Below the pieces are notes generated by a model. That model searched no databases. It saw only the letters and a list, made by a program, of their open reading frames with translations, and was not told where the DNA came from. The position numbers and the translations under genes were made by a program. A stretch of 64,000 nt of DNA from Sphingomonas jejuensis (GTDB lineage: Bacteria; Pseudomonadota; Alphaproteobacteria; Sphingomonadales; Sphingomonadaceae), in assembly GCF_011927695.1 (NCBI RefSeq), contig NZ_JAATJE010000001.1, positions 372,001-436,000 of the forward strand, written 5' to 3'. This document shows positions 1-64,000 of the stretch, piece after piece; position 1 is the first letter of the stretch; each line of letters starts with the position of its first letter.

Positions 1-1
1 G

Positions 2-73
2 AAGCCGATCCCCGTCTACCCCGCTCAGGTGGACGGCGGCACCATCATGGTCGACCTGCCTGACGGGTCGTGA
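2..73 (+). CDS. C-terminal end of a Rieske-type [2Fe-2S] ferredoxin (partial)
   Basis: Only the last 23 codons are inside the window. They read KPIPVYPAQVDGGTIMVDLP and stop at TGA 71-73. The pattern PIxVYPxxVxGGxxxVDLP is typical of the last beta strands of Rieske ferredoxins that feed electrons to ring-hydroxylating oxygenases. The cluster-binding Cys and His residues lie upstream of the window and cannot be checked. The call is supported by two Rieske oxygenase alpha subunits at 8111-10824, which would need such a partner. A C-terminal piece of a nitrite-reductase small-subunit-like protein is the main alternative. Confidence 0.5.
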   Translation, partial: KPIPVYPAQVDGGTIMVDLPDGS

Positions 74-108
74 CGAGCCGATCGGAGCCACCTTTCCCGA
101 AACAGAAA

Positions 109-124
109 AAAACAAGAATGATTG
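109..124. promoter_or_regulatory. Putative operator, copy A of the catabolic-island dyad
   Basis: AAAACAAGAATGATTG reads on the other strand as CAATCA-TTCT-TGTTTT. It matches two other sites in this island, at 2633-2648 and 8040-8055. It lies about 100 bp upstream of the CoA-ligase start. Binding by a regulator is inferred from the three-fold recurrence in promoter regions. Confidence 0.5.
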
Positions 125-225
125 TTTGTTGACTTGAACTAGGCTCGCATAGGACGAAGCGCAAGCGGCCACCGCGACAAGACTCCATGGAGCAGCGTCG
201 CCGCCCGATCAGGAGAGGAAGCGAC

Positions 226-1860
226 GTGGACCAGCCAGTTTTCACCATGGGTGAGATGATCCGATCGGGTGCGGAACGCTGGCCCGACCGGGACGCGCTG
301 ATCTTCCCCGACCGCCGCCTCACCTACCAGGAGCTGAACCGGTCGGCGCGCCGCTGGGCAAAGCTGTTCATCGCGCTGGGTGTGGAGCCGGGGCAGAATG
401 TCGGCATCCTGCTGCCGACCTCGCTTGAGTTTATCCAGGCGTTCTACGGCATCGCCATGGCCGGCGGCGTCGCGGTGCCCGTCAACGCGCGGTACCAGGC
501 GCATGAGCTGAGCTACTTGGTCAAGAACGCCGAACTGGTCGTGCTCGTCACCACCGGACAGGTCACCGACAATCTCGATTTCGGTAAGCGGCTGGTGTCC
601 GCGCTGCCCTCGCTGCCGAACGCGACCGACAATCGCCGCCTCGCGATCGACGAGGCGCCGATGCTGCGCAGCGTAATCTGTCTCGACACCGGCTGCGCGC
701 CCTACATGCTGCCGGTGGATCAGGGGCTCGCGTCCGGGGATGCGGTGACGGACGCTGAGGTCGACGCGCGGATCGATGCGGTGGATCCGGAAAGCACCGC
801 GATGATCCTCTACACCTCCGGCACCACCGCCGATCCCAAGGGCGCGATGATCAGCCACCGGGGGCAGATCGGCAACAGCCGCAACCTCGGCAAGCGGTAC
901 GAATGTGGGATCGACGATCGCGTCTGGTCGCCGCTCCCCATCTTCCACATCGCAGGCATCCTGCCGATGACGATGGTGCTGGATCTGGGCGGCGCCTACA
1001 TGACGATCCCGCATTTCGATCCGGGCGTCGCGCTCAAGATGCTGGGGCGGGAACGGGCGAGCGTCGCCTATCCCAGCTTCGTCACGATCATGCAGGACCT
1101 GATCACCCATCCCAGCTTTGCGACCACCGACCTGTCGGCGCTGCGCGTCATGAATTCCAACTTCGCGGTGCAGCCGGCGTGGATCAAGGAAGCGGTCGGC
1201 GCCGCGATGCCGCACACGATCCAGGTCGGCACCTACGGTCTGACGGAAGCAGCCGGCACGGTGTCCACCAGCCGCCTGTCCGACAGCTACGAGGTCAGGA
1301 CCGGCCGCTGCGGCGTTCCGCTGGACGATTGGGAGATCCGCATCGTCGATCCGGAAACGGGCGCCGATTGCGGAGCGGGCGAACGCGGCGAGATCGCGCT
1401 GCGCGGGCCGCACATGCTGCAGGGTTATTACCGCGCACCGGAAAAGACCGCGGAGTCGATCCGCGACGGCTGGTTCTACACCGGCGACATTGGATCGATC
1501 GATGCCGACGGCAACGTCATGTTCCATGGCCGCACGAAGGACATGCTGAAGGTCGGCGGCGAGAATGTCGGCGCGGCCGAGATCGAGGCCATGCTGCAGT
1601 CGCATCCGGCGGTGAAACTGGCGCAGGTCGTGGCGCTGCCGGACCCGCGCTATTCCGAAGTGCCGGCGGCGTTCGTAGAGCTGGTCGACCATGCCGGCGC
1701 GACGGAGGACGAGCTGATCGCGCACTGCAAGGGCAAGCTCGCCAGCTTCAAGATCCCACGCCATGTGCGCATCGTGAAGAGCTGGCCGATGTCGACATCC
1801 AAGATCCAGAAGTTCCGGCTGCGCACCGAGCTGATCGCCGAGCTGGGGCTGGCCGACTGA
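226..1860 (+). CDS. AMP-dependent acyl/aryl-CoA ligase (ANL superfamily)
   Basis: This 544-residue protein should activate a carboxylic acid to its CoA thioester through an acyl-AMP intermediate. The P-loop YTSGTTADPKG is at residues 196-206. The TYGLTEAAG motif and the adenylate-binding WFYTGDIG follow. The hinge motif HGRTKDMLK is near residue 435, and the C-terminal catalytic lysine is in STSKIQKF at about 526. I chose GTG 226 because AGGAGAGGAA (211-220) sits at proper distance before it; the in-frame ATG 187 has no such site and adds an Arg-rich leader. It lies between a ferredoxin tail and the ABM genes, so the substrate is probably a degradation intermediate of the island. The specific acid cannot be told from sequence; medium-chain fatty, cyclohexanoate or aryl acids are all possible. 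Confidence 0.88.
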   Translation: MDQPVFTMGEMIRSGAERWPDRDALIFPDRRLTYQELNRSARRWAKLFIALGVEPGQNVGILLPTSLEFIQAFYGIAMAGGVAVPVNARYQAHELSYLVKNAELVVLVTTGQVTDNLDFGKRLVSALPSLPNATDNRRLAIDEAPMLRSVICLDTGCAPYMLPVDQGLASGDAVTDAEVDARIDAVDPESTAMILYTSGTTADPKGAMISHRGQIGNSRNLGKRYECGIDDRVWSPLPIFHIAGILPMTMVLDLGGAYMTIPHFDPGVALKMLGRERASVAYPSFVTIMQDLITHPSFATTDLSALRVMNSNFAVQPAWIKEAVGAAMPHTIQVGTYGLTEAAGTVSTSRLSDSYEVRTGRCGVPLDDWEIRIVDPETGADCGAGERGEIALRGPHMLQGYYRAPEKTAESIRDGWFYTGDIGSIDADGNVMFHGRTKDMLKVGGENVGAAEIEAMLQSHPAVKLAQVVALPDPRYSEVPAAFVELVDHAGATEDELIAHCKGKLASFKIPRHVRIVKSWPMSTSKIQKFRLRTELIAELGLAD

Positions 1861-1902
1861 TCGGGGGGCGGGCGACGCTCAGGCCGCCCGCCTGCCCACT
1901 AG

Positions 1903-2199
1903 TCAGGGAAGCGAGCGGAAGAAGCTCAGCTTCATGTCCTCGGCCAGGCATTCCAGGATCGGCGGCACCAGCCGGTCGTGGAAGTCGATCGACATGTGCG
2001 CGTCGAAGGCGGCATCGTCCGTGAAGGTCGCCACCACCATGAACAGGTCGGGATCGTCGTCCGACTGCAACAGCTCGTAGACGAGCGCGTCCGGCTCCTG
2101 CTCGACCACCAGCGCCTTCAGCTCGACCTGCAGGTCGATGAGGCGCTGCCGCGACTCCGGCTTGCAGCGCAACTCTGCAATGAAGCTCTTCCCGCTCAT
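1903..2199 (-). CDS. ABM-domain (antibiotic biosynthesis monooxygenase-like) protein 2
   Basis: This is a 98-residue dimeric alpha-beta barrel type protein. The N-terminal strand FIAELRCKPESRQRL, the central DLFMVVATFTDDAAFDAHM and the late FHDRLVP follow the ABM pattern. Such proteins include cofactor-free quinol monooxygenases and small heme-degrading enzymes, but many have no known substrate. Its ATG overlaps the stop of the upstream gene as ATGA (2196-2199), so the two are translationally coupled. The neighbour is also 98 residues and of the same fold, so they may form a heterodimer or be a duplicated pair. A longer in-frame start at 2253 would run deep into the upstream gene and is unlikely. 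Confidence 0.75.
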   Translation of the reverse strand: MSGKSFIAELRCKPESRQRLIDLQVELKALVVEQEPDALVYELLQSDDDPDLFMVVATFTDDAAFDAHMSIDFHDRLVPPILECLAEDMKLSFFRSLP

Positions 2200-2492
2200 C
2201 GCGCGTCCTCCAGGTCGTAGAGCATTTCGCGCTGATAATGGCCGTCCATGCACTCCATCATCTGGGCGATCAGCGGCTTGTTGTGGTCGTAGTTCATGTG
2301 CTGCCGGTCGGCATCTTCGTCCACGAAGGATTCGTACACCGCGAACATGCCGGGCTCTTCCAGCCGGAAGAAGCGGTAGCCGACCGTGCCGGGTTCGCGG
2401 TCGACCAGCCCTTCCATCTGCCGCGCCAGCGCGATGAAGTCGTCCGTGCGATCCGGCTTGATCCGGAACCGCGAGAGAAAGCTGAAGGCCAT
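2196..2492 (-). CDS. ABM-domain (antibiotic biosynthesis monooxygenase-like) protein 1
   Basis: This 98-residue protein is the first gene of a two-gene unit. It has the ABM layout: FLSRFRIKPDRTDDF, then TVGYRFFRLEEPGMFAVYES, then HMNYDHNKPLI. I chose ATG 2492 because AGGAG lies eight bases upstream on the minus strand; a GTG three codons earlier is too close to that site. It is transcribed away from the TonB receptor gene, and the shared intergenic region holds one copy of the island dyad. A role in oxidising a quinol or other intermediate of the pathway is inferred from context. The active residues of this family are not strict enough to assign a reaction. Confidence 0.77.
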   Translation of the reverse strand: MAFSFLSRFRIKPDRTDDFIALARQMEGLVDREPGTVGYRFFRLEEPGMFAVYESFVDEDADRQHMNYDHNKPLIAQMMECMDGHYQREMLYDLEDAR

Positions 2493-2632
2493 CGGCACCA
2501 CTCCTCTTAATGAGCGTCCATCCTCAAGACGCCCTTGTCTGTCTTAGACGACGATTGCTGCTGTCTCCTCAAGCACTTTCTTCCTCGGCCAAGTACAGCT
2601 GCTGCACCGCAGCAAAACTGCTTGTAAAAAGA

Positions 2633-2648
2633 CAATCATGCCTGATTG
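2633..2648. promoter_or_regulatory. Putative operator, copy C of the catabolic-island dyad (perfect palindrome)
   Basis: CAATCATGCCTGATTG is a perfect inverted repeat, CAATCA-TGCC-TGATTG. It is between the divergent ABM pair and the TonB receptor, and so could control both. It is the most symmetrical of the three copies (see 109-124 and 8040-8055). Its position argues against very upstream start codons for the receptor. Confidence 0.6.
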
Positions 2649-2723
2649 AAAAGCAGCGGGAATATGGTAGCCTCATTAAATAAGGACCATCTGATTAGGA
2701 TGGCCGTTGAGGAGGAGGGGCCT

Positions 2724-5279
2724 GTGCCTATCGACCGCTTGAAGGCTGGAACCGCGCTTGCGCTCTTGATGGCGAGCGGGGTGGTTGCATCACCCGCGGC
2801 GCTCGCGCAGGTCGGTGGCACGCCGGCCGCAGACGCCGTACCGGCGCAGCCCCCGCTCGGCACCGAAACCGCACCCGCGGGCACGGGGCAGACTCCGCAA
2901 AGCGGCGATCCGGAGGCGACCAGCCCGGTGGGCGGGCTGGAGGACATCGTCATCACGGCGACGCGGCGCGACTCCGACCTGCAGACCACGCCGATCGCGG
3001 TGTCGGCGGTCAGCGCCGATTTCATCCAGCAGGTCAGCCCGCGCGACATCGGCGATCTGGCGGCGTTCGTGCCGAACTTCTCCGCCGGCACGATCACCAA
3101 CTTCAACGCCGCATCCTTTGCGATGCGCGGCGTGGGCCAGACCAACATCATCGTCTATTTCGAGCCGCCGGTTGCCGTCCTCGTCGACGACTTCGTCGTG
3201 CCCAGCGTGCAGACGCAGCTGCTCGACACCTTCGACGTCGATCAGGTGGAGGTGCTGCGCGGCCCGCAGGGCACGCTGTTCGGGAAGAACACGACGGGCG
3301 GCGTTGTCACTGTGCGCACCAAGCGCCCGATCCTCGACGAACTGTCGGTGGAGTTCCGCGGCGAAGTGGGCGATTTCGGCACGCGCCAGATCCAGTTCGC
3401 GACCAACGTACCGATCATCGGCGACGCCGTCGCGTTCCGCCTGGTCGGCGGCTACGAAAGCAGCGACGGCTTCTACCGAAACGGCGCCTGCTACGGCCCG
3501 GTGACCGGCTTTGTGCCCAACAAGTTCAACGGCGCGTCCGGCTGCCTCGACGGCCGGCGGCTGGGCGGGCTCGACGTCTGGCAGGCGCGTGCCAAGCTGC
3601 TGGTCGAGCCGGCCGACTGGATCGATGCGCTGTTCCAGTATGAGTGGATCCGTGATCAGTCGGACGTGCTGCCGTCGGTCAACGAAAACGATCGCTACAC
3701 CGGCGACGGCGTGTTCCTGACCGATCTGCTCGGCGTGATCCGGCCGAACCCGAACAGCTCCGACCCGCTGGACAATGCCGCCGTCACCGACCGGGCGGAC
3801 GCGCTGATCCGCATGAACCGCGGGCAGCGGATCGACGTCGACGGCTTCTACGCCAACATCAATTTCAACTTCGACATCGGCACGCTGTCGTCCGTGTCCG
3901 GCTACCGGTTCCAGCGGTCCCGCCTGCCGAACACCTATCCGGGTGCGGCGCCGTTCGCCGCCGATGGCCAGCCCCTGTCGATCTTCGACGCATCGCGCGA
4001 CGACGATCGCAAGACCTGGCAGCAGGAACTGCGCTTCGCCAGCGACCTGGACGGCCCCTTCAACTTCGTGGTCGGCGGCTTCTATCAGCGCGAACGGATC
4101 GACTTCTGCGTCGCGCAGATCCTGGGATTCCTTGATCTTACCAGCGGACCGCTGCCCTTCGGCAACTGGAACGACACGCCCTATCTGCTGTGCAGCGCGC
4201 AGCGCGGCACGTCGAAAGCCGTGTTCGCCGAGGGTACTGTGGAACTGACGCCGACGCTCTCCTTTACCGCGGGCGGGCGCTACACCTGGGAAGACAAGAC
4301 CTGGTATGGCCGCCAGCAGGTCTTCATCCCGCAGTTGAACGGCGGGTTTGACCCCACCATCAGCATCAACGAGCCGCTCGACGCCAGCGTGTTCAACTTC
4401 CCGGCCGGCGTTGTGCGGGTGGATGCGCAGGCGCGCGAGCCCACCTACCGCGCCAGCCTCAGCTGGGAAGCGACGCCCGAGCTGTTCTTCTACGGAACCT
4501 ACTCGCACGGCTTCAAGGGCGGCGCCTTCAACGACCAGATCGGCGGCTTCGCGGCCTTCGGCACGGATCTCGATGCATTCCGCCAGGCCGCGCAGGCGAC
4601 CCAGCCGGAACTCGCCGACAGCTTCGAGGTCGGCGTGAAGAGCGAGTTCCTCGACAACCGGCTGCGCTTCAATCTCACCGGCTTCTACGTCCGCTACACC
4701 GATCTGCAGAAGCAGCTGAACGTGCCGATCATCGTCAACGGCCAGCCGAACCAGGTGACCTTGTTCGTCAACGCCGCCAGTGCCGACGTGAAGGGCATCG
4801 AGGCGGAAGCGACGGCGACGCCGTTCGACGGCTTGGTGCTGCGCGGCGTGCTCGGTTATCAGGACGCGGCGTACAACGAATATGACGCGCCCAATGCCGG
4901 GTACGATCTCGCCACCGCGCCGCTGGATCGCGCGCCCGAATGGCAGTGGACGGTCGATGGCACCTACAGCACGGCGATCGCCGACGACTACAAGATCACC
5001 TTCAACGGATCAGTCGCCTACACCAGCCGCAACCTGTCCACGCAGGCGATCGACGATCCGCTCGGCAACACCTTCCTGGATGCACGCACGCTTGTGAATG
5101 CGTCCATCACGCTTGCCGAAACGGACGACAACTACTTCGTGCGCCTGGTCGGCCGGAACCTGACGGACGAGCGCTACCGCGTCGCGTCGCAGAACGTCGC
5201 GGGACTGTGGCTGAACTCCAACTTCGGTGCGCCGCGCTACTTCGGCGTCGAAGCCGGCGTGCGCTTCGGCAGGCAGTGA
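2724..5279 (+). CDS. TonB-dependent outer-membrane receptor (catabolic island)
   Basis: This 851-residue receptor should import the island's substrate across the outer membrane using TonB energy. After the signal peptide comes a TonB-box-like EDIVITATRR, a plug domain with VLRGPQGTLFGKNTTGG, and a 22-strand barrel ending in YFGVEAGVRFGRQ, whose last strand carries the usual aromatic and hydrophobic residues. I prefer GTG 2724: GGAGGAGGGG (2711-2720) is just upstream and translation gives a clean signal peptide, PIDRLKAGTALALLMASG followed by an Ala-rich cleavage region ending in LAQ. Earlier starts at 2664 (ATG) and 2700 (ATG) would add a non-signal leader. The PQQ dehydrogenase follows after 31 bp, so the two are probably co-transcribed. 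The plug is of the generic catechol/vitamin receptor type; the ligand is unknown. Confidence 0.9.
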   Translation: MPIDRLKAGTALALLMASGVVASPAALAQVGGTPAADAVPAQPPLGTETAPAGTGQTPQSGDPEATSPVGGLEDIVITATRRDSDLQTTPIAVSAVSADFIQQVSPRDIGDLAAFVPNFSAGTITNFNAASFAMRGVGQTNIIVYFEPPVAVLVDDFVVPSVQTQLLDTFDVDQVEVLRGPQGTLFGKNTTGGVVTVRTKRPILDELSVEFRGEVGDFGTRQIQFATNVPIIGDAVAFRLVGGYESSDGFYRNGACYGPVTGFVPNKFNGASGCLDGRRLGGLDVWQARAKLLVEPADWIDALFQYEWIRDQSDVLPSVNENDRYTGDGVFLTDLLGVIRPNPNSSDPLDNAAVTDRADALIRMNRGQRIDVDGFYANINFNFDIGTLSSVSGYRFQRSRLPNTYPGAAPFAADGQPLSIFDASRDDDRKTWQQELRFASDLDGPFNFVVGGFYQRERIDFCVAQILGFLDLTSGPLPFGNWNDTPYLLCSAQRGTSKAVFAEGTVELTPTLSFTAGGRYTWEDKTWYGRQQVFIPQLNGGFDPTISINEPLDASVFNFPAGVVRVDAQAREPTYRASLSWEATPELFFYGTYSHGFKGGAFNDQIGGFAAFGTDLDAFRQAAQATQPELADSFEVGVKSEFLDNRLRFNLTGFYVRYTDLQKQLNVPIIVNGQPNQVTLFVNAASADVKGIEAEATATPFDGLVLRGVLGYQDAAYNEYDAPNAGYDLATAPLDRAPEWQWTVDGTYSTAIADDYKITFNGSVAYTSRNLSTQAIDDPLGNTFLDARTLVNASITLAETDDNYFVRLVGRNLTDERYRVASQNVAGLWLNSNFGAPRYFGVEAGVRFGRQ

Positions 5280-5310
5280 CCGAAAAGGCGGCCGGACAGG
5301 ATCAGGGGAG

Positions 5311-7434
5311 ATGCCCGTGCAATCGAAACTGATCGGTCTGGCCGCGCTGCTTCTCCTCGGCGGCTGCAACCGTTCGCAGCCCGCCGAGACGACGGCGGCG
5401 GTCGCCGACCTCGGGCCGCAAGGCTGGCGCGCGCAGCTGACGGACGGCAGCGACGGGCGTGACTGGCCGGGGTTCGGCCGCACCTATGGCGAGCAGCATT
5501 TCAGCCCGCTCGACCAGATCAACGCGGGAAATGTCGGGGAACTCGGCCTCGTCTGGTCGCTGGACCTGCCGGCCGGCAATCCCGCGACCGGCCCGATCGC
5601 GGTCGGCGGCGTCATCTATTTCGCGGCCGGCTACAGCGTCATCCGCGCGGTGGACGCCGCCACCGGGCGACTGCTGTGGACCTTCGATCCCAAGGCGCCC
5701 GAGGCGTCCGGCCACAAGCTGCGCCAGGGCTGGGGCAGCCGCGGCATCGCCTATTGGAATGGCAAGCTCTACACCGGCACGCAGGACGGCCGGCTGATCG
5801 CGGTGGACGCGCGGACCGGACGACAGGTCTGGTCCGCGCAGACCTTCGGACGCGACGAGCAGCGCTTCATCTCCGGGCCTCCGCGCGTGTTCGACGGCAA
5901 GGTCATCATCGGCCATGGCGGCGCGGATGCCGCGCCGATCCGCGGCTATGTCACCGCCTATGATGCGGAAAGCGGCCGGCAGCTGTGGCGCTTCCACACC
6001 GTGCCCGGCAACCCGGCGGAGGGCTTCGAAAGCCCGGCGATGGAAATGGCCGCAAAGACCTGGTCGGGCGACTGGTGGACCAACGGCGGCGGCGGCACCG
6101 TGTGGAACGCCATCACCTATGACGCCGAACAGGACCTGATCCTGCTCGGCACCGGCAACGGCGCGCCGTGGAACCACCAGATCCGCAGCGAAGGCAAGGG
6201 CGACAACCTGTTCCTGTGCTCGATCGTCGCGCTGGACGCGAAGACGGGCGCATATCGCTGGCATTACCAGATCAACCCCGGCGAGACCTGGGACTTCAAC
6301 GCCGCGATGGACATGGAGCTGGCCGATCTCACCATCGACGGGCAGCGGCGCAAGGTGGTGATGACCGCGCCGAAGAACGGGTTCTTCTACGTCATCGACC
6401 GCACCAACGGGCGCCTGATCTCCGCCGAGCCGTTCGTGGAGACGACCTGGGCGAAGCGGATCGACCGGGAGACCGGCCGCCCCGTCGAGGAACCGGGCGT
6501 CCGCTACACCGAACGGCCGACGACCTTCCGCCCGACGCCGGTCGGCGCGCACAGCTGGCCGCCGATGGCCTTCTCGCCGCAGTCTGGCCTCGTCTACATT
6601 CCCGCCATCGACCTCCAGGTGACGTTCGATGCCACCGGCATGACGCGGGAGAATTTCAGCTGGTCGGGCAACATGGGGCTGACCAGCGGCGTCGGATACC
6701 GGGTCGAGCCCGGTCCCGGCGACGACACGCAGGGCTATCTCGTCGCCTGGGATCCGATCCGGCAGGAACAGCGCTGGCGCATCCCGATGGCGGGGCACTT
6801 CAACGGCGGCGTGATGGCGACCGGTGGCGGGCTGGTGTTCCAGGGGCATCCCGACTCCACCTTCAACGCCTATGACGCGACCACCGGCCGGTCGCTGTGG
6901 GAGTTCGATGCGCGCGCCGCCATCGTCGCGCCGCCGATCAGCTACATGGTGAACGGCCGCCAGTATGTGACGGTGATCGCCGGCATGGGGACAAGCGGCG
7001 GGCTGTTCGGGCCGATGCTGGAGAAGTTCGGCATCGACTATCGCACGCAGGCACGGCGCGTGCTCACCTTCGCGATCGGCGGTCGCGCCACGCTGCCGCC
7101 GAAGACGCCGTACCGCGCGGCCGCGTTCGCCGATCCCGGCTACACGCCGAATGAGCGGATGGCGCGCGCGGGGGAGGCGATCTTCAACGGGCGCTGCGCG
7201 GTCTGCCACGGCGGCGCGGCCATTGCCGGCGGCACCGCGCCCGATCTGCGCACCTCCGCGGCGGTCGCCGATCCGGATGCCTTCTGGTCGATCGTGCACG
7301 ACGGCGCGCTGGTGTCGGCGGGGATGCCGCAGTTCGAGGATCACAACCGCGAACAGCTTGAAAGCGTGCGCGCTTACCTGCGGGAACGCGCGGCGGCGCT
7401 GCGGACCTCCGGTGCGCGCCAAGCCGCTCGCTGA
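5311..7434 (+). CDS. Quinohemoprotein alcohol dehydrogenase (PQQ plus cytochrome c), predicted lipoprotein
   Basis: This 707-residue enzyme oxidises an alcohol in the periplasm with PQQ and passes electrons to a fused cytochrome c. The lipobox LLLLGGC puts Cys near residue 19, so it is likely membrane-anchored. Beta-propeller repeats such as GRLLWTFDPK, GRLIAVDARTGRQVW and GRSLWEFDAR fit an eight-bladed PQQ domain. GETWDFNAAMD holds the expected active-site Asp. The heme motif CAVCH is at 629-633, with a later SAGMPQFEDH giving the probable Met ligand. I could not find the adjacent-Cys ring typical of many methanol-type enzymes. The start could be ATG 5311, or GTG 5317, which is better spaced from AGGGGAG (5304-5310). 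The gene lies 31 bp after the receptor. No PQQ synthesis genes are in the window. Confidence 0.88.
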   Translation: MPVQSKLIGLAALLLLGGCNRSQPAETTAAVADLGPQGWRAQLTDGSDGRDWPGFGRTYGEQHFSPLDQINAGNVGELGLVWSLDLPAGNPATGPIAVGGVIYFAAGYSVIRAVDAATGRLLWTFDPKAPEASGHKLRQGWGSRGIAYWNGKLYTGTQDGRLIAVDARTGRQVWSAQTFGRDEQRFISGPPRVFDGKVIIGHGGADAAPIRGYVTAYDAESGRQLWRFHTVPGNPAEGFESPAMEMAAKTWSGDWWTNGGGGTVWNAITYDAEQDLILLGTGNGAPWNHQIRSEGKGDNLFLCSIVALDAKTGAYRWHYQINPGETWDFNAAMDMELADLTIDGQRRKVVMTAPKNGFFYVIDRTNGRLISAEPFVETTWAKRIDRETGRPVEEPGVRYTERPTTFRPTPVGAHSWPPMAFSPQSGLVYIPAIDLQVTFDATGMTRENFSWSGNMGLTSGVGYRVEPGPGDDTQGYLVAWDPIRQEQRWRIPMAGHFNGGVMATGGGLVFQGHPDSTFNAYDATTGRSLWEFDARAAIVAPPISYMVNGRQYVTVIAGMGTSGGLFGPMLEKFGIDYRTQARRVLTFAIGGRATLPPKTPYRAAAFADPGYTPNERMARAGEAIFNGRCAVCHGGAAIAGGTAPDLRTSAAVADPDAFWSIVHDGALVSAGMPQFEDHNREQLESVRAYLRERAAALRTSGARQAAR

Positions 7435-7449
7435 GGAAAGGGGGCCCCG

Positions 7450-7983
7450 CTACATCTCGCGCACGGGATCGCTGCCGTCCCAGTCCCGCGCCGCCAGGCG
7501 GATGCGGTCGAACAGGTCGATCATCGACTGTTGCGGCTCGATGACCTCCATCATCGTGCCCTGGCCGTGCGCGTCCGTGTCGAAATAGGCGAAGCGCGAC
7601 AGCGGCAGCTGCCCTGCCATCGCCACGCCGATGCCGCGCGCCTGCGCCGCCGCCAGCGTCCGGTCCAGGTCGTCGGTGAAGCTGCCGAGATGATGAAGGC
7701 CGCTGCGCCCCGCATCCAGGAAGTCGCGGTAGATGGACGGCGCCGTGCCCGGCTGGATCAGCTCGATCATCATGTCGCCGCTGTAGGCGACCGCCACCCC
7801 GCCGAAGATGTCGGCGGCCGGATCGACGCGCTCCCCCTTCATCTCCAGCCACTCGAGCGCCAGCGGCAGGCCGAAGCGGTAGAAGGGGCCGACCCCCATT
7901 GTGCCGGTCCAGTGCGCCAGCTGCGCCTCCAGATCATCGACCACGAAGGCCAGCTGGAACACGTCTCCCCACAGCTTGCTCAT
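7450..7983 (-). CDS. VOC-fold (glyoxalase / methylmalonyl-CoA epimerase-like) protein
   Basis: This 177-residue protein starts FQLAFVVDDLEAQLAHW, the usual first strand and helix of a vicinal oxygen chelate domain. The second half has GLHHLGSFTDDLDRTLAAA and MMEVIEPQQ, so two beta-alpha-beta-beta-beta modules are present. Metal ligands could be the His of GLHHLG and the Glu of MMEVIEP, but in the first half the usual His is replaced by Phe-Gln-Leu-Ala. It may therefore be metal-poor or non-enzymatic. It is transcribed divergently from the first Rieske oxygenase and shares an operator-bearing region with it. It probably acts as an isomerase, epimerase or ring-cleavage helper in the same pathway; this is inferred. 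Confidence 0.75.
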   Translation of the reverse strand: MSKLWGDVFQLAFVVDDLEAQLAHWTGTMGVGPFYRFGLPLALEWLEMKGERVDPAADIFGGVAVAYSGDMMIELIQPGTAPSIYRDFLDAGRSGLHHLGSFTDDLDRTLAAAQARGIGVAMAGQLPLSRFAYFDTDAHGQGTMMEVIEPQQSMIDLFDRIRLAARDWDGSDPVREM

Positions 7984-8039
7984 CTTTGATCCATTCTTTT
8001 GCAGGCTGCCGGATCAGCATCCTGAATCTTCTTGCCAAA

Positions 8040-8055
8040 CAATCATGCATGTTTT
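8040..8055. promoter_or_regulatory. Putative operator, copy B of the catabolic-island dyad
   Basis: CAATCATGCATGTTTT lies between the divergent VOC gene and the first Rieske oxygenase gene. Its left half CAATCA is identical to the other two copies. Copies A and B also agree in flanking bases (AAACAATCAT on the left and a run of T on the right). Confidence 0.55.
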
Positions 8056-8110
8056 TAACTTGCTGTCGATCCGACGGAAAACGCGGACGCCAGCGCCTGA
8101 GGAGAGGCCG

Positions 8111-9469
8111 ATGAACCTGCTCACCAACCTGTGGAAGATCCACACCGGGCAGCAGCATGCATTCAACGATCATGCGCCCGAGATCGACAACGGCACCGCG
8201 CGGCCATCGCCGGACCGCTATCATGATCGGGCGTTCGCCAGGCGGGAGTGGGAGCAGGTGTTCGCCAAGAGCTGGCTGCTCGCCTGCCCGCTGTCGGACG
8301 TTCGCGAGCCCGGCGACTTCGCCAAGTTCGACATCGGCCCCGAAAGCTTCATCGTCGTCCACACCGACGACGGCACGATCAAGGCGCACTACAATGTCTG
8401 CCCGCATCGCGGCAGCCAGCTGGTGCGTGACGATCTGGGCAGCATCGGCCAGTTCACCTGCCCCTTCCACAGCTGGAAGTTCGATCTCGACGGCCACAAT
8501 GTGGAGGTGACGGATCCGGAAACCTTCCGGCCGGAGGTGCTGTGCCACGACCACGACCTCACCTCCGTCCGCTGCGAGGTGGCGGCCGGGCTCGTCTTCA
8601 TCTCGATGGATCCCGATATCGGGCCGCTCGCCGACTGGCTGGCGCCCGTGCTGCCGCAGCTGGAGGCCTACCAGATCGACAGCATGTACGTGATCCAGCA
8701 CCGCCGGTCGGACTGGGGCGCGAACTGGAAGGGCGGGGTGGATGCCTTTGCCGAGATCTACCATCTCCACGCCGTGCATCCGCAGACGCAGTGCCTGATG
8801 GATGATCGCACGCAGATCGACCTGTGGCCCGGCGGCCTCAGCCGGCAGTTCGTGCCCTTCGCGCAGCCCAGCCCGCGCTTCGGCGATCAGGAAAGCGTCA
8901 ATCCCGGCATCGCCATGCTTCTGCAGGACGCCGGCATCGATCCCGCCGGCTTCTCCGGCACCGCGGCGGAGACGCGCCGGGCGATCCAGAATGCCAAGCG
9001 CGAACGATCCGACGCGCTCGGCCTCGGTTATGAGCGGTTCAGCGAATCACAGCTGAGCGACTCGGTCGTCTACAGCCTGTTCCCGAACGTGCAGATCGGG
9101 TGCCATCCGGAGGCGGTGTTCCTGCACCGCTTCCTGCCGCACCCGAGCGATCCCGACCAGTTCACCTACGACACCTGCATCATGTACCGCCATGTCGACG
9201 CGCCCGGTTACTGCGCACCCGCCTGGATGGGCCTGGGCGAGGATGTCGACCTGTCCGGCGAGACGCGCCCGGACGTCGTCCACACCCGGCTGGGCGAGCC
9301 GCCCTGCCTGGGCGAGGTGCTCGACCAGGATTCGGAGCTGCTGCCGATCGTGCAGGCGGGTGCCAAGTCGCGCGGGTTCAAGGGCCCCTTGTGGAGCGAG
9401 CAGGAAGCGCGCCTCCGCCATTTTCATACCGAGCTCGACCGCCGCATGGCCGCCGGAGACGCGCGATGA
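8111..9469 (+). CDS. Rieske non-heme iron oxygenase, alpha subunit 1
   Basis: This 452-residue protein should hydroxylate a ring or activated carbon with O2 and electrons from a ferredoxin. The Rieske cluster motif is CPH at 97-99 and CPFH at 117-120. The mononuclear iron site is in DAFAEIYHLHAVHPQ, with His218 and His223 as the facial-triad histidines. GAGGAGAGG lies just before ATG 8111. No beta-subunit gene follows, so it is likely an alpha-only (homotrimer) enzyme. It overlaps the next gene as ATGA at 9466-9469; that gene encodes a protein of exactly the same length and clear similarity. One copy of the island operator is about 60 bp upstream. The substrate is unknown. Confidence 0.9.
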   Translation: MNLLTNLWKIHTGQQHAFNDHAPEIDNGTARPSPDRYHDRAFARREWEQVFAKSWLLACPLSDVREPGDFAKFDIGPESFIVVHTDDGTIKAHYNVCPHRGSQLVRDDLGSIGQFTCPFHSWKFDLDGHNVEVTDPETFRPEVLCHDHDLTSVRCEVAAGLVFISMDPDIGPLADWLAPVLPQLEAYQIDSMYVIQHRRSDWGANWKGGVDAFAEIYHLHAVHPQTQCLMDDRTQIDLWPGGLSRQFVPFAQPSPRFGDQESVNPGIAMLLQDAGIDPAGFSGTAAETRRAIQNAKRERSDALGLGYERFSESQLSDSVVYSLFPNVQIGCHPEAVFLHRFLPHPSDPDQFTYDTCIMYRHVDAPGYCAPAWMGLGEDVDLSGETRPDVVHTRLGEPPCLGEVLDQDSELLPIVQAGAKSRGFKGPLWSEQEARLRHFHTELDRRMAAGDAR

Positions 9470-10824
9470 ACTATGATGCGCGCAGCTGGAAGGTTCATGC
9501 CGGGTCTTCGCACGCATTCGACACGGCGGCGCCCCGGATCGACAACGGGTCGCATCGCCCCGATCCGTCGCGCTACACCGATCCCGCCGTCGCCGCCGCC
9601 GAATGGGAGCAGGTGTTTGCGAAGACCTGGCTGCTCGCCGGCCCGTCCAGCGACGTGCGCGACGAAGGCGACTGGATGAAGTTCGACATCGGCGTCGAAA
9701 GCTTCATCATCGTGCGGCTGGCGAACGGCGGGCTCGCCGCGCACTACAATGTCTGCCCGCACCGCGGCAGCCGGCTGGTGACGGACGACCTCGGCTCGCA
9801 GAACAGCTTCACCTGTCCCTTCCACAGCTGGGAGTTCGACCTCGAAGGACACAACATCCAGGTCACCGATCCGGAGACCTTCCGTCCGGAGGTGCTGTGC
9901 CACGGCACCGATCTCAGCTCCGTCCGGGTCGAGGAGGCGGCGGGCCTCGTCTTCATCTCGATGAACCCGGACGTCGGCCCGCTTGCCGAGCATCTCGGCG
10001 CGATCCTGCCGATGCTCGAAACCTACCGCATCGACGACATGCACGTGATCCAGCATCGCCGGTCGGACTGGGCGGCGAACTGGAAGGGCGGCATCGACGC
10101 CTTCTACGAAAGCTATCACCTGCACGCGATCCATCCGCAGACGATGGGCATCATCGACGACCGCACCCACATCGACCTTTATCCCAACGGCATGAGCCGG
10201 CAGTTCGTGCCCTTCGCGCAGCCCAACTCGCACTTCGCCGATCAGGAGGGGATCAACCCCGGCATCGCCATGCTGATGAAGGATGCGGGCCTGGACCCCG
10301 ATGCGTTCGAGGGCGACGCGACGCACAGCCGGGCCGCCATCGCCGCGGCGAAGCGGGATCGCGCTGCGCGCCTCGGCCTCGACTATCAGCGCTTCAGCGA
10401 TGCGCAGCTGACCGACAGCACCATCTTCGGCATCTTCCCGAACGCGCAGATCGGCTGTCATCCGGAAGCGGTGTTCATGCACCGGTTCAAGCCGCACGCC
10501 GACGATCCGGGCCAGTTCACCTACGAAACCACGATCCTCTACAAGCATGTGGACGTCGACGGGTACAACGTGCCCGCCTGGATGGGCCTGTCGGAGGACA
10601 TCGACGTCACCGGAGAGACACGGCCGGACGTGGTCCACACCGGGCTCGGCGTGCCGCCGGGGATGGGCGAGGTGCTCGACCAGGATTCCGACCTGCTGCC
10701 GATCGTGCAGGCGGGGGCGCGGTCGCGCGGCTTCCGCGGCCCGCTCTGGGGGGAGCAGGAAGCGCGGCTCCGGCACTTCCACGTCACGCTCGACCGGTGG
10801 CTGGCCCCCCCATCCGCAGGCTGA
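9466..10824 (+). CDS. Rieske non-heme iron oxygenase, alpha subunit 2 (tandem paralogue)
   Basis: This protein is also 452 residues and aligns without visible length change to its upstream neighbour, including WEQVFAK, YNVCPHRGS, TDPETFRPEVLCH and LDQDS. The Rieske cysteine of CPHRGS is again residue 97. The iron-site segment reads DAFYESYHLHAIHPQT, keeping both histidines. The ATG sits in an ATGA overlap with alpha subunit 1, so translation is coupled. Both copies keep their metal ligands, so this is not a decayed duplicate. Either they form a mixed trimer or they act on two successive substrates. A hairpin that could stop transcription from both sides follows at 10836-10871. Confidence 0.9.
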   Translation: MNYDARSWKVHAGSSHAFDTAAPRIDNGSHRPDPSRYTDPAVAAAEWEQVFAKTWLLAGPSSDVRDEGDWMKFDIGVESFIIVRLANGGLAAHYNVCPHRGSRLVTDDLGSQNSFTCPFHSWEFDLEGHNIQVTDPETFRPEVLCHGTDLSSVRVEEAAGLVFISMNPDVGPLAEHLGAILPMLETYRIDDMHVIQHRRSDWAANWKGGIDAFYESYHLHAIHPQTMGIIDDRTHIDLYPNGMSRQFVPFAQPNSHFADQEGINPGIAMLMKDAGLDPDAFEGDATHSRAAIAAAKRDRAARLGLDYQRFSDAQLTDSTIFGIFPNAQIGCHPEAVFMHRFKPHADDPGQFTYETTILYKHVDVDGYNVPAWMGLSEDIDVTGETRPDVVHTGLGVPPGMGEVLDQDSDLLPIVQAGARSRGFRGPLWGEQEARLRHFHVTLDRWLAPPSAG

Positions 10825-10835
10825 CACCCCGATGA

Positions 10836-10871
10836 CGCGCCGGGTGGGACCGCATGCCCCCGCCCGGCGCG
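10836..10871. terminator. Hairpin between convergent genes
   Basis: CGCGCCGGG (10836-10844) pairs with CCCGGCGCG (10863-10871), and the loop holds further G/C pairing. It lies between the convergent ends of the Rieske unit and the acetyl-CoA synthetase gene. There is no clear T run, so it is a probable bidirectional stop judged from position and stem only. Confidence 0.45.
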
Positions 10872-10877
10872 CTCAGA

Positions 10878-12833
<1,956 letters not shown>

Positions 12834-13062
12834 ATCTGCGTCTCCTTGGCGATGGCGACCTTGCTTGTGCGGGACGGGGCGATGCCGGGCAAGGGGAGGG
12901 AGGCTTGCGCGTTCCGGTTCGAACCGCAAAGAACGGGCGGGAGAGAGGGACGGGGACGATCGCGATGGCGACGAACGCTGTTGAACAGGAAGGCCGCAAT
13001 CGCGCGGCATCGGGCGGGTGCCATCCCGGCGCGGGCCGCCCGTGACGCCGCCACCCGACATC

Positions 13063-13866
13063 ATGCGCCGGCGGCGCCGCCGCATCAGGATCGGCCTCGT
13101 TGTGCTGCTGCTGCTGGTGGCCGCCGGCATCGCGGCCAATTATCTGCGCAGCGCGCGTCAGGCCGCCACCACCGCCATGCCGGCACCGCCCGCCGATCTG
13201 GTCACGCCCGCGCAGGCGCTCCGCGCCATGCCGGCGCCCGCCCTTGTCGCGATGGCGCACCGCGCGGCGTTCGGGACCGACGGTGTCGCCGCCGTACCGG
13301 GAGAGAAGGGCGGGGAACTCCGCTTCGCGCCCGGTGAGCTCGTCTGGACGGGCGACATGGCCGTGCTGCTCAGCCCCGGCACCAACGCCGATGATTGCCA
13401 TGCCTGCGCCGGCGCGGTGGCGGTCACCTATCTGCAGCCGCGCGGCGGCGGCTTCGTTGTTCGCGGCAAGTGGCTCGACACCATCGGCGGCAACGGCTTT
13501 GGTCAGCCGCCCACGTCATGGTCGGTCCGCACCGACATGGCGCCGGTGCCGGTGGTGGTCGCCACGACCGGGTTCAGCAACCAGGGTTACACCTGCGGCG
13601 TGACGACGCTCACGGCGCTGACCCCGGCCGGCCCCGTCCAGTCCGATCCGGTGCCGACCAGCTACTCGAATGCGGGCGCCGTCGATCCGGACAGCGGCCG
13701 CACGATGGCGGGCGAGCCCGCGCGCGACCTCGCCGGAGAGATCGTGGATGTGGGCGCCGACGGCTTTGCGGTGAAGGCGGCGGGCACGACGGAGCGCTAT
13801 CTGCGCCGCGGCGCCCGCTTCGTGCGCGACGGCAGCCCGTCCGCCATGGATTGCGGCGGCGCATGA
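13063..13866 (+). CDS. Membrane-anchored protein of unknown function
   Basis: I do not recognise this 267-residue protein. It opens with a basic cluster ([11 protein letters not shown]) and one hydrophobic stretch [17 protein letters not shown], so it is anchored in the inner membrane with the rest in the periplasm. The C-terminal part has several paired cysteines ([20 protein letters not shown]) that could form disulfides, and Gly/Thr-rich beta segments. In-frame GTG codons at 13018 and 13042 are possible earlier starts; none has a clear ribosome site. Its stop overlaps an ATG of the next gene's longer form, so the two may be co-transcribed. Confidence 0.6.
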
Positions 13867-13898
13867 CGGGCCAGCTTCGAGTGGGGGAGGAAAGCCGG

Positions 13899-14681
13899 AT
13901 GACCTACGACACCGTGACGCTTGCGATGACGGACGACCGGGTGGCCACCGTCACCCTCAACCGCCCCGACCGGATGAACGCGCTCTCCCCGCAGCTGTTC
14001 GACGATGCCACGGCCGCCATCGAACAGGCGGTGGCGGGCGGCGCGGGTGCGGTGGTGCTGACCGGAGCCGGCGGCGCCTTCTGCGCCGGCGCTGACCTCA
14101 CCGCTGCCGCCGATCCGTCCAAGGTCGGCGACACGCTGGAGCGCTACTATAATCCCTTCACCCGGCTGATCTTCGACCTGCCGGTGCCCGTGGTCACCGC
14201 CATCAACGGCCCCGCGGTCGGGGCGGGGCTCGGCATCGCGCTTCTCGGCGACATCAGCATCGCGGCGCGCTCGTCCTATCTGCTGCTCGCCTTTGTCGGG
14301 ATCGGCCTGGTGCCGGACGCCGGCTCCTCCTGGCTGGTCGCAAAGGCGGTGGGGCGGGCCAAGGCGCTGGAGCTGGCGCTGCTGGGCGACCGCGTGTCTG
14401 CCGAGGCAGCGGCCGAGATGGGCCTGGTCACCCGCGTGGTGGACGATGCCGATTGCCTGCCGACGGCGCAGGCGCTCGCGGCCCGGCTGGCGCGCGGGCC
14501 CTCGCCGGCGGTGCGCCTGATCCGGCGGCAGATGAATGCCGCGCTCAACCTCGACCTCGATGCCGTGCTGGCGATGGAAGCGCAGCATCAGGGCGAGGCC
14601 GGCCGCTCGGCCGACTTCATGGAAGGCGTGACCGCCTTCCTGCAGAAGCGGCCTCCGGCGTTCGGGGGGCAGCACGGATAA
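13899..14681 (+). CDS. Enoyl-CoA hydratase/isomerase family protein (PaaG-like)
   Basis: This 260-residue crotonase-fold enzyme acts on acyl-CoA thioesters. The oxyanion-hole segments are GAFCAGADL and GPAVGAGLGIALLGD. VGIGLVPDAGSSWLV has Asp where PaaG-type isomerases carry their catalytic acid, and lacks the Glu pair of classical hydratases. An isomerase role on a ring or unsaturated CoA ester is therefore more likely than simple hydration. I chose ATG 13899 because GGGGGAGG lies just upstream; an ATG at 13863 overlaps the previous stop and is an alternative. It could serve the CoA-ligase pathway of region 1, though it is 12 kb away. Confidence 0.85.
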   Translation: MTYDTVTLAMTDDRVATVTLNRPDRMNALSPQLFDDATAAIEQAVAGGAGAVVLTGAGGAFCAGADLTAAADPSKVGDTLERYYNPFTRLIFDLPVPVVTAINGPAVGAGLGIALLGDISIAARSSYLLLAFVGIGLVPDAGSSWLVAKAVGRAKALELALLGDRVSAEAAAEMGLVTRVVDDADCLPTAQALAARLARGPSPAVRLIRRQMNAALNLDLDAVLAMEAQHQGEAGRSADFMEGVTAFLQKRPPAFGGQHG

Positions 14682-14712
14682 CGGCGGGAACGGACAGGGG
14701 GAGGGCAGACGC

Positions 14713-15078
14713 ATGATCGACGCCGACGACGCCGACGACGGCAGCACCGATGGCCTTGCCTTTCCCAGGTCCTATGACAGCTTCAAGCACACGGCCGGCA
14801 TCTCCCTCCTGTCCTTGGGCGGCGTGTTCGCCTTTGCCGACGGCAGCGGCATGCGCTTTCCGCCCGCCCAGCTCGTCATCATCCTCAGCTTCATCGCCAT
14901 TGCCGGCATCACCAGCATCCTCATGACCGGGATGCTCGCCACGCTGGAGATCAAGCCGGAGCCGCGCGCGCTCATGATCCGGCGCATCCGCATGGCGCAG
15001 CTGGTGATCGGCTTTTCGCTGTTCGGTGGCCTGGGCGGCTTCACCTTCAACTTCCTTTCCGCGCTGCTGAAGGGGTAG
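14713..15078 (+). CDS. Small membrane protein, three predicted helices, unknown function
   Basis: This 121-residue protein has an Asp-rich N-terminus ([13 protein letters not shown]) and then about three hydrophobic segments: [32 protein letters not shown] and [16 protein letters not shown]. The linker [17 protein letters not shown] is basic and likely faces the cytoplasm. GGGGGAGGGCAG precedes the ATG. I see no known catalytic motif. It follows the enoyl-CoA hydratase by 31 bp and precedes bioB, so operon membership is uncertain. Confidence 0.65.
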
Positions 15079-15142
15079 CGCGGCGCGCCCGCCCGCCGCC
15101 GGCGGGCTGGACCGGGCGGGGGTGCCTTGGCATGGACGATCC

Positions 15143-16141
15143 ATGACCGAAGCCACTGTTCGCACCGACTGGACCCGCGCCGAGATCGCCGCGCTGTTCG
15201 ACCTGCCGTTCACCGAACTCGTGTTCCGCGCGGCGGAGGTGCACCGCGCCCACCATGTCGCGGGCGAGGTGCAGCTTTCCACGCTGCTGTCGATCAAGAC
15301 CGGCGGCTGCCCGGAGGATTGCGGCTATTGCTCGCAATCGGTCCATGCCGACAGCGGCGTGAAGGCCACCCGCCTGATGGACGTGCAGGCGGTGCTGCAG
15401 GCCGCCGCCCAGGCCAAGGATCACGGCTCCACCCGCTTCTGCATGGGTGCCGCCTGGCGCAACCCGAAGGATCGCGACATGGACAAGGTCGCAGCGATGG
15501 TGGCGGGCGTGAAGGCGATGGGGCTGGAAACCTGCATGACGCTCGGCATGCTGGAGCCGCACCAGGCGCGGCGCCTGGCCGATGCCGGGCTCGATTACTA
15601 CAACCACAACATCGACACCGCGCCCGAACGCTACGACGCGGTGATCACCACCCGCAGCTTCGCCGATCGCCTGCAGACGCTGGAAACGGTCCGCGCGGCC
15701 GGCATCAACGTCTGCTGCGGCGGCATCGTCGGCATGGGGGAAAGCCGGGAGGACCGTGTCGGCTTCGTGCACGCGCTGGCGACGATGGAGCAGCATCCAG
15801 AAAGCGTGCCGGTGAACGCGCTGGTGCCGGTCAAGGGCACGGTCCTGGGCGACATGCTGGCCGACACGCCCATGGCCAAGATCGACGATATCGAATTCGT
15901 CCGCACGGTCGCTGTGGCGCGCATCACCATGCCGAACAGCATGGTGCGGCTGTCCGCCGGGCGCGAGAGCATGGGGGAGGCCTGCCAGGCGCTCTGCTTC
16001 CTTGCCGGCGCCAACTCGATCTTCACGGGCGACAAGCTGCTGACCGCGGCCAATGCCGGCGACGACAAGGATGCGGCCATGCTCGCCCGCCTCGGCATCG
16101 TGCCCATGCTCGCGGCCCGGGTCTGCGAACCGGCGGAATAG
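15143..16141 (+). CDS. bioB: Biotin synthase
   Basis: This 332-residue radical SAM enzyme inserts sulfur into dethiobiotin. The 4Fe-4S motif CPEDCGYC gives Cys56, Cys60 and Cys63. Further hallmarks are [30 protein letters not shown] and GGIVGMGES. Length fits the family. The start at ATG 15143 gives [10 protein letters not shown]; the upstream ribosome site is weak. No other biotin gene is next to it, so bioB stands alone here. It converges on a GNAT gene ten bases away. Confidence 0.95.
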
Positions 16142-16151
16142 CGCGCAAGGA

Positions 16152-16622
16152 TCAGAGCGGGCGGTGGAGGAAGCGGTTGAAGCCGCTCTGCCGATACTCG
16201 CCGAACGCCTCGCCATCGCGAAAGCCGTGCGCGCGGTAGAGCGCCAGCGCGGGGTCGAAGGCCGGGCCGCTTCCCGTCTCCAGGCTCAGCCTGCTGAGGC
16301 CCTCCTGTTCGGCCACGCCGATCATGTGGCGCAGCAGCGCGGCGGCCACGCCCCGGCGCAGATGGTCGGGATGGGTCCGCATCGACTTGATCTCGCCCGC
16401 GCGGTCGCCCATCCGCCGCAGCGCGCCGATCCCTGCCACGGCGTCTCCGATCCATGCGCTCCACAGCGTCACGCCCGGCGCGCGCAGCCCCGACAGGTCG
16501 AGCGCGAAGACCTGTCCCGGCGGAGAATCCGCATGCATCCCGGCCAGGTGCAGGCGCAGCAGGTCGCGCGCGGCGGCACTGCCGAGATCGTCCTCGCGGA
16601 TGCGGATCGTCAGGCGATCCAC
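16152..16622 (-). CDS. GNAT-family N-acetyltransferase
   Basis: This 156-residue protein should transfer an acetyl group from acetyl-CoA. The acetyl-CoA-binding segment is MRTHPDHLRRGVAAALLRH, matching the Q/RxxGxG/A pattern in a relaxed form, and SLETGSGPAFDPALALYRAHGF is the usual C-terminal part. GTG 16622 is taken as start; it overlaps the end of the small DUF2474 gene by 13 bases, so the gene may be the last member of the cytochrome bd operon. An ATG at 16703 in the same frame would run through DUF2474. The acceptor is unknown. Confidence 0.8.
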   Translation of the reverse strand: MDRLTIRIREDDLGSAAARDLLRLHLAGMHADSPPGQVFALDLSGLRAPGVTLWSAWIGDAVAGIGALRRMGDRAGEIKSMRTHPDHLRRGVAAALLRHMIGVAEQEGLSRLSLETGSGPAFDPALALYRAHGFRDGEAFGEYRQSGFNRFLHRPL

Positions 16623-16732
16623 AGCCGGATGAACCAGGCGACCACGCCCAGCACGGCGACGCTCATCGCCCAGATCGCGGCCATCCAGCCGAGCCGCTTC
16701 CACAAGGGCTGCAGAGGCTGCTCACCCGTCAT
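16610..16732 (-). CDS. DUF2474 small membrane protein of the cytochrome bd operon
   Basis: This is a 40-residue gene, too short for usual length cut-offs. It begins MTGEQPLQPLWKRLGW and continues with one hydrophobic helix, MAAIWAMSVAVLGVVAWFI, ending in RLWIA. The motif WKRLGW followed by a single helix is what DUF2474 proteins look like, and these are found right after cydB of the cyanide-insensitive type. Its ATG overlaps the cydB stop as TGATG, so it is translationally coupled. By analogy with CydX it is probably a small accessory subunit of the oxidase; that role is inferred, not shown. Confidence 0.82.
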   Translation of the reverse strand: MTGEQPLQPLWKRLGWMAAIWAMSVAVLGVVAWFIRLWIA

Positions 16733-17727
16733 CAGTGATAGCCTTCTTCCGCCACCTTGCCACGGAACACCCAGTAGGACCACGCGGTATAGGCCAGAAT
16801 GATCGGCACCAGCACCGCCGTCCCCGCCAGCATGAACAGCTGGGAGGATTCAGGCGCGGCCGCGTCCCAGATCGACAGCCGTCCCGGAATCACGTCGGGC
16901 CAGATCGAGATGCCGAGGCCCACGAAGCAGAGCGCATAGAGCGCCAGCGTCCACAGGAACGGGTGCGCGTCGTTGTCGCGCCGCAGGCTCCGCCAGCCGA
17001 ACCAGGCGACGGCCGCCACCAGGATCGGCATCGGCAGCGTCACGGCCAGGCCCGGCCAGACGAACCAGCGCTGGTAATATTGCCCTTCCAGGAAGGGGGT
17101 GGACAGGCTGACCAGCCCGATCGCCACCAGCGTCAGGGGGAGCACGATGCTCCCCAGCCGGCGCGCATCGTCGCGCGTGCGGCCTTCGGTCTTGGCGATC
17201 AGCCATCCGGCGCCCAGCAGCGCGTAGGCGAGGACGACACTGACGCCGGTCAGGATGGAAAAGGGGCTGAGCCACTCCCACCACCCGCCGGCATAGGCGC
17301 GCCCCTCGATCGAGATGCCCTGGAGAAGCGCACCCAGCACCACGCCTTGCGCAAAGGCCGCAAGGAAGGATCCGAGGCAGAAGCCCAGGTCCCAGGCCCG
17401 CCTGTGCTTCGGATCGCGCCAGCGGAACTCGAACGCGACGCCGCGAAAGACGAGGCCGAGCAGCATGGCGATCAGCGGCGCATACACGGCCGGCAGCACG
17501 ATCGCGTAGGCAAGCGGGAAGGCGGCGAACAATCCCCCGCCGCCCAGCACCAGCCAGGTTTCGTTGCCGTCCCACACCGGCGCGATCGCGTTCATGGCCG
17601 CGTCGCGCTCGCTCCCGACGCGAAAGCCCGGAAACAGGATGCCGATGCCCAGGTCGAACCCGTCCGCCACGACGTAGAAGGCGACGGCAAAGGCGATGAT
17701 CCCGGCCCAGGCGACCGTCAGGTCCAT
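16732..17727 (-). CDS. cydB: Cytochrome bd ubiquinol oxidase subunit II
   Basis: This 331-residue integral membrane protein is the partner of CydA in the quinol oxidase that reduces O2 to water. It has eight or nine hydrophobic segments. Marker segments are VVADGFDLGIGILFP, WDGNETWLVLGGGGLFAAFP and RGVAFEFRWRD, all conserved in CydB/CioB. The final helix LVPIILAYTAWSYWVFRGKV is typical. The ATG at 17727 lies inside the last codons of cydA (10-base overlap), and its stop overlaps DUF2474. Subtype is judged from the partner subunit. Confidence 0.95.
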   Translation of the reverse strand: MDLTVAWAGIIAFAVAFYVVADGFDLGIGILFPGFRVGSERDAAMNAIAPVWDGNETWLVLGGGGLFAAFPLAYAIVLPAVYAPLIAMLLGLVFRGVAFEFRWRDPKHRRAWDLGFCLGSFLAAFAQGVVLGALLQGISIEGRAYAGGWWEWLSPFSILTGVSVVLAYALLGAGWLIAKTEGRTRDDARRLGSIVLPLTLVAIGLVSLSTPFLEGQYYQRWFVWPGLAVTLPMPILVAAVAWFGWRSLRRDNDAHPFLWTLALYALCFVGLGISIWPDVIPGRLSIWDAAAPESSQLFMLAGTAVLVPIILAYTAWSYWVFRGKVAEEGYH

Positions 17728-19166
17728 CCGTGCGCCCCCTCCGTCCGGTCGGGCCGCTGGTCGGACCTGCCGCTTCCGCCGACCGCGGCGATGCCGGTGT
17801 GCCCGGCCGTGCGGATCGGCGCGTTGGCGGGCTCCGGCTCGCCGGGCTCCGCGCCCTTGGCCATCAGCTTCAGGAGGTACCAGGTGCCAAAGCCGAACAC
17901 GGTGAAATAGACGATCACGAAGGCCGTCAGCGACGATGCCACCGCCGGCGCGTCCAGTGGGGCCACGCTGTCGCGGGTCATCAGCACGTTGTAGACGGTA
18001 AAGGGCTGCCGGCCGACCTCCGTCGTGATCCACCCGGCGATCACCGCGATAAAGCCCGTCGGGCCCATCACCAGGGCGAAGCGATGCAGCAGCGGCCAGT
18101 CGTACAGCCGCCCGCGAAAGCGCGCGAACAGGCTGAACAGCCCCAGCGCCAGCATCAGGAAGCCCAAGCCCACCATGACCCGGAACGACCAGAACACGAC
18201 CGACACCGGCGGCTCGCGGTTGTCGGGAATGGTGTCCAGCCCGGCAAGCGGCGCGTCCAGGTCGTGCTTCAGGATGAGCGAGGACAGCTTGGGGACCTCG
18301 ATCGCATAGTCGATCCGCTTCTCCTCCGGGTTCGGGATGCCGAACAGGATCAGCGGTGCGCCGCTGGGATGGCTGTCATAATGGCCTTCCATCGCCATCA
18401 CCTTGGCGGGCTGGTGCTCCAGCGTGTTCAGGCCGTGCTCGTCCCCGGCGTAGATCTGAATGGGCGTCACCAGCGCGGCCATCCACATCGCCATGGAGAA
18501 CATCTTGCGGGCGTGCGGGTCCGCGCGGTCCTTCAGCAGGTGCCACGCGCCGACCGCGCCGACCACCAGCGCGGTGGTCAGGTAGGCCGCGATCACGGTG
18601 TGGACCAGGCGATAGGGGAAGCTGGGGTTGAAGATGATGTTCAGCCAGCTTCCAGCCGGCACCAGCTGCCCCTCTGCGTTGGTGGCAAAGCCGGTCGGCG
18701 TGTGCATCCAGCTGTTCACCGACAGGATCCAGAAGGCCGAGATGAAGGTGCCGATCGCCACCATGCAGGTCGCCGCGAAGTGAAGCCGCGGCCCCACCTT
18801 CTTCATCCCGAACAGCATCACGCCCAGGAAGCCCGCCTCCAGGAAGAAGGCGGTCAGCACCTCATAGGCCATCAGCGGGCCGATCACCGGGCCCGCCTTG
18901 TCCGAGAACACCGACCAGTTGGTGCCGAACTGGTACGACATGACGATGCCGGACACGACGCCCATCGCGAACGCCACGGCGAAGATCTTCAGCCAGTAGC
19001 GGTAGAGGTCGATGTAGAGCGACTTGCCGGTCTTCAGCCACAACCCTTCCAAAACCGCCAGGTAGCTGGCGAGGCCGATGGAAAAGGCAGGAAAGATGAA
19101 GTGGAAACTGACGGTGAAGGCGAACTGGATCCGCGCGAGCAACAGGGCAAGGTCACCGTCGGGCAT
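17718..19166 (-). CDS. cydA: Cytochrome bd ubiquinol oxidase subunit I (CIO-type, short Q-loop)
   Basis: This 482-residue protein carries the three hemes. His22 in VSFHFIFPAF is the heme b595 ligand position. GDEHGLNTLEHQPAKVMAMEGHY and GWITTEVGRQPF are signature segments of the cyanide-insensitive (CIO) branch, and the length is shorter than the long-Q-loop E. coli type. The start ATG 19166 gives MPDGDLALLLARIQFAF, matching the family N-terminus. It is the first gene of a cydA-cydB-DUF2474(-GNAT) operon. Such oxidases support respiration at low oxygen or when the cytochrome c branch is inhibited. No regulator site was recognised upstream. Confidence 0.94.
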   Translation of the reverse strand: MPDGDLALLLARIQFAFTVSFHFIFPAFSIGLASYLAVLEGLWLKTGKSLYIDLYRYWLKIFAVAFAMGVVSGIVMSYQFGTNWSVFSDKAGPVIGPLMAYEVLTAFFLEAGFLGVMLFGMKKVGPRLHFAATCMVAIGTFISAFWILSVNSWMHTPTGFATNAEGQLVPAGSWLNIIFNPSFPYRLVHTVIAAYLTTALVVGAVGAWHLLKDRADPHARKMFSMAMWMAALVTPIQIYAGDEHGLNTLEHQPAKVMAMEGHYDSHPSGAPLILFGIPNPEEKRIDYAIEVPKLSSLILKHDLDAPLAGLDTIPDNREPPVSVVFWSFRVMVGLGFLMLALGLFSLFARFRGRLYDWPLLHRFALVMGPTGFIAVIAGWITTEVGRQPFTVYNVLMTRDSVAPLDAPAVASSLTAFVIVYFTVFGFGTWYLLKLMAKGAEPGEPEPANAPIRTAGHTGIAAVGGSGRSDQRPDRTEGAHGWT

Positions 19167-19278
19167 GCCCGCCAGATAGGAGCCGCGACCGCGCCTTTCC
19201 AGCGCCGCCGCCCGCCTGTTCCTTGCAAAGTTTTTCGCGCCGGTTGCAGGTTTCGAAACTGCCTGCTGCGGCCGCCCG

Positions 19279-20307
19279 TCAGCCGGCGAGCAGCTCCGGA
19301 TGGTGGGCGGCGAACCCCGCTGCCGCACCGACCAGGCCCAGCTCGTCGACCGTCGCCAGCCGCACCCGGATCGCCGACATGCGCGGCTGCCAGCGTCCCT
19401 TCGCGGTGAAGCGCGCGACAAAATCGGTGGAGCGCAGCCGGTCGATGATCCGGTTGGACAGGCCACCCACCAGCACCACGCTGTTCGACCCGTGCGCCAG
19501 CGCCAGATCGCCCGCGACCGAGCCATAGCTCATCGCGAACCGCTCCAGCGCGCGCGCCGCAAACGGGTCGCTTCCGTCGATCGCGCGCTCCCACAGCGTC
19601 GCGTCGTCCAGCTGGGCGATCGCAGCGCCCTCGGTGGCGGCGATGGCGGTGCGGATCGCGGCGAGCCCTGGCCCGGCGACCACGCGCTCCGCCGACACGC
19701 GCAGATACTGCTTGCGCATCGCGTCCGACATCCGCGCCTCGAACGGGTCGAGCGCGGCGAAATCGATATGGCCGCCTTCGGTCTCTATGACGTGCGTGTG
19801 CCCATCGCGCTTCAGCAGGATGGCGACGCCCAGGCCGGTGCCCACGCCGATCACGGTGGTCACGCCCTCGTCCGGGATGGCGCCGTCGGGGCCGCAGATC
19901 GGCGCCAGTTGCCCTTCGTCCAGCGTGGCGACCGCATGCGCCATCGCGCCGAAGTCGTTCGACAGATGCATGGTGCGCAGGCCCAGTCGCTCGGCCAGCG
20001 TGTCCGGCCGGAACGTCCACGGGCTGTTGGTGAAGCGCACCACCGGCTCGCCGATCGGTGCGGCGACCGCGACGGAGGCGAACGGCGGCAGCGCGGCACC
20101 ATCGTCCGCGCGGAAGTGGTTCCAGGCCGCCTCCAGGCTGTCGTGTCGCTCCGCCTTGTAGCGTCGGACGGTGCCGAGCTCGGGCGCGCGGCCCGGGCGG
20201 AGCCAGGCGCGGGCGAAGCGGGCGTTGGTGCCGCCGACGTCCACCGCGACGATCTCCACCGCGCCGCCCGGCGCATCGCTTCCCACCTTGGCCGCGGCCG
20301 CCTCCAT
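19279..20307 (-). CDS. glk: Glucokinase
   Basis: This 342-residue enzyme phosphorylates glucose with ATP. The N-terminal phosphate motif is VDVGGTNARFA, the substrate region is FTNSPWTF and MHLSNDFGAMAHAV with the catalytic Asp, and GVGTGLGVAILLK plus ETEGGHIDFA follow. The absence of the ROK cysteine cluster puts it in the Glk family rather than ROK. ATG 20307 lies ten bases after AAGGA; GTG 20331 is an in-frame alternative adding eight residues. It is monocistronic here and divergent from the HTH regulator. It could serve glucose released by the GH3 and GH30 enzymes 23 kb away. Confidence 0.92.
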   Translation of the reverse strand: MEAAAAKVGSDAPGGAVEIVAVDVGGTNARFARAWLRPGRAPELGTVRRYKAERHDSLEAAWNHFRADDGAALPPFASVAVAAPIGEPVVRFTNSPWTFRPDTLAERLGLRTMHLSNDFGAMAHAVATLDEGQLAPICGPDGAIPDEGVTTVIGVGTGLGVAILLKRDGHTHVIETEGGHIDFAALDPFEARMSDAMRKQYLRVSAERVVAGPGLAAIRTAIAATEGAAIAQLDDATLWERAIDGSDPFAARALERFAMSYGSVAGDLALAHGSNSVVLVGGLSNRIIDRLRSTDFVARFTAKGRWQPRMSAIRVRLATVDELGLVGAAAGFAAHHPELLAG

Positions 20308-20405
20308 TCCTGTCACGTCCTTGTTCTCCACGCTGACTTCTCGCCTTCCGTAACGGCACGCGAAGGGCTGTCCGGATAAATCTTACTTTTTCAGCCCAAA
20401 TCGGT

Positions 20406-20417
20406 TAACGAGCGTTA
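20406..20417. promoter_or_regulatory. Inverted repeat TAACG-AG-CGTTA upstream of the HTH regulator
   Basis: TAACG and CGTTA form a dyad with a two-base centre in the intergenic region between glucokinase and the regulator. The same half-site occurs as CGTTA-ACC-TAACG at 21618-21630, upstream of the amyloid-like operon. This suggests a shared regulator, possibly the gene product itself; that is inference. Confidence 0.35.
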
Positions 20418-20483
20418 TTAGGTGGGACGTGTAAACGTGATAAGCGCTCGGGCAAGGGTGCAGGTCCGGAGAGGGGATCTTCC

Positions 20484-21575
20484 GTGGCGACCGTTCATTC
20501 TCTTGTGCCCCGCCCCGCGGGTGCCCGATCAGGCTCGATCAACGTGGCGCACGGCCTCGAGGAGGACGACAGCGTTGCAACGCTGACGCTCCTGACGGAG
20601 CAGTTCGGCCAAGCCGTGGGCGCGGATGGGACCGCTCTCATGCTCCGCACCTCTGGCGGCGACGATGGGACGTTGAGCGTGCTTGGCCTCGGCGGCGACT
20701 GCGCCGGCCCCGCCGCGCCCGAGATGCCGACCAGCGACGATGATCTGGCGGCGCTGGCATCGCAGGATGGCGGGCCGCACTGGATCCTTCGCCGCTTTCC
20801 TGTCTCGCGCGACGGGGCGACCTACCTTCTGCTGGGTGCAATGTTCCGCCGCGCGCGGTCGGGCAGCACCCGGGTGGTGGCGGAGGCCGAGCAGCGCTTT
20901 CAGCCGCTGTTCGCCGGCTTTGCCCGCCTCTGGGGGCGTGACCGCGCGTCAGAGCGTCGGCTGGCCGGCTACGCGTCGGCGCTCAACCATTCCGACATGG
21001 GCGTGATCCTGCTCGATCGGGAAGCGGACATCCTGTTCGCCAACGACGTGGCGACCGCGCTTCTCGATTCGTCCAACGGCATCCGCCGGCGCCGCCAGTC
21101 GATCGGCGCGACCGACCTGTCGGATGCGGTGAAGCTGCAGATCGCGATCGACCATGTCATCACGGCGGAAGCCGACCGCACGTCCCGGGCCCCGATCATC
21201 TCGCTGAAGCGCGGCATCGGCAAGCGCCCGTTGATCCTGTCGGTGCTGGCGCCCAAGGTCGCATCCGCCGGCGCACGCGACGTGGCGGCGATCCTCTACA
21301 TCTGCGATCCCGAACAGGATTTGATGCCGCTGATGCACGCGGCCTGCCGCTTCTACCGCCTGTCGCCGGTGGAAACGCGGCTCGCCTCCACGCTGGCCAG
21401 CGGTGCGACGCTCACCGAAGCGGCCGAGGCGCTCCACATCAAGGAGCAGACGGCCCGCAGCTATCTGAAGCAGGTGTTCATCAAGACGGGCACCCGCCGC
21501 CAGGGCGAGCTCATCCGCGTGATGTTGACCAGCATCAGCCGCGCGGCGCCGAAGGCCGATTTCGACATTATTTGA
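20484..21575 (+). CDS. LuxR-type HTH transcriptional regulator with PAS-like middle domain
   Basis: This 363-residue protein ends in a LuxR/GerE helix-turn-helix: YRLSPVETRLASTLASG, LTEAAEALHIKEQTARSYL and KQVFIKTGTRRQGELIRV, roughly residues 290-350. The middle (SDMGVILLDREADILFAND) looks like a PAS sensor fold. No receiver domain and no clear autoinducer domain are present, so the signal is unknown. The start is GTG 20484, seven bases after CGGAGAGGGG. It reads toward the Fap-like operon, whose first gene begins 222 bp downstream. It is the obvious candidate regulator of that operon, but only from position and shared TAACG half-sites. Confidence 0.82.
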   Translation: MATVHSLVPRPAGARSGSINVAHGLEEDDSVATLTLLTEQFGQAVGADGTALMLRTSGGDDGTLSVLGLGGDCAGPAAPEMPTSDDDLAALASQDGGPHWILRRFPVSRDGATYLLLGAMFRRARSGSTRVVAEAEQRFQPLFAGFARLWGRDRASERRLAGYASALNHSDMGVILLDREADILFANDVATALLDSSNGIRRRRQSIGATDLSDAVKLQIAIDHVITAEADRTSRAPIISLKRGIGKRPLILSVLAPKVASAGARDVAAILYICDPEQDLMPLMHAACRFYRLSPVETRLASTLASGATLTEAAEALHIKEQTARSYLKQVFIKTGTRRQGELIRVMLTSISRAAPKADFDII

Positions 21576-21595
21576 TCGCCGCCTGGAACCTTTTT

Positions 21596-21616
21596 TTCCC
21601 CCAAATTGAGGGGGAA
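21596..21616. promoter_or_regulatory. Perfect seven-base inverted repeat upstream of the Fap-like operon
   Basis: TTCCCCC (21596-21602) and GGGGGAA (21610-21616) flank AAATTGA. The T run lies before, not after, the stem, so on the plus strand this is not a classical terminator. It may be an operator or a 5' leader structure of the operon. Confidence 0.35.
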
Positions 21617-21617
21617 G

Positions 21618-21630
21618 CGTTAACCTAACG
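21618..21630. promoter_or_regulatory. Inverted repeat CGTTA-ACC-TAACG upstream of the Fap-like operon
   Basis: The 13-base dyad CGTTAACCTAACG is 168 bp before the first structural gene. Its half-sites match those upstream of the HTH regulator (20406-20417), although the arrangement is inward instead of outward. It is a candidate regulator binding site. Confidence 0.35.
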
Positions 21631-21797
21631 GCGGGTGCAGAGTTCAGCGATCCGGGGCTGAACGTGGCGCCGCGCTCGCTTCATTATCCTGACTGTGCCG
21701 GCCCCCGTCGGCACGAACCATCCGGGGTCGCGGCTGCTCGTCTCGCCCCGAATGGCAAGATGCTCGAACCACGATCTTGTCAGGAAAGCAGGAAGCC

Positions 21798-23387
21798 ATG
21801 AAGAAGACCTTGCTCACGACGACCGGCCTCGCCGCCGCCATGCTGTTCGCCGCGCCGATCGCCGCGCAGACGACGCCGGAAGGCACGACCGCCGGCGCCG
21901 GCCAGACCGCCGCCAACGGCGACGCCTCCACCAACAACGACAGCTTCAACGACAACTCGGACAGCTCGACCACCGACAATGTCGGCAACGACTATTCGGC
22001 GACCGATTCGAACGACGACAATTCGGACAATTCCGACAACTCGCTCGACAACGTCGGCAACGACTACTCGGCAACCGACTCGAACGACGACAACTCGGTC
22101 GATGCCACCAACCAGGGCAACGACTACTCGACGACCGATTCGAACGACGACAACTCGGTCGACGCCACCAACCAGGGCAACGATTACTCCACGACAGACT
22201 CGAACGACGACAACTCGCTCGACAATGTCGGCAACACCACGGACGCGTCGGACAATTCGAACCAGGGCAACGATTATTCGACCACGGATTCGAACGACGA
22301 CAACTCGGTCGATGCCACCAACCAGGGCAACGACTATTCGACGACCGACTCGAACGACGACAATTCGGACAATTCCGACAACTCGCTCGACAATGTCGGT
22401 AACGACTATTCGTCGGTCGACTCCAACGACGACAACTCGGACAGCTCCGATAACTCGGTAAACACCGATGCATCGACGACCGACAGCGGCAACGACAGCT
22501 CGGTCAACGGCAGCTACAACGACAATTCGGACAATTCTGACAACTCGCTCGACAACGTCGGCAACACGACGGACGCGTCCGACAGCTCGAACCAGGGCAA
22601 CGACAGCTCGGACAACTCGCTCGACAACGTCGGCAACACCACCGATGCGTCGGACAACACCAACCAGGGCAACGACAACAGCGACAACTCGACCACGGTT
22701 GGCGACGTGAGCGTGGCCGACAGCGCGAACCAGAACGACAGCAGCTACAACCAAGACAACGACATGGACAGCTCCGACAACTCGCTGGACAATGTCGGCA
22801 ACACCACCGATGCCTCGGACAATTCGAACCAGGGCAACGACTACTCGACCACCGACTCGAACGACGACAACTCGGATAATTCCGACAACTCGCTCGACAA
22901 TGTCGGCAACACCACCGATGCCTCGGACAATTCGAACCAGGGCAACGACTACTCGACGACCGACTCGAACGACGACAACTCGGATAACTCCGACAACTCG
23001 GACAACTCGATCTCGGGCAGCTACAACGACAATTCGGACAATTCCGACAACTCGGACAGCTCGGACAGCTCCACCGACACCACGATCGGCGACATCAGCG
23101 TCTCCGACACGGGCAACACCAACGACGTGACGGCCAATGGCGGCACGGCGGGCGTGTTCGGCGACAGCGCGATCGTCGCGTCGGCCTCGCTGTCCAACTC
23201 GGTGACGGGCGCCCCGGCGGGCTTCTCGGCCGCCGAAGGCTCGACGGTCAACGCCGGTGTCTCCATCGACGGCAGCTCGTTCCAGAACTTCGCCGGCATG
23301 CAGGCGCTGAACGTCAACTCGGGCGCGGGTGCCGCTCAGAACGCCAACGTCAGCGTCGCCGTCTCGGCGGGTGACGTCGGTCTCTGA
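21798..23387 (+). CDS. Secreted Asp/Asn/Ser-rich repeat protein, candidate functional-amyloid (FapC-like) subunit
   Basis: This 529-residue protein has a clear signal peptide (MKKTLLTTTGLAAAMLFAA, cleavage after PIAAQ or nearby). Most of the rest is imperfect repeats: NDYSxTDSNDDNS occurs nine times, alternating with SLDNVGNTTDASDNSNQG-type units. The mature part contains no Lys, Arg, His, Cys or Trp, so it is extremely acidic. The last 100 residues are different: Val/Ala/Gly-rich with SFQNFAGMQALNVNSG, a motif also present in the next gene. Position and partners (C39 peptidase and FapF-like pore downstream) suggest the fibre subunit of a Fap-like system. It lacks the CxxC motif of Pseudomonas FapC, and direct homology is not proven. 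A Ca-binding or matrix adhesin is the main alternative. ATG 21798 follows AGCAGGAAG. Confidence 0.7.
   Translation: MKKTLLTTTGLAAAMLFAAPIAAQTTPEGTTAGAGQTAANGDASTNNDSFNDNSDSSTTDNVGNDYSATDSNDDNSDNSDNSLDNVGNDYSATDSNDDNSVDATNQGNDYSTTDSNDDNSVDATNQGNDYSTTDSNDDNSLDNVGNTTDASDNSNQGNDYSTTDSNDDNSVDATNQGNDYSTTDSNDDNSDNSDNSLDNVGNDYSSVDSNDDNSDSSDNSVNTDASTTDSGNDSSVNGSYNDNSDNSDNSLDNVGNTTDASDSSNQGNDSSDNSLDNVGNTTDASDNTNQGNDNSDNSTTVGDVSVADSANQNDSSYNQDNDMDSSDNSLDNVGNTTDASDNSNQGNDYSTTDSNDDNSDNSDNSLDNVGNTTDASDNSNQGNDYSTTDSNDDNSDNSDNSDNSISGSYNDNSDNSDNSDSSDSSTDTTIGDISVSDTGNTNDVTANGGTAGVFGDSAIVASASLSNSVTGAPAGFSAAEGSTVNAGVSIDGSSFQNFAGMQALNVNSGAGAAQNANVSVAVSAGDVGL
21940..23080 (+). repeat. Coding tandem repeat array of the candidate amyloid subunit
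   Basis: Units of about 60 bases, often ending in AACGACGACAACTCGG or AACCAGGGCAACGACTAC, recur with few changes. Near-identity at the DNA level makes slipped-strand or recombination changes in copy number likely. The units stay in frame through the whole array. Confidence 0.9.
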
Positions 23388-23404
23388 TCGAACAATCGGG
23401 TTGG

Positions 23405-23435
23405 GGGCGGGTCGGCATCAGCCGGCCCGCCCTTT
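23405..23435 (+). terminator. Hairpin with short T run between candidate fibre gene and its companion
   Basis: GGGCGGGTCGGC (23405-23416) pairs with GCCGGCCCGCCC (23421-23432) through an ATCA loop with one G-T wobble, followed by TTT. It resembles an intrinsic terminator. It sits inside an otherwise tight operon, so it may let only part of transcription through and keep the fibre subunit in excess. Confidence 0.55.
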
Positions 23436-23469
23436 CCGGCTTCCGGAATGAAATGTGGAAGGACAAGTC

Positions 23470-23802
23470 ATGAAGGGGATCCTGCCACTGGCCGCCGTGC
23501 CGCTGATGTTGCTTGCCTCTCCTGCCGCCGCGCAGGTGTTCGGGGCAGCGGCGACGGTGGATGAAGCAACGCTGGGCGCGGTTGCCGGGCGAGAGGACAC
23601 GAACCAGCTGTCCGTCGCCAACAACACCAACAACGTGTCCAACAACAGTGTCGGCGACAACAGCACGACGGGGACCATCGGCATCGCGGACAACGCGTTC
23701 CAGAACCTGTCCGGGCTGTCGATCCTGAGCGTCAACTCGGGCAACAACGTCGCCATCAATGCCGCGATGAACGTCAACATCGCGATCACGCCCGCTCCGT
23801 GA
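23470..23802 (+). CDS. Small secreted companion of the repeat protein (FapB-like candidate)
   Basis: This 110-residue protein has a signal peptide, MKGILPLAAVPLMLLASPA then AAQ. The mature part is Asn/Val/Ser-rich with NNTNNVSNNSVGDNSTT and ends with AFQNLSGLSILSVNSGNN and NAAMNVNIAI. That end resembles the C-terminus of the upstream repeat protein (FQNxxGxxxLxVNSG). In Fap systems a minor subunit, FapB, nucleates the fibre and resembles FapC; by analogy this could be that part. VDEATLGAVAGRE near residue 30 resembles a double-glycine-type leader end. ATG 23470 follows AAGGACAAGTC. Its stop overlaps the GTG of the peptidase gene. Confidence 0.6.
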   Translation: MKGILPLAAVPLMLLASPAAAQVFGAAATVDEATLGAVAGREDTNQLSVANNTNNVSNNSVGDNSTTGTIGIADNAFQNLSGLSILSVNSGNNVAINAAMNVNIAITPAP

Positions 23803-24503
23803 TCGGGCGGTTGGCAGGCGCAGCCGCGATGTTGGCGGTGGGGGGCTGCGCGGCCAGCATCTCGCCCGAAGGCGCGCGGTTCCTGACGACTGCGGGGCCG
23901 ACGGGCGATTATGGCCTGGCCCTGCGCAGTGTGGAGGACCGGCGGTTCGACGGGGTGGTGCGACAGCGCTTCGATTTCAGCTGCGGGTCCGCCGCGCTGG
24001 CGACGCTGCTGCGTCACCATTATGCCGACCGGATCGACGAACGGCAGACCTTCCTCGGCATGTGGCGGGACGGCGATCAGGCGCAGATCCGCCGCGTCGG
24101 CTTCTCGCTGCTCGACATGAAGCGCTATCTTGCCGGGCGGCGGCTCGCGGCCGACGGCTATCAGGTCACGCTGGATCAGGTGGCGCAGGCGGGTGTCCCC
24201 GGCATCGCGCTGATCAGCATCCGCAACTACAAGCATTTCGTGGTGGTGAAGGGCGTTACGCCCACCGACGTGCTCGTCGGTGATCCGTCCACGGGCATGC
24301 AGGTCTATCCGCGCGATCGCTTCCAGGCGGCGTGGAACGGCATCTATTTCGTCATCAACGATCGGCAGGATCAGGGGCGCGCGGCTTTCAACCGCGGCAC
24401 GCAGTGGGCAACCGTCGCGCGGGCGCCGGTCGGCACCGATTTCCATGATCCGCTCAGTCTGCAGGCGCTGTCGATCACCGCCCCATTCTACAGGGATTTC
24501 TGA
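23799..24503 (+). CDS. C39-family cysteine peptidase, lipoprotein (FapD-like)
   Basis: This 234-residue protein has a lipobox (LAVGGC) and a papain-like peptidase domain of the C39 type. VVRQRFDFSCGSAALATLL gives Gln56 and nucleophile Cys62; His146 lies in NYKHFVVVKGV and Asp162 in VGDPSTG. All four positions are intact. C39 peptidases process double-glycine leaders in bacteriocin export, and FapD is the C39 peptidase needed for Fap amyloid secretion. The GTG start overlaps the previous stop as GTGA, and three bases separate it from the next gene. This gene plus the barrel gene downstream is the main reason for the Fap-like interpretation. Its exact target is unknown. Confidence 0.83.
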   Translation: MIGRLAGAAAMLAVGGCAASISPEGARFLTTAGPTGDYGLALRSVEDRRFDGVVRQRFDFSCGSAALATLLRHHYADRIDERQTFLGMWRDGDQAQIRRVGFSLLDMKRYLAGRRLAADGYQVTLDQVAQAGVPGIALISIRNYKHFVVVKGVTPTDVLVGDPSTGMQVYPRDRFQAAWNGIYFVINDRQDQGRAAFNRGTQWATVARAPVGTDFHDPLSLQALSITAPFYRDF

Positions 24504-24505
24504 CC

Positions 24506-25261
24506 ATGATGATCTTCGCGCTGATCGGCCTGGCCGTCGCCGCGCCGGCCACCCCTGTCGCCGCAGAGACGGCGGAGCCGGGCACGGACATCGTCGTCAC
24601 CGCGCGCCCGTTTCGTGGGGAGAAGGTGCCGGACGAGGCGCTGGCCACCATGCGCGGCGGCTTTCGCCTGCCCAGCGGGATCGACGTGTCGCTGGCGGTG
24701 CAGTCGGAAACCAGCGTCGACGGGCTGCTGCTGCTGCGAAGCGTGTATCGCATCGACGACGGCGCGCCGAAGCTGGCGCTGTTCGCGCCGGCACCGGGGC
24801 AGACGGTGCGCACGCAACCGGTGGAGGCGAACGGCGCGTCCGCCGGCGGCCTCGCCGTCAGCTTCGACCGCTCGTCGGGCGTGGTGTTCGTGCCCAGCGG
24901 CACCACGCGCCCGGCGGTAAGCGTCAGCAGCGGTGCCAGCCCCGCCGCGGCGGCGCCGGATGGCCTTGCGCCCATCGACATCGCGCCGGGCGGCAGCGTC
25001 GATACCAACGGCGGCACCGTGCGGCTGGTGGATGCCGGCGGGCAGATCCAGGCGCGGCTCGACGGCATGGAGATCGACGTCGGCCATGTGTTCGGGCAGG
25101 GCTTCGGCACGATCATCGCCAACAGCGGCAACGACAGGACCATCGACACCGTGACCACGATCTCCCTGGACCTGACCGGAACCACGCCCTTCAATCTCGG
25201 GTCGGCCGCCATGCGGATCGACGGGCTGGCGACCGATGCCGTGCGCGGGATGATCCGCTGA
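24506..25261 (+). CDS. Exported protein of the Fap-like operon (possible FapE role)
   Basis: This 251-residue protein has a short signal peptide (MMIFALIGLAVAAPATPVAA). Near residue 38 it has VPDEALATMRGGFRLPSG, which contains a Gly-Gly preceded by Leu and Met, like a C39 leader junction. The C-terminal half is beta-rich and polar: PGGSVDTNGGTVRLVDAG, GTIIANSGNDRTIDTVTT and LDLTGTTPFNLGSAAMRI. No catalytic motif is visible. Order in the operon (after the peptidase, before the pore) matches FapE of Pseudomonas, an extracellular component, but I cannot confirm homology by eye. Its stop overlaps the ATG of the barrel gene as TGATG. Confidence 0.55.
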   Translation: MMIFALIGLAVAAPATPVAAETAEPGTDIVVTARPFRGEKVPDEALATMRGGFRLPSGIDVSLAVQSETSVDGLLLLRSVYRIDDGAPKLALFAPAPGQTVRTQPVEANGASAGGLAVSFDRSSGVVFVPSGTTRPAVSVSSGASPAAAAPDGLAPIDIAPGGSVDTNGGTVRLVDAGGQIQARLDGMEIDVGHVFGQGFGTIIANSGNDRTIDTVTTISLDLTGTTPFNLGSAAMRIDGLATDAVRGMIR

Positions 25262-26589
25262 TGCGCTGCCTTCTTCTGGGAACCGCGGCTGCGACCATGC
25301 TCGCCGCGCCCGCCCTGGCCCAGACGGCGGCGCCCGCCGCCGACCCGCTGCGCGCCGAACTCAACGCCGCCCGTGCCGAGATCGCGGCGCAGCGGGAAGC
25401 GCTGCGGCGGCAGGAGGAGCGGCTGCGCGCGCTGGAAGCCCGGCTGACCGGTGCCGGCGGCGCGGGCGCGGGCGCCGCAACGGCGGCCACGGCGGCGAAC
25501 CCGGCCGCCGCGCCCGCGGTCGCCGCCGCGCAGGGCAGCGCCTCCACCGCCGGCGGCGATCCCGCCAGCATCCAGTCCGCCCCCATCGAGACGGTCGGCG
25601 CCGCGCCCGAGGATTACGACCGCGCGCCCGAGGTTGCCGTGCTCGGCGACCAGGGCAGCGTCGTCACCCGGCGCGGCGCGCTGACCGGCGAGATCGGCTT
25701 TGAATATGCGCGCGCCGACCGCAACCGCGCGGTCTTCCGCGGGATCGAGCTGATCGAGTCGGTGCTCGTCGGCGTCTTCGACATCAACGAAAGCCGGCAG
25801 GACGTGCTGACGGCCAACGCCACGCTCCGCTACGGCATCACCGACCGGTTCGAGGTCGGCGCGCGCGTGCCCTATATCTACCGCAGCGACACCTCCGTGC
25901 TCGCGCCCATTTCCGGCACCACGCCCACGCCCAACGACGCGCCCGACACCACCAACGGCAACGGCATCGGCGACCTGGAGCTCAGCGGCCGGTACCAGTT
26001 GCGCAGCGCGCGCGGCGGCTGGCCCTTCCTGATCGCCAACATGCAGGCCGTGTTCCCGACCGGCACCGACCCGTTCGAGGTGCCGCGCGACAGCCTCGGC
26101 CGGCAGCTGGAGGCGGCGACCGGCGCCGGCTTCTACGGCCTGTCGCCAAGCCTCACCGCGATCCTGCCGAGCGACCCGGTCGTGCTGTTCGGCACGCTCG
26201 GCTACACCTTCAACCTCGCCAAGGACGTCAACACGACGATCGGCGACCTGGTCATCGAACGGGTCAATCCCGGCGACGCGATTTCCGCCAGCGCCGGGAT
26301 CGGCATCGCGTTCAACCAGCGCACGACGCTCAACCTCGGCTACGCGCACACCTGGGCGTTCGGGTCGGAAACCTGGACGCGGCTGCTCGATCCGGGAAAT
26401 GCGCCCGACATGGGCCGCACCCGTGCCACCTCGCGCGACCTGCAGGTCGGCCGGCTGCTGTTCGGCGTCACCTACCGCGCGTCGGACCGGGCGAGCCTCA
26501 ACTGGTCGGTCGAACTGGGCGCCACCGACGATGCCACCGACCTGCGCACCGTGCTCCGCATCCCGGTGGTGCTGCTGACGGGCGGTTGA
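25261..26589 (+). CDS. Coiled-coil plus beta-barrel outer-membrane transporter (FapF-like)
   Basis: This 442-residue protein starts with a signal peptide (MRCLLLGTAAATMLAAPALA), then a heptad coiled coil ELNAARAEIAAQREALRRQE to about residue 61, then an Ala-rich linker. After that comes a barrel with segments TGEIGFEYARADRNRAVF, TLRYGITDRFEVGARVPY and SASAGIGIAFNQRTTLNLGY. This layout (helical N-terminus for trimer formation, linker plug, 12-strand barrel) and the length match FapF, which exports Fap subunits. RYGITDRFEVGARVPYIYR is a hallmark of this transporter group. The ATG is coupled to the upstream stop (TGATG), and the stop is coupled to the next gene in the same way. Confidence 0.78.
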   Translation: MRCLLLGTAAATMLAAPALAQTAAPAADPLRAELNAARAEIAAQREALRRQEERLRALEARLTGAGGAGAGAATAATAANPAAAPAVAAAQGSASTAGGDPASIQSAPIETVGAAPEDYDRAPEVAVLGDQGSVVTRRGALTGEIGFEYARADRNRAVFRGIELIESVLVGVFDINESRQDVLTANATLRYGITDRFEVGARVPYIYRSDTSVLAPISGTTPTPNDAPDTTNGNGIGDLELSGRYQLRSARGGWPFLIANMQAVFPTGTDPFEVPRDSLGRQLEAATGAGFYGLSPSLTAILPSDPVVLFGTLGYTFNLAKDVNTTIGDLVIERVNPGDAISASAGIGIAFNQRTTLNLGYAHTWAFGSETWTRLLDPGNAPDMGRTRATSRDLQVGRLLFGVTYRASDRASLNWSVELGATDDATDLRTVLRIPVVLLTGG

Positions 26590-26996
26590 TGCGGCGCCGC
26601 CTCGCTGTTCTCGCCATCGTCGCCGCGGCGGGTGGCTGCGCCACGACGTCCGGCGGCCTTGCGACCGCTGATCTCGTCGCCGGCACCAACGAGCCCTTCT
26701 ACAGCATGGAGGTAACGGGCGACCGCGCCAGCCTGACCGGGGTGGACATGTCGCCTCGCACGCTCCGCATCAGCCGCCGCGCGGCGGAAGGCGGCGGCGT
26801 CCTGATCGACGCCGCGGACGGCGCCGGCACGGTCCGGCTGCTCGTCCGTCCGCAGGCCTGCACCGACGATATGTCCGGCGCGGTGTTTCCGTTGTCCGCC
26901 ACGCTCAGCATCGCGGGGCGTGACCACCGCGGCTGCGCGCGTCGCCTGTCCCGATCCGCGGCCGCGCGCCGCCGACTGACGCCGGCGCGACTATAA
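26589..26996 (+). CDS. Small lipoprotein with COG3650-like domain, end of the Fap-like operon
   Basis: This 135-residue protein has a lipobox (AIVAAAGGC, Cys17). The domain includes NEPFYSMEVTGDRASL, then CTDDMSGAVFPLSATL and GRDHRGCARRL, which resembles the COG3650 fold with its two conserved cysteines. These proteins are found in the envelope of many proteobacteria and have no set function. The ATG overlaps the upstream stop by one base, so it belongs to the operon. It is an unusual member of a Fap-type cluster and might aid assembly or anchoring. The C-terminal [15 protein letters not shown] is basic and unstructured. Confidence 0.6.
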   Translation: MRRRLAVLAIVAAAGGCATTSGGLATADLVAGTNEPFYSMEVTGDRASLTGVDMSPRTLRISRRAAEGGGVLIDAADGAGTVRLLVRPQACTDDMSGAVFPLSATLSIAGRDHRGCARRLSRSAAARRRLTPARL

Positions 26997-27004
26997 CCTC
27001 GATC

Positions 27005-27015
27005 AATTACCCGCG
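27005..27015 (+). promoter_or_regulatory. AATTACCCGCG element upstream of the SRPBCC gene
   Basis: The 11-mer AATTACCCGCG recurs exactly at 29710-29720, before the hybrid kinase gene. In both places it is followed within about 26 bases by CGGAA(A)C and then CCCCGTT. A shared control site is possible; nothing known fits it exactly. Confidence 0.3.
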
Positions 27016-27073
27016 TAACGACCGGAACAGCCCGATCCCCCGTTCGATCTGCCTTCGAGCCAAGGAGGTCAGC

Positions 27074-27664
27074 ATGAACGACACAGATGGGGTGCGCAGC
27101 GATGACGCACCCGCCGGCACCGCAAAGAGCGATGCCGCCGACAAGGTCGGCGCGGGACTTCCCGAGCAGGCGGGCGACAGCGCCACCGTCCAGACGGTGA
27201 CCATCAACAAGCCGCGTCAGGAACTCTACAGCTATTTCCGCGACTTCTCGAACCTTCCCGCCTTCATGGACAATGTGGAGCGGATCGAGGTCAAGGACCG
27301 GCAGCTGTCGCACTGGGTGGTGAAGGCGCCCGCCGGCGCCACCGTCGAGTGGGACGCGCGCGTGACGGAGGACCGCGACGGCGAGCTGATCGCGTGGACC
27401 TCGGAGGCCGGCGCGGACGTGCCCAACAGCGGCCGGGTCGAGTTCCGCGACGCGAGCGGCGGCCGCGGCACGGTGGTCAGCGCCACCATCCTCTACGATC
27501 CGCCCGCCGGCGTTGTCGGCAAGCTGGTCGCCAAGATCTTCCAGCGCGAACCCGCCATCCAGGCGCGCCGCGACCTGCGCCGTTTCAAGCAGCTGATGGA
27601 AACCGGCGAGATCGCCACCAACGCGATGAACCCCGCGCAGGCGCGCGAGAAGGAGCAAGGCTGA
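27074..27664 (+). CDS. SRPBCC-family (polyketide cyclase/START-like) protein
   Basis: This 196-residue protein has a disordered, acidic N-terminus and then a lipid/ligand-binding fold from about residue 38: [20 protein letters not shown] is the first strand and helix of the cyclase/dehydrase group, and [21 protein letters not shown] follows. AAGGAGGTCAGC before the ATG is a near-perfect ribosome site, so it is probably highly expressed. It overlaps the Zn-dehydrogenase gene by one base (TGATG). This trio (SRPBCC, formaldehyde-type dehydrogenase, SDR) often appears in general-stress regions of alphaproteobacteria; that link is inference. Confidence 0.83.
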
Positions 27665-28848
27665 TGCGTGCACTCACCTGGCACGGCAAGCACGACGTCC
27701 GCGTGGACACCGTCCCCGATCCCGAGATCGTCAACCCGCGCGACGCGATCATCAAGATCACGTCGACCGCGATCTGCGGGTCGGACCTCCACCTCTACGA
27801 CGGCTACATCCCCACCATGAAGGCGGGCGACATCCTCGGTCATGAATTCATGGGGGAGGTCGTGGAAACGGGCCCGAAGTCGACCCTGCAGAAGGGGCAG
27901 CGCGTGGTGGTGCCCTTCACCATCGCCTGCGGCCAGTGCTTCCACTGCGGCAAGCAGCAGTTCTCCGCCTGCGACAATTCCAACCCCGCCGACAACATGG
28001 ACATCGCACAGGAGCTCTACGGTCAGCCGTTCGCAGGCCTGTTCGGCTACAGCCACATGACCGGCGGCTATGCCGGTGGCCAGGCCGAATATGTGCGCGT
28101 GCCCTTCTCCGACGTCGGGCCGATCGTCATCCCCGACGGCCTCGACGATGATGAGGTGCTGTTCCTGTCCGACATCCTGCCGACCGGCTGGATGGGCGCG
28201 GAGAACGCGGACATCGAACCCGGCGACACGGTGGCCGTGTGGGGCTGCGGCCCGGTCGGGCTGTTTGCGGTGCAATCCGCGTTCCTGATGGGTGCGGAGC
28301 GCGTGATCGCCATCGATCATTTCCCGCACCGGCTGGAGCTCGCGAAAAAGTTCGGCGCCGAGACGATCAACTTCGAGGAATCGAAGACCTACGAAGCGTT
28401 GATGGCGATGACCGGCGGCATCGGCCCCGATGCCTGCATCGATTGCGTCGGGCTGGAGGCGCATGGCCTGTTTGGCGACAACATCATTGATCAGATCAAG
28501 GTGTCGACCTTCCTCGGCACCGATCGCATCCATGCCATTCGCCAGGCGATCCTCGCCTGCCGCAAGGGCGGGCGCGTGTCGATGCCCGCGGTCTATGGCG
28601 GCTTCGTGGACAAGTTTCCGCTCGGCGCGTTCATGGAAAAGGGCCTGACGCTCAAGACCGGCCAGACCCATGTGCAGCGCTACCTGCCCGGCCTGCTCAA
28701 CGCGATCGCCGAAAAGAAGATCGATACGACCTTCCTGATCAGCCACCGCATGCCGCTCGAGAGGGCGGCTGACGGCTACAAGATGTTCCACGACCAACAG
28801 AACGAGGCCACCAAGATCGTGCTGAAGCCCGGCATGGTCGAAGCCTGA
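27664..28848 (+). CDS. Zinc-dependent alcohol dehydrogenase (formaldehyde-dehydrogenase-like)
   Basis: This 394-residue medium-chain dehydrogenase oxidises an alcohol or aldehyde with NAD. The catalytic zinc site is [12 protein letters not shown] with LGHEFMGEV, and the structural zinc loop is [18 protein letters not shown]. The cofactor fold is [17 protein letters not shown]. The insertion after the zinc loop ([20 protein letters not shown]) places it in the glutathione-independent formaldehyde-dehydrogenase-like group. Its ATG is coupled to the SRPBCC gene and it is 13 bp before the SDR gene. Substrate not known. Confidence 0.9.
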
Positions 28849-28861
28849 AGGAGACACCGAC

Positions 28862-29644
28862 ATGGCAAATGACAAGTTCGCGATCGTCACCGGCGCGTCG
28901 CGCGGCATCGGACTGGAACTGGCGAAGCTCGCCCAGGCGGACGGCTACGACCTGCTGGTCGCCGCTGACGTGCCCTTCACCGATGAAGGAGCCGTTCTCG
29001 CCGGGCAGCCCGGCATCGAGACGCTGGAGGTCGACCTGTCCACGACGGACGGTGTTGACCAGCTCCTGTCCGCCGTCGGCGGGCGCAAGGTCGATGTCCT
29101 GTTCGCCAATGCCGGCCACGGCCTTGGCCGTGCTTTCCTCGATCAGGATCCGGCCGACTGGCAGCATGTGGTGAACACCAACATCACCGGCACCGTCTAT
29201 CTGCTGCAGAAGGTGCTGGGCGACATGGTTCGCCGCAACGATGGCAAGGTGCTCGTGACCGGGTCGATCGCCGGCTACATCCCCGGCAGCTTCCAGGCCG
29301 TCTACAACGGCACCAAGGCGTTCGTGGACAGCTTCGTCGCCGCCATCCAGAACGAGATCAAGGATGCCGACGGCGTCACGCTCACCAACCTGATGCCGGG
29401 CCCGGTCGAGACCGACTTCTTTGAGCGTGGCGACATGATGGACACCGATGTCGGCACCGATCCGAAGAAGAGCGACCCGGCGGACGTCGCCAAGGACGGC
29501 TACGACGCGCTGTTCGCCGGCAAGGCGAGCATCGTGTCCGGCTGGAAGAACAAGGTGCAGTCGACCCTCGCCAACGTCACGCCCAACAGCGTCCTGGCAG
29601 AGCAGCACCGCGGCATGGCGGAGCCGGGTTCCGCCAACGACTAA
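28862..29644 (+). CDS. Short-chain dehydrogenase/reductase
   Basis: This 260-residue protein has the SDR Rossmann motif TGASRGIGLELAK, the NAGHG motif, Ser in TGSIAGY and the catalytic pair Tyr148 and Lys152 in YNGTKAF. The cofactor is probably NADP or NAD. AAGGAGACACCGAC precedes ATG 28862, 13 bp after the Zn dehydrogenase. A strong hairpin ends the operon at 29656-29692. Substrate unknown; stress-linked detoxification is a guess from the gene set. Confidence 0.9.
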   Translation: MANDKFAIVTGASRGIGLELAKLAQADGYDLLVAADVPFTDEGAVLAGQPGIETLEVDLSTTDGVDQLLSAVGGRKVDVLFANAGHGLGRAFLDQDPADWQHVVNTNITGTVYLLQKVLGDMVRRNDGKVLVTGSIAGYIPGSFQAVYNGTKAFVDSFVAAIQNEIKDADGVTLTNLMPGPVETDFFERGDMMDTDVGTDPKKSDPADVAKDGYDALFAGKASIVSGWKNKVQSTLANVTPNSVLAEQHRGMAEPGSAND

Positions 29645-29655
29645 CCCGAAGCGCG

Positions 29656-29692
29656 GCGAGGGCGCGTCCGGACGTTCCGGACACGCCCTCGC
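29656..29692 (+). terminator. Strong hairpin after the SDR gene
   Basis: GCGAGGGCG then GTCCGGA pairs with TCCGGAC then CGCCCTCGC through a CGT loop, with one mismatch. The stem is about 17 pairs. No T run follows, but position right after the stop fits the end of the operon. Confidence 0.6.
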
Positions 29693-29709
29693 TCCCTCAT
29701 GAAGCGGTG

Positions 29710-29720
29710 AATTACCCGCG
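29710..29720 (+). promoter_or_regulatory. AATTACCCGCG element upstream of the hybrid kinase gene
   Basis: This is the second exact copy of the 11-mer at 27005-27015, with CGGAAAC and CCCCGTT following as in the first copy at shorter spacing. Confidence 0.3.
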
Positions 29721-29806
29721 GCTGTGCGGAAACATCGCCCCGTTGCCGAGTAACATGCTACTGGGATGACCCCAAGCGAATGCCGACCTCGTAAGCACGG
29801 ACGCAA

Positions 29807-32683
29807 ATGCCGCACAGACATTTAATCGAAGCTGTTGATCGATATCGCACGTTGTTGCGCGGGGCTGAGTTCGGCTTCTGTATGATCGAGATGATTTTCG
29901 ACGGACCACGTGCGATCGATTACAGATTTCTTGAAGTAAATGATGCCTTTGAGCGGCTGTCCGGGCTTCAGGACCCGGTTGGGCGTTCAGTGTCTGAGAT
30001 GGTGCCGGGTCTTGAGCGTTTCTGGCTCGACACCTATGGCGCGGTGGCTCTGACTGGCGAACCGCAGCGTGTACGCAGCGATGCGCAGCAGCTTGGCCGC
30101 TGGTTCGACGTTTACGCGATGCGCGTCGACGATCCCGCTGATCACCACGTCGCCATCATCTTCACAGACGTCACCGACCAGGAAAAGGGCCAGCGCGCGC
30201 TTCGCGACAGCCAGGAACGTCTTCAGCAGGCTTTGTCAGCCGGCCGAGGGATCGGCACGTGGGACTGGGACGTGCAGAATGACCTCGTCTACGCGGACGC
30301 GCGCTTTGCGAAGCTGTACGGCGTCGATCCGGTTGCGGCCAGTCAGGGCACAGCCATCGCTAATTTCTTCTCCGGCATGCATCCCGCCGATCGGGCAGAG
30401 GCGGAACGGGCCGTGGCTGAAGCGGTGCGCTCGGGCGCGCCGTTCTCGGCCGAATACCGGCTTCTGCAGCCCGATGGGTCGATCCGCTGGGCGGCGGCAC
30501 AGGGACAATGTCGGCATGATGCCGAAGGCAGACCGACGCGCTTCGGCGGCGTCAGCTTCGACATCACAGAGCGACGGGTGTCGGAGGCGCGGCAGGCGGC
30601 GATGCTCGAGGTGGAACGCCGGTTCCGCGATCTCGAGGATCCTGCGGAGATTGCCTTCGCCGGCGCTGAGGCTGCCGCCCGCGCGCTCGGCGTCAGCCGG
30701 GCGGGCTACGGCATCATCGACAAGGAACGCGAGACGATCCGCATCGATCGCGACTGGAACGCGCCGGGCGTGCAGAGCATCGCGGGCGAACTCAGCTTTC
30801 GCGACTATGGCAGCTACATCGACCAGCTGAAGCGCGGCGAAACGGTGGCCATCGCCGATGCGCGGGAGGACGATCGCACCCGCGACACCGCGCACATGCT
30901 CGAACAGATCACCGCTCGCGCCTTTATCAACATGCCGCTGGTCGAACATGGCAATTTCGTCGCTTTGTTCTTCGTCAACAACGCCACGGTCCGGCAATGG
31001 CACGACGATGATCTGTCGCTGATGCGCAACATCGCCGGCCGGGTCCGCGCGGCGACTGAGCGGTCGCGCGCGGAGCGGGCGCGGCGGGAGAGCGAGGAAC
31101 AGTTCCGCGCCTTCGCGCAGGTCGTGCCCAACCAGATCTGGGCTGCCGACGTCGATGGCCGGCTCTACTGGTTCAACGACCAGGTCTTCGCCTATCTCGG
31201 CCGCGAACATATCGGCGTCGTGCCCGACGACGGCTGGGCGGCCATCGTTCATGACGAGGATCGGGAGGCGGCGCTTGCCGCCTGGCACCGGTCGCTGGAG
31301 AGCGGCCGCACCTACGAGGTGCAGTTCCGCATGCGCGGCGCGGACGGCAGCTATCGCTGGTTCCTGGTCCGGGCGGAGCCGGTCCGCGACAAGGGCGGCG
31401 CGATCCTGCGCTGGGTCGGCACCAGCACCGACATCGACGACCAGCTTCGTCAGGCCGACGCGCTCCGCCGCCTCAACGAAACGCTGGAGGAGCAGGTCCA
31501 GGCGCGCACCCGCGAGCTGATGGAGGCGGAGGCGGCGCTCAGGCAAAGCCAGAAGATGGAAGCGGTGGGCCAGCTGACCGGCGGCATCGCGCACGACTTC
31601 AACAACCTGCTCACCGGCATCACCGGCAGCCTCGAAATGATGGCGATGCGGATCCAGCAGGGGCGCATCGCCGATGTGGAGCGCTATTCGGTGGCGGCGC
31701 AGGGCGCGGCTCGCCGGGCGGCGGCGCTCACCCACCGGCTGCTCGCCTTCTCGCGTCGCCAGACCCTCGATCCGAAGCCCACGGAGATCAACCGCCTGAT
31801 CGCCGGCCTCGACGAGCTGATCGCCCGCACCGTCGGCCCTGAGATCGAGGTGGAGTCGGTTGCCGCGGCCGGGCTGTGGACCACGCTGGTTGACGGCAAC
31901 CAGCTCGAAAACGCGATCCTCAACCTGTGCATCAACGCGCGCGATGCCATGCCGAACGGCGGCCGATTGACCATCGAGACCGCCAACCGCTGGCTCGACG
32001 GGCCGATCGCGCGGGAGCGGGGGCTGGAGCCCGGCCAGTTCGTCGCCATCAGCGTGACGGACACCGGAACCGGCATGTCGCCGGAGGTGATCGGAAAGGC
32101 GTTCGACCCCTTCTTCACCACCAAGCCGATCGGCGCGGGCACGGGGCTCGGCCTGTCCATGATCTACGGCTTCACGCGGCAGTCGGGCGGGCAGACGCGT
32201 ATCTACTCCGAGGTGGGGCAGGGCACCACCGTCACCCTCTACCTGCCGCGTCATTTCGGCCAAGCGGAGGAACAGTCCCACGGCATCGGCGAGGTCGACC
32301 TGCCGCGCGGCGCGGGAGAAACCGTGCTGGTCGTCGACGATGAGCCCACGGTCCGAATGCTCGTCGCCGAAACGCTGGAGGAGCTCGGCTATCAGGCGGT
32401 CGAGGCGGCCGATGGCGCCTCCGGCCTCGCGATCCTGCAGTCCGATTTGCGGATCGACCTGCTCGTCACCGATGTCGGCCTGCCGGGCGGCATGAACGGC
32501 CGGCAGATGGCGGACCAGGCACGCATCAGCCGTCCGGACCTCCAGATCCTGTTCATCACCGGCTATGCCGAAAACGCGGTGGTCGGGAACGGCCATCTCG
32601 CGGCCGGCATGCACGTCATGACCAAGCCCTTCGCGATGGATGCGCTCGCCGCCCGCATCAAGGACCTGATCGCCAACCGCTGA
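29807..32683 (+). CDS. Hybrid sensor histidine kinase with PAS, GAF and receiver domains
   Basis: This 958-residue protein has no membrane segment, so it senses inside the cell. The order is PAS (about 15-125), PAS (140-265), GAF (270-425), PAS (440-555), HisKA with His596 in IAHDFNNLL, HATPase with [11 protein letters not shown] and [12 protein letters not shown] (about 700-815), and a C-terminal receiver with Asp889 in VTDVGLPGG. The receiver may pass the phosphate on to a separate protein or tune the kinase. No output regulator is next to it. The ribosome site for ATG 29807 is weak. First PAS lacks obvious heme or flavin residues, so the signal is open. Confidence 0.9.
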
Positions 32684-32745
32684 CCGCCGCGCATCCGGAT
32701 TGCGCTTTTGATCGTTCCACCGTGGAAACGGTGAGAGGGCGTTGC

Positions 32746-34824
32746 GTGACGGGTGAGGAGCAGGTCGCAGAAACAATGCCGCGGACCCGGCGGCGCCGCG
32801 CGATTGTCGTCCGCATCCTGCTGTGGGTCCTCGCCATCCTGTTCGCCGTCTGGGCGATCCTGTTCATCACCAAGGGCCGCTTCCTGCGCCAGCCGTTCGA
32901 GCGGATCGTCTCCTCCAGTCTCGACCGGCAGGTCTCGGTCGGCGGTGACTTCCAGCTTTATTTCGCGCCGATCAGCGTGAAGTTCGTGGCGGAGGCGATG
33001 CGCATCTCCAACCCCGACTTCACCACCCGCCCGGACCTGTTCCGCGCCGCCCGGATCGAGGCGCGGGCCGCGCCTTGGTCGCTGGTGTTCGGGCGCACCC
33101 GGCTCAGGTCGTTTGATCTCAGCGATGCCGCCATCGACTTGGAATGGGATGCCGCGCACCGCCGCAACAGCTGGACCTTCGGCGAGGACAAGGGCGGCGA
33201 GCCGCTCCAGCTGCCGATCATCGACCGGGCGACGCTGCGCAACACGCAGCTGCGCTACCGCGACCCGCAGATGCGGCTGCTCGCCGATCTCGACTTTCGC
33301 GCCATCACCTCGGCGGATGCGCGGATCGGCGATGCCGTTCGCTTCACCGGGCGCGGGCAGGTGCGCGACACGCCCTTCACGCTCGTCGGCGCGCTCCTGT
33401 CGCCCAACGAGACGGTCGGGCGCGGGCGCAACCGCCTGCAGATGCTGGTGCGCGCCGCCAAGAACCGCATCACCGTCGCCGGCGACCTGCCGGGCCTCGC
33501 CGACATCGAGGGGGTACCGCTGGCGGTGCGCGCGCGCGGGCGCGACATTGCGGAGCTGCTGGGCATCATTGGCGTGGCCGTGCCGCACAGCCGCGCGTAC
33601 CGGCTTCAGGGCACGATGGTGAAGGACGGCCCGGCTTACGCCTTCACCCGCGTCGTCGGCCGCTTCGGCGACAGCGACCTGTCCGGCAGCTTCACCGCCC
33701 GCAATGTCGAGCCGCGGCTCCACATGAGCGCGGACCTGCGCACCCGCCGCCTCGACATTGCCGATGTCGCCGCCTTCATCGGCTATGATCCCGATGCGGT
33801 CGCCGCCCGCGGCAGCGAGGGCGCCGTCACCGTCGTCGGCGGCACCCGGCGCATCCTTCCCGATGCGCGGCTGCGGGTCGACGCGCTCAGCAACTTCGAT
33901 GCGGACCTGCGCTGGCGGGTCGGCGTCGTGCGGTCGCGCAACGTCCCCGTCTCCGACATCGATCTCACGCTCGATCTCGACGACCGGCGGCTCAGCCTGT
34001 CGCCGCTCAGCTTCTCGATGGCACGCGGCGATGTGTCGTCCGACATCGTCATCGACGCGCGCCAGCGGCCCGCCGTCACACGCTACGACATCCGCCTCGC
34101 GCCGACGCCGATGGGGCGGCTGCTCGCCGGCTTCGGCGTGGCGGAGGCGGGGACGTCCGGCGTGATCCGCGGGCGCATCCAGCTGACGGGCACCGGCGAC
34201 ACCGTGCACGACAGCCTGGCGTCGTCCAGCGGCCGGATCGCCTTTGTGATGCCCGCCGGCACCTTCTGGACCCGCAACGTGGAGCTGTCGGAACTCGACA
34301 TCGGCACCTTCGTGCAGAAGATGTTCGAACGAAAGCTGGAGGAGCCGGTCAACATCAACTGCGGGCTCATCGCCTTCAGCGTGCGCCGCGGTGTCGCCAC
34401 CGCCGATCCGATCCTGATCGACACGCGCAAGAACGTCATCACCGGCCGCGGCGGCTTCTCCTTCGCGACGGAGGTGATCGACCTGGGCTTCGAGGCGGAT
34501 TCGAAGCGGTTCAGCCTGTTCTCCGGCCAGTCACCCGTGGCGCTTGCCGGCCGCTTCGCCAGCCCGCGCATCGATCCCATCAGCGGGGAGCTGCTGGGGC
34601 GCGTCGGCGCCGGTCTTGGGCTGGGCGCGCTCGCCGCACCGCCGGCGGCGCTGCTCGCCTTTATCGATCCGGGCGATGCCAAGGCGGCGGCGTGCGGCCC
34701 GGTGCTGTCCGGCGCGCCCGCATCGCGCCAGCGCACGACGGAAGGTGACCGCCGCGACGATGTCGGGCGGGAGGCGCCGAAGGCGGAAGAACGCCCCCGC
34801 CGCAAGTTCCTGGGCATCTTCTGA
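32746..34824 (+). CDS. AsmA-family protein
   Basis: This 692-residue protein is anchored by one N-terminal helix (VRILLWVLAILFAVWAILF) and has a long periplasmic domain. FERIVSSSLDRQVSVGGDF near the start and the C-terminal AsmA domain with SDTIVIDARQRP-like beta repeats and FVQKMFERKLEEPVNINC are typical. AsmA proteins are thought to bridge the periplasm and move phospholipids to the outer membrane. GTG 32746 is preferred because GAGAGG lies seven bases upstream; GTG 32722 and ATG 32776 are alternatives. The tail (about 50 residues) is charged and disordered. Confidence 0.82.
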   Translation: MTGEEQVAETMPRTRRRRAIVVRILLWVLAILFAVWAILFITKGRFLRQPFERIVSSSLDRQVSVGGDFQLYFAPISVKFVAEAMRISNPDFTTRPDLFRAARIEARAAPWSLVFGRTRLRSFDLSDAAIDLEWDAAHRRNSWTFGEDKGGEPLQLPIIDRATLRNTQLRYRDPQMRLLADLDFRAITSADARIGDAVRFTGRGQVRDTPFTLVGALLSPNETVGRGRNRLQMLVRAAKNRITVAGDLPGLADIEGVPLAVRARGRDIAELLGIIGVAVPHSRAYRLQGTMVKDGPAYAFTRVVGRFGDSDLSGSFTARNVEPRLHMSADLRTRRLDIADVAAFIGYDPDAVAARGSEGAVTVVGGTRRILPDARLRVDALSNFDADLRWRVGVVRSRNVPVSDIDLTLDLDDRRLSLSPLSFSMARGDVSSDIVIDARQRPAVTRYDIRLAPTPMGRLLAGFGVAEAGTSGVIRGRIQLTGTGDTVHDSLASSSGRIAFVMPAGTFWTRNVELSELDIGTFVQKMFERKLEEPVNINCGLIAFSVRRGVATADPILIDTRKNVITGRGGFSFATEVIDLGFEADSKRFSLFSGQSPVALAGRFASPRIDPISGELLGRVGAGLGLGALAAPPAALLAFIDPGDAKAAACGPVLSGAPASRQRTTEGDRRDDVGREAPKAEERPRRKFLGIF

Positions 34825-34942
34825 CGGCTCCATGATGGCCGCTTTTTCCTCGACCGGCCGGACGGCGATAGTTAGATAGTTGCCGTCCACCGGCGTCATG
34901 CTCTTGTCCTGACGCCGAAACTTCCCGTCTCGAGGTTCTATT

Positions 34943-37003
34943 ATGATCCGATCCCCGTTGTTGGCTGCCCTTGCCTTGTCCACCGCGCTCGTGTCGCTCG
35001 GCGCCTGCGCAGCCGGCGCCGGCACCGAAACGGCGTCCGCGCGCACCGATGCCCGCCCGCAGCTCGGCAGCTTCGGCGTCGACACGGCCGGCATGGACAC
35101 CACGGTGCTGCCCGGCAACGACTTCAACGCCTTCGTGAACGGCGGCTGGGATGCCCGCACCGAGATCCCGGCGGATCGTGCGCGCTGGGGCGGGTTCGAC
35201 GTGCTGCGCGACCTGTCGGATCAGCGGACGCGCGACATGCTGCAGACGGTTGACGGCACCGCATCGCCCTCGCTCCGCAAGGCCGGTGACCTTTATGCGT
35301 CCTTCATGGACGAAGCCGCGATCGAGGCGCGCGGCGCCGCCCCGCTGCAGCCCGCGCTGCAGGCGATCGCCGCGATCCGCACCCGCGCCGATCTCGCCAC
35401 CGCCATCGGCAACGCCAACCGCGACCGCATCAACGTGCCGGTGCGCGTCGGCGTGTCGATCGATGCCAAGAACCCGGACGCTTATGTCGTCGGCATGTCG
35501 CAGGGCGGGCTCGGCCTTCCCGACCGCGATTACTACCTCAACACCGACAACGCCCGCTATGCCGCGGCCCGCACGGCCTACCTCGGCCATGTCGAGCGCA
35601 TGCTGACGCTTGCCGGCATCCCGGACGGCGCGGCCAAGGCCCGCGCCATCATGGCGCTGGAAACCGACATCGCCCGCGTACACTGGACGCGCGTCGAAAG
35701 CCGCCAGGCGGAGCGTCGCTACAACCCGGTCGCCGAGGCCGAACTGCCGGCCCGCTTCTCCGGCGTCGACTGGAACCGGCTGCTCACCGCCGCGCGCCTG
35801 AACGGTCAGGACCGCGTGATCGTCAGCCAGCCGAGCGCGATCGAGGGCATCTCGCGCCTGGTCGGCACGGTGCCGATCGACACCTGGCAGGCCTATCTTG
35901 CCTTCCACACCATCCGCTCGCGCGCGTCCGTGCTGCCGCAGGCCTTCGTGAACGAGGATTTCGCGTTCACCCGTGCGCTCACCGACACGCCCCAGCTGAA
36001 GGATCGCTGGAAGCGCGCGGTGGACTTCACCAACGCCGGCATGGGCGAGGCGGTCGGCGAGGCCTATGTGGCGCGCTACTTCCCGCCGGAGGCCAAGGCC
36101 AAGATGGACGAGCTCGTCCGCAACGTGCTCGCCGCGATGAACCTGCGCCTCCAGAACCTCGCCTGGATGGCGCCGGAGACAAAGGCGATCGCGGTGCAGA
36201 AGCTCGGCAGCTTCACGCCGAAGATCGGCTATCCGGACAAGTGGCGCGATTATTCGGGCCTGCAGATCGACCGGGGCGACGCCTTCGGCAACCTCCAGTC
36301 CTTCATCCGCTTCGACTATGACTATGACGTCGCCCGTCTCGGCCGTCCCGTCGACCGCAGCGAATGGCGCATGACGCCGCAGACGGTGAACGCCTACGCC
36401 AACCCGACCTGGAACGAGATCGTGTTCCCGGCCGCGATCCTGCAGCCGCCCTTCTTCGATCCCAATGCCGATCCGGCCGTCAACTATGGTGCGATCGGCG
36501 CCGTCATCGGGCACGAGATCAGCCACCATTTCGATGATCAGGGCCGCAAATATGACGCGACCGGCCGCCTCAACGAATGGTGGACGCCGCAGGACGTCGC
36601 CCGCTTCAAGCAGTACACCGATCAGGTCGTGCAGCAGTACGGCGCCTATGAGCCGCTGCCCGGCCAGCATGTGAACGGAGAGCTGACGCTTGGCGAGAAC
36701 ATCGCCGATCTCGCCGGCCTCACCGTCGCCTATGATGCCTACCGTCTGTCGCTGGACGGTGGCCGCGCGCCGGTGATCGATGGCTACACCGGCGATCAGC
36801 GCTTCTTCCTGGGCTTCGGGCAGGTCTGGCGTTCCAAGGCGCGCGACTCGGCGCTGCAGCAGCAGCTGGCGACCGACCCGCATACGCCCGGCAACTTCCG
36901 GCCCTATGTCGTGCGCAACCTGGATGCCTGGTACGAGGCGTTTAACGTCCAGCCCGGCACCCGCCACTACCTGACGCCGCAGCAGCGCGTGCGCGTCTGG
37001 TAA
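34943..37003 (+). CDS. M13-family metallopeptidase (neprilysin-like), lipoprotein
   Basis: This 686-residue zinc peptidase should cleave short peptides in the periplasm. The lipobox is LVSLGAC at the signal-peptide end. The zinc site is HEISHH with His524, Glu525 and His528, followed by FDDQGRKYD; GENIADLAG supplies the third ligand Glu585. NAFVNGGWDARTEIPADR is the usual N-terminal domain start and VRNLDAWYEAFN is a conserved C-terminal segment with catalytic His/Arg context. The gene is flanked by AsmA and the glycan receptor and seems monocistronic, ending at a good terminator. Confidence 0.93.
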   Translation: MIRSPLLAALALSTALVSLGACAAGAGTETASARTDARPQLGSFGVDTAGMDTTVLPGNDFNAFVNGGWDARTEIPADRARWGGFDVLRDLSDQRTRDMLQTVDGTASPSLRKAGDLYASFMDEAAIEARGAAPLQPALQAIAAIRTRADLATAIGNANRDRINVPVRVGVSIDAKNPDAYVVGMSQGGLGLPDRDYYLNTDNARYAAARTAYLGHVERMLTLAGIPDGAAKARAIMALETDIARVHWTRVESRQAERRYNPVAEAELPARFSGVDWNRLLTAARLNGQDRVIVSQPSAIEGISRLVGTVPIDTWQAYLAFHTIRSRASVLPQAFVNEDFAFTRALTDTPQLKDRWKRAVDFTNAGMGEAVGEAYVARYFPPEAKAKMDELVRNVLAAMNLRLQNLAWMAPETKAIAVQKLGSFTPKIGYPDKWRDYSGLQIDRGDAFGNLQSFIRFDYDYDVARLGRPVDRSEWRMTPQTVNAYANPTWNEIVFPAAILQPPFFDPNADPAVNYGAIGAVIGHEISHHFDDQGRKYDATGRLNEWWTPQDVARFKQYTDQVVQQYGAYEPLPGQHVNGELTLGENIADLAGLTVAYDAYRLSLDGGRAPVIDGYTGDQRFFLGFGQVWRSKARDSALQQQLATDPHTPGNFRPYVVRNLDAWYEAFNVQPGTRHYLTPQQRVRVW

Positions 37004-37029
37004 GCACGGTCGGAATCGCGGTTTGATCG

Positions 37030-37062
37030 GGGGCGCCGGCAGGTGATGCCGGCGCCCCTTTC
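37030..37062 (+). terminator. Intrinsic terminator after the M13 peptidase gene
   Basis: GGGGCGCCGGCA (37030-37041) and TGCCGGCGCCCC (37047-37058) form a perfect 12-bp stem with a GGTGA loop, followed by TTTCTTGT. It is 26 bases after the stop. Confidence 0.85.
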
Positions 37063-37138
37063 TTGTCTGCCGATCGCCGCCGCTGTTACAATTCAGCAAC
37101 AACCTGCCCCACGATCGCACGCCCCGTCTTTTCTGCGC

Positions 37139-37167
37139 TTGCAATGTCGGGCGCGCTGCGCTTGAAA
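37139..37167 (+). promoter_or_regulatory. Possible sigma-70-type promoter for the glycan receptor operon
   Basis: TTGCAA (37139-37144), a 17-base spacer and TTGAAA (37162-37167) could serve as -35 and -10, though the -10 match is poor. The LacI-type operator begins three bases later, where it would block initiation. Confidence 0.3.
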
Positions 37168-37169
37168 AC

Positions 37170-37183
37170 TGGAAGCGCTTCCA
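37170..37183. promoter_or_regulatory. LacI-type operator 1
   Basis: TGGAAGCGCTTCCA is a perfect 14-bp palindrome with the central CG typical of LacI/GalR-family sites. It lies 69 bp before the TonB receptor start. An identical copy is at 43544-43557, before the glycosidase pair. The regulator is very probably the LacI protein at 42448-43578. Confidence 0.8.
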
Positions 37184-37251
37184 ACGCCGTTTCGGCGTGC
37201 GCCAACGACGTGCCGGACATGATCCGGCATGATTTCTGGGGGGTGAGGAAC

Positions 37252-40203
37252 ATGATCACGCAGTTTCGCGACCGTCGCACCGCGCGGGGCACGCTTTATC
37301 GCTCGGCACTGGCCGCCTCGGCGCTGGGCCTGACGCTCGGCATCGCCACCCCGGTCTTCGCGCAGGAGGCCGCCGCCCCGGCGCCCGGTGCCGAGGAGCA
37401 GGCCGCCGACCAGCAGGCGACGCCCCCGCAGCAGACCGAAGCGGTGGACGAGGGCGGCGAGGAGATCGTCGTCACCGGCATCCGCCGCGGCATCGGCGAC
37501 GCCATCGACATCAAGCGCAACGAAACCTCCATCGTGGAGGCGATCTCGGCCGAGGACATCGGCAAGCTTCCCGACGTGTCGATCGCGGAATCGATCGCGC
37601 GCCTTCCGGGCTTGGCCGCCCAGCGCGTCAACGGCCGCGCGCAGGTGATCTCCATTCGCGGCCTCGCGCCCGATTTCACCACCACGCTCTTGAACGGCCG
37701 CCAGCAGGCGAGCTCCGGCGACAACCGCGCTGTCGAGTTCGACCAGTATCCGGCCGAGCTGCTGTCCAGCGTCGTGGTCTACAAGACGCCGGACGCGCAG
37801 ATCGCCGGCATGGGCCTGTCGGGCACGGCCGACCTCCGCACCGTGCGTCCGCTGGAATTCGGTCAGCAGGCATTTGCCGTCAACATCCGCGGCGAGATGA
37901 CGGAGGGCCGCCAGCTCAACGACGACGTGCGCAAATGGGGCTCGCGCATCTCGGCCAGCTATATCGATCAGTTCGCGGACGGCACGCTGGGCATCGCGCT
38001 CGGCTATGCCCGCATCGACTCGCCGTCGTCGGCTCGGCGCTTCAAGGGCTATGGCTATGAAGCGTTCGGCGACCAGGACACGAACGGCGACGGCATCAAC
38101 GACCGCAACGTCGTGCAGCCCGACAGCGCCGACAGTGCGCTGTTCCTGAACGGTCAGGAGGCGTTCGCCACCTCGCGCTTCAACACGCGCGACGCCTTCA
38201 TCGGCATCCTCGAATGGCAGCCGAGCGACTTCGTCCACATCACCCTGGACGGCTATTATTCCAAGTTCAGCCAGGATGAGGTTACGCGCGGTGCGCAGTG
38301 GTTCTCCAACCCTTTCGCCGACCAGCTGACCTTCACCGGCGTGACGGTGGAGGAGCGCGGCGGAACGCCGGTCGCCGCCACCGGCGTCGCCAACCGCGTC
38401 GTGCCGATCCTTCGCAACGACCACAACCAGCGCAAGGACGAGCTGGTGTCGATCGGCCTCAACAACGAATTCGTGATGGACGATCGCACCAACTTCGTGG
38501 CCGACCTGTCCTTCTCCCGCAACAAGCGGCGCGAGACGATCCTGGAAACCTATGCCGGTCGCGCGGTGCCGGGTGCGGTCGGCGGCGTCACGCCCGCCAC
38601 GCCGGATGTCGGCCGCGTGTTCGACAATATCGGCTTCGACGCACCGGACGAGGGCTTCCCCACCTACGCGCCCGGGCTCGACTATGCCGACGGCTCGCAG
38701 ATCACGCTGGGCGACCGCGCGCCGTGGGGCGGCTGGGGCCATGACGGCGCGATCCGCTTCCCCGACGTGGAGGAGGAGGTCTACGCGCTCGACCTGCGCG
38801 TCAATCACGAGATGGACGGCTTCCTCAGCGGCGTGGACGTGGGCGTCAACTACACGCACCGCACGAAGAGCAAGCGCGTCAACGACTTCGACCTGTTCCT
38901 GAAGAACGGGCGTCAGCAGGTCGCGGTGGATCCGCGCTTCCAGGTCGACGCGACCGATCTCGATTTCGTCGGCTTCGGCCCGGTCTTCTCGTTCGATCCG
39001 CTCGACGCGCTCGACACCTATTACGACATCACGCCGATCCTCGACGCCAACTTCTACGACAAGAACTGGGACATCGAGGAAGACGTCGTCACCTTCTTCG
39101 GCAAGGCCAGCATCGACTGGGGCAACCTGCGCGGCAATGTCGGCGTGCAGGCGGTGGTGCAGTCGCAGCGGTCGGAAGGCGTGGTCATCAACGGCCTGAC
39201 CCCCGGCCAGCCGATCGTGCCGCAGCGCATCGTCGACGGCGACGACTATGTCGACATCCTGCCCAGCCTCAACCTCATCTACGATCTGGGCGGCGGACAC
39301 CGGCTGCGCTTTTCCGCGTCCAAGACCATGGCCCGCCCGCGCATGGACGAGATGCGCGCCAACGTCTCGCCCGGCTTCAACTCGCTGGTCTGCTCCGGCC
39401 AAACCTGCGCGCCCGGCACGGTCGTCAATCCCTGGTCGGCCAGCGGCGGCAACCCGAACCTGAAGCCGTGGCGCGCCAAGGCGGTCGATGCCGCCTATGA
39501 ATGGTATATCGACCAGACGACCTATGTCTCGATCGCCGGCTTCTACAAATGGCTGGACACCTACATCTACCAGCAGACCGGCACGTTCGATTTCTCGGGC
39601 ATCCCGCTGCCGGTGACCGCATCGTCGATCCCGGCGGGCGTGATCATCTCGCCGATCGGCCAGATCACGCTTCCGGCGAACGGCGACGGCGGCTGGGTGC
39701 GTGGCCTGGAATTTTCCGGCGCCCTGAACTTCGGCACCATCACCTCGGCGCTCGACGGCCTCGGCGTGCTGGGCAGCCTGTCGCTGACCGGATCGGACCT
39801 CAACCCGTCCGCAGACCAGACGCAGGAGGTCCGCATCCCCGGCCTGTCCGGCACGGTCTACAACATCACCGGCTATTTCGAGCGTGACGGCTTCCAGGCC
39901 CGCATCAGCCAGCGTTACCGCTCCGGCTTCAAGGGAGAGGTGGTGCAGCTGTTCGCGACGCGCGGCTTCACGGAGATCCTGCCCGACCGTCAGGTCGATG
40001 CGCAGATCGGCTACACCATCCAGTCGGGCACGCTCGAAGGGCTGGGCGTGCTCCTCCAGGTCAACAACCTCACCGACGCGCCCTATCGCACCCGTCTCGG
40101 CCTCGACGGCGGCGGCACGCGGACGGAGGATGGCGGTTCGCTTATCGAAACCTATGAGCGTTACGGCCGGCAGTTCCTCCTGGGCTTCAACTACCGCTTC
40201 TGA
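37252..40203 (+). CDS. TonB-dependent receptor of the glycan-utilisation type
   Basis: This 983-residue receptor should import an oligosaccharide through the outer membrane. A signal peptide (ATG 37252, SALAASALGLTLGIATPVFA) is followed by a TonB box region EEIVVTGIRRG, then the plug marker IGKLPDVSIAESIARLPGL, which is diagnostic for the large Caulobacter/sphingomonad receptor group (TIGR01782). The barrel ends YERYGRQFLLGFNYRF. GGTGAGGAAC gives the ribosome site. It is the first gene of an operon with a flavin-dependent halogenase-like gene and a DUF6445-like gene. The LacI operator is just upstream. Confidence 0.93.
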   Translation: MITQFRDRRTARGTLYRSALAASALGLTLGIATPVFAQEAAAPAPGAEEQAADQQATPPQQTEAVDEGGEEIVVTGIRRGIGDAIDIKRNETSIVEAISAEDIGKLPDVSIAESIARLPGLAAQRVNGRAQVISIRGLAPDFTTTLLNGRQQASSGDNRAVEFDQYPAELLSSVVVYKTPDAQIAGMGLSGTADLRTVRPLEFGQQAFAVNIRGEMTEGRQLNDDVRKWGSRISASYIDQFADGTLGIALGYARIDSPSSARRFKGYGYEAFGDQDTNGDGINDRNVVQPDSADSALFLNGQEAFATSRFNTRDAFIGILEWQPSDFVHITLDGYYSKFSQDEVTRGAQWFSNPFADQLTFTGVTVEERGGTPVAATGVANRVVPILRNDHNQRKDELVSIGLNNEFVMDDRTNFVADLSFSRNKRRETILETYAGRAVPGAVGGVTPATPDVGRVFDNIGFDAPDEGFPTYAPGLDYADGSQITLGDRAPWGGWGHDGAIRFPDVEEEVYALDLRVNHEMDGFLSGVDVGVNYTHRTKSKRVNDFDLFLKNGRQQVAVDPRFQVDATDLDFVGFGPVFSFDPLDALDTYYDITPILDANFYDKNWDIEEDVVTFFGKASIDWGNLRGNVGVQAVVQSQRSEGVVINGLTPGQPIVPQRIVDGDDYVDILPSLNLIYDLGGGHRLRFSASKTMARPRMDEMRANVSPGFNSLVCSGQTCAPGTVVNPWSASGGNPNLKPWRAKAVDAAYEWYIDQTTYVSIAGFYKWLDTYIYQQTGTFDFSGIPLPVTASSIPAGVIISPIGQITLPANGDGGWVRGLEFSGALNFGTITSALDGLGVLGSLSLTGSDLNPSADQTQEVRIPGLSGTVYNITGYFERDGFQARISQRYRSGFKGEVVQLFATRGFTEILPDRQVDAQIGYTIQSGTLEGLGVLLQVNNLTDAPYRTRLGLDGGGTRTEDGGSLIETYERYGRQFLLGFNYRF

Positions 40204-40268
40204 CGGCGCCGGGCGCACTCCCTTCCCCTGGGCGTGCGCCCGCCCGGCCATCGCGCTAGACAGACCCC

Positions 40269-41768
40269 ATGCAGCAGCTTCGGCGCATCCTGATCGTCGG
40301 CGGCGGATCGGCCGGATGGATGACGGCCGCGCTCCTCGCCCGGCTGTTCAAGGGTCTTTACGACATCCGCCTGATCGAATCGGAGGAGATCGGCACGATC
40401 GGCGTCGGCGAGGCGACGATCCCCGCGATCAAGACCTACAACGACCTGCTCGGCCTCGATGAGAACGAGTTCCTCCGCCGCACGCAGGGCAGCTTCAAGC
40501 TCGGCATCGAATTCGTCGACTGGCTGCGCCCCGGCAGCCGCTACGTCCATGGCTTCGGCGTCATCGGCAAGAACCTGGAATGGCTCCGCCTCCACCAGTT
40601 CTGGCTGAAGCAGCGCGCGGCCGGCAGCACCGTCCCGCTCGACGCCTATTCGATCAACACCGCGGCGCCGCCCGCGCACAAGTTCATGCGCGCGCGCACC
40701 GACATGCCGGCCTCGCCGATGGGGCAGATCGCCCATGCCTTCCACATCGACGCCGGCCTCTACGCCCGTTTCCTGCGCGACTATGCGGAGGCGCGCGGCG
40801 TCCGCCGGCGGGAAGGGCGCGTCGCCTCCGTGCAGCAGGACGGCACCACGGGCTTCGTCCGCGCGGTCGCCATGGACGATGGCGAGGTGATCGAGGCCGA
40901 CCTGTTCGTCGACTGCTCGGGCTTCCGCGGCCTCCTCATCGAAGGCGCGCTGTCGACCGGCTACGAGGACTGGTCGCACTGGCTGCCCTGCGACCGGGCG
41001 GTCGCCGTGGTGTCGCCGCGGACGGACTTTCCGCCCTACACGCGCGCCACCGCGCGCCCGGCCGGCTGGCAGTGGCGCATCCCGCTGCAGCACCGCACCG
41101 GCAACGGCCATGTCTATTCCAGCCGCCACATGGACGACGACACGGCCGAACGCATTCTGCTCGTCAATCTCGACGGCGATCCGCTGGTTGCCCCGCGCCG
41201 CCTGCGCTTCACAACCGGGCGGCGAAAGCTCGCCTGGAACCGCAACGTCGTGGCCGTCGGATTGGCGGCAGGCTTCATCGAGCCGCTCGAATCCACCGGC
41301 CTCCACCTCATCCAGTCGGCGGTCATCCGGCTGGTCCGGCTGCTGCCCGACGCCGGCTTCGATCCCGCCAACATCGACGAATATAACCGCCAGACGCAGT
41401 TCGAATATGAACGCATCCGCGACTTCGTGATCCTCCACTACAAGGCGACGGAGCGGGACGACACCGCCTTCTGGCGCCATGTCCGCGACATGGACGTGCC
41501 CGACACGCTCGCGCGCAAGATCGCGCTGTTCGCCGCCAATGGCCGCATCTTCCGGGAGGATGAGGAGCTGTTCGCGGAGGAAAGCTGGATCCAGGTGCTG
41601 ATCGGGCAGGGCATCCTGCCGCGCGCGCACGATCCGCTGGTGGACGTGCGCTCGCCCGCCGATGTCGCCGCCTATCTGGAAAACATCCGTGGTGTGATCG
41701 ACAAGTGCGTGGCGCTGATGCCCACCCATGCCGATTACGTCGCAAAGACCTGCGCCGCCCCGGCATGA
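40269..41768 (+). CDS. Tryptophan-halogenase-family flavoprotein
   Basis: This 499-residue protein resembles flavin-dependent tryptophan halogenases. The FAD motif VGGGSAGWM is at the N-terminus. Lys77 in GSFKLGIEF matches the hypohalite-binding lysine, WQWRIP at 267-272 matches the WxWxIP fingerprint, and IEPLESTGLHL has the expected Glu. All key residues are present, so some chemistry is likely. In sphingomonads and Caulobacter such genes sit next to TonB receptors in glycan loci and their real substrate is not known. The gene follows the receptor by 65 bp and overlaps the next by ATGA. Confidence 0.87.
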   Translation: MQQLRRILIVGGGSAGWMTAALLARLFKGLYDIRLIESEEIGTIGVGEATIPAIKTYNDLLGLDENEFLRRTQGSFKLGIEFVDWLRPGSRYVHGFGVIGKNLEWLRLHQFWLKQRAAGSTVPLDAYSINTAAPPAHKFMRARTDMPASPMGQIAHAFHIDAGLYARFLRDYAEARGVRRREGRVASVQQDGTTGFVRAVAMDDGEVIEADLFVDCSGFRGLLIEGALSTGYEDWSHWLPCDRAVAVVSPRTDFPPYTRATARPAGWQWRIPLQHRTGNGHVYSSRHMDDDTAERILLVNLDGDPLVAPRRLRFTTGRRKLAWNRNVVAVGLAAGFIEPLESTGLHLIQSAVIRLVRLLPDAGFDPANIDEYNRQTQFEYERIRDFVILHYKATERDDTAFWRHVRDMDVPDTLARKIALFAANGRIFREDEELFAEESWIQVLIGQGILPRAHDPLVDVRSPADVAAYLENIRGVIDKCVALMPTHADYVAKTCAAPA

Positions 41769-42436
41769 CGCCGCGCATCCGCCTGCAGCATGTCGGGGCG
41801 GAGCGGGAGCCCGTCGTGATCGTCGACGATTTCGCGCCCGATCCGGACGCCCTCGTCGCCGCCGCACAGCAAAGCGAGTTCGCGCCGCTGGGCGAATTCT
41901 ACCCCGGGCCCAGGGTGCCTGCGCCGGCCGGCTATCTGCCCTCGGTGGGCGCCGTGCTGGCGGCCGTGCTGCGCGATGGCTTTGGCTTTCGCGATCGGCT
42001 GACGGTGCGCCGCGCGCTGTTCTCCCTGGTCACCACGCCGCCCGCGTCGCTGTCGCTCGCACAACGCATCCCCCATGTCGATGCGGTTGATCCCGGCGCC
42101 ATCGCCATCGTCCACTATCTGTCGCGCGCCCCGCTTGGCGGCACCGGCTTCTTTCGCCACCGCGCAACCGGGTTCGAGGTGATCGACGCTGCCCGCCGGC
42201 CGCGCTTCCTGGCCGCGCTCAAGGATGATTTCGCCCGCCACGGCGAACCGGCCGCCGCCTATATCGACGGCGACACGCCCGTGTTCGAACGGATCGGCGC
42301 GGTTGATCCAGCCTTCAACCGCGCGGCGATCTATCGCGGCAGCCTGCTTCACTGCGCCCGGGTGCCGGACGGCGCGGTGTCGGCCGATCCCGCGACCGGC
42401 CGGCTGACGATCGCCAGCTTCCTCGACGCGGCCTGA
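41765..42436 (+). CDS. DUF6445-like protein, possibly 2-oxoglutarate/iron dioxygenase fold
   Basis: This 223-residue protein is translationally coupled to the halogenase-like gene (ATGA). The sequence has PHVDAVDPGAIAIVHYLS with an HxD pair, then GGTGFFRHRATGF, then GSLLHCARV and GRLTIASFL. This is the HxD...H...R order of Fe(II)/2-oxoglutarate oxygenases, but spacing is only checked by eye. Genes of this kind are commonly next to halogenase-like proteins in glycan loci; the DUF name is my recollection of that context. A role in modifying or sensing the glycan is speculation. Confidence 0.6.
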   Translation: MTPRIRLQHVGAEREPVVIVDDFAPDPDALVAAAQQSEFAPLGEFYPGPRVPAPAGYLPSVGAVLAAVLRDGFGFRDRLTVRRALFSLVTTPPASLSLAQRIPHVDAVDPGAIAIVHYLSRAPLGGTGFFRHRATGFEVIDAARRPRFLAALKDDFARHGEPAAAYIDGDTPVFERIGAVDPAFNRAAIYRGSLLHCARVPDGAVSADPATGRLTIASFLDAA

Positions 42437-42447
42437 CGGGGGAGCCC

Positions 42448-43578
42448 TTGCCACCCGGCACGCGCCGCGCCACACCTGCCGGGCAACCACCACCGGAGCG
42501 CGCCATTTCCCGCAAGCCCACGATCGATGATGTCGCCGCGCGCTCGGGTGTCGGTCGCACCACCGTCTCCCGCGTGCTCAACAACGGCCCCAACGTCAGC
42601 GCGAAGCTCCGCGCCCGCGTGCAGGAGGCTGTCGACGCGCTCGGCTATCAGGTCAACATCCAGGCGCGCTTCCTCGCCGGCGGCAACAGCCGCACGGTTG
42701 CGCTGATCTGCGCGGCTGAACTCGATCTGGAACCCAACAGCTATTACCAGTCCGCGTTGGAGGTGGGGGCGCTCCGGGCCTGCACGCAGCTTGGCCTCCA
42801 CCTCATCACCCATGCCGCGGTCCAGGACGATCCGCGCGGGGTGGAGGAGGTGGTGGCGCTGGTGGAGGAGCGGCGCTGCGACGGCGTCGTGCTCACCCCG
42901 CCCTTTGCCGACGACACGCGCTTGATCGACGCGCTGGTCGCGCGCGGATGCGCGGTGGCCTGCGTCTCGCCCGGCGACGCCACGGGCGCGCGCGTGCCCG
43001 GCGTCGGCATGGACGACGAACGCGCCGGCTATGATCTCGCCGCCCATCTGCTCGCGCTCGGGCACCGCCGCTTCGGCTTCATTCGCGGGCGCGAAGGGCA
43101 CCGCTCCGCCGAAAGCCGCTTCGATGGCGTGATGCGCGCGCTGGCGGAGGCGCGGCTGGATCCCGCCGACGTCGCCGATGCGCGCGGCAACTTCACCTTC
43201 ATGTCGGGCAAGGACCTGCTGCCGACGTTGCTGTCCGCGGCGGCGCGGCCCACCGCGGTCGTGTGCGCCAATGACGACACCGCGGCCGGCGCGCTCTTCG
43301 CCGCGCATCAGCTCGGCATCGACGTGCCGGGCGCCTTGTCGATCGTCGGCTTCGACGACACGCCGGTGTCCGCGATCGTCTGGCCGCCGCTCACCACCGT
43401 CCATCAGCCGATCCGCGAGATGAGCTTTCGCGCCGTGGAGATGCTGGCGGAGGCGCTGAAGACCCCGGGCGAGGCGCAATCGCCGGTGCACGAATATATC
43501 GCCCACACGGTGGTCTCGCGCAGGTCCACCGGCAGGCCTGAACTGGAAGCGCTTCCAATCGCCGCCACCGGGCGCTAG
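42448..43578 (+). CDS. LacI-family transcriptional repressor (TTG start)
   Basis: This 376-residue protein has a LacI HTH near its N-terminus: KPTIDDVAARSGVGRTTVSR followed by VLNNGPNVSAKLRARV and the hinge region ALGYQVNIQARFLAGG. The rest is the sugar-binding periplasmic-type fold with VGFDDTPVSAIVWPPLTTV. TTG 42448 is the only likely start; GGGGGAG is just upstream, and no ATG precedes the HTH. It probably represses the receptor operon and the GH3/GH30 operon in the absence of an oligosaccharide. The second operator lies within its own last codons (LEALP). Confidence 0.92.
   Translation: MPPGTRRATPAGQPPPERAISRKPTIDDVAARSGVGRTTVSRVLNNGPNVSAKLRARVQEAVDALGYQVNIQARFLAGGNSRTVALICAAELDLEPNSYYQSALEVGALRACTQLGLHLITHAAVQDDPRGVEEVVALVEERRCDGVVLTPPFADDTRLIDALVARGCAVACVSPGDATGARVPGVGMDDERAGYDLAAHLLALGHRRFGFIRGREGHRSAESRFDGVMRALAEARLDPADVADARGNFTFMSGKDLLPTLLSAAARPTAVVCANDDTAAGALFAAHQLGIDVPGALSIVGFDDTPVSAIVWPPLTTVHQPIREMSFRAVEMLAEALKTPGEAQSPVHEYIAHTVVSRRSTGRPELEALPIAATGR
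43544..43557. promoter_or_regulatory. LacI-type operator 2, inside the 3' end of the lacI gene
   Basis: TGGAAGCGCTTCCA is identical to operator 1. It encodes Leu-Glu-Ala-Leu-Pro near the C-terminus of the repressor and lies 76 bp before the GH3 start. The promoter it controls must therefore start in or next to the lacI gene. Confidence 0.8.
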
Positions 43579-43632
43579 GCTTCCCGCCGAACGGGCGAAG
43601 CGAGCCCGACGGGTAGCAAGGGGAGAGCAAGC

Positions 43633-45984
43633 GTGAATCGATTGGGTACGGCCGCGCGCCGGATCGCCGCGGCCATGGGCGCGCATGGGCGCTTCAACTC
43701 CCGGCCGCTGCTTGCCGCCACCTCGCTGCTCGCCTTGGTCGGTGTCGGGTCGCTCGCACAGGCGCAGGCGCCGGAGCTTGCACCCGCGTCCCCGTCGATC
43801 ACTGCCGTCTCCTCCGACGAGGCCTGGGCCCGCGCCGACGAGATCGCCGGGCGCATGACGCGCGAGGAAAAGCTGCGCTACGTCTTCGGCTATTTCCCGC
43901 CCATGTCGGCGGACAAGCCGGCCGACATGATCCCGTCCGCCGGCTATGTCCCCGGCACGCCCCGCCTCAACGTGCCGACGCTGCGGGAAAGCGACGCCAG
44001 CCTGGGCGTCGCCAACCAGGTCGAACAGCGCCGCGGAGACGTCGCCACCGCGCTCCCGTCCAGCCTCGCGCTCGCCGCCAGCTTCAGCCCGGAACTCGCC
44101 TATCAGGGCGGCGCGATGATCGGGTCGGAAGCGCGCGCCAAGACCTTCAACGTTCTCCTGGCGGGCGGCATCAACCTCACCCGCGATCCCTGGGGCGGCC
44201 GGACCTTCGAATATCTGGGGGAGGATCCGCTGGTCTCCGGCATCCTCGGCGGGGAATCGATCCGCGGCGTGCAATCGAACGGCATTGTGTCGACGGTGAA
44301 GCACATGGCGCTGAACTCGCAGGAGACCGGCCGAGCGATCGTCGACGCCCGCATCGGCGAGGCGGCGCTTCGCGAAAGCGACTTGCTCGCCTTCCAGATC
44401 GCGATCGAGCGCGGCCAGCCCGGCTCCGTCATGTGCGCCTACAACAAGGTGAACGGCGACTGGAGCTGCGAGAACGACTTTCTCCTGAACCGCGTCCTCA
44501 AGAGCGACTGGGGTTACCGCGGCTGGGTGATGTCGGACTGGGGCGGCGTTCATTCGACCGTGAAGGCCGCCAACGCCGGTCTCGACCAGCAGTCGGGGCG
44601 AGAGCTCGACACCGCGATGTTCTTCGGCGATCCGCTGGAGGAGGCGGTGGAGGCCGGCACCGTTCCCGAGGCGCGTCTGCACGACATGGTGCGCCGCATC
44701 CTGTTCGGCGTCATCTCCTCGGGGCTGATGGATCGCCCCACGCCCGCATCCGCGCAGCCGATCGACTATGCCGCCAATGCGGAGGTCGCGCAGCGCGTGG
44801 CGGAGGCCGGCATCGTTCTCCTGAAGAATGACGGCGGCGTGCTCCCCTTCGCCAAGACCGCGCGCAAGGTGGTGCTGATCGGCGGGCGCGCGGATGTCGG
44901 CGTGCTGTCGGGCGGCGGCTCGTCGCAGGTCCGCTCGGTCGGCGGCGCGCCTGTCGAAATCCCGCTGACAGAGGGCGCGGCCGCGTCCTTCGCGCGCGTC
45001 ACCTGGCATGCCTCCTCGCCGCTGAACGCGATCCGCGCGCTCCTGCCCGATGCGGACGTCAGCTATGTCGACGGCAGCGATCCCGCCGCCGCCGCCGCCG
45101 CGGCGCGCGACGCCGATCTCGCCGTCTTGTTCGCGACGCAGTGGCGCAGCGAAGCGCAGGACATCTATTCGCTCGCACTCCCCGACAATCAGGACGCGCT
45201 GATCGATGCGGTTGCCGCCGCCAACCGCCGCACGGTGGTGGTCATGGAATCCGGCGGCCCCGTGCTGATGCCGTGGATCGACCGCGTGCCGGCCGTGCTC
45301 CAGGCCTGGTATCCCGGGCAGCGCGGCGGGGAGGCGATCGCCCGCATCCTGTTCGGCGACGTCAATCCGTCCGGCCACATGCCGATGACCTTCCTGAAGG
45401 ACGCGTCGCAGACGCCGCGCCCCGATGTTCCCGGCCTTGACGAGCTGCGCGCCGCCGAAGCGCGCCGGTCGGCGGGCGACACCGCCAATTACGGGCAGAG
45501 CGGCGGGGTGCGCGACTTCTCCGTCACCTACACCGAAGGCGCCGATGTCGGGTACCGATGGTTCGACAAGCAGGGCCTTTCCCCGCTGTTCGCCTTTGGC
45601 CACGGCCTCTCCTACACGCGCTTTTCCTACAGCGACCTTCGGATCGTTCCGGGCGACAACCTGGCCGTCACCTTCACCGTCACCAACACCGGCCGCGTTG
45701 CCGGTGCAGACGTGCCGCAGGTCTATGCCCGCGCCGGTCGCCGCGACGGACCGTCGCTCCGCCTCGTCGGCTTCCAGCGCGTCGAGCTCGCGCCGGGCGA
45801 AAGCCGGCAGGTATCGGTCACCATCGACCCGCGCATCCTTGCCGACTACGACCCCGCGCAGCCCGGCTGGCACATCGCCGCCGGCGACTATCCGGTGATC
45901 GTGGCGGAAAGCGCGGCCCAGGCGGATCTCGCGGCCGGCCTCACCGCCACCGCGCGGCTCGCCGACCGGCGTCTGCGGCCATGA
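43633..45984 (+). CDS. Glycoside hydrolase family 3 beta-glucosidase-type enzyme, exported
   Basis: This 783-residue enzyme should release terminal beta-linked glucose or a related sugar in the periplasm. The start is GTG 43633 with GGGGAG upstream; a signal peptide (PLLAATSLLALVGVGSLAQA) follows a basic leader. The GH3 domain shows DPWGGRTFEYLGEDP, STVKHMALNSQE and MSDWGGVHST, with nucleophile Asp302. The C-terminal domain and fibronectin-like end are DVGYRWFDKQGLSPLFAFG and VTNTGRVAGADVPQVYAR. It overlaps the GH30 gene by four bases. Linkage cannot be fixed from sequence; beta-1,3 or beta-1,6 glucan is plausible with GH30. Confidence 0.93.
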   Translation: MNRLGTAARRIAAAMGAHGRFNSRPLLAATSLLALVGVGSLAQAQAPELAPASPSITAVSSDEAWARADEIAGRMTREEKLRYVFGYFPPMSADKPADMIPSAGYVPGTPRLNVPTLRESDASLGVANQVEQRRGDVATALPSSLALAASFSPELAYQGGAMIGSEARAKTFNVLLAGGINLTRDPWGGRTFEYLGEDPLVSGILGGESIRGVQSNGIVSTVKHMALNSQETGRAIVDARIGEAALRESDLLAFQIAIERGQPGSVMCAYNKVNGDWSCENDFLLNRVLKSDWGYRGWVMSDWGGVHSTVKAANAGLDQQSGRELDTAMFFGDPLEEAVEAGTVPEARLHDMVRRILFGVISSGLMDRPTPASAQPIDYAANAEVAQRVAEAGIVLLKNDGGVLPFAKTARKVVLIGGRADVGVLSGGGSSQVRSVGGAPVEIPLTEGAAASFARVTWHASSPLNAIRALLPDADVSYVDGSDPAAAAAAARDADLAVLFATQWRSEAQDIYSLALPDNQDALIDAVAAANRRTVVVMESGGPVLMPWIDRVPAVLQAWYPGQRGGEAIARILFGDVNPSGHMPMTFLKDASQTPRPDVPGLDELRAAEARRSAGDTANYGQSGGVRDFSVTYTEGADVGYRWFDKQGLSPLFAFGHGLSYTRFSYSDLRIVPGDNLAVTFTVTNTGRVAGADVPQVYARAGRRDGPSLRLVGFQRVELAPGESRQVSVTIDPRILADYDPAQPGWHIAAGDYPVIVAESAAQADLAAGLTATARLADRRLRP

Positions 45985-47387
45985 TCCGCACGATTGCCGC
46001 TGCCTTGGCGGCCCTGTCGCTTGCCGGCTGCGCCACGCCCGCCCTCCGGTCCGCCGCCCAGCCGGTGACGGCCGTCGTCACCAGCGCCGACGGCGCCCAG
46101 CGGCTGTCGCCCCAGCCCGTTGCGGCGACCCCCGAAACGACGGCGCTGCGCATCACCGTTGATCCTGACACCCGCCATCAGACGATGGTCGGCTTCGGCG
46201 CCTCGATCACCGATGCCTCCGCGATCCTGATCGACGCGCTCCCGCAGGACCGCCGCGACGCGCTCATTCGCGAACTGTTCGGGCGCGGGGAGGGCGGCCT
46301 CGGCCTCGATTTTACCCGGCTGACGATCGGCGCATCCGACTTCTCGCCGACCCACTACAGCTTCGACGACATGCCGGCAGGGGAGCGGGATTCCGATCTT
46401 CGCCGCTTCTCGATCAATCCCAATCGCGCGGACGTCCTGCCCGTCCTGAAGTCCGCCCTGGCGGTGAACCCCGACCTTGTCGTCATGGCGAGCCCCTGGA
46501 GCCCGCCCGGCTGGATGAAGACCAGCGACTCGATGATCGGCGGAACGCTTCGCCCGGACGCCTACGACGTCTATGCGCGCTACTTCGCCCGCTACCTCCA
46601 GGCCTATCGGGCGGAAGGGGTCGCGATCCGCTACCTTACGATCCAGAACGAGCCCGATTTCTCCCCAACCGACTATCCGGGCATGAAGTGGCCGGCCGTC
46701 GACCGCGCCCGCTTCGTCGGCCAGCACCTCGGTCCGCTCCTGGAGCGCGAAGGTCTCGCCACCCGCATCCTCGACTGGGACCATAACTGGGATCAGCCGG
46801 AACAGCCGCTGACCGTGCTGCGCGATCCGGCGGCGACCCGCTACGTCGCCGGCACGGCATGGCATTGCTACGCCGGCAACGTGTCGGCCCAGACCCCCGT
46901 GCACGAGGCCTTTCCGGACCGCGAGACCTTCTTCACCGAATGTTCGGGCGGGGAATGGCGGCCGGGCTGGGCCACCGGGCTCTCGGATGCGGTCGGCCTG
47001 ATGATCGACACCACGCGCGGCTGGGCGAAGGGCGTTCTCCTGTGGAACCTCGCGCTTGATCCGCGCAACGGCCCGCAGCTTGGCGGCTGCCGCACCTGCC
47101 GCGGCGTGGTCCGCATCGATCCCGCGACCGGCGCTGTGGAGCGGGAGGTGGACTATTACGCGCTCGGCCACCTCAGCCGTTTCGTCCGGCCCGGCGCCCA
47201 CCGCATCGGCTCGACCAGCGGGGAGGCAGGGGTGAAGACCGTGGCGTTCCGCAATGCCGACAACGGGTCGCTCGTCCTTCTCGCCTTCAACGGTGCGGAG
47301 GAGCCGCGACCGCTCCGCATCGAGGCGCCCGGACGCAGCTTCGGCTTCACGCTCGCACCCGGATCGGCCGCCACCTTCGCCTGGTGA
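45981..47387 (+). CDS. Glycoside hydrolase family 30 (glucosylceramidase / beta-1,6-glucanase type), lipoprotein
   Basis: This 468-residue enzyme carries a lipobox (AALSLAGC). The TIM barrel shows VGFGASITDASAILI, MASPWSPPGWMKTS, acid/base Glu224 in TIQNEPD and nucleophile Glu320 in FFTECSGG. A C-terminal beta domain ends in FGFTLAPGSAATFAW. GH30 members of this type cut glucosylceramide or beta-1,6-glucan. With the GH3 enzyme and TonB receptor it makes a small utilisation locus for a beta-glucan or glucolipid. The ATG is coupled to the GH3 stop. Confidence 0.9.
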   Translation: MIRTIAAALAALSLAGCATPALRSAAQPVTAVVTSADGAQRLSPQPVAATPETTALRITVDPDTRHQTMVGFGASITDASAILIDALPQDRRDALIRELFGRGEGGLGLDFTRLTIGASDFSPTHYSFDDMPAGERDSDLRRFSINPNRADVLPVLKSALAVNPDLVVMASPWSPPGWMKTSDSMIGGTLRPDAYDVYARYFARYLQAYRAEGVAIRYLTIQNEPDFSPTDYPGMKWPAVDRARFVGQHLGPLLEREGLATRILDWDHNWDQPEQPLTVLRDPAATRYVAGTAWHCYAGNVSAQTPVHEAFPDRETFFTECSGGEWRPGWATGLSDAVGLMIDTTRGWAKGVLLWNLALDPRNGPQLGGCRTCRGVVRIDPATGAVEREVDYYALGHLSRFVRPGAHRIGSTSGEAGVKTVAFRNADNGSLVLLAFNGAEEPRPLRIEAPGRSFGFTLAPGSAATFAW

Positions 47388-47393
47388 CCGCAC

Positions 47394-47423
47394 GACCGGC
47401 CTTGCACCCGCGCAAGGCCGGTC
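47394..47423 (+). terminator. Hairpin after the GH30 gene
   Basis: GACCGGCCTTGC (47394-47405) and GCAAGGCCGGTC (47412-47423) form a perfect 12-bp stem with a six-base loop, seven bases after the stop. There is no T run, so it is a probable but not classical terminator. It also lies just before the response-regulator start. Confidence 0.6.
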
Positions 47424-47436
47424 ATAGTCCCGGCAA

Positions 47437-48135
47437 ATGATCGTGCTGGTGGAAGACGATCCCGCGCTGCGCACGCTGACCTCCCGCGCACTTCGGGAAA
47501 ACGGCTACGAGGTGCGCCCCTGCGCGGGCGCGCCCGAGATGTGGGAGGCGCTTGCCGACGGCACGGCGGAGCTTGTGCTGCTCGACATCATGCTGCCGGG
47601 GACGAGCGGTATCGACCTGTGCCGGCGCATCCGCCAGACCTCCGCCGTCCCGATCATCTTCATTAGCGCCAAGGGCAGCGAGGTGGACCGCGTCATCGGG
47701 CTGGAGCTCGGCGCCGACGATTATCTCCCCAAGCCGTTCGGCACGCGCGAGCTGCTGGCGCGCATCCGCGCCGTCCGCCGCCGGTTCGAGGCAGGCGCGA
47801 TCGCCAGCGAGCCGAGCCTCAAGGTCTACCGGTTCGAGGACTGGGTGGCCGACGTTCCCCGGCGGGAACTGCGCTCGCCCACCGGCGCCGTGGTCGAGCT
47901 GACGGGCGCCGAGTTCGATCTTCTGGTGGTCCTCCTCGACCATGCGCAGCGCGTCATCGCGCGCGAACGCCTGATCGAGCTTGCGCGCAGCCGTCCCGGC
48001 GATGCGTCCGACCGCAGCGTCGACGTCCTCATCAGCCGGCTTCGGCGCAAGCTCTCCACCGTGGACAAGCCCGCGCCGATCGTCACCGTGCGCGGCGTCG
48101 GCTACATCCTGAACGTGCCCGTGACGCGCGAGTGA
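47437..48135 (+). CDS. OmpR-family response regulator
   Basis: This 232-residue regulator has a receiver with acidic residues VEDD, phosphorylation site Asp50 in LLLDIMLPG and Lys in LPKPFG, then a winged-helix DNA-binding domain (TGAEFDLLVVLLDHAQRVI, SDRSVDVLISRLRRKL). Its stop overlaps the GTG of the histidine kinase gene, making a standard two-component pair. The output is unknown. The nearest downstream targets could be the SulP/carbonic-anhydrase unit, but no link is shown. Confidence 0.94.
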   Translation: MIVLVEDDPALRTLTSRALRENGYEVRPCAGAPEMWEALADGTAELVLLDIMLPGTSGIDLCRRIRQTSAVPIIFISAKGSEVDRVIGLELGADDYLPKPFGTRELLARIRAVRRRFEAGAIASEPSLKVYRFEDWVADVPRRELRSPTGAVVELTGAEFDLLVVLLDHAQRVIARERLIELARSRPGDASDRSVDVLISRLRRKLSTVDKPAPIVTVRGVGYILNVPVTRE

Positions 48136-49454
48136 TCGGGTCGGGCCTGCAACGCTTCGGCCTGATCGGCCGGCTGGTCGCCATCCTGCTCGTCACCCTG
48201 GTCGTCGAATTCGGCGTCAGCACCTATCTCTACGAACGCGCGACCGAATTCTCCGTCCGCGACGACGAGGCGCGGCGCCTGGCCGAACATCTCGTCATCT
48301 CCCGCCGCATCGTGACGGAGGCGAGCCCCGCCGAGCGCCAGGCGATGTCGCGCGAACTGACCACCGACCGCTATCTCGTCCGCTGGAGCGACGCCGCGCC
48401 CACCATCCCCGCGACGGGGGCCGAGCCCGACCGGATGCGCGCGCAGATCCTCGCCTGGGAACCCAGCCTCGACCGCACCGGCCTTCGTGTCGCGCTGCTG
48501 TCGCCCGGCGGCGCCTCCGTGATCGCCGGCGCGCTGCGGCTGGAGGACAGCAGCTGGCTTTATTTCCGCACGCTCGATCCGGTGCGCCGCGTCGGCTTCG
48601 CCTATGAGCGGGTGCTGGCGACGCTGCTCCCCGCCCTGGTCCTGATGGTCCTGGGCGGCATCCTGATCCGGCAGACGCTGCAGCCGGTCCGCGCGCTCAC
48701 CCGCGCCGTTGAACGCTTCGGCCCGTCGCTCGACAAGAGCCTGCCGCATGTCGAGGAAGCCGGCACCGGCGACGTCCGCCGGCTCATCTCCGCCTTCAAC
48801 GCCATGCAGGCGCGGATCGGCCGGCTGATCGACGAGCGCATGGTCGCGCTCGCCGCCGTCAGCCACGATCTCCGCACGCCCATGGCGCGGCTGCGGCTGC
48901 GTGCCGACGCCATCGGCGACGACGGCTTGCGGAGCGAGGTGGAGGCCGATCTTGCCGGCATGGAGGCCATGGTCACCTCCCTGCTCGCCTATTTGGGCGG
49001 GGAGGGTGATCCGGAGACACCCCGGCTGATCGACGTGGCGGTGCTCTGCGCCAGCGTCATCGACGATGCGAGCGACCATGGCTTTCCGGCCGTCTACCAG
49101 GGGCCGCCCCATGTCGAGCGCATGCTGCGGCCCTCGAGCTTCCGCCGCGCGATCGTCAACCTGGTCGAAAACGCGACCCATTATGGCGGCTCCGTCACGC
49201 TTCGCCTCCGCCATGCCGACGGCGAGACGCGGATCGAGATCGACGACGAAGGGCCCGGCATCCCGGAGGAGTCGCTCGCGGCCGTGCTGGAGCCGTTCGT
49301 GCGGCTCGATCGGGCGCGGCAGCGGGACACTGCCGGGTTCGGCCTTGGCCTGTCGATCGTGGTGAAGGCCGTCTCCGACGACGGCGGACAGTTCACGCTC
49401 GCCAACCGGGCCGAAGGCGGGCTGCGCGCCACCATCGTCCTGCCGGCGGCCTGA
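48132..49454 (+). CDS. Sensor histidine kinase, partner of the OmpR-type regulator
   Basis: This 440-residue membrane kinase has two transmembrane helices (LVAILLVTLVVEFGVS and VLATLLPALVLMVLGGIL) bracketing a periplasmic sensor of about 130 residues. A HAMP linker follows, then HisKA with His245 in AVSHDLRTPMARL, and HATPase with NLVENATHYGG, EGPGIPEE and GFGLGLSIV. The GTG start is coupled to the regulator stop (GTGA). The periplasmic part has no motif I can assign. Confidence 0.93.
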   Translation: MIGSGLQRFGLIGRLVAILLVTLVVEFGVSTYLYERATEFSVRDDEARRLAEHLVISRRIVTEASPAERQAMSRELTTDRYLVRWSDAAPTIPATGAEPDRMRAQILAWEPSLDRTGLRVALLSPGGASVIAGALRLEDSSWLYFRTLDPVRRVGFAYERVLATLLPALVLMVLGGILIRQTLQPVRALTRAVERFGPSLDKSLPHVEEAGTGDVRRLISAFNAMQARIGRLIDERMVALAAVSHDLRTPMARLRLRADAIGDDGLRSEVEADLAGMEAMVTSLLAYLGGEGDPETPRLIDVAVLCASVIDDASDHGFPAVYQGPPHVERMLRPSSFRRAIVNLVENATHYGGSVTLRLRHADGETRIEIDDEGPGIPEESLAAVLEPFVRLDRARQRDTAGFGLGLSIVVKAVSDDGGQFTLANRAEGGLRATIVLPAA

Positions 49455-49739
49455 GCAACGATTCGTTACAGTCCGAGCGGAGCCCGGAAAGACAGCGTTC
49501 GATAGGAAGGGCACATCCCCGACGTGGGATGGCTTCACCTGGCTGGAGCGACAGGGCTCCATCCGGCGGCGCCTGCCCCTCGAGCACAAGGCTTTCGTGA
49601 CCGGCCTCGCCATTCCCACCGCTCCGCTGGAACGGCCGAACCGGGTGACGATGCCGACGGGGATGCCGCGGGCCGCCCTTGCCGCGGCGCCGATGATCGT
49701 CGCGACCATGCTGCCGGGATCCGGTTTGAAAGGAATTGA
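49455..49739 (+). other. Intergenic stretch before the SulP gene
   Basis: These 285 bases hold no gene I can support. One frame stays open and ends in an ATGA overlap with the SulP start, but it has no credible start codon or ribosome site. AAAGGAATTGA at the end is the SulP ribosome site. I see no clear promoter. Confidence 0.5.
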
Positions 49740-51320
49740 ATGATCAAGGGACTGAGCCTGGCAGGCTGGAAGCAGGACCTGCCGTCATCCATCGTGGTGG
49801 CGCTGGTCGCGCTGCCGCTGTGTCTCGGCGTCGCCCTCGCCTCCGGCGCGCCGCTGTTCAGCGGTCTGATCGCCGGCATCGTCGGCGGCATCGTTGTCGG
49901 CACGCTGTCGTCGTCGCCGCTGTCGGTCAGCGGCCCGGCGGCCGGTCTCACCGTGATCGTCTTCGCGGCGATCGAGCGCCTGCCGAGCTACGAAGCCTTC
50001 CTTCTCGCCGTCGTCATTGCCGGCGTCATCCAGATCCTGTTTTCCTTTTCGAAGTCCGGCGTGCTGGCCGAATTCGTGCCGAGCTCGGTGATCACCGGCA
50101 TGCTCGCCGCCATCGGCCTCATCTTGATCCTGAAGCAGATCCCCCACGCGGTCGGCTATGACGGCGATCCGGAGGGCGATTTCGCCTTCATGCAGCCCGA
50201 TGGCCAGAACACGCTGTCGTCGCTCTGGTACAGCGTCACCAACTATCTGACGCCCGGCGCCGTCATCATCTCCGGCCTGTCGATCGCCTTTCTGTTCTGG
50301 TGGGATGCGGCGCGCCCGAAGGACGGCCCCTTGAAGCTGCTGCCCGGACCGCTGGTCGTCGTGGTCGGTGCCATCGCGTTGAACGCGCTGTTCGCGGTCG
50401 CGGCGCCCGGCCTTTACCTTCAGCCCAGCCACCTGGTGCAGGTGCCGATCGCCGACGGGATCAGCGGCTTCGTCGGCCTCTTCACGCTTCCCGACTTCGG
50501 TCAGGTCGGCAACATGGCGGTCTGGTCGACGGCGCTGACGCTGGCAATCGTCGCCAGCCTTGAATCGCTCCTGTCGGTAAAGGCGGTGGACGAACTCGAT
50601 CCGCAACGCCGCACTACGGACAAGAACCGGGAACTGTTCGCCCAGGGCGGCGGCAACCTCGTCTCGGGCATGATCGGCGGCCTGCCGGTCACCTCCGTGA
50701 TCGTGCGCTCGTCCGCCAACGTCGATTCCGGCGCCAGCAGCAAGCTGTCGACCATCCTTCACGGCAGCTGGCTGTTGCTCAGCGTCCTCCTCATCCCGTT
50801 CGTCCTCAACCTCATTCCGCTCGCCGCGCTGGCTGCGGTGCTGATCGCGACGGGCTACAAGCTGACCAAGCCGTCCTTGTTCACGAAGCGCTGGAAGCAG
50901 GGAATGACGCAGTTCGTGCCCTTCGTGGTCACGATCACCGCGATCATGTTCACCGATCTCCTGATCGGCATCGTGATCGGCCTGGCCGTCGGCTTCGTGT
51001 TCGTGGTCGCCCGCAACTTCCGCTCGGCGGTGGTCACGGTGGAGGACGGCAAGGGCAACTACATGATCCGCGCCCGCCGCAACCTCTACTTCATTCACAA
51101 GTACGAGCTGCAGCGGGAACTGGGCCGTGTCGAGGATGGCGCATCGGTGCTGATCGACCTGTCGGCCACCTCCTATGTCGACCTCGACAACATCGACATC
51201 ATCAATGCCTTCGTTCGCGGCGCGTCCTTCCGGAACATCCGGGTGATGGTGCGCGGCGACATTGCGGAGCGTTCGGCTCCGCTCATCAACGCCGACAGGC
51301 GGGAACTGGTGCACGCATGA
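49740..51320 (+). CDS. SulP-family anion transporter (bicarbonate or sulfate)
   Basis: This 526-residue transporter has 10-12 hydrophobic segments, beginning LPSSIVVALVALPLCLGVAL, with the SulP signature region SGPAAGLTVIVFAAIE and QGGGNLVSGMIGGLPVTSVI. A STAS domain is at the C-terminus (ASVLIDLSATSYVDLDNIDI). The gene overlaps the carbonic anhydrase gene by ATGA, and that pairing suggests bicarbonate is the anion. Sulfate remains possible from family alone. AAAGGAATTGA gives a good ribosome site for ATG 49740. Confidence 0.9.
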   Translation: MIKGLSLAGWKQDLPSSIVVALVALPLCLGVALASGAPLFSGLIAGIVGGIVVGTLSSSPLSVSGPAAGLTVIVFAAIERLPSYEAFLLAVVIAGVIQILFSFSKSGVLAEFVPSSVITGMLAAIGLILILKQIPHAVGYDGDPEGDFAFMQPDGQNTLSSLWYSVTNYLTPGAVIISGLSIAFLFWWDAARPKDGPLKLLPGPLVVVVGAIALNALFAVAAPGLYLQPSHLVQVPIADGISGFVGLFTLPDFGQVGNMAVWSTALTLAIVASLESLLSVKAVDELDPQRRTTDKNRELFAQGGGNLVSGMIGGLPVTSVIVRSSANVDSGASSKLSTILHGSWLLLSVLLIPFVLNLIPLAALAAVLIATGYKLTKPSLFTKRWKQGMTQFVPFVVTITAIMFTDLLIGIVIGLAVGFVFVVARNFRSAVVTVEDGKGNYMIRARRNLYFIHKYELQRELGRVEDGASVLIDLSATSYVDLDNIDIINAFVRGASFRNIRVMVRGDIAERSAPLINADRRELVHA

Positions 51321-51949
51321 ACGACGAAACACTCCTGCTCCTGGCCAATCGCGCCTGGGCCGCTCAACTGAAGGACGAACGGCCCGACTTCTTCGAACGG
51401 CAGGCGGCCGAGCAGAAGCCCAACTTCCTCTGGATCGGCTGTTCCGACAGCCGGGTCGCGCCCGACCAGATCACCAACTCGCCTCCCGGCGTGATGTCGA
51501 TCCACCGCAACGTCGCGAACCTCGTCTATGAAGAGGACGAGAACCTGATGGCGGTGCTGCAGGTCGCGCTCGAAAAGACAAAGGTGCGTCACATCATCCT
51601 GTGCGGCCATCTTGGCTGCGGCGGTGTCGAACATGGGCTGAAGCAGGATGCGGAAGGCGCGCTCGGTCACTGGGTCCGCTGTGTCGGCGACCTGGCGGAT
51701 CGCCACGCCGATGAGCTCCGCTCGCTGCCCGATGCGGAGCGGCTCGACCGGCTGGTGGAGCTCAACGTGCGCGAGCAGCTGGAGCGTCTGTCCCGCACGG
51801 CCGCCGTGCAGGCCGCCTTCCGCCGTGGCCAGCCGCTGACGCTGCATGGCTGGATCTACGATCTTCGCGACGGCACCCTCAATCCGCTGGCGGAGATCAG
51901 CGGCGCGCCTGAGCCCACAGTCCTGTCGGCGGAGGCGGTGCCCGCCTGA
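51317..51949 (+). CDS. can: Beta-class carbonic anhydrase
   Basis: This 210-residue zinc enzyme interconverts CO2 and bicarbonate. CSDSR at 42-46 holds zinc ligand Cys42 and the Asp/Arg dyad, and CGHLGC gives His98 and Cys101. Length and N-terminus fit the Can type. The gene is coupled to the SulP transporter, so the pair likely imports and interconverts inorganic carbon. An isolated pH role is also possible. Confidence 0.94.
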   Translation: MNDETLLLLANRAWAAQLKDERPDFFERQAAEQKPNFLWIGCSDSRVAPDQITNSPPGVMSIHRNVANLVYEEDENLMAVLQVALEKTKVRHIILCGHLGCGGVEHGLKQDAEGALGHWVRCVGDLADRHADELRSLPDAERLDRLVELNVREQLERLSRTAAVQAAFRRGQPLTLHGWIYDLRDGTLNPLAEISGAPEPTVLSAEAVPA

Positions 51950-52088
51950 CATGGCGGCGCCGGGGATCCTTGCCTGCCGCAAGGGTTTCCGGCGCCAAGT
52001 GCCTGATCTGCATCAGTTCTGCCCGATCCGGCCGGAACCCGGCCGGGGATAGCGCGCTCTTCGTCCTCACCTTGACGGAGTATGGACG

Positions 52089-52640
52089 ATGAAGGCGATG
52101 ATCCTTGCCGGCGCCGCGCTGACGATGCTCGCGACCACCCTGCCTGCCAGCGCATCGGTGCAGGCGGCCGCGCCGGCTACCGCACGCGCTGCCCCGTCGC
52201 CCCAGACCCCGACCACGGCGGCGGCCTTCGTGCCGATGGCGGGCGCGAGCGACCTGTACGAGATCCAGTCCTCCCAGCTCGCGCTCGAAAAGTCGCGCAA
52301 TGAGGACGTGCGTCGCTACGCGCAGATGATGATCACCCATCACCGCCAGACGACGGAGCAGGTGACGGCGGCCGCGCGCGAAGCCGGCCTCACCCCGCGG
52401 CCGCCCGTGCTCAACCCGGAACAGCGCGCCAATGTGGCGGCACTTCGTCGCCTCAGCGGCGCGGGCTTCGACCGCACCTACCTGACACAGCAGGTCCGCG
52501 CGCACGAACAGGCGCTGGCGCTCCACAGCACCTACGCCGATCGCGGCGATCAGCCGGCATTGCGCCGCGCTGCCGCCGGCGCGCGTCCGATCGTGCAGCA
52601 GCATCTGGACGAGGTCCGCACGCTCTCGCGCCAGCGCTGA
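52089..52640 (+). CDS. DUF4142-domain exported protein (ferritin-like fold)
   Basis: This 183-residue protein has a signal peptide (MKAMILAGAALTMLATTLPA) and then a helical domain with DLYEIQSSQLALEKSRNEDV, RRYAQMMITHHRQTTEQV and YLTQQVRAHEQALAL. These are the DUF4142 repeats, with His pairs that may bind metal. The Ala/Pro-rich linker after the signal is unstructured. Function is unknown; stress or envelope roles are reported for the family. GGAG precedes ATG 52089. A ten-bp hairpin follows the gene. Confidence 0.85.
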   Translation: MKAMILAGAALTMLATTLPASASVQAAAPATARAAPSPQTPTTAAAFVPMAGASDLYEIQSSQLALEKSRNEDVRRYAQMMITHHRQTTEQVTAAAREAGLTPRPPVLNPEQRANVAALRRLSGAGFDRTYLTQQVRAHEQALALHSTYADRGDQPALRRAAAGARPIVQQHLDEVRTLSRQR

Positions 52641-52653
52641 TCCCACGCCTCTC

Positions 52654-52679
52654 GCCGGCAGCCGCGTCAGGCTGCCGGC
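52654..52679. terminator. Hairpin between convergent DUF4142 and phosphoesterase genes
   Basis: GCCGGCAGCC (52654-52663) and GGCTGCCGGC (52670-52679) form a perfect ten-bp stem with a GCGTCA loop. It can serve both convergent units. No strong T run is present on either side. Confidence 0.6.
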
Positions 52680-52721
52680 GGCGGTGCCTGCCTGCTGGCG
52701 CGGGACCGGTGCTGCTCGCCT

Positions 52722-53444
52722 TCAGGGTTCCTGGCGCGCCGTCAGGATCCGTTCGCTGCGTTCGTGCAACCGGACGGCGGTCAGCACGCCCGTCTTCCAC
52801 GCACCCGTGTCCACGCCGATGCGGCGCTCATCGATGTGCGGCTTGTCCGACGTCCAGCTATGGCCATGGACGATCCGCTTCTCCAGCGCGCCCGACCCCG
52901 TAAGGAATGGATCGCGGATCCAGATGAGGTCTTCGGCCTTCTGCCGCGCGATCGGCGTTCCCGGCCGGATGCCGGCGTGCACGAAGAAATAGTCGCCGAT
53001 CTCCACCGAAAGCTCCAGCGACTGCAGCAGGCGGAGGTGCGATGCCGGCATCGCGTCCAGCAATCGGTCGCGCAGCGCCTCGGGCTCGCCGTCGTCCGCA
53101 TCGATCCCGTACGCCTTCAGGGTCGCATCGCCGCCGACCGCCAGCCACCGCGGCATCGTCGCTGGATCGTTCAGCGCATCCAGCATCAGCGCTTCGTGGT
53201 TCCCTTTCAGCAGGTGCAACCGCGCCCCGCTCTCCCGCCGCAGCCAGCAAAGCGCGGTCAGCACCTCCGCGCTCGCCGGACCGCGATCCACATAATCGCC
53301 CAGCAGGATCAGCGTCGGGCGCCCGGCGTGCGCGCCCGCATCCTCCGCGATCGCCGCCAGCAGCCGGCGCAGCAGGTCGTATCGGCCGTGAACGTCGCCG
53401 ACTGCGTAGATCAGCTGCCCTGCCATCCCGCTGGCGCCGCTCAC
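52722..53444 (-). CDS. Metallophosphoesterase (serine/threonine phosphatase / ApaH-like)
   Basis: This 240-residue enzyme has the three metal motifs GDVHG, GDYVDRG and KGNHE, then HAG and GHSWT, as in PrpA/PrpB and diadenosine-tetraphosphatase-like enzymes. It should hydrolyse phosphoproteins or dinucleotides in the cytoplasm. The GTG at 53444 overlaps the upstream stop (GTGA), suggesting coupling; ATG 53426 is an alternative start. The pairing with a membrane LprI-like protein is curious. Confidence 0.9.
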   Translation of the reverse strand: MSGASGMAGQLIYAVGDVHGRYDLLRRLLAAIAEDAGAHAGRPTLILLGDYVDRGPASAEVLTALCWLRRESGARLHLLKGNHEALMLDALNDPATMPRWLAVGGDATLKAYGIDADDGEPEALRDRLLDAMPASHLRLLQSLELSVEIGDYFFVHAGIRPGTPIARQKAEDLIWIRDPFLTGSGALEKRIVHGHSWTSDKPHIDERRIGVDTGAWKTGVLTAVRLHERSERILTARQEP

Positions 53445-54184
53445 AGCACCGCGCGGCGGGAATAGGCGCGCGACGCGGCGCGCAGGTCGGCGGCGATCGC
53501 GTCGAACGCCTCCGCCACGCCGATCGGATCATCCTCGGCATAACGGCGCGCGCGCGACCATTCGCGGCGCAGCATGCGCAGATCGGCGACCGGCACGCCC
53601 GCATCCACCGCCCGCTCATAGGCGGCGGCGAGCCGGCCGTCCGCGTCCAGCAGCCGGTCGTACAGGCAGGCCGCGGCGTCCGCCCCCTCATAGCGTCCGC
53701 AATCGTCGCGGCGCGCGGCCACCTCCCGGCGCGGCGCGGCGCGGGTGCGCGCGGGCGCCGGCGCGACCGGTTCCGCTCTCACCGCCACCTGCTGCTCCAC
53801 CGGATCGGCGACCTCCGGGTCGGGCGCGCGCGCGGCCTCGATCGCGGCCAGGTCGAGCGTCGGCACCTCCACCGGCTGCGCGGCGGCGACGGTCGGGGCG
53901 CGGGAGGGCGCCGGCGCCTTTCCGCCGACCGACTGGCGCACGCCGTCGGCGACCACCGGCTGCGCGGGCCATCCGCCCATCGCGATGCCGGTGCCGACAC
54001 CCAGCAGCAGCAGCACGCCCAACCCGACGCCGCGCCCCCGTCCGCCACGCGCCGCGGCGGGTGCGGCAGGGCGCGGGTCGGGAAGGTCCTCGCCCGGCAA
54101 CGGGGCGCGGCACAGCGCCGACCGGCCCAGCAGCGCGTCCATGTCGCCGCGCACGGCATCCATCCGCCCGTCACGATCCGTCAT
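53441..54184 (-). CDS. Membrane protein with C-terminal LprI/DUF1311-like region
   Basis: This 247-residue protein has an N-terminal cytoplasmic part, one helix (GLGVLLLLGVGTGIAMGG) and a periplasmic Ala/Pro-rich stretch. The last 90 residues include CGRYEGADAAACLYDRLLDA and DADGRLAAAYERAVDAGVPV, resembling the two-cysteine LprI N-terminal domain seen in lysozyme-inhibitor-like proteins. The fit is by pattern only. Function unknown. It is the first gene of a unit with the phosphoesterase. Confidence 0.6.
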   Translation of the reverse strand: MTDRDGRMDAVRGDMDALLGRSALCRAPLPGEDLPDPRPAAPAAARGGRGRGVGLGVLLLLGVGTGIAMGGWPAQPVVADGVRQSVGGKAPAPSRAPTVAAAQPVEVPTLDLAAIEAARAPDPEVADPVEQQVAVRAEPVAPAPARTRAAPRREVAARRDDCGRYEGADAAACLYDRLLDADGRLAAAYERAVDAGVPVADLRMLRREWSRARRYAEDDPIGVAEAFDAIAADLRAASRAYSRRAVL

Positions 54185-54322
54185 GCAAAACCTCCTTCCC
54201 TGCCGCTACGCGTCGGCAGGTGAACGCAGACTGTCTCCGCGGGATGCATCGGGCCTGCCGGATCGGCACCGAAACGGCGCCTCGGGAGTTATGGTGGAGC
54301 AATCTGGCACAGGGGGCGGCCA

Positions 54323-54829
54323 ATGGATCTCGTGATCAACGGCAAACCGGTCAGCGTGGATGTCGACCCGCGCGTTTCGCTCCTTGATCTGCTGCGCGAA
54401 CGGCTCGACCTTCCCGGCACCAAGAAGGGCTGCAACCAGGGCGCGTGCGGCGCCTGCACCGTGCTTGTCGATGGGGAGCGGATCCTTTCCTGCCTCGGCC
54501 TCGCGGTTCAATATGAGGGCCGCTCCGTCACCACGGTGGAAGGGCTGGCGGAGGACGGATCGCTCCACCGGCTGCAGCAGGCCTTCATCGACCATGACGG
54601 CTTTCAGTGCGGCTATTGCACGCCGGGGCAGATCTGCTCGGCGATCGGCATGGCCGCGGAGGCGCGACGCGGCCTCCCCAGCTTCGTCACGGCGGATCTG
54701 GACGGCGACCCGGTGCCGCTGTCGGGCGAGGAGGTACGTGAGCGGATGAGCGGCAACCTGTGCCGCTGCGGCGCCTACAACGGCATCGTCGCCGCCATCA
54801 CCGAAACCTTTGCGGAGGACGTCCGATGA
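54323..54829 (+). CDS. Molybdenum hydroxylase, small (2Fe-2S) subunit
   Basis: This 168-residue protein carries two [2Fe-2S] clusters that move electrons from the Mo site to FAD. The plant-type cluster motif is KGCNQGACGACTVLVDG and the second is QCGYCTPGQICSA plus GNLCRCGAYNGI. No Tat or Sec signal is seen, so the complex is cytoplasmic, unlike the periplasmic PaoABC. Stop and next start overlap as ATGA. It belongs to the xanthine dehydrogenase / aldehyde oxidase family; the substrate is unknown. Confidence 0.93.
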   Translation: MDLVINGKPVSVDVDPRVSLLDLLRERLDLPGTKKGCNQGACGACTVLVDGERILSCLGLAVQYEGRSVTTVEGLAEDGSLHRLQQAFIDHDGFQCGYCTPGQICSAIGMAAEARRGLPSFVTADLDGDPVPLSGEEVRERMSGNLCRCGAYNGIVAAITETFAEDVR

Positions 54830-55809
54830 TCCCCTTCGCCTATCAGCGCGCCGGCAGCGTGGCGGAGGCGATCGCGGTCGCCGCCCGCCCGCAAAGCAAA
54901 TATCTTGGCGGCGGCACCAACCTCGTCGATCTGATGCGCGAGACGATCGAGGCGCCGGCCCATCTGGTCGACGTCACCGGCCTGTCGACGGCGATCGAGG
55001 ACACCGATAACGGCGGGCTGATGGTCGGCGCGGGCGTCCGCAACACCGCGCTTGCCGAACACCCCGCTGTCCGGTCCCGCTTCCCGCTGCTGTCCCGCGC
55101 GATCCTGGCGGGCGCGAGCGGGCAGATCCGCAACATGGCGACGGTCGGCGGCAACCTGCTGCAACGCACGCGCTGCGCCTATTTCTACGATGATGCGGCG
55201 CGCTGCAACAAGCGCGCGCCCGGCGCCGGCTGCGATGCCGTCGGCGGCTTCAACCGCATCCATGCCATCCTGGGCGCGTCGCCCGCCTGCGTCGCCACCC
55301 ACCCGTCGGACATGTGCGTGGCGCTGGCCGCGCTCGACGTCACCGTTCACCTGGACGGGCCTGACGGGGGCCGGACGGTCCCGTTCGGCGATTTCCACCT
55401 GCTGCCCGGCGACAGCCCCGATGTTGAAACGGTGCTGCGCCCCGGCGAACTGATCACCGCGGTGGAGATCGCGGCACAGCCGCTCGCCGCGCGCTCCACC
55501 TATCGCAAGGTGCGCGACCGGGCGAGCTACGCCTTCGCGCTCGTCTCCGTCGCTGCGGCGATCGAGGTGGACGGCGGCACCGTGCGCGATGTCCGCATCG
55601 CGCTGGGCGGCGTCGCGCACAAGCCGTGGCGGGCCCATGCGGCGGAGGCCGCGCTGATCGGCCAGCCGGCCCGAAGCGACAGCTTCCGCCACGCGGCAGA
55701 GGCGGAACTGGCGGCGGCCGCGCCGCTGTCGGGCAACGGCTTCAAGGTGGAACTGGCGGCCCGCGCCATCACCGCCGTCCTTGATGATCTGGTGGAGGAA
55801 CGGGCATGA
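54826..55809 (+). CDS. Molybdenum hydroxylase, medium (FAD) subunit
   Basis: This 327-residue protein binds FAD. KYLGGGTNLVDLM and TVGGNLLQRTRCAYFYDD are the two FAD-binding segments of the family. The run CAYFYDDAARCNKRAPGAGC with several cysteines is typical of PaoB-like subunits, which carry an extra 4Fe-4S cluster. It is coupled to both neighbours by ATGA overlaps. Confidence 0.92.
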   Translation: MIPFAYQRAGSVAEAIAVAARPQSKYLGGGTNLVDLMRETIEAPAHLVDVTGLSTAIEDTDNGGLMVGAGVRNTALAEHPAVRSRFPLLSRAILAGASGQIRNMATVGGNLLQRTRCAYFYDDAARCNKRAPGAGCDAVGGFNRIHAILGASPACVATHPSDMCVALAALDVTVHLDGPDGGRTVPFGDFHLLPGDSPDVETVLRPGELITAVEIAAQPLAARSTYRKVRDRASYAFALVSVAAAIEVDGGTVRDVRIALGGVAHKPWRAHAAEAALIGQPARSDSFRHAAEAELAAAAPLSGNGFKVELAARAITAVLDDLVEERA

Positions 55810-58145
55810 GCATCCGGGACCATGCGCGCACCGCAAAGCAGGCGATGCAGGCCGCGACCCAGGCGGCGATGACCAAGGCGATCCAGCTTGCCCCCGACAG
55901 CTGGATGCCCGGCGGCCGGCCCGATCCGCTGATCTTCCACAAGCATGGCCATGTCGGGCAGCCGGTGTCGCGCATCGACGGGCCGCTCAAGGTGTCCGGC
56001 GCCGCGCCCTTCGCGGCGGAGATCCCGCTCGAGGGGATGGCCTATGCCGCGCTCCTCTTCTCGACGATCCCGAAGGGGCGGATCGCATCCATGGACGTGT
56101 CAGATGCCCTGCTTGCGCCCGGCGTCTCGCTCGTCATGACGCACAGGAACGCGCCGCGCATGGCGACGATGCCCCTGTTCCTGACCGGCGCGAAGGCGGC
56201 GGGCGGCGACGACCTGCCGATCATGCAGGACGACCGCATTCACTGGAACGGGCAACCGGTCGCGCTGGTGCTGGCGGACACGCAGGAACAGGCCGATCAT
56301 GCCACGTCGCTGATCCGCGTGACCTATCAGGCGGAGGAGGCGGTCACGTCCTTTGCCGCCGCCAAGGACAACGGCACCGTCCCCGGCCTGTTCATGAACC
56401 AGCCGCTGCAGAGCCGGAACGGCGATGCGGATGCGGCGCTCGCCGAGGCCGCCCACAAGGTCGATGCCGTCTACCGGACGCCGCGCCACAACCACAATCC
56501 GATCGAGCTGCACGCCGCCACCGTGATGTGGCAGGGCGATCGGCTCCGCGTGCACGACGCGTCGCAGGCCGTCGCGCACACCGCCTGGTCGCTGGCGCAG
56601 GTGTTCGGCATCGACGAGGATCAGGTCCACGTCACCTCGCCCTTCGTGGGCGGCGGCTTTGGCAGCAAGACCTTGTGGCAGCATCAGGTGCTGGCCGCGG
56701 CGGCGTCCAAGCTGGCCGGCCGGCCGGTGCGCATCATGCTCTCGCGCGAAGGCGTGCACCGCATGGTCGGCGGGCGCACCGTCACCGAACAGCGGGTCGC
56801 GATCGGCGCGGATGCCGATGGGCGGTTCCAGTCGCTGATCCACTCCGGCACGATCGCGATGACCCGGCACAACATGATGCCGGAGCCCTTCATCCTGCCG
56901 GCGCGCAGCGGCTACGCCTCCAGGACCATGAAGTTGGATGTCGAGGTCGCCTATGTCGACATGATCGCCAACACCTTCATGCGCGCGCCCGGCGAGGCGG
57001 TCGGCACCTTCGCGCTCGAAAGCGCGATCGACGAGCTTGCGGTGGCGATGGGGATCGATCCGATCGAGCTCCGGCTGCGGAACGAGCCCGACAAAGACCC
57101 GTCGACCGGCGCGCCCTTCTCGGCCCGCCATGTGGAGGAGGCCTATCGCTCCGGCGCGGAGCGGTTCGGCTGGTCGTCGCGCGGCGCCCCCGGCAGCCGG
57201 AAGGATGGCGAATGGCTGATCGGCACCGGCGTCGCGACCGCGACCTATCCCTATTACCGGATGCCGGGCGGCGCGGCGCGCATCACCCTGTCGAAGGACG
57301 GCGCGGCGACCATCGACATCGCCGCGCACGAAATGGGCATGGGCACGTCCACCGCGCAGACGCAGGTCGCGGCCGACCGGCTGGGCCTGGCGATGGATCA
57401 GGTGACCTTCCGCTACGGCGACAGCAGCCTGCCGGGCGTCGTGCTCGCGGGCGGGTCGCAGCAGACGGCGGCGATCGGCGCCTCTGTGATCGCTGCACAG
57501 CGGGTGCTGGTGAAGGAACTGCTGAAGCTGGCCGGCAACGACTCGCCCTTGGCCGGCTTGAAGGTGGAGGATGTCGGCGGGCGTGACGGCGGCCTTGCCA
57601 AGCTCGACGATCCGGACCGCTTCGAAAGCTATGCCTCCATCCTGTCGCGCGCGCGCCGCGACACCGTCGTTGCGGAGGCCAGCCCGCCGCCGCCGCTCGA
57701 AATGCTGCACTGGTCCATGCACTCGCACGGCGCCATGTTTTGCGAGGTGCGGGTGAACGCCGTCACCGGGGAGGTGCGGGTCAGCCGCTTCCTGGGTTCA
57801 TTCGACTGCGGCCGGATCCTCAACCCAAAGACGGCGGCCAGCCAATTCCGCGGCGGCATCGTCATGGGGCTGGGCCTTGCGCTGATGGAGGAAACGCAGT
57901 TCGACGAGCGCAGCGGCCGGATCATGAACCCCAGCCTCGCCGAATATCATGTGCCCGTGCACATGGACGTGCCGGATATCGAGGTGATGTGGACCGACAT
58001 TCCCGATCCGCACGCGCCGATGGGCGCGCGCGGGGTGGGGGAGATCGGCATCACCGGGGTCGGCGCGGCGGTCGCCAACGCGGTGTTCAATGCCACCGGA
58101 AAACGCGTCCGCGACCTGCCGATCACGCTCGACAAGCTGCTGTAG
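55806..58145 (+). CDS. Molybdenum hydroxylase, large (Mo cofactor) subunit
   Basis: This 779-residue catalytic subunit holds the molybdenum cofactor. GGGFGSKTLWQHQ and NTFMRAPGEAVGTFALE are cofactor-binding segments, and the end GARGVGEIGITGVGAAVANA has the catalytic Glu. The pattern fits PaoC-like aldehyde oxidoreductases better than xanthine dehydrogenases. No cofactor chaperone (XdhC type) follows, so assembly must use a gene elsewhere. Aldehyde oxidation is the likely reaction; the true substrate is open. Confidence 0.92.
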   Translation: MSIRDHARTAKQAMQAATQAAMTKAIQLAPDSWMPGGRPDPLIFHKHGHVGQPVSRIDGPLKVSGAAPFAAEIPLEGMAYAALLFSTIPKGRIASMDVSDALLAPGVSLVMTHRNAPRMATMPLFLTGAKAAGGDDLPIMQDDRIHWNGQPVALVLADTQEQADHATSLIRVTYQAEEAVTSFAAAKDNGTVPGLFMNQPLQSRNGDADAALAEAAHKVDAVYRTPRHNHNPIELHAATVMWQGDRLRVHDASQAVAHTAWSLAQVFGIDEDQVHVTSPFVGGGFGSKTLWQHQVLAAAASKLAGRPVRIMLSREGVHRMVGGRTVTEQRVAIGADADGRFQSLIHSGTIAMTRHNMMPEPFILPARSGYASRTMKLDVEVAYVDMIANTFMRAPGEAVGTFALESAIDELAVAMGIDPIELRLRNEPDKDPSTGAPFSARHVEEAYRSGAERFGWSSRGAPGSRKDGEWLIGTGVATATYPYYRMPGGAARITLSKDGAATIDIAAHEMGMGTSTAQTQVAADRLGLAMDQVTFRYGDSSLPGVVLAGGSQQTAAIGASVIAAQRVLVKELLKLAGNDSPLAGLKVEDVGGRDGGLAKLDDPDRFESYASILSRARRDTVVAEASPPPPLEMLHWSMHSHGAMFCEVRVNAVTGEVRVSRFLGSFDCGRILNPKTAASQFRGGIVMGLGLALMEETQFDERSGRIMNPSLAEYHVPVHMDVPDIEVMWTDIPDPHAPMGARGVGEIGITGVGAAVANAVFNATGKRVRDLPITLDKLL

Positions 58146-58186
58146 CGGGGCTGCCCGGCGCCCCGCCGGCCATCAGGCCGCCGCGC

Positions 58187-58870
58187 TCAGGCCGGCGCGT
58201 CGGCGGTGACGGTGGCCTTCAGCCGCTCGGCGATGACATACCATTCGGACGATCCCTTGCGGCTCGCGGGCGGCTTGGCATGCTTCACCACCTCGAAGTG
58301 CCGCTTCAGGAAGCCGACGATCTCGCTGTCGGCACCGCCCGCCAGCACCTTTGCCACAAAGCTTCCGCCGGGCCTGAGCGTGCGCACCGCGAAATCGGCG
58401 GCCGCCTCCACCAGCGCCATCGTCCGCAGATGGTCGGTCTGCTGGTGGCCCACCGTGTTCGCGGCCATGTCGGACAGGACCAGGTCGGCGGGGCCGCCCA
58501 ATGCTTCCGTCAGCAGGGCCGGCGCCTCGTCCGCCAGGAAGTCCATCTGGAACAGCGTCACGCCCTCGATCGGGTCGGTCTCCAACAGGTCGATGCCGAC
58601 CACCGTGGCCTGCGGGCGGCGGCGGCGCACCACCTGCGCCCAGCCGCCCGGCGTCACGCCCAGGTCGACGACGCGGCCGACGCCGCGCAGCAGGCCGAAC
58701 CGCTCATCAAGCTCGATCAGCTTGTACGCCGCCCGGCTGCGATACCCTTCCGCCTTCGCGCGCTGGACATAGGGGTCGTTCAGCTGGCGCTCCAGCCAGC
58801 GGGTGGACGCGGCAGTGCGGTTGCGCGCCGTCTTGACCCGCTGCTTGCCGCCCGATCCGAAGCGGCTCAT
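58187..58870 (-). CDS. rlmE: 23S rRNA (uridine-2'-O)-methyltransferase
   Basis: This 227-residue enzyme (FtsJ/RrmJ family) should methylate U2552 of 23S rRNA. YRSRAAYKLIELDERF supplies the first catalytic Lys. VVDLGVTPGGWAQV is the SAM-binding motif; LSDMAAN, FVAKVL and SSEWYV supply Asp, Lys and Glu of the K-D-K-E tetrad. The start ATG 58870 overlaps the Ppx stop by ATGA, so the two genes are one operon. Confidence 0.93.
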   Translation of the reverse strand: MSRFGSGGKQRVKTARNRTAASTRWLERQLNDPYVQRAKAEGYRSRAAYKLIELDERFGLLRGVGRVVDLGVTPGGWAQVVRRRRPQATVVGIDLLETDPIEGVTLFQMDFLADEAPALLTEALGGPADLVLSDMAANTVGHQQTDHLRTMALVEAAADFAVRTLRPGGSFVAKVLAGGADSEIVGFLKRHFEVVKHAKPPASRKGSSEWYVIAERLKATVTADAPA

Positions 58871-59919
58871 GCGCCCGGCTCCCCATGTGCCATCAGCGTG
58901 CGCAGGATGCCCTCGCGGATGCCCCGGTCGGCGACCCCCAGCCGCGGGGCGGGAACGATATCCATGATGCACTCCAGGATCGCGCAGCCCGCCACCACCA
59001 GGTCGGCGCGCTCCTGCCCGATGCAGGGGATCGCGGCGCGCTCGGGGATCGACTGCGCCGCCAGCCGCGCGCTGATGTCGCGCATCGCCGTGGCGGGCAC
59101 GATCAGCCCGTCGACCGCGCGCCGGTCGTAGCTCGGCAGGTTCAGGTGGACGCTCGCCAGCGTCGTCACGGTGCCGCTGGTGCCGAGCAGCCGCGTCGGC
59201 AGCTTGCCGCTGTCCGCCAGCCGGGCGGCGAACGGCGCGAACGCCGCCGTCACCCGCGCCCGCATCCGCGCATAGGCGGCCAGCCGCGCCGCCTCGTCGG
59301 TGCCTGCGACTTCCTCCACCTCCGTCAGCGACACGACGCCCCATGGTGCCGAAAACCAGTCAATGGTCCGCGGATGCGGCCCCGCGGTATCGACCAGCAC
59401 GACCTCCGTTGATCCGCCGCCGATGTCGAAGATCACGGCCGGCCCGGTCCCCGGTTCCAGCAGCACATGGCAGCCGAGCACGGCGAGCCTCGCTTCCTCC
59501 TCGGCGGAGATGACGTCCAGCATGATGCCGGTCTCCCGGCGGACGCGCTCGATGAACTCGCCGCCGTTGCTCGCGCGGCGGCAGGCCTCGGTCGCGACCG
59601 ACCGGGCGACATGGACATGGCGGCGGCGCAGCTTTTCCGCGCAGACGCCAAGCGCGGAGATCGCCCGGTCGACGGCCGCGTCGCTGATGCGCCCGCTGGC
59701 CGCCAGGCCCTCGCCCAGCCGGACGATCCGGGAAAAGGCATCCACGATGACGAAACCCTCGCCGGCGGGGCGGGCGATCAGCAGGCGGCAATTGTTGGTG
59801 CCCAGGTCCAGCGCCGCATAGGTGCGACGCGACCGGGGATCGATCGTCTGGCGCGTCGCCGCCCGTCTTGGTGCGGGCGACATCGGCGCCGGGGCGGTTT
59901 GAACCATGCCGGCAGCCAC
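58867..59919 (-). CDS. Ppx/GppA-family phosphatase
   Basis: This 350-residue protein belongs to the exopolyphosphatase / pppGpp phosphatase family. YAALDLGTNNCRLLIARP and FDIGGGSTEVVLVD are the two phosphate-binding loops of the ASKHA fold, and SAEEEARLAVLG contains the expected Glu. It has only the N-terminal two-domain part, shorter than the E. coli enzymes, as is common in alphaproteobacteria. GTG 59919 is preferred; AAGGAAGGAA is right before it. It is co-transcribed with rlmE. Confidence 0.9.
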   Translation of the reverse strand: MAAGMVQTAPAPMSPAPRRAATRQTIDPRSRRTYAALDLGTNNCRLLIARPAGEGFVIVDAFSRIVRLGEGLAASGRISDAAVDRAISALGVCAEKLRRRHVHVARSVATEACRRASNGGEFIERVRRETGIMLDVISAEEEARLAVLGCHVLLEPGTGPAVIFDIGGGSTEVVLVDTAGPHPRTIDWFSAPWGVVSLTEVEEVAGTDEAARLAAYARMRARVTAAFAPFAARLADSGKLPTRLLGTSGTVTTLASVHLNLPSYDRRAVDGLIVPATAMRDISARLAAQSIPERAAIPCIGQERADLVVAGCAILECIMDIVPAPRLGVADRGIREGILRTLMAHGEPGA

Positions 59920-60015
59920 TTCCTTCCTTCACGCCGGGCCGGCACCTGGCCGGACGACGAACTTGGGGGGGAGCCTAGCGAGCCGCCCGCGACCCGGCAA
60001 GCGAACGCTCATGCG

Positions 60016-60045
60016 TTGACAAGGGCGGGCCTCCCCGCCTATTCG
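60016..60045 (+). promoter_or_regulatory. Sigma-70-type promoter of tRNA-Gln
   Basis: TTGACA (60016-60021) is a consensus -35 box. An 18-base spacer leads to TATTCG (60040-60045) as -10. Transcription would begin about 60052, just before the tRNA at 60057. Confidence 0.65.
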
Positions 60046-60056
60046 CGCGCCTTCGT

Positions 60057-60130
60057 TGCCCCGTCGTCTAATGGTAAGACTACGGATTCTGATTCCGTCT
60101 ATCGAGGTTCGAATCCTCGCGGGGCATCCA
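60057..60130 (+). tRNA. tRNA-Gln (anticodon CTG), CCA encoded
   Basis: The acceptor arms TGCCCCG and CGGGGCA pair fully. The D stem is GTCT/AGAC, the anticodon stem ACGGA/TCCGT with loop TTCTGAT, which gives anticodon CTG for glutamine, and the T arm is CGAGG-TTCGAAT-CCTCG. CCA follows the discriminator base. All cloverleaf parts are intact. No integrase or duplicated 3' end was seen nearby. Confidence 0.95.
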
Positions 60131-60309
60131 CTCTCCACATCGCTGGTCGCTTGCGCCGACAGGGGTGTCGCCTGCGCGCGTCTGACCCCGTGCCGCTCCC
60201 CTCAAAAGGGGGTCGGTGATTGTCCCGCCTCGGGGGAGCGCGAGGAAAATCAATGGCCTAAATGGTTAACGTGGCCGCTGAACACCGGACGGCCAGGGAG
60301 AACAGGGTC

Positions 60310-61200
60310 ATGCCGGGCAAGCGTTTCATCCGGGCGGCAGCCATTGCCGCCGCCGCCGTCGCGTCAACGGGCGCCGCCCATGCCGCGGCCACGCTCTACG
60401 GCCTCACCAGCGCGCAGTCCGGCCGCAACCTCGTTTCCTTCAACAGCGAAACGGCGGGCAGCTTCACCTCCAACATCGCCATCACCGGCGACGTCGACCG
60501 CAGCGTCGACCTGTTCGCGCTCGACCTCAACAGCTCCAACAACACGCTCTACGCGCTCGGATCGATCGGCGGCGGCGATTACGCGCTTTACACCATCGGC
60601 TATGACGGCGTCGCGCGCCGCGTCGGCGTCAACCTGGGCCTCAACATCGGCACGGAGAATGCCGGCCTCGATTATGACGCCGCCGCCAACCTGTTCCGCC
60701 TCGTCACCATCGATGACCGCGTCTTCACGGTCGACCCGCTCACCGGGCTCGCTTCCGCCGGCCAGCCGATCGGCTATGCGCCCGGTGCCGGGGCCGCCAA
60801 CCCCAATGTCGTGGCGGCGGCCTGGAACGGCGATCTCTACGTGCTTGACCGCAACGGCCCCGGCAATGTCGGGCTGCTGTCGATCCTTGATGGCGGCACG
60901 CTGACCGCGGTCGCCGCGCTTGACCGGCAGATCAACGCCAATGCCAGCTTCGACATCGCGGCAAACGGCGACGCCTTCTTCAACGACGGGCGGGTCGCCG
61001 ACCGGCTCTACCAGCTCGACCTCGCAACCGGCCTCACGGTGGACAAGGGCGCGCTGGAACTCAGGCTGACCGGCCTGACGGCAGCCCCGGGCGGCGGCGC
61101 CGCCGTGCCCGAGCCTGCGGGCTGGGCGATGATGATCGGCGGCTTCGCGCTGGTCGGCTTCGCCATCCGCCGCCGCTCACCGCGGCGCCTCCACGCCTGA
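60310..61200 (+). CDS. DUF4394-type secreted protein with PEPxxWA-CTERM anchor
   Basis: This 296-residue protein has a signal peptide (FIRAAAIAAAAVASTGAAHA) and a beta-propeller-like body rich in repeats such as NNTLYALGSIGGGDYALYTI, consistent with DUF4394. The C-terminus is VPEPAGWAMMIGGFALVGF then IRRR, the PEP-CTERM sorting signal: PEP motif, hydrophobic helix and basic tail. Such proteins are sorted by an exosortase to the surface or matrix. ATG 60310 follows CAGGGAGAACAGGG; ATG 60262 in the same frame would add a 16-residue non-signal leader. No exosortase gene is in the window. Confidence 0.87.
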   Translation: MPGKRFIRAAAIAAAAVASTGAAHAAATLYGLTSAQSGRNLVSFNSETAGSFTSNIAITGDVDRSVDLFALDLNSSNNTLYALGSIGGGDYALYTIGYDGVARRVGVNLGLNIGTENAGLDYDAAANLFRLVTIDDRVFTVDPLTGLASAGQPIGYAPGAGAANPNVVAAAWNGDLYVLDRNGPGNVGLLSILDGGTLTAVAALDRQINANASFDIAANGDAFFNDGRVADRLYQLDLATGLTVDKGALELRLTGLTAAPGGGAAVPEPAGWAMMIGGFALVGFAIRRRSPRRLHA

Positions 61201-61217
61201 CCCCGCCGGGTCCGCCG

Positions 61218-61925
61218 TCAGCCGAGCGGATCGCCCTTGTACTTGAGCTGCAGGTAACGGCCCTGCGTCGCCAGCTTGTCGAGGTCGCCCGACGCCAGCT
61301 GCTCGCACATCCGCTTCAGCTCCTCGTCGACCAGGGTCAATCCATCCACCAGCTGCCGGTCAGGGCTCGTCCCGCCCGATGTCTGCCGCCGCAGCGATTG
61401 CGGAACGCGCTGATAGCCGCGAACCAGTTCGGGCAGCTCGTCTGCGACAAGGCGGCGGACCTCCTGCGCGGCCGGTTCCTGCGGGTCCAGGCCCTGCAGC
61501 TGCGGCATCAGCGCTTCCAGCCGGACGCCGATCTGGTCGGTCAGCCGCTGCGCCGGGGCGGGCAGGGCGGGCCGCTGCCCTTCCAGCCAGCGCTCGGTCT
61601 GCTGCGGCAGGCGGGTCAGGTCCACGTCGCGCAGCTGCTCGGGCGCAACCGGCGCCTCGCTGGAGAAGATCAGCACCCCGGCGAACACCAGCACCAGCGC
61701 GATCGCCGCCAGCAGGACGCCGCCCATGCCGATCGGCCCGACGATCCCGGCCCACAACATGGTCGCCGCGACCACCGTTAGCGCGCCCCAGAACATGCGC
61801 TTAAACAGCCGCTTGGCGCGCGCGGCCTTGCGTTCGCGCGCGCGTCGCGCGCGTTCGCGCCCCTCGGGCGACATGCGGTGGAGCAGCTCCTCCGCCTTGA
61901 TCATCAATTGCTGGCTGTCGATCAT
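61218..61925 (-). CDS. XpaC-like membrane protein (partner of TelA)
   Basis: This 235-residue protein has two adjacent hydrophobic segments (MFWGALTVVAATMLWAGIV and GVLLAAIALVLVFAGVLIF) after a basic N-terminus (GRERARRARERKAARAKR). The remainder is helical. Its start overlaps the TelA-family stop as ATGA. In other bacteria a TelA homologue pairs with XpaC (annotated 5-bromo-4-chloroindolyl phosphate hydrolysis protein), and length and layout fit. No catalytic motif is visible, so a hydrolase role should not be assumed. Confidence 0.55.
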   Translation of the reverse strand: MIDSQQLMIKAEELLHRMSPEGRERARRARERKAARAKRLFKRMFWGALTVVAATMLWAGIVGPIGMGGVLLAAIALVLVFAGVLIFSSEAPVAPEQLRDVDLTRLPQQTERWLEGQRPALPAPAQRLTDQIGVRLEALMPQLQGLDPQEPAAQEVRRLVADELPELVRGYQRVPQSLRRQTSGGTSPDRQLVDGLTLVDEELKRMCEQLASGDLDKLATQGRYLQLKYKGDPLG

Positions 61926-63136
61926 CGCGTGGGCAGCGCCTCCAGCAGCGACGGCTCGCTCCGGCTGCCGATCGCCCCGCCCTCGGCGCCTTCCGCCCGG
62001 GCGATGTAGCCGCGCGATTTCTCGACCTCGTTCGACAGCGTGTTGACGGTGGTCTTCATGCTGTCGAGCGCCTTCAGCTTGAACGCGTCGATCGAATCCA
62101 TCGTGTCGTAGATGTTCTGGAACGCGCGGGAGAGCGTCTCCAGCGGGATGGTCGCCGACGCGGCCTGCTCGTGGATGCGGGCGGTCTGGTCCTTCAGCAT
62201 CTTGCCGGTGGAATCGATGATGTTGGCGGTGGTGGTGTTGAGCGCGGTGATCTGCTCCAGCACCAGCTTCTGGTTGGTCAGCGCCTGCGCCACCGTCACG
62301 GCCGTGCGCAGCGCGGACACGGTGGTGGTCGATGCCCGGTCGACGCCCTTGATCAGCTCGACATTGTTCTTCTTGACGAGGTCGAGCGCCAGGTAGCCCT
62401 GCACCGTCACCGCCATCTGCGTCAGCAGGTCCTGCGTGCGCTGCCGCACGTAGAACAGCGCGGTCTCGCGGATCGCCTTGGCCTTCGCCGGGTCGGTGGC
62501 GTCCAGCTCGTGCGCCCGGTCCTCGAGCTTCTGGTCGAGCGCCTTGGACATGTGGATCATCTGCTCCAGCCGGCCCATCGCCGCCCACAGCTTCTGCCGC
62601 TCCGTCCCAATCGCGGCATTGTCCATCAACAGCTCGTCCTTGCCGCCCTGCAGGCGGGCCAGGATCGTGGCGATGTGGCTCTGCGCCGATTTGTAGCCGT
62701 CGAAATAATCACGGATCTTCGAGCCGAAGGGGATGATCCCGAACAGCTTCTTGGGCGCCAGCAGGTTGCCGCGCTTGCCCGGATCCAGGTCCTCGATGGT
62801 GCGGCGAAGCTCGGCCAAGTCGGTGCCGACGCCCGATTCCTGATCCATCGCGCGGACCGGCCGATCGAGGAAGCGGTTGCTCTCGCCCGCCGCCGCACGG
62901 ATCTCCTTCTGGCCCAAGGCCGTGATGCTGTCGACGCGGCGGCCGAACTCGGGCGAATTCACGTCCTGCGCCGCCAGATCCTCGACAAAGGCATCGACCT
63001 TCTTGTCGAGCTCCGTGCGCTCCTCCGGCTTCAGCGGAACCAGCCCGGACGCCTTTTCGGGCGCGACGGCCGGCACGGGATCGGGCGCGGTCAGCACCAG
63101 ATCGGGCTCGGCAAGCTTGGTTTCGGTGGTCGCCAT
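61922..63136 (-). CDS. TelA-family toxic anion resistance protein
   Basis: This 404-residue cytoplasmic, mostly helical protein matches the TelA (tellurite resistance) family. GIIPFGSKIRDYFDGYKSAQ, FVEDLAAQDVNSPEFGRRV and LTNQKLVLEQITALNTTTAN are recognisable family segments. How TelA proteins give resistance to tellurite or other envelope stress is not settled. It is first in a two-gene unit with the XpaC-like membrane protein. Confidence 0.85.
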   Translation of the reverse strand: MATTETKLAEPDLVLTAPDPVPAVAPEKASGLVPLKPEERTELDKKVDAFVEDLAAQDVNSPEFGRRVDSITALGQKEIRAAAGESNRFLDRPVRAMDQESGVGTDLAELRRTIEDLDPGKRGNLLAPKKLFGIIPFGSKIRDYFDGYKSAQSHIATILARLQGGKDELLMDNAAIGTERQKLWAAMGRLEQMIHMSKALDQKLEDRAHELDATDPAKAKAIRETALFYVRQRTQDLLTQMAVTVQGYLALDLVKKNNVELIKGVDRASTTTVSALRTAVTVAQALTNQKLVLEQITALNTTTANIIDSTGKMLKDQTARIHEQAASATIPLETLSRAFQNIYDTMDSIDAFKLKALDSMKTTVNTLSNEVEKSRGYIARAEGAEGGAIGSRSEPSLLEALPTR

Positions 63137-63194
63137 CTTGTCGTTCGTCCTTCCCCGCGGTCGTCAGCAGAAACTAGACCCTGCCGGCCGCCAT

Positions 63195-64000
63195 TCAAGC
63201 GCGTTTCGCCGATGGGGAAGGCGTGTCCGTCGACGGACCTCTTGCCAGCCGCGCGGCGATCACCGCCGACAGCATCAGCTGCAGCTGGTGATACAGCAGG
63301 AGGGGGAGGAGGATGGCCCCCGCATCGCCGCCCGGAAACAGGATGCGCGCCATCGGCGCCCCCGTCGCCAGGCTTTTGTGCGCGCCGGCGAACAGCAGCG
63401 TCGCCCGGTCGGGCCGCTCCAGCCGCAGGATCGCCCCCAGCCACCAGGCGCCCGCAAAGGCGAGGGCGAGCACGCCGGCCGTCACCGCGGCGATGATCGC
63501 CAGCGTCTCGCCATCCACCCGCGACCACAGCCCGTCGGCGACCGCCTCGGCAAAGGCGGTAAAGACCGCCAGCAGGATGGTGAGCCGGTCGAGCCGGCCA
63601 AGGATGGCGCGGTGCCGCTCCGCAAAGGCTCCCAGCCAGCGCTGCGACACCTGGCCTGCCATGAACGGCAGCAGCAGGATGGCGGCGATGCGCGCGATGC
63701 CGTCGGCGTTGAACCCGGCGCCCCCCGCATGCGCCAGCAACGCGAACAGGAGCGGCGCCAGCAGCACGCCTGCGATGTTGGACAGCGCCGATGCGACAAC
63801 GGCCGCGGCCACGTTGCCGCCTGCCAGCGAGCTGTAGGCGATCGACGATTGCACGGTGGTGGGCAGCACGGCGAGGAAGATGAACCCCGCCGCCACCCCG
63901 CCGCCCAGCAGCGGCGCCGTTGCCGCCGCGATCCCGACGCCGACAAGCGGAAGCAGGATGTAGCCAAAGGCCATGATGCCGCCCTGCAGCCGCCAGTGGC
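63195..64000 (-). CDS. Bile acid:sodium symporter family protein (5' end outside window)
   Basis: At least 268 codons of a membrane protein are visible and the frame is still open at the right edge, where HWRLQGGIMAFGYILLPLVG reads on past the ATG at 63974. Seven to eight helices are seen, including AVLPTTVQSSIAYSSLAGGN, a segment typical of the SBF/YfeH-type (SLC10A7-like) branch. It should be a secondary transporter of an organic anion with sodium; the substrate is unknown. The last residues are disordered (GPSTDTPSPSAKRA). Confidence 0.85.
   Translation of the reverse strand, partial: HWRLQGGIMAFGYILLPLVGVGIAAATAPLLGGGVAAGFIFLAVLPTTVQSSIAYSSLAGGNVAAAVVASALSNIAGVLLAPLLFALLAHAGGAGFNADGIARIAAILLLPFMAGQVSQRWLGAFAERHRAILGRLDRLTILLAVFTAFAEAVADGLWSRVDGETLAIIAAVTAGVLALAFAGAWWLGAILRLERPDRATLLFAGAHKSLATGAPMARILFPGGDAGAILLPLLLYHQLQLMLSAVIAARLARGPSTDTPSPSAKRA

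Follow-up and report, generated by a model that had tools for sequence, protein, structure and literature searches.

A Fap-like gene cluster in Sphingomonas jejuensis and an apparently overlooked branch beside canonical Fap

Gene content of the cluster

A total of six open reading frames (g1 to g6), all on the + strand and overlapping or closely spaced, occupy positions 21798-26996 of the window, which denotes the whole 64,000-nucleotide stretch of Sphingomonas jejuensis contig NZ_JAATJE010000001.1 that was analysed. The tightly packed six-gene arrangement given in the original prediction is borne out. The genes, a preceding regulator gene and the sites considered below are as follows, with the basis of each assignment in brackets.

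20484-21575, + strand: PAS/LuxR-type transcription regulator (weak Pfam PAS_8 and GerE matches)
21798-23387, + strand: g1, acidic repeat protein of low complexity (Ser/Asp/Asn), exported, candidate for the major secreted subunit (sequence and composition)
23265-23384, + strand: C-terminal ~40 aa of g1, putative derived Fap-type imperfect repeat (profile comparison, four-repeat intermediates)
23470-23802, + strand: g2, small exported protein of 110 aa, candidate minor subunit or nucleator (homologues directly 5' of the C39 gene across classes)
23572-23592, + strand: g2 leader motif, Leu35 to Arg41 (LGAVAGR), predicted C39 site (conservation)
23671-23790, + strand: g2 C-terminal repeat-like region (invariant G68, G82, N89 and G91; profile matches)
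23799-24503, + strand: g3, FapD-like C39 cysteine peptidase (Pfam and NCBIfam matches, invariant residues)
23982-23984, 24234-24236 and 24282-24284, + strand: g3 catalytic codons for Cys62, His146 and Asp162, respectively (sequence)
24506-25261, + strand: g4, exported FapE-like protein (hhalign to FapE, weak FapE-model matches of relatives)
24641-24661, + strand: g4 leader motif, Leu46 to Gly52 (LATMRGG), predicted C39 site (conservation)
25261-26589, + strand: g5, FapF-like outer-membrane pore (NCBIfam, PDB 5o67, tree)
26589-26996, + strand: g6, small putative lipoprotein, probably outside the system (no homologue at the other loci examined)

In most sphingomonad loci a homologue of the PAS/LuxR-type gene is found close to the cluster, and we infer that this gene is likely the regulator of the operon. 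Promoter and terminator scans returned nothing informative and Rfam gave no match. Of the six-gene system originally proposed, g1 to g5 are conserved; g6 matched no Pfam or NCBIfam family at a meaningful E-value and gave no usable family in PHROGs, and its membership did not hold up, none of the other loci examined having a homologue. It was rejected as a subunit because it is not conserved, and the conserved system is therefore taken to comprise five genes.

Peptidase, pore and distribution of the branch

The g3 product is a stand-alone C39 peptidase of 234 aa that matches Pfam C39 (6.8e-17) and NCBIfam FapD (3.6e-43, 147 bits; far below the cut-off of 330 bits), against 7.3e-12 for the NHLM ABC exporter. 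Cys62, His146 and Asp162 are intact, as first reported, and together with Gln56 are invariant across 15 homologues. Because a lipobox-like MLAVGGC is present, g3 may be lipid-anchored. The g5 product matches NCBIfam FapF over its full length (3.1e-37, 128 bits; the equivalog cut-off of 700 bits is not reached) and FapF in the PDB (5o67, 1.8e-28). The barrel of the crystallised FapF aligns with aa 117-436 of g5 (about 25609-26568), a region preceded by a charged heptad-like segment at aa 30-64 (about 25348-25452), in agreement with the predicted FapF-type pore combining a coiled coil and a beta-barrel. A better match to a bacteriocin or unrelated export family was sought and not found, g3 and g5 being closest to FapD and FapF. 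Nor is the C39 domain of g3 fused to an ABC transporter, and its scores against exporter models are far lower.

The order D-E-F is kept relative to Pseudomonas Fap (fapABCDEF), consistent with the gene-order match noted originally. The two systems have in common a FapF-like pore, a FapD-like C39 peptidase, a FapE-like protein with the same leader region and a Fap-type repeat in the secreted candidates. When the cluster was checked against FapA-F profiles, FapD (g3) and FapF (g5) were matched; FapA, FapB and FapC were not recognised in it by NCBIfam, and g4 itself falls below the FapE threshold. The window cluster further differs in having one C-terminal repeat rather than three, a long acidic low-complexity region, its larger subunit gene ahead of the smaller one, a position on the other side of the FapF and FapD trees, and scores far under the NCBIfam cut-offs. 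The Acinetobacter Fil system (FilA-FilF), described only as a putative pilus system, shares a C39 peptidase (FilB), a FapF-related protein (FilC) and a leader-like DDAALSAATGQ motif in FilA, but the similarity is distant (branch length 2.75 in the FapF tree) and its other genes differ. Window proteins match FilB (4.9e-33) and FilC (1.1e-13) far below cut-offs and more weakly than FapD and FapF.

In the FapF tree, 64 rows of the branch fall on one side of a split with support of 100/98, and the FapD tree recovers the same split with 98% support; the window FapF and FapD, sought among the canonical proteins, fall on the separate side in both. A low-complexity g1 accompanies the core of g2, C39 peptidase, g4 and FapF, and this set is found again in Alpha-, Beta- and Gammaproteobacteria, in Geobacteraceae and in Myxococcota. 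Sphingomonas abaci DSM 15867 and Cupriavidus metallidurans CH34 are among its carriers. Under strict criteria, g2-C39-g4 adjacency with FapF nearby was present in 70 of 102 loci, and in all 14 out-of-sample loci found only via FapF. One Pseudomonadota sample of about 396 genomes contained the branch in 14 other genomes versus canonical Fap in 20, two genomes carrying both. These trees and gene orders suggest that the cluster belongs to a sister branch of canonical Fap that is widespread and apparently unrecognised. The original prediction, of a possibly undescribed alphaproteobacterial version of a system best described in gamma-, beta- and deltaproteobacteria, was too narrow: the branch spans several proteobacterial classes and two other phyla, and canonical Fap with FapB/C repeats also occurs in Alphaproteobacteria, sphingomonads included. 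The FapC family is absent from the window genome, and among open-licence papers nothing was found on Fap in sphingomonads or Alphaproteobacteria.

We consider it probable that the cluster encodes a Fap-like secretion and surface-assembly system of this sister branch, with a one-repeat fibre core and an acidic brush.

Leader motif and C-terminal repeats

Searches of Pfam, NCBIfam and PHROGs with g4 returned no usable family. The FapE model was weakly matched by 5 of 32 g4 relatives (best 0.0019), and hhalign of g4 against FapE gave a P of 8e-7 over 36 columns in the leader region, suggesting that g4 is a remote FapE relative homologous over that region. Part of this profile match rests on a first canonical FapE set picked with a motif-like pattern, and motif conservation in that set is therefore circular. 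In 13 canonical FapE regions whose coordinates were set by the NCBIfam FapE model, Leu/Met at -7, Gly at -2 and Lys/Arg at -1 are kept in all 13; in Pseudomonas the FapE motif reads DxELxxxRG[KR]. Residues R50, G51 and G52 of g4 are invariant in 32 proteins, and the leader motif is present in 76 of 85 g4 proteins (89%) versus 14 of 1414 other ORFs (about 1%). Among 52 g2 proteins, Leu35 and Gly40 are nearly invariant, with a short helix predicted at residues 32-37 in a low-confidence model; the window g2 has Arg instead of Gly at -1, which is unusual for C39 peptidases and counts against the favoured reading. FapD Cys38 is required for FapC secretion, the first ~70 residues of FapE yield no peptides, and the FapD target has been called unclear (PMC5557850). 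The C39-type leader motif common to g4, g2 and canonical FapE is a candidate for what FapD cuts. FapF was rejected as a general peptidase substrate, the strict motif occurring in 6 of 102 branch and 2 of 20 canonical FapF proteins.

The leader pattern (Leu -7, hydrophobic -4, Gly -2, Gly -1) and the C39 catalytic residues are shared with double-glycine leader/C39 type I bacteriocin export, from which the window cluster differs in its stand-alone exported peptidase, the lack of an ABC transporter and the outer-membrane pore in its place. Another reading takes g2 and g4 as precursors of small bioactive peptides (a bacteriocin or a signal) that are matured by the C39 peptidase and exit via the pore; it would fit the double-glycine-like leaders and a lantibiotic-type Pfam match in one of the 52 g2 proteins, at 0.1 only. 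We regard it as very improbable, since ABC exporter and immunity genes are absent, FapD and FapF are the best matches of the peptidase and the pore, peptides of this origin would be long (about 70-200 aa) and rich in Asn and Gly, and g1 would be left unexplained.

Neither g1 nor g2 has a usable family in Pfam, NCBIfam or PHROGs, nor an NCBIfam FapB/FapC match; DUF6160 is matched weakly by four g2 members, a further point in common with the Fil system. A FapB/C repeat HMM found no match in the window or in 14 independent loci, one remote repeat being detected by profile comparison only. In the C-terminal region of g2, G68, G82, N89 and G91 are invariant, and profile comparison of the g1 C-terminus gave a P of 3e-8 against g2 and of 1e-4 to 5e-4 against FapB/C repeats. 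Direct matches of g1 and g2 to canonical repeats are weak (hhalign probability 31-58%), which counts against the favoured reading. Bridging proteins occur in Roseomonas/Neoroseomonas and in Acidithiobacillus, intermediates with four repeats among them. The Acidithiobacillus Fap loci, described as deviating Fap (Dueholm 2013, PMC3792158), have a FapF in the window's branch of the tree and a repeat protein that is hit by the FapB/C repeat HMM as well as by the HMM of the g1 C-terminus; that protein has several Fap repeats, whereas g1 has one plus a long Ser/Asp/Asn region. These profile comparisons show that the C-termini of g1 and g2 share homology with one another and, at a remote level, with FapB/C repeats; each resembles one Fap imperfect repeat, with multi-repeat intermediates connecting them. 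Neither g2 nor a multi-repeat relative had a relevant match in the PDB. Structure models bearing on beta-stacking of the repeat proteins were of low confidence, a point against the favoured reading, that of g2 (pLDDT 64.5) having a leader helix and two short strands only, and that of a four-repeat g1 relative (two sequences tried) reaching a pLDDT of 29.5.

The g1 protein (529 aa) has a signal peptide, 101 Asp, 99 Ser and 98 Asn, a net charge of about -101 and a pI of 4.05, and at the DNA level it consists of tandem repeats whose periods range from 9 to 108 bp, in line with the acidic secreted repeat protein first described. Both g1 and g2 lack Cys and hence CxxC, as stated for the fibre candidate; the accompanying claim of a quite different sequence fails at the C-terminus, where g1 ends in a Fap-type repeat. 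A g1 counterpart lies 5' of g2 in most loci. The low-complexity part is SDN-, Gly- or Thr/Lys-rich among relatives, and this lack of conserved composition counts against the acidic-brush reading. It also argues against the notion, implied by the original prediction, that the Asn-rich tandem repeats are themselves the amyloid spine of a new fibre type: the C-terminus is what is kept, and the charge of g1 would oppose stacking, leaving this an improbable explanation.

Proposed assembly and implications

Sequence comparison shows that the peptidase, the pore, the leader region and the C-terminal repeats are homologous to those of Fap, and from this we infer that the cluster products may form amyloid. 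In the proposed working, Sec would export g1, g2, g4 and the pore, as signal-peptide-like N-termini alone indicate. The periplasmic FapD-like C39 peptidase would then cut the g4 and g2 leaders after Leu-x4-Gly-[Gly/Arg/Lys/Gln], licensing secretion, a step suggested because the motif is conserved and the FapD active-site Cys is needed. By analogy with FapF, a trimeric pore may let g1, g2 and probably g4 through to the surface in unfolded form, where the single C-terminal repeats of g1 and g2 would stack into a cross-beta core, g2 serving as the nucleator or a minor subunit and g4 as the anchor. The ~400-residue acidic low-complexity part of g1 would be left as a brush, hydrated and strongly charged. 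With one repeat per subunit, compared with the near-universal three of FapC (PMC12822426, PMC12392863), a stable amyloid core cannot be taken for granted.

The same machinery could secrete non-amyloid surface proteins, the C-terminal motif of g1 and g2 being recognised by the pore or g4 as a signal for secretion and the acidic region doing the work (hydration, cation binding, matrix polymer). Such a signal would be expected as a single, always C-terminal motif, as seen here, and g4 also has a conserved C-terminal Asn-rich motif; the long acidic, low-complexity part of g1 fits too. A secretion-signal role fits poorly with the four-repeat bridging proteins, and the motif is akin to the FapC amyloid core. 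We judge this account unlikely, while giving it some weight, and continue to favour surface assembly around a one-repeat core.

Surveys in the literature take FapB/C repeats as their anchor and have concluded that the system is evolutionarily fixed, three-repeat and normally present as one cluster per genome (PMC12392863, PMC12822426). A branch without readily detectable repeats would therefore be filtered out by surveys that require them. It is quite possible, if somewhat short of an even chance, that this branch is a second major functional-amyloid lineage, about as common in Pseudomonadota as canonical Fap, with one Fap-type repeat per subunit and very long low-complexity brushes, and that FapD-type peptidases of both lineages cut at the Leu-x4-Gly-[Gly/Lys/Arg] shared by FapE, g4 and g2. 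The leader motif offers a directly testable answer to the question of the FapD substrate (PMC5557850). If fibres are made, Fap-type secretion would be more diverse than described, and the cluster would provide a minimal one-repeat core to study.

Fap-related peptidase and pore of the cluster

The six genes of the original prediction are all present on the forward strand at 21798-26996, spaced closely or overlapping: an acidic low-complexity protein (g1), a small exported protein (g2), a C39 peptidase (g3), a FapE-like protein (g4), a FapF-like pore (g5) and a putative lipoprotein (g6). The g1 protein (529 aa) is of exported type, has a pI of 4.05 and a net charge of about -101, is dominated by D, S and N, contains no Cys over its entire sequence, and is encoded by tandemly repeated DNA. 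Pfam, NCBIfam and PHROGs searches gave no useful match for g1, g2, g4 or g6. The proposed catalytic residues of g3 (Cys62, His146, Asp162) were invariant across 15 aligned homologues. Matches to NCBIfam FapD (g3, 3.6e-43) and FapF (g5, 3.1e-37, close to full length) exceeded those to FilB/FilC, the entire g5 barrel aligned with FapF crystal structures (E 1.8e-28), and the FapF and FapD models each identified a single place in the genome. The Fap assignment also withstood comparison with bacteriocin exporters, which fit the peptidase and pore far less well. Judged by sequence, both proteins are Fap relatives outside the recognised Fap families, since FapD and FapF are their best matches but the scores fall far under the curated equivalog cut-offs.

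Distribution and phylogeny of the branch

A g5 search of 120 relatives matched 21, and neighbourhoods were inspected for the best 17 besides the window. Three of these, in Sphingomonadaceae (L038, L039 and L040; genomes G060, G042 and G014), were canonical-type Fap loci with FapB/C repeats (L039: FapC 1.6e-20, FapE 1.5e-22), an additional ~200-aa gene lying between FapE and FapF in L039 and L040. The remainder were of the window type, comprising a low-complexity protein, a small protein, C39, g4 and FapF, arranged either as one operon or with FapF in a separate transcription unit. In six loci (L028, L029, L030, L032, L033, L034) a sigma-54-type enhancer-binding protein gene directly upstream of FapF replaces the LuxR/PAS regulator of the window.

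The branch is not confined to sphingomonads: searching named genomes with a C39 alignment yielded 80 retained loci spanning Alpha-, Beta- and Gammaproteobacteria, Geobacteraceae and Myxococcota. With HMMs built from sphingomonadales seeds, almost every C39-found locus showed g2 and g4 next to its C39 gene; strict adjacency with FapF present was seen in 70 of 102 loci. FapF scores were bimodal in a Pseudomonadota sample of about 396 genomes, separating the branch (15 genomes including that of the window, best E 2e-171 to 6e-87) from canonical FapF (20 genomes, E 1e-51 to 1e-68; exactly those bearing FapE). All 14 new loci contained g2, C39 and g4, 12 had a detectable g1 C-terminus, and none matched the FapB/C repeat HMM. 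Both systems co-occur in G525 and G573 of this sample and in G242 of the class survey (loci L168, L173). In the Alphaproteobacteria sample the branch occurred in 10 other genomes (E < 1e-100), more than carried FapC (3/385). Individual loci include a window-type cluster on the Cupriavidus metallidurans CH34 megaplasmid (L197), unannotated in the plasmid table; a tandem duplication of g1-g2-C39-g4 alongside one FapF gene (L222:597-5979); and an orphan branch FapF-like gene with no C39, g2 or g4 nearby (L229:5998-7194), in a genome with a complete second cluster (L219).

All 64 branch rows of the 81-row FapF tree fell on one side of a split (support 100/98), and the FapD tree gave an identical split (support 98). 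The divergent canonical-type L038 adjoins the branch in the FapF tree on a long stem; the Acinetobacter row was too long for placement. As the window system differs from canonical Fap in both FapB/C repeat content and tree position, we file it, on sequence grounds, as a Fap-like sister system. Fap was previously considered confined to three classes, although the FapD and FapF HMMs also matched larger families (Dueholm 2013, PMC3792158). Surveys from 2025 (PMC12392863, PMC12822426) made a FapB/C repeat a requirement and found three repeats to be nearly universal; by that criterion they would probably have missed the branch, as judged with a repeat HMM other than theirs. We found no description of the branch in the open-licence papers searched.

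A candidate C39 cleavage site

Near the N-terminus of g4 proteins RGG is invariant, with Leu seven residues ahead of the proposed cut directly after it. The strict motif [DE]x(0-3)[LM]x3RG[GKR] was found in 76 of 85 g4 proteins; among 1414 other ORFs it occurred in 14, of which four or more are themselves FapE/g4 proteins. Canonical FapE regions, placed by the NCBIfam model, retain Leu/Met at -7, Gly at -2 and Lys/Arg at -1 (13/13), and the g4 and FapE leader regions align in profile comparison (P 8e-7). The g2 leader follows the same pattern, position -1 being occupied by Gly, Arg or Gln. In Pseudomonas, FapD requires its Cys and the first ~70 residues of FapE yield no peptides, the FapD target being called unclear because Fap proteins are without canonical C39 sites (PMC5557850). 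Taken with these data, conservation of the motif in g4, FapE and g2 makes it a strong candidate for the C39/FapD cleavage site. Leader-like motifs were also observed in a canonical FapF linker (L039:7665-9080), in genes at the FapA position upstream of FapB (L204:12269-12703, L206:3107-3451) and in Acinetobacter FilA (L199:5496-6365), hinting that exported C39 peptidases with matching leaders form a broader class. The megaplasmid FapF carries an RGG motif, as does the leader of a short protein in the FapE position of L038.

Terminal repeat and proposed mechanism

The fibre candidate was originally described as quite different in sequence, which holds for its Cys-free, variable low-complexity part (SDN-, Gly- or Thr-rich among relatives) but not for its conserved last ~40 residues. 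These resemble the g2 C-terminus (hhalign P 3e-8), and both C-termini are remotely similar to the repeats of canonical FapB/C (P 1e-4 to 5e-4), a score that none of the 60 column-shuffled controls run for each pair equalled. In Roseomonas/Neoroseomonas and Acidithiobacillus the proteins at the g1 position have four repeats, matching both the FapB/C repeat HMM (1.5e-12 to 2.5e-5) and the g1 C-terminal HMM, from which they were left out (1e-13 to 1e-24); the latter HMM also matches a canonical FapB (2.8e-5). From these profile matches we conclude that g1 and g2 both terminate in a single derived Fap repeat, a remote homology that the four-repeat intermediates support. The terminal motif could instead serve solely as a secretion signal; less likely, the low-complexity repeats of g1 are themselves the amyloid or the C39 peptidase matures bioactive peptides.

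Combining exported-type proteins, FapD/FapF homology and the leader motif and terminal repeat held in common, we favour a model in which the C39 peptidase would cut the leaders and thereby allow g1, g2 and g4 to cross the FapF-like pore in unfolded form. Once outside the cell, the terminal repeats would stack, with g2 as a minor subunit and the acidic region of g1 forming a brush.
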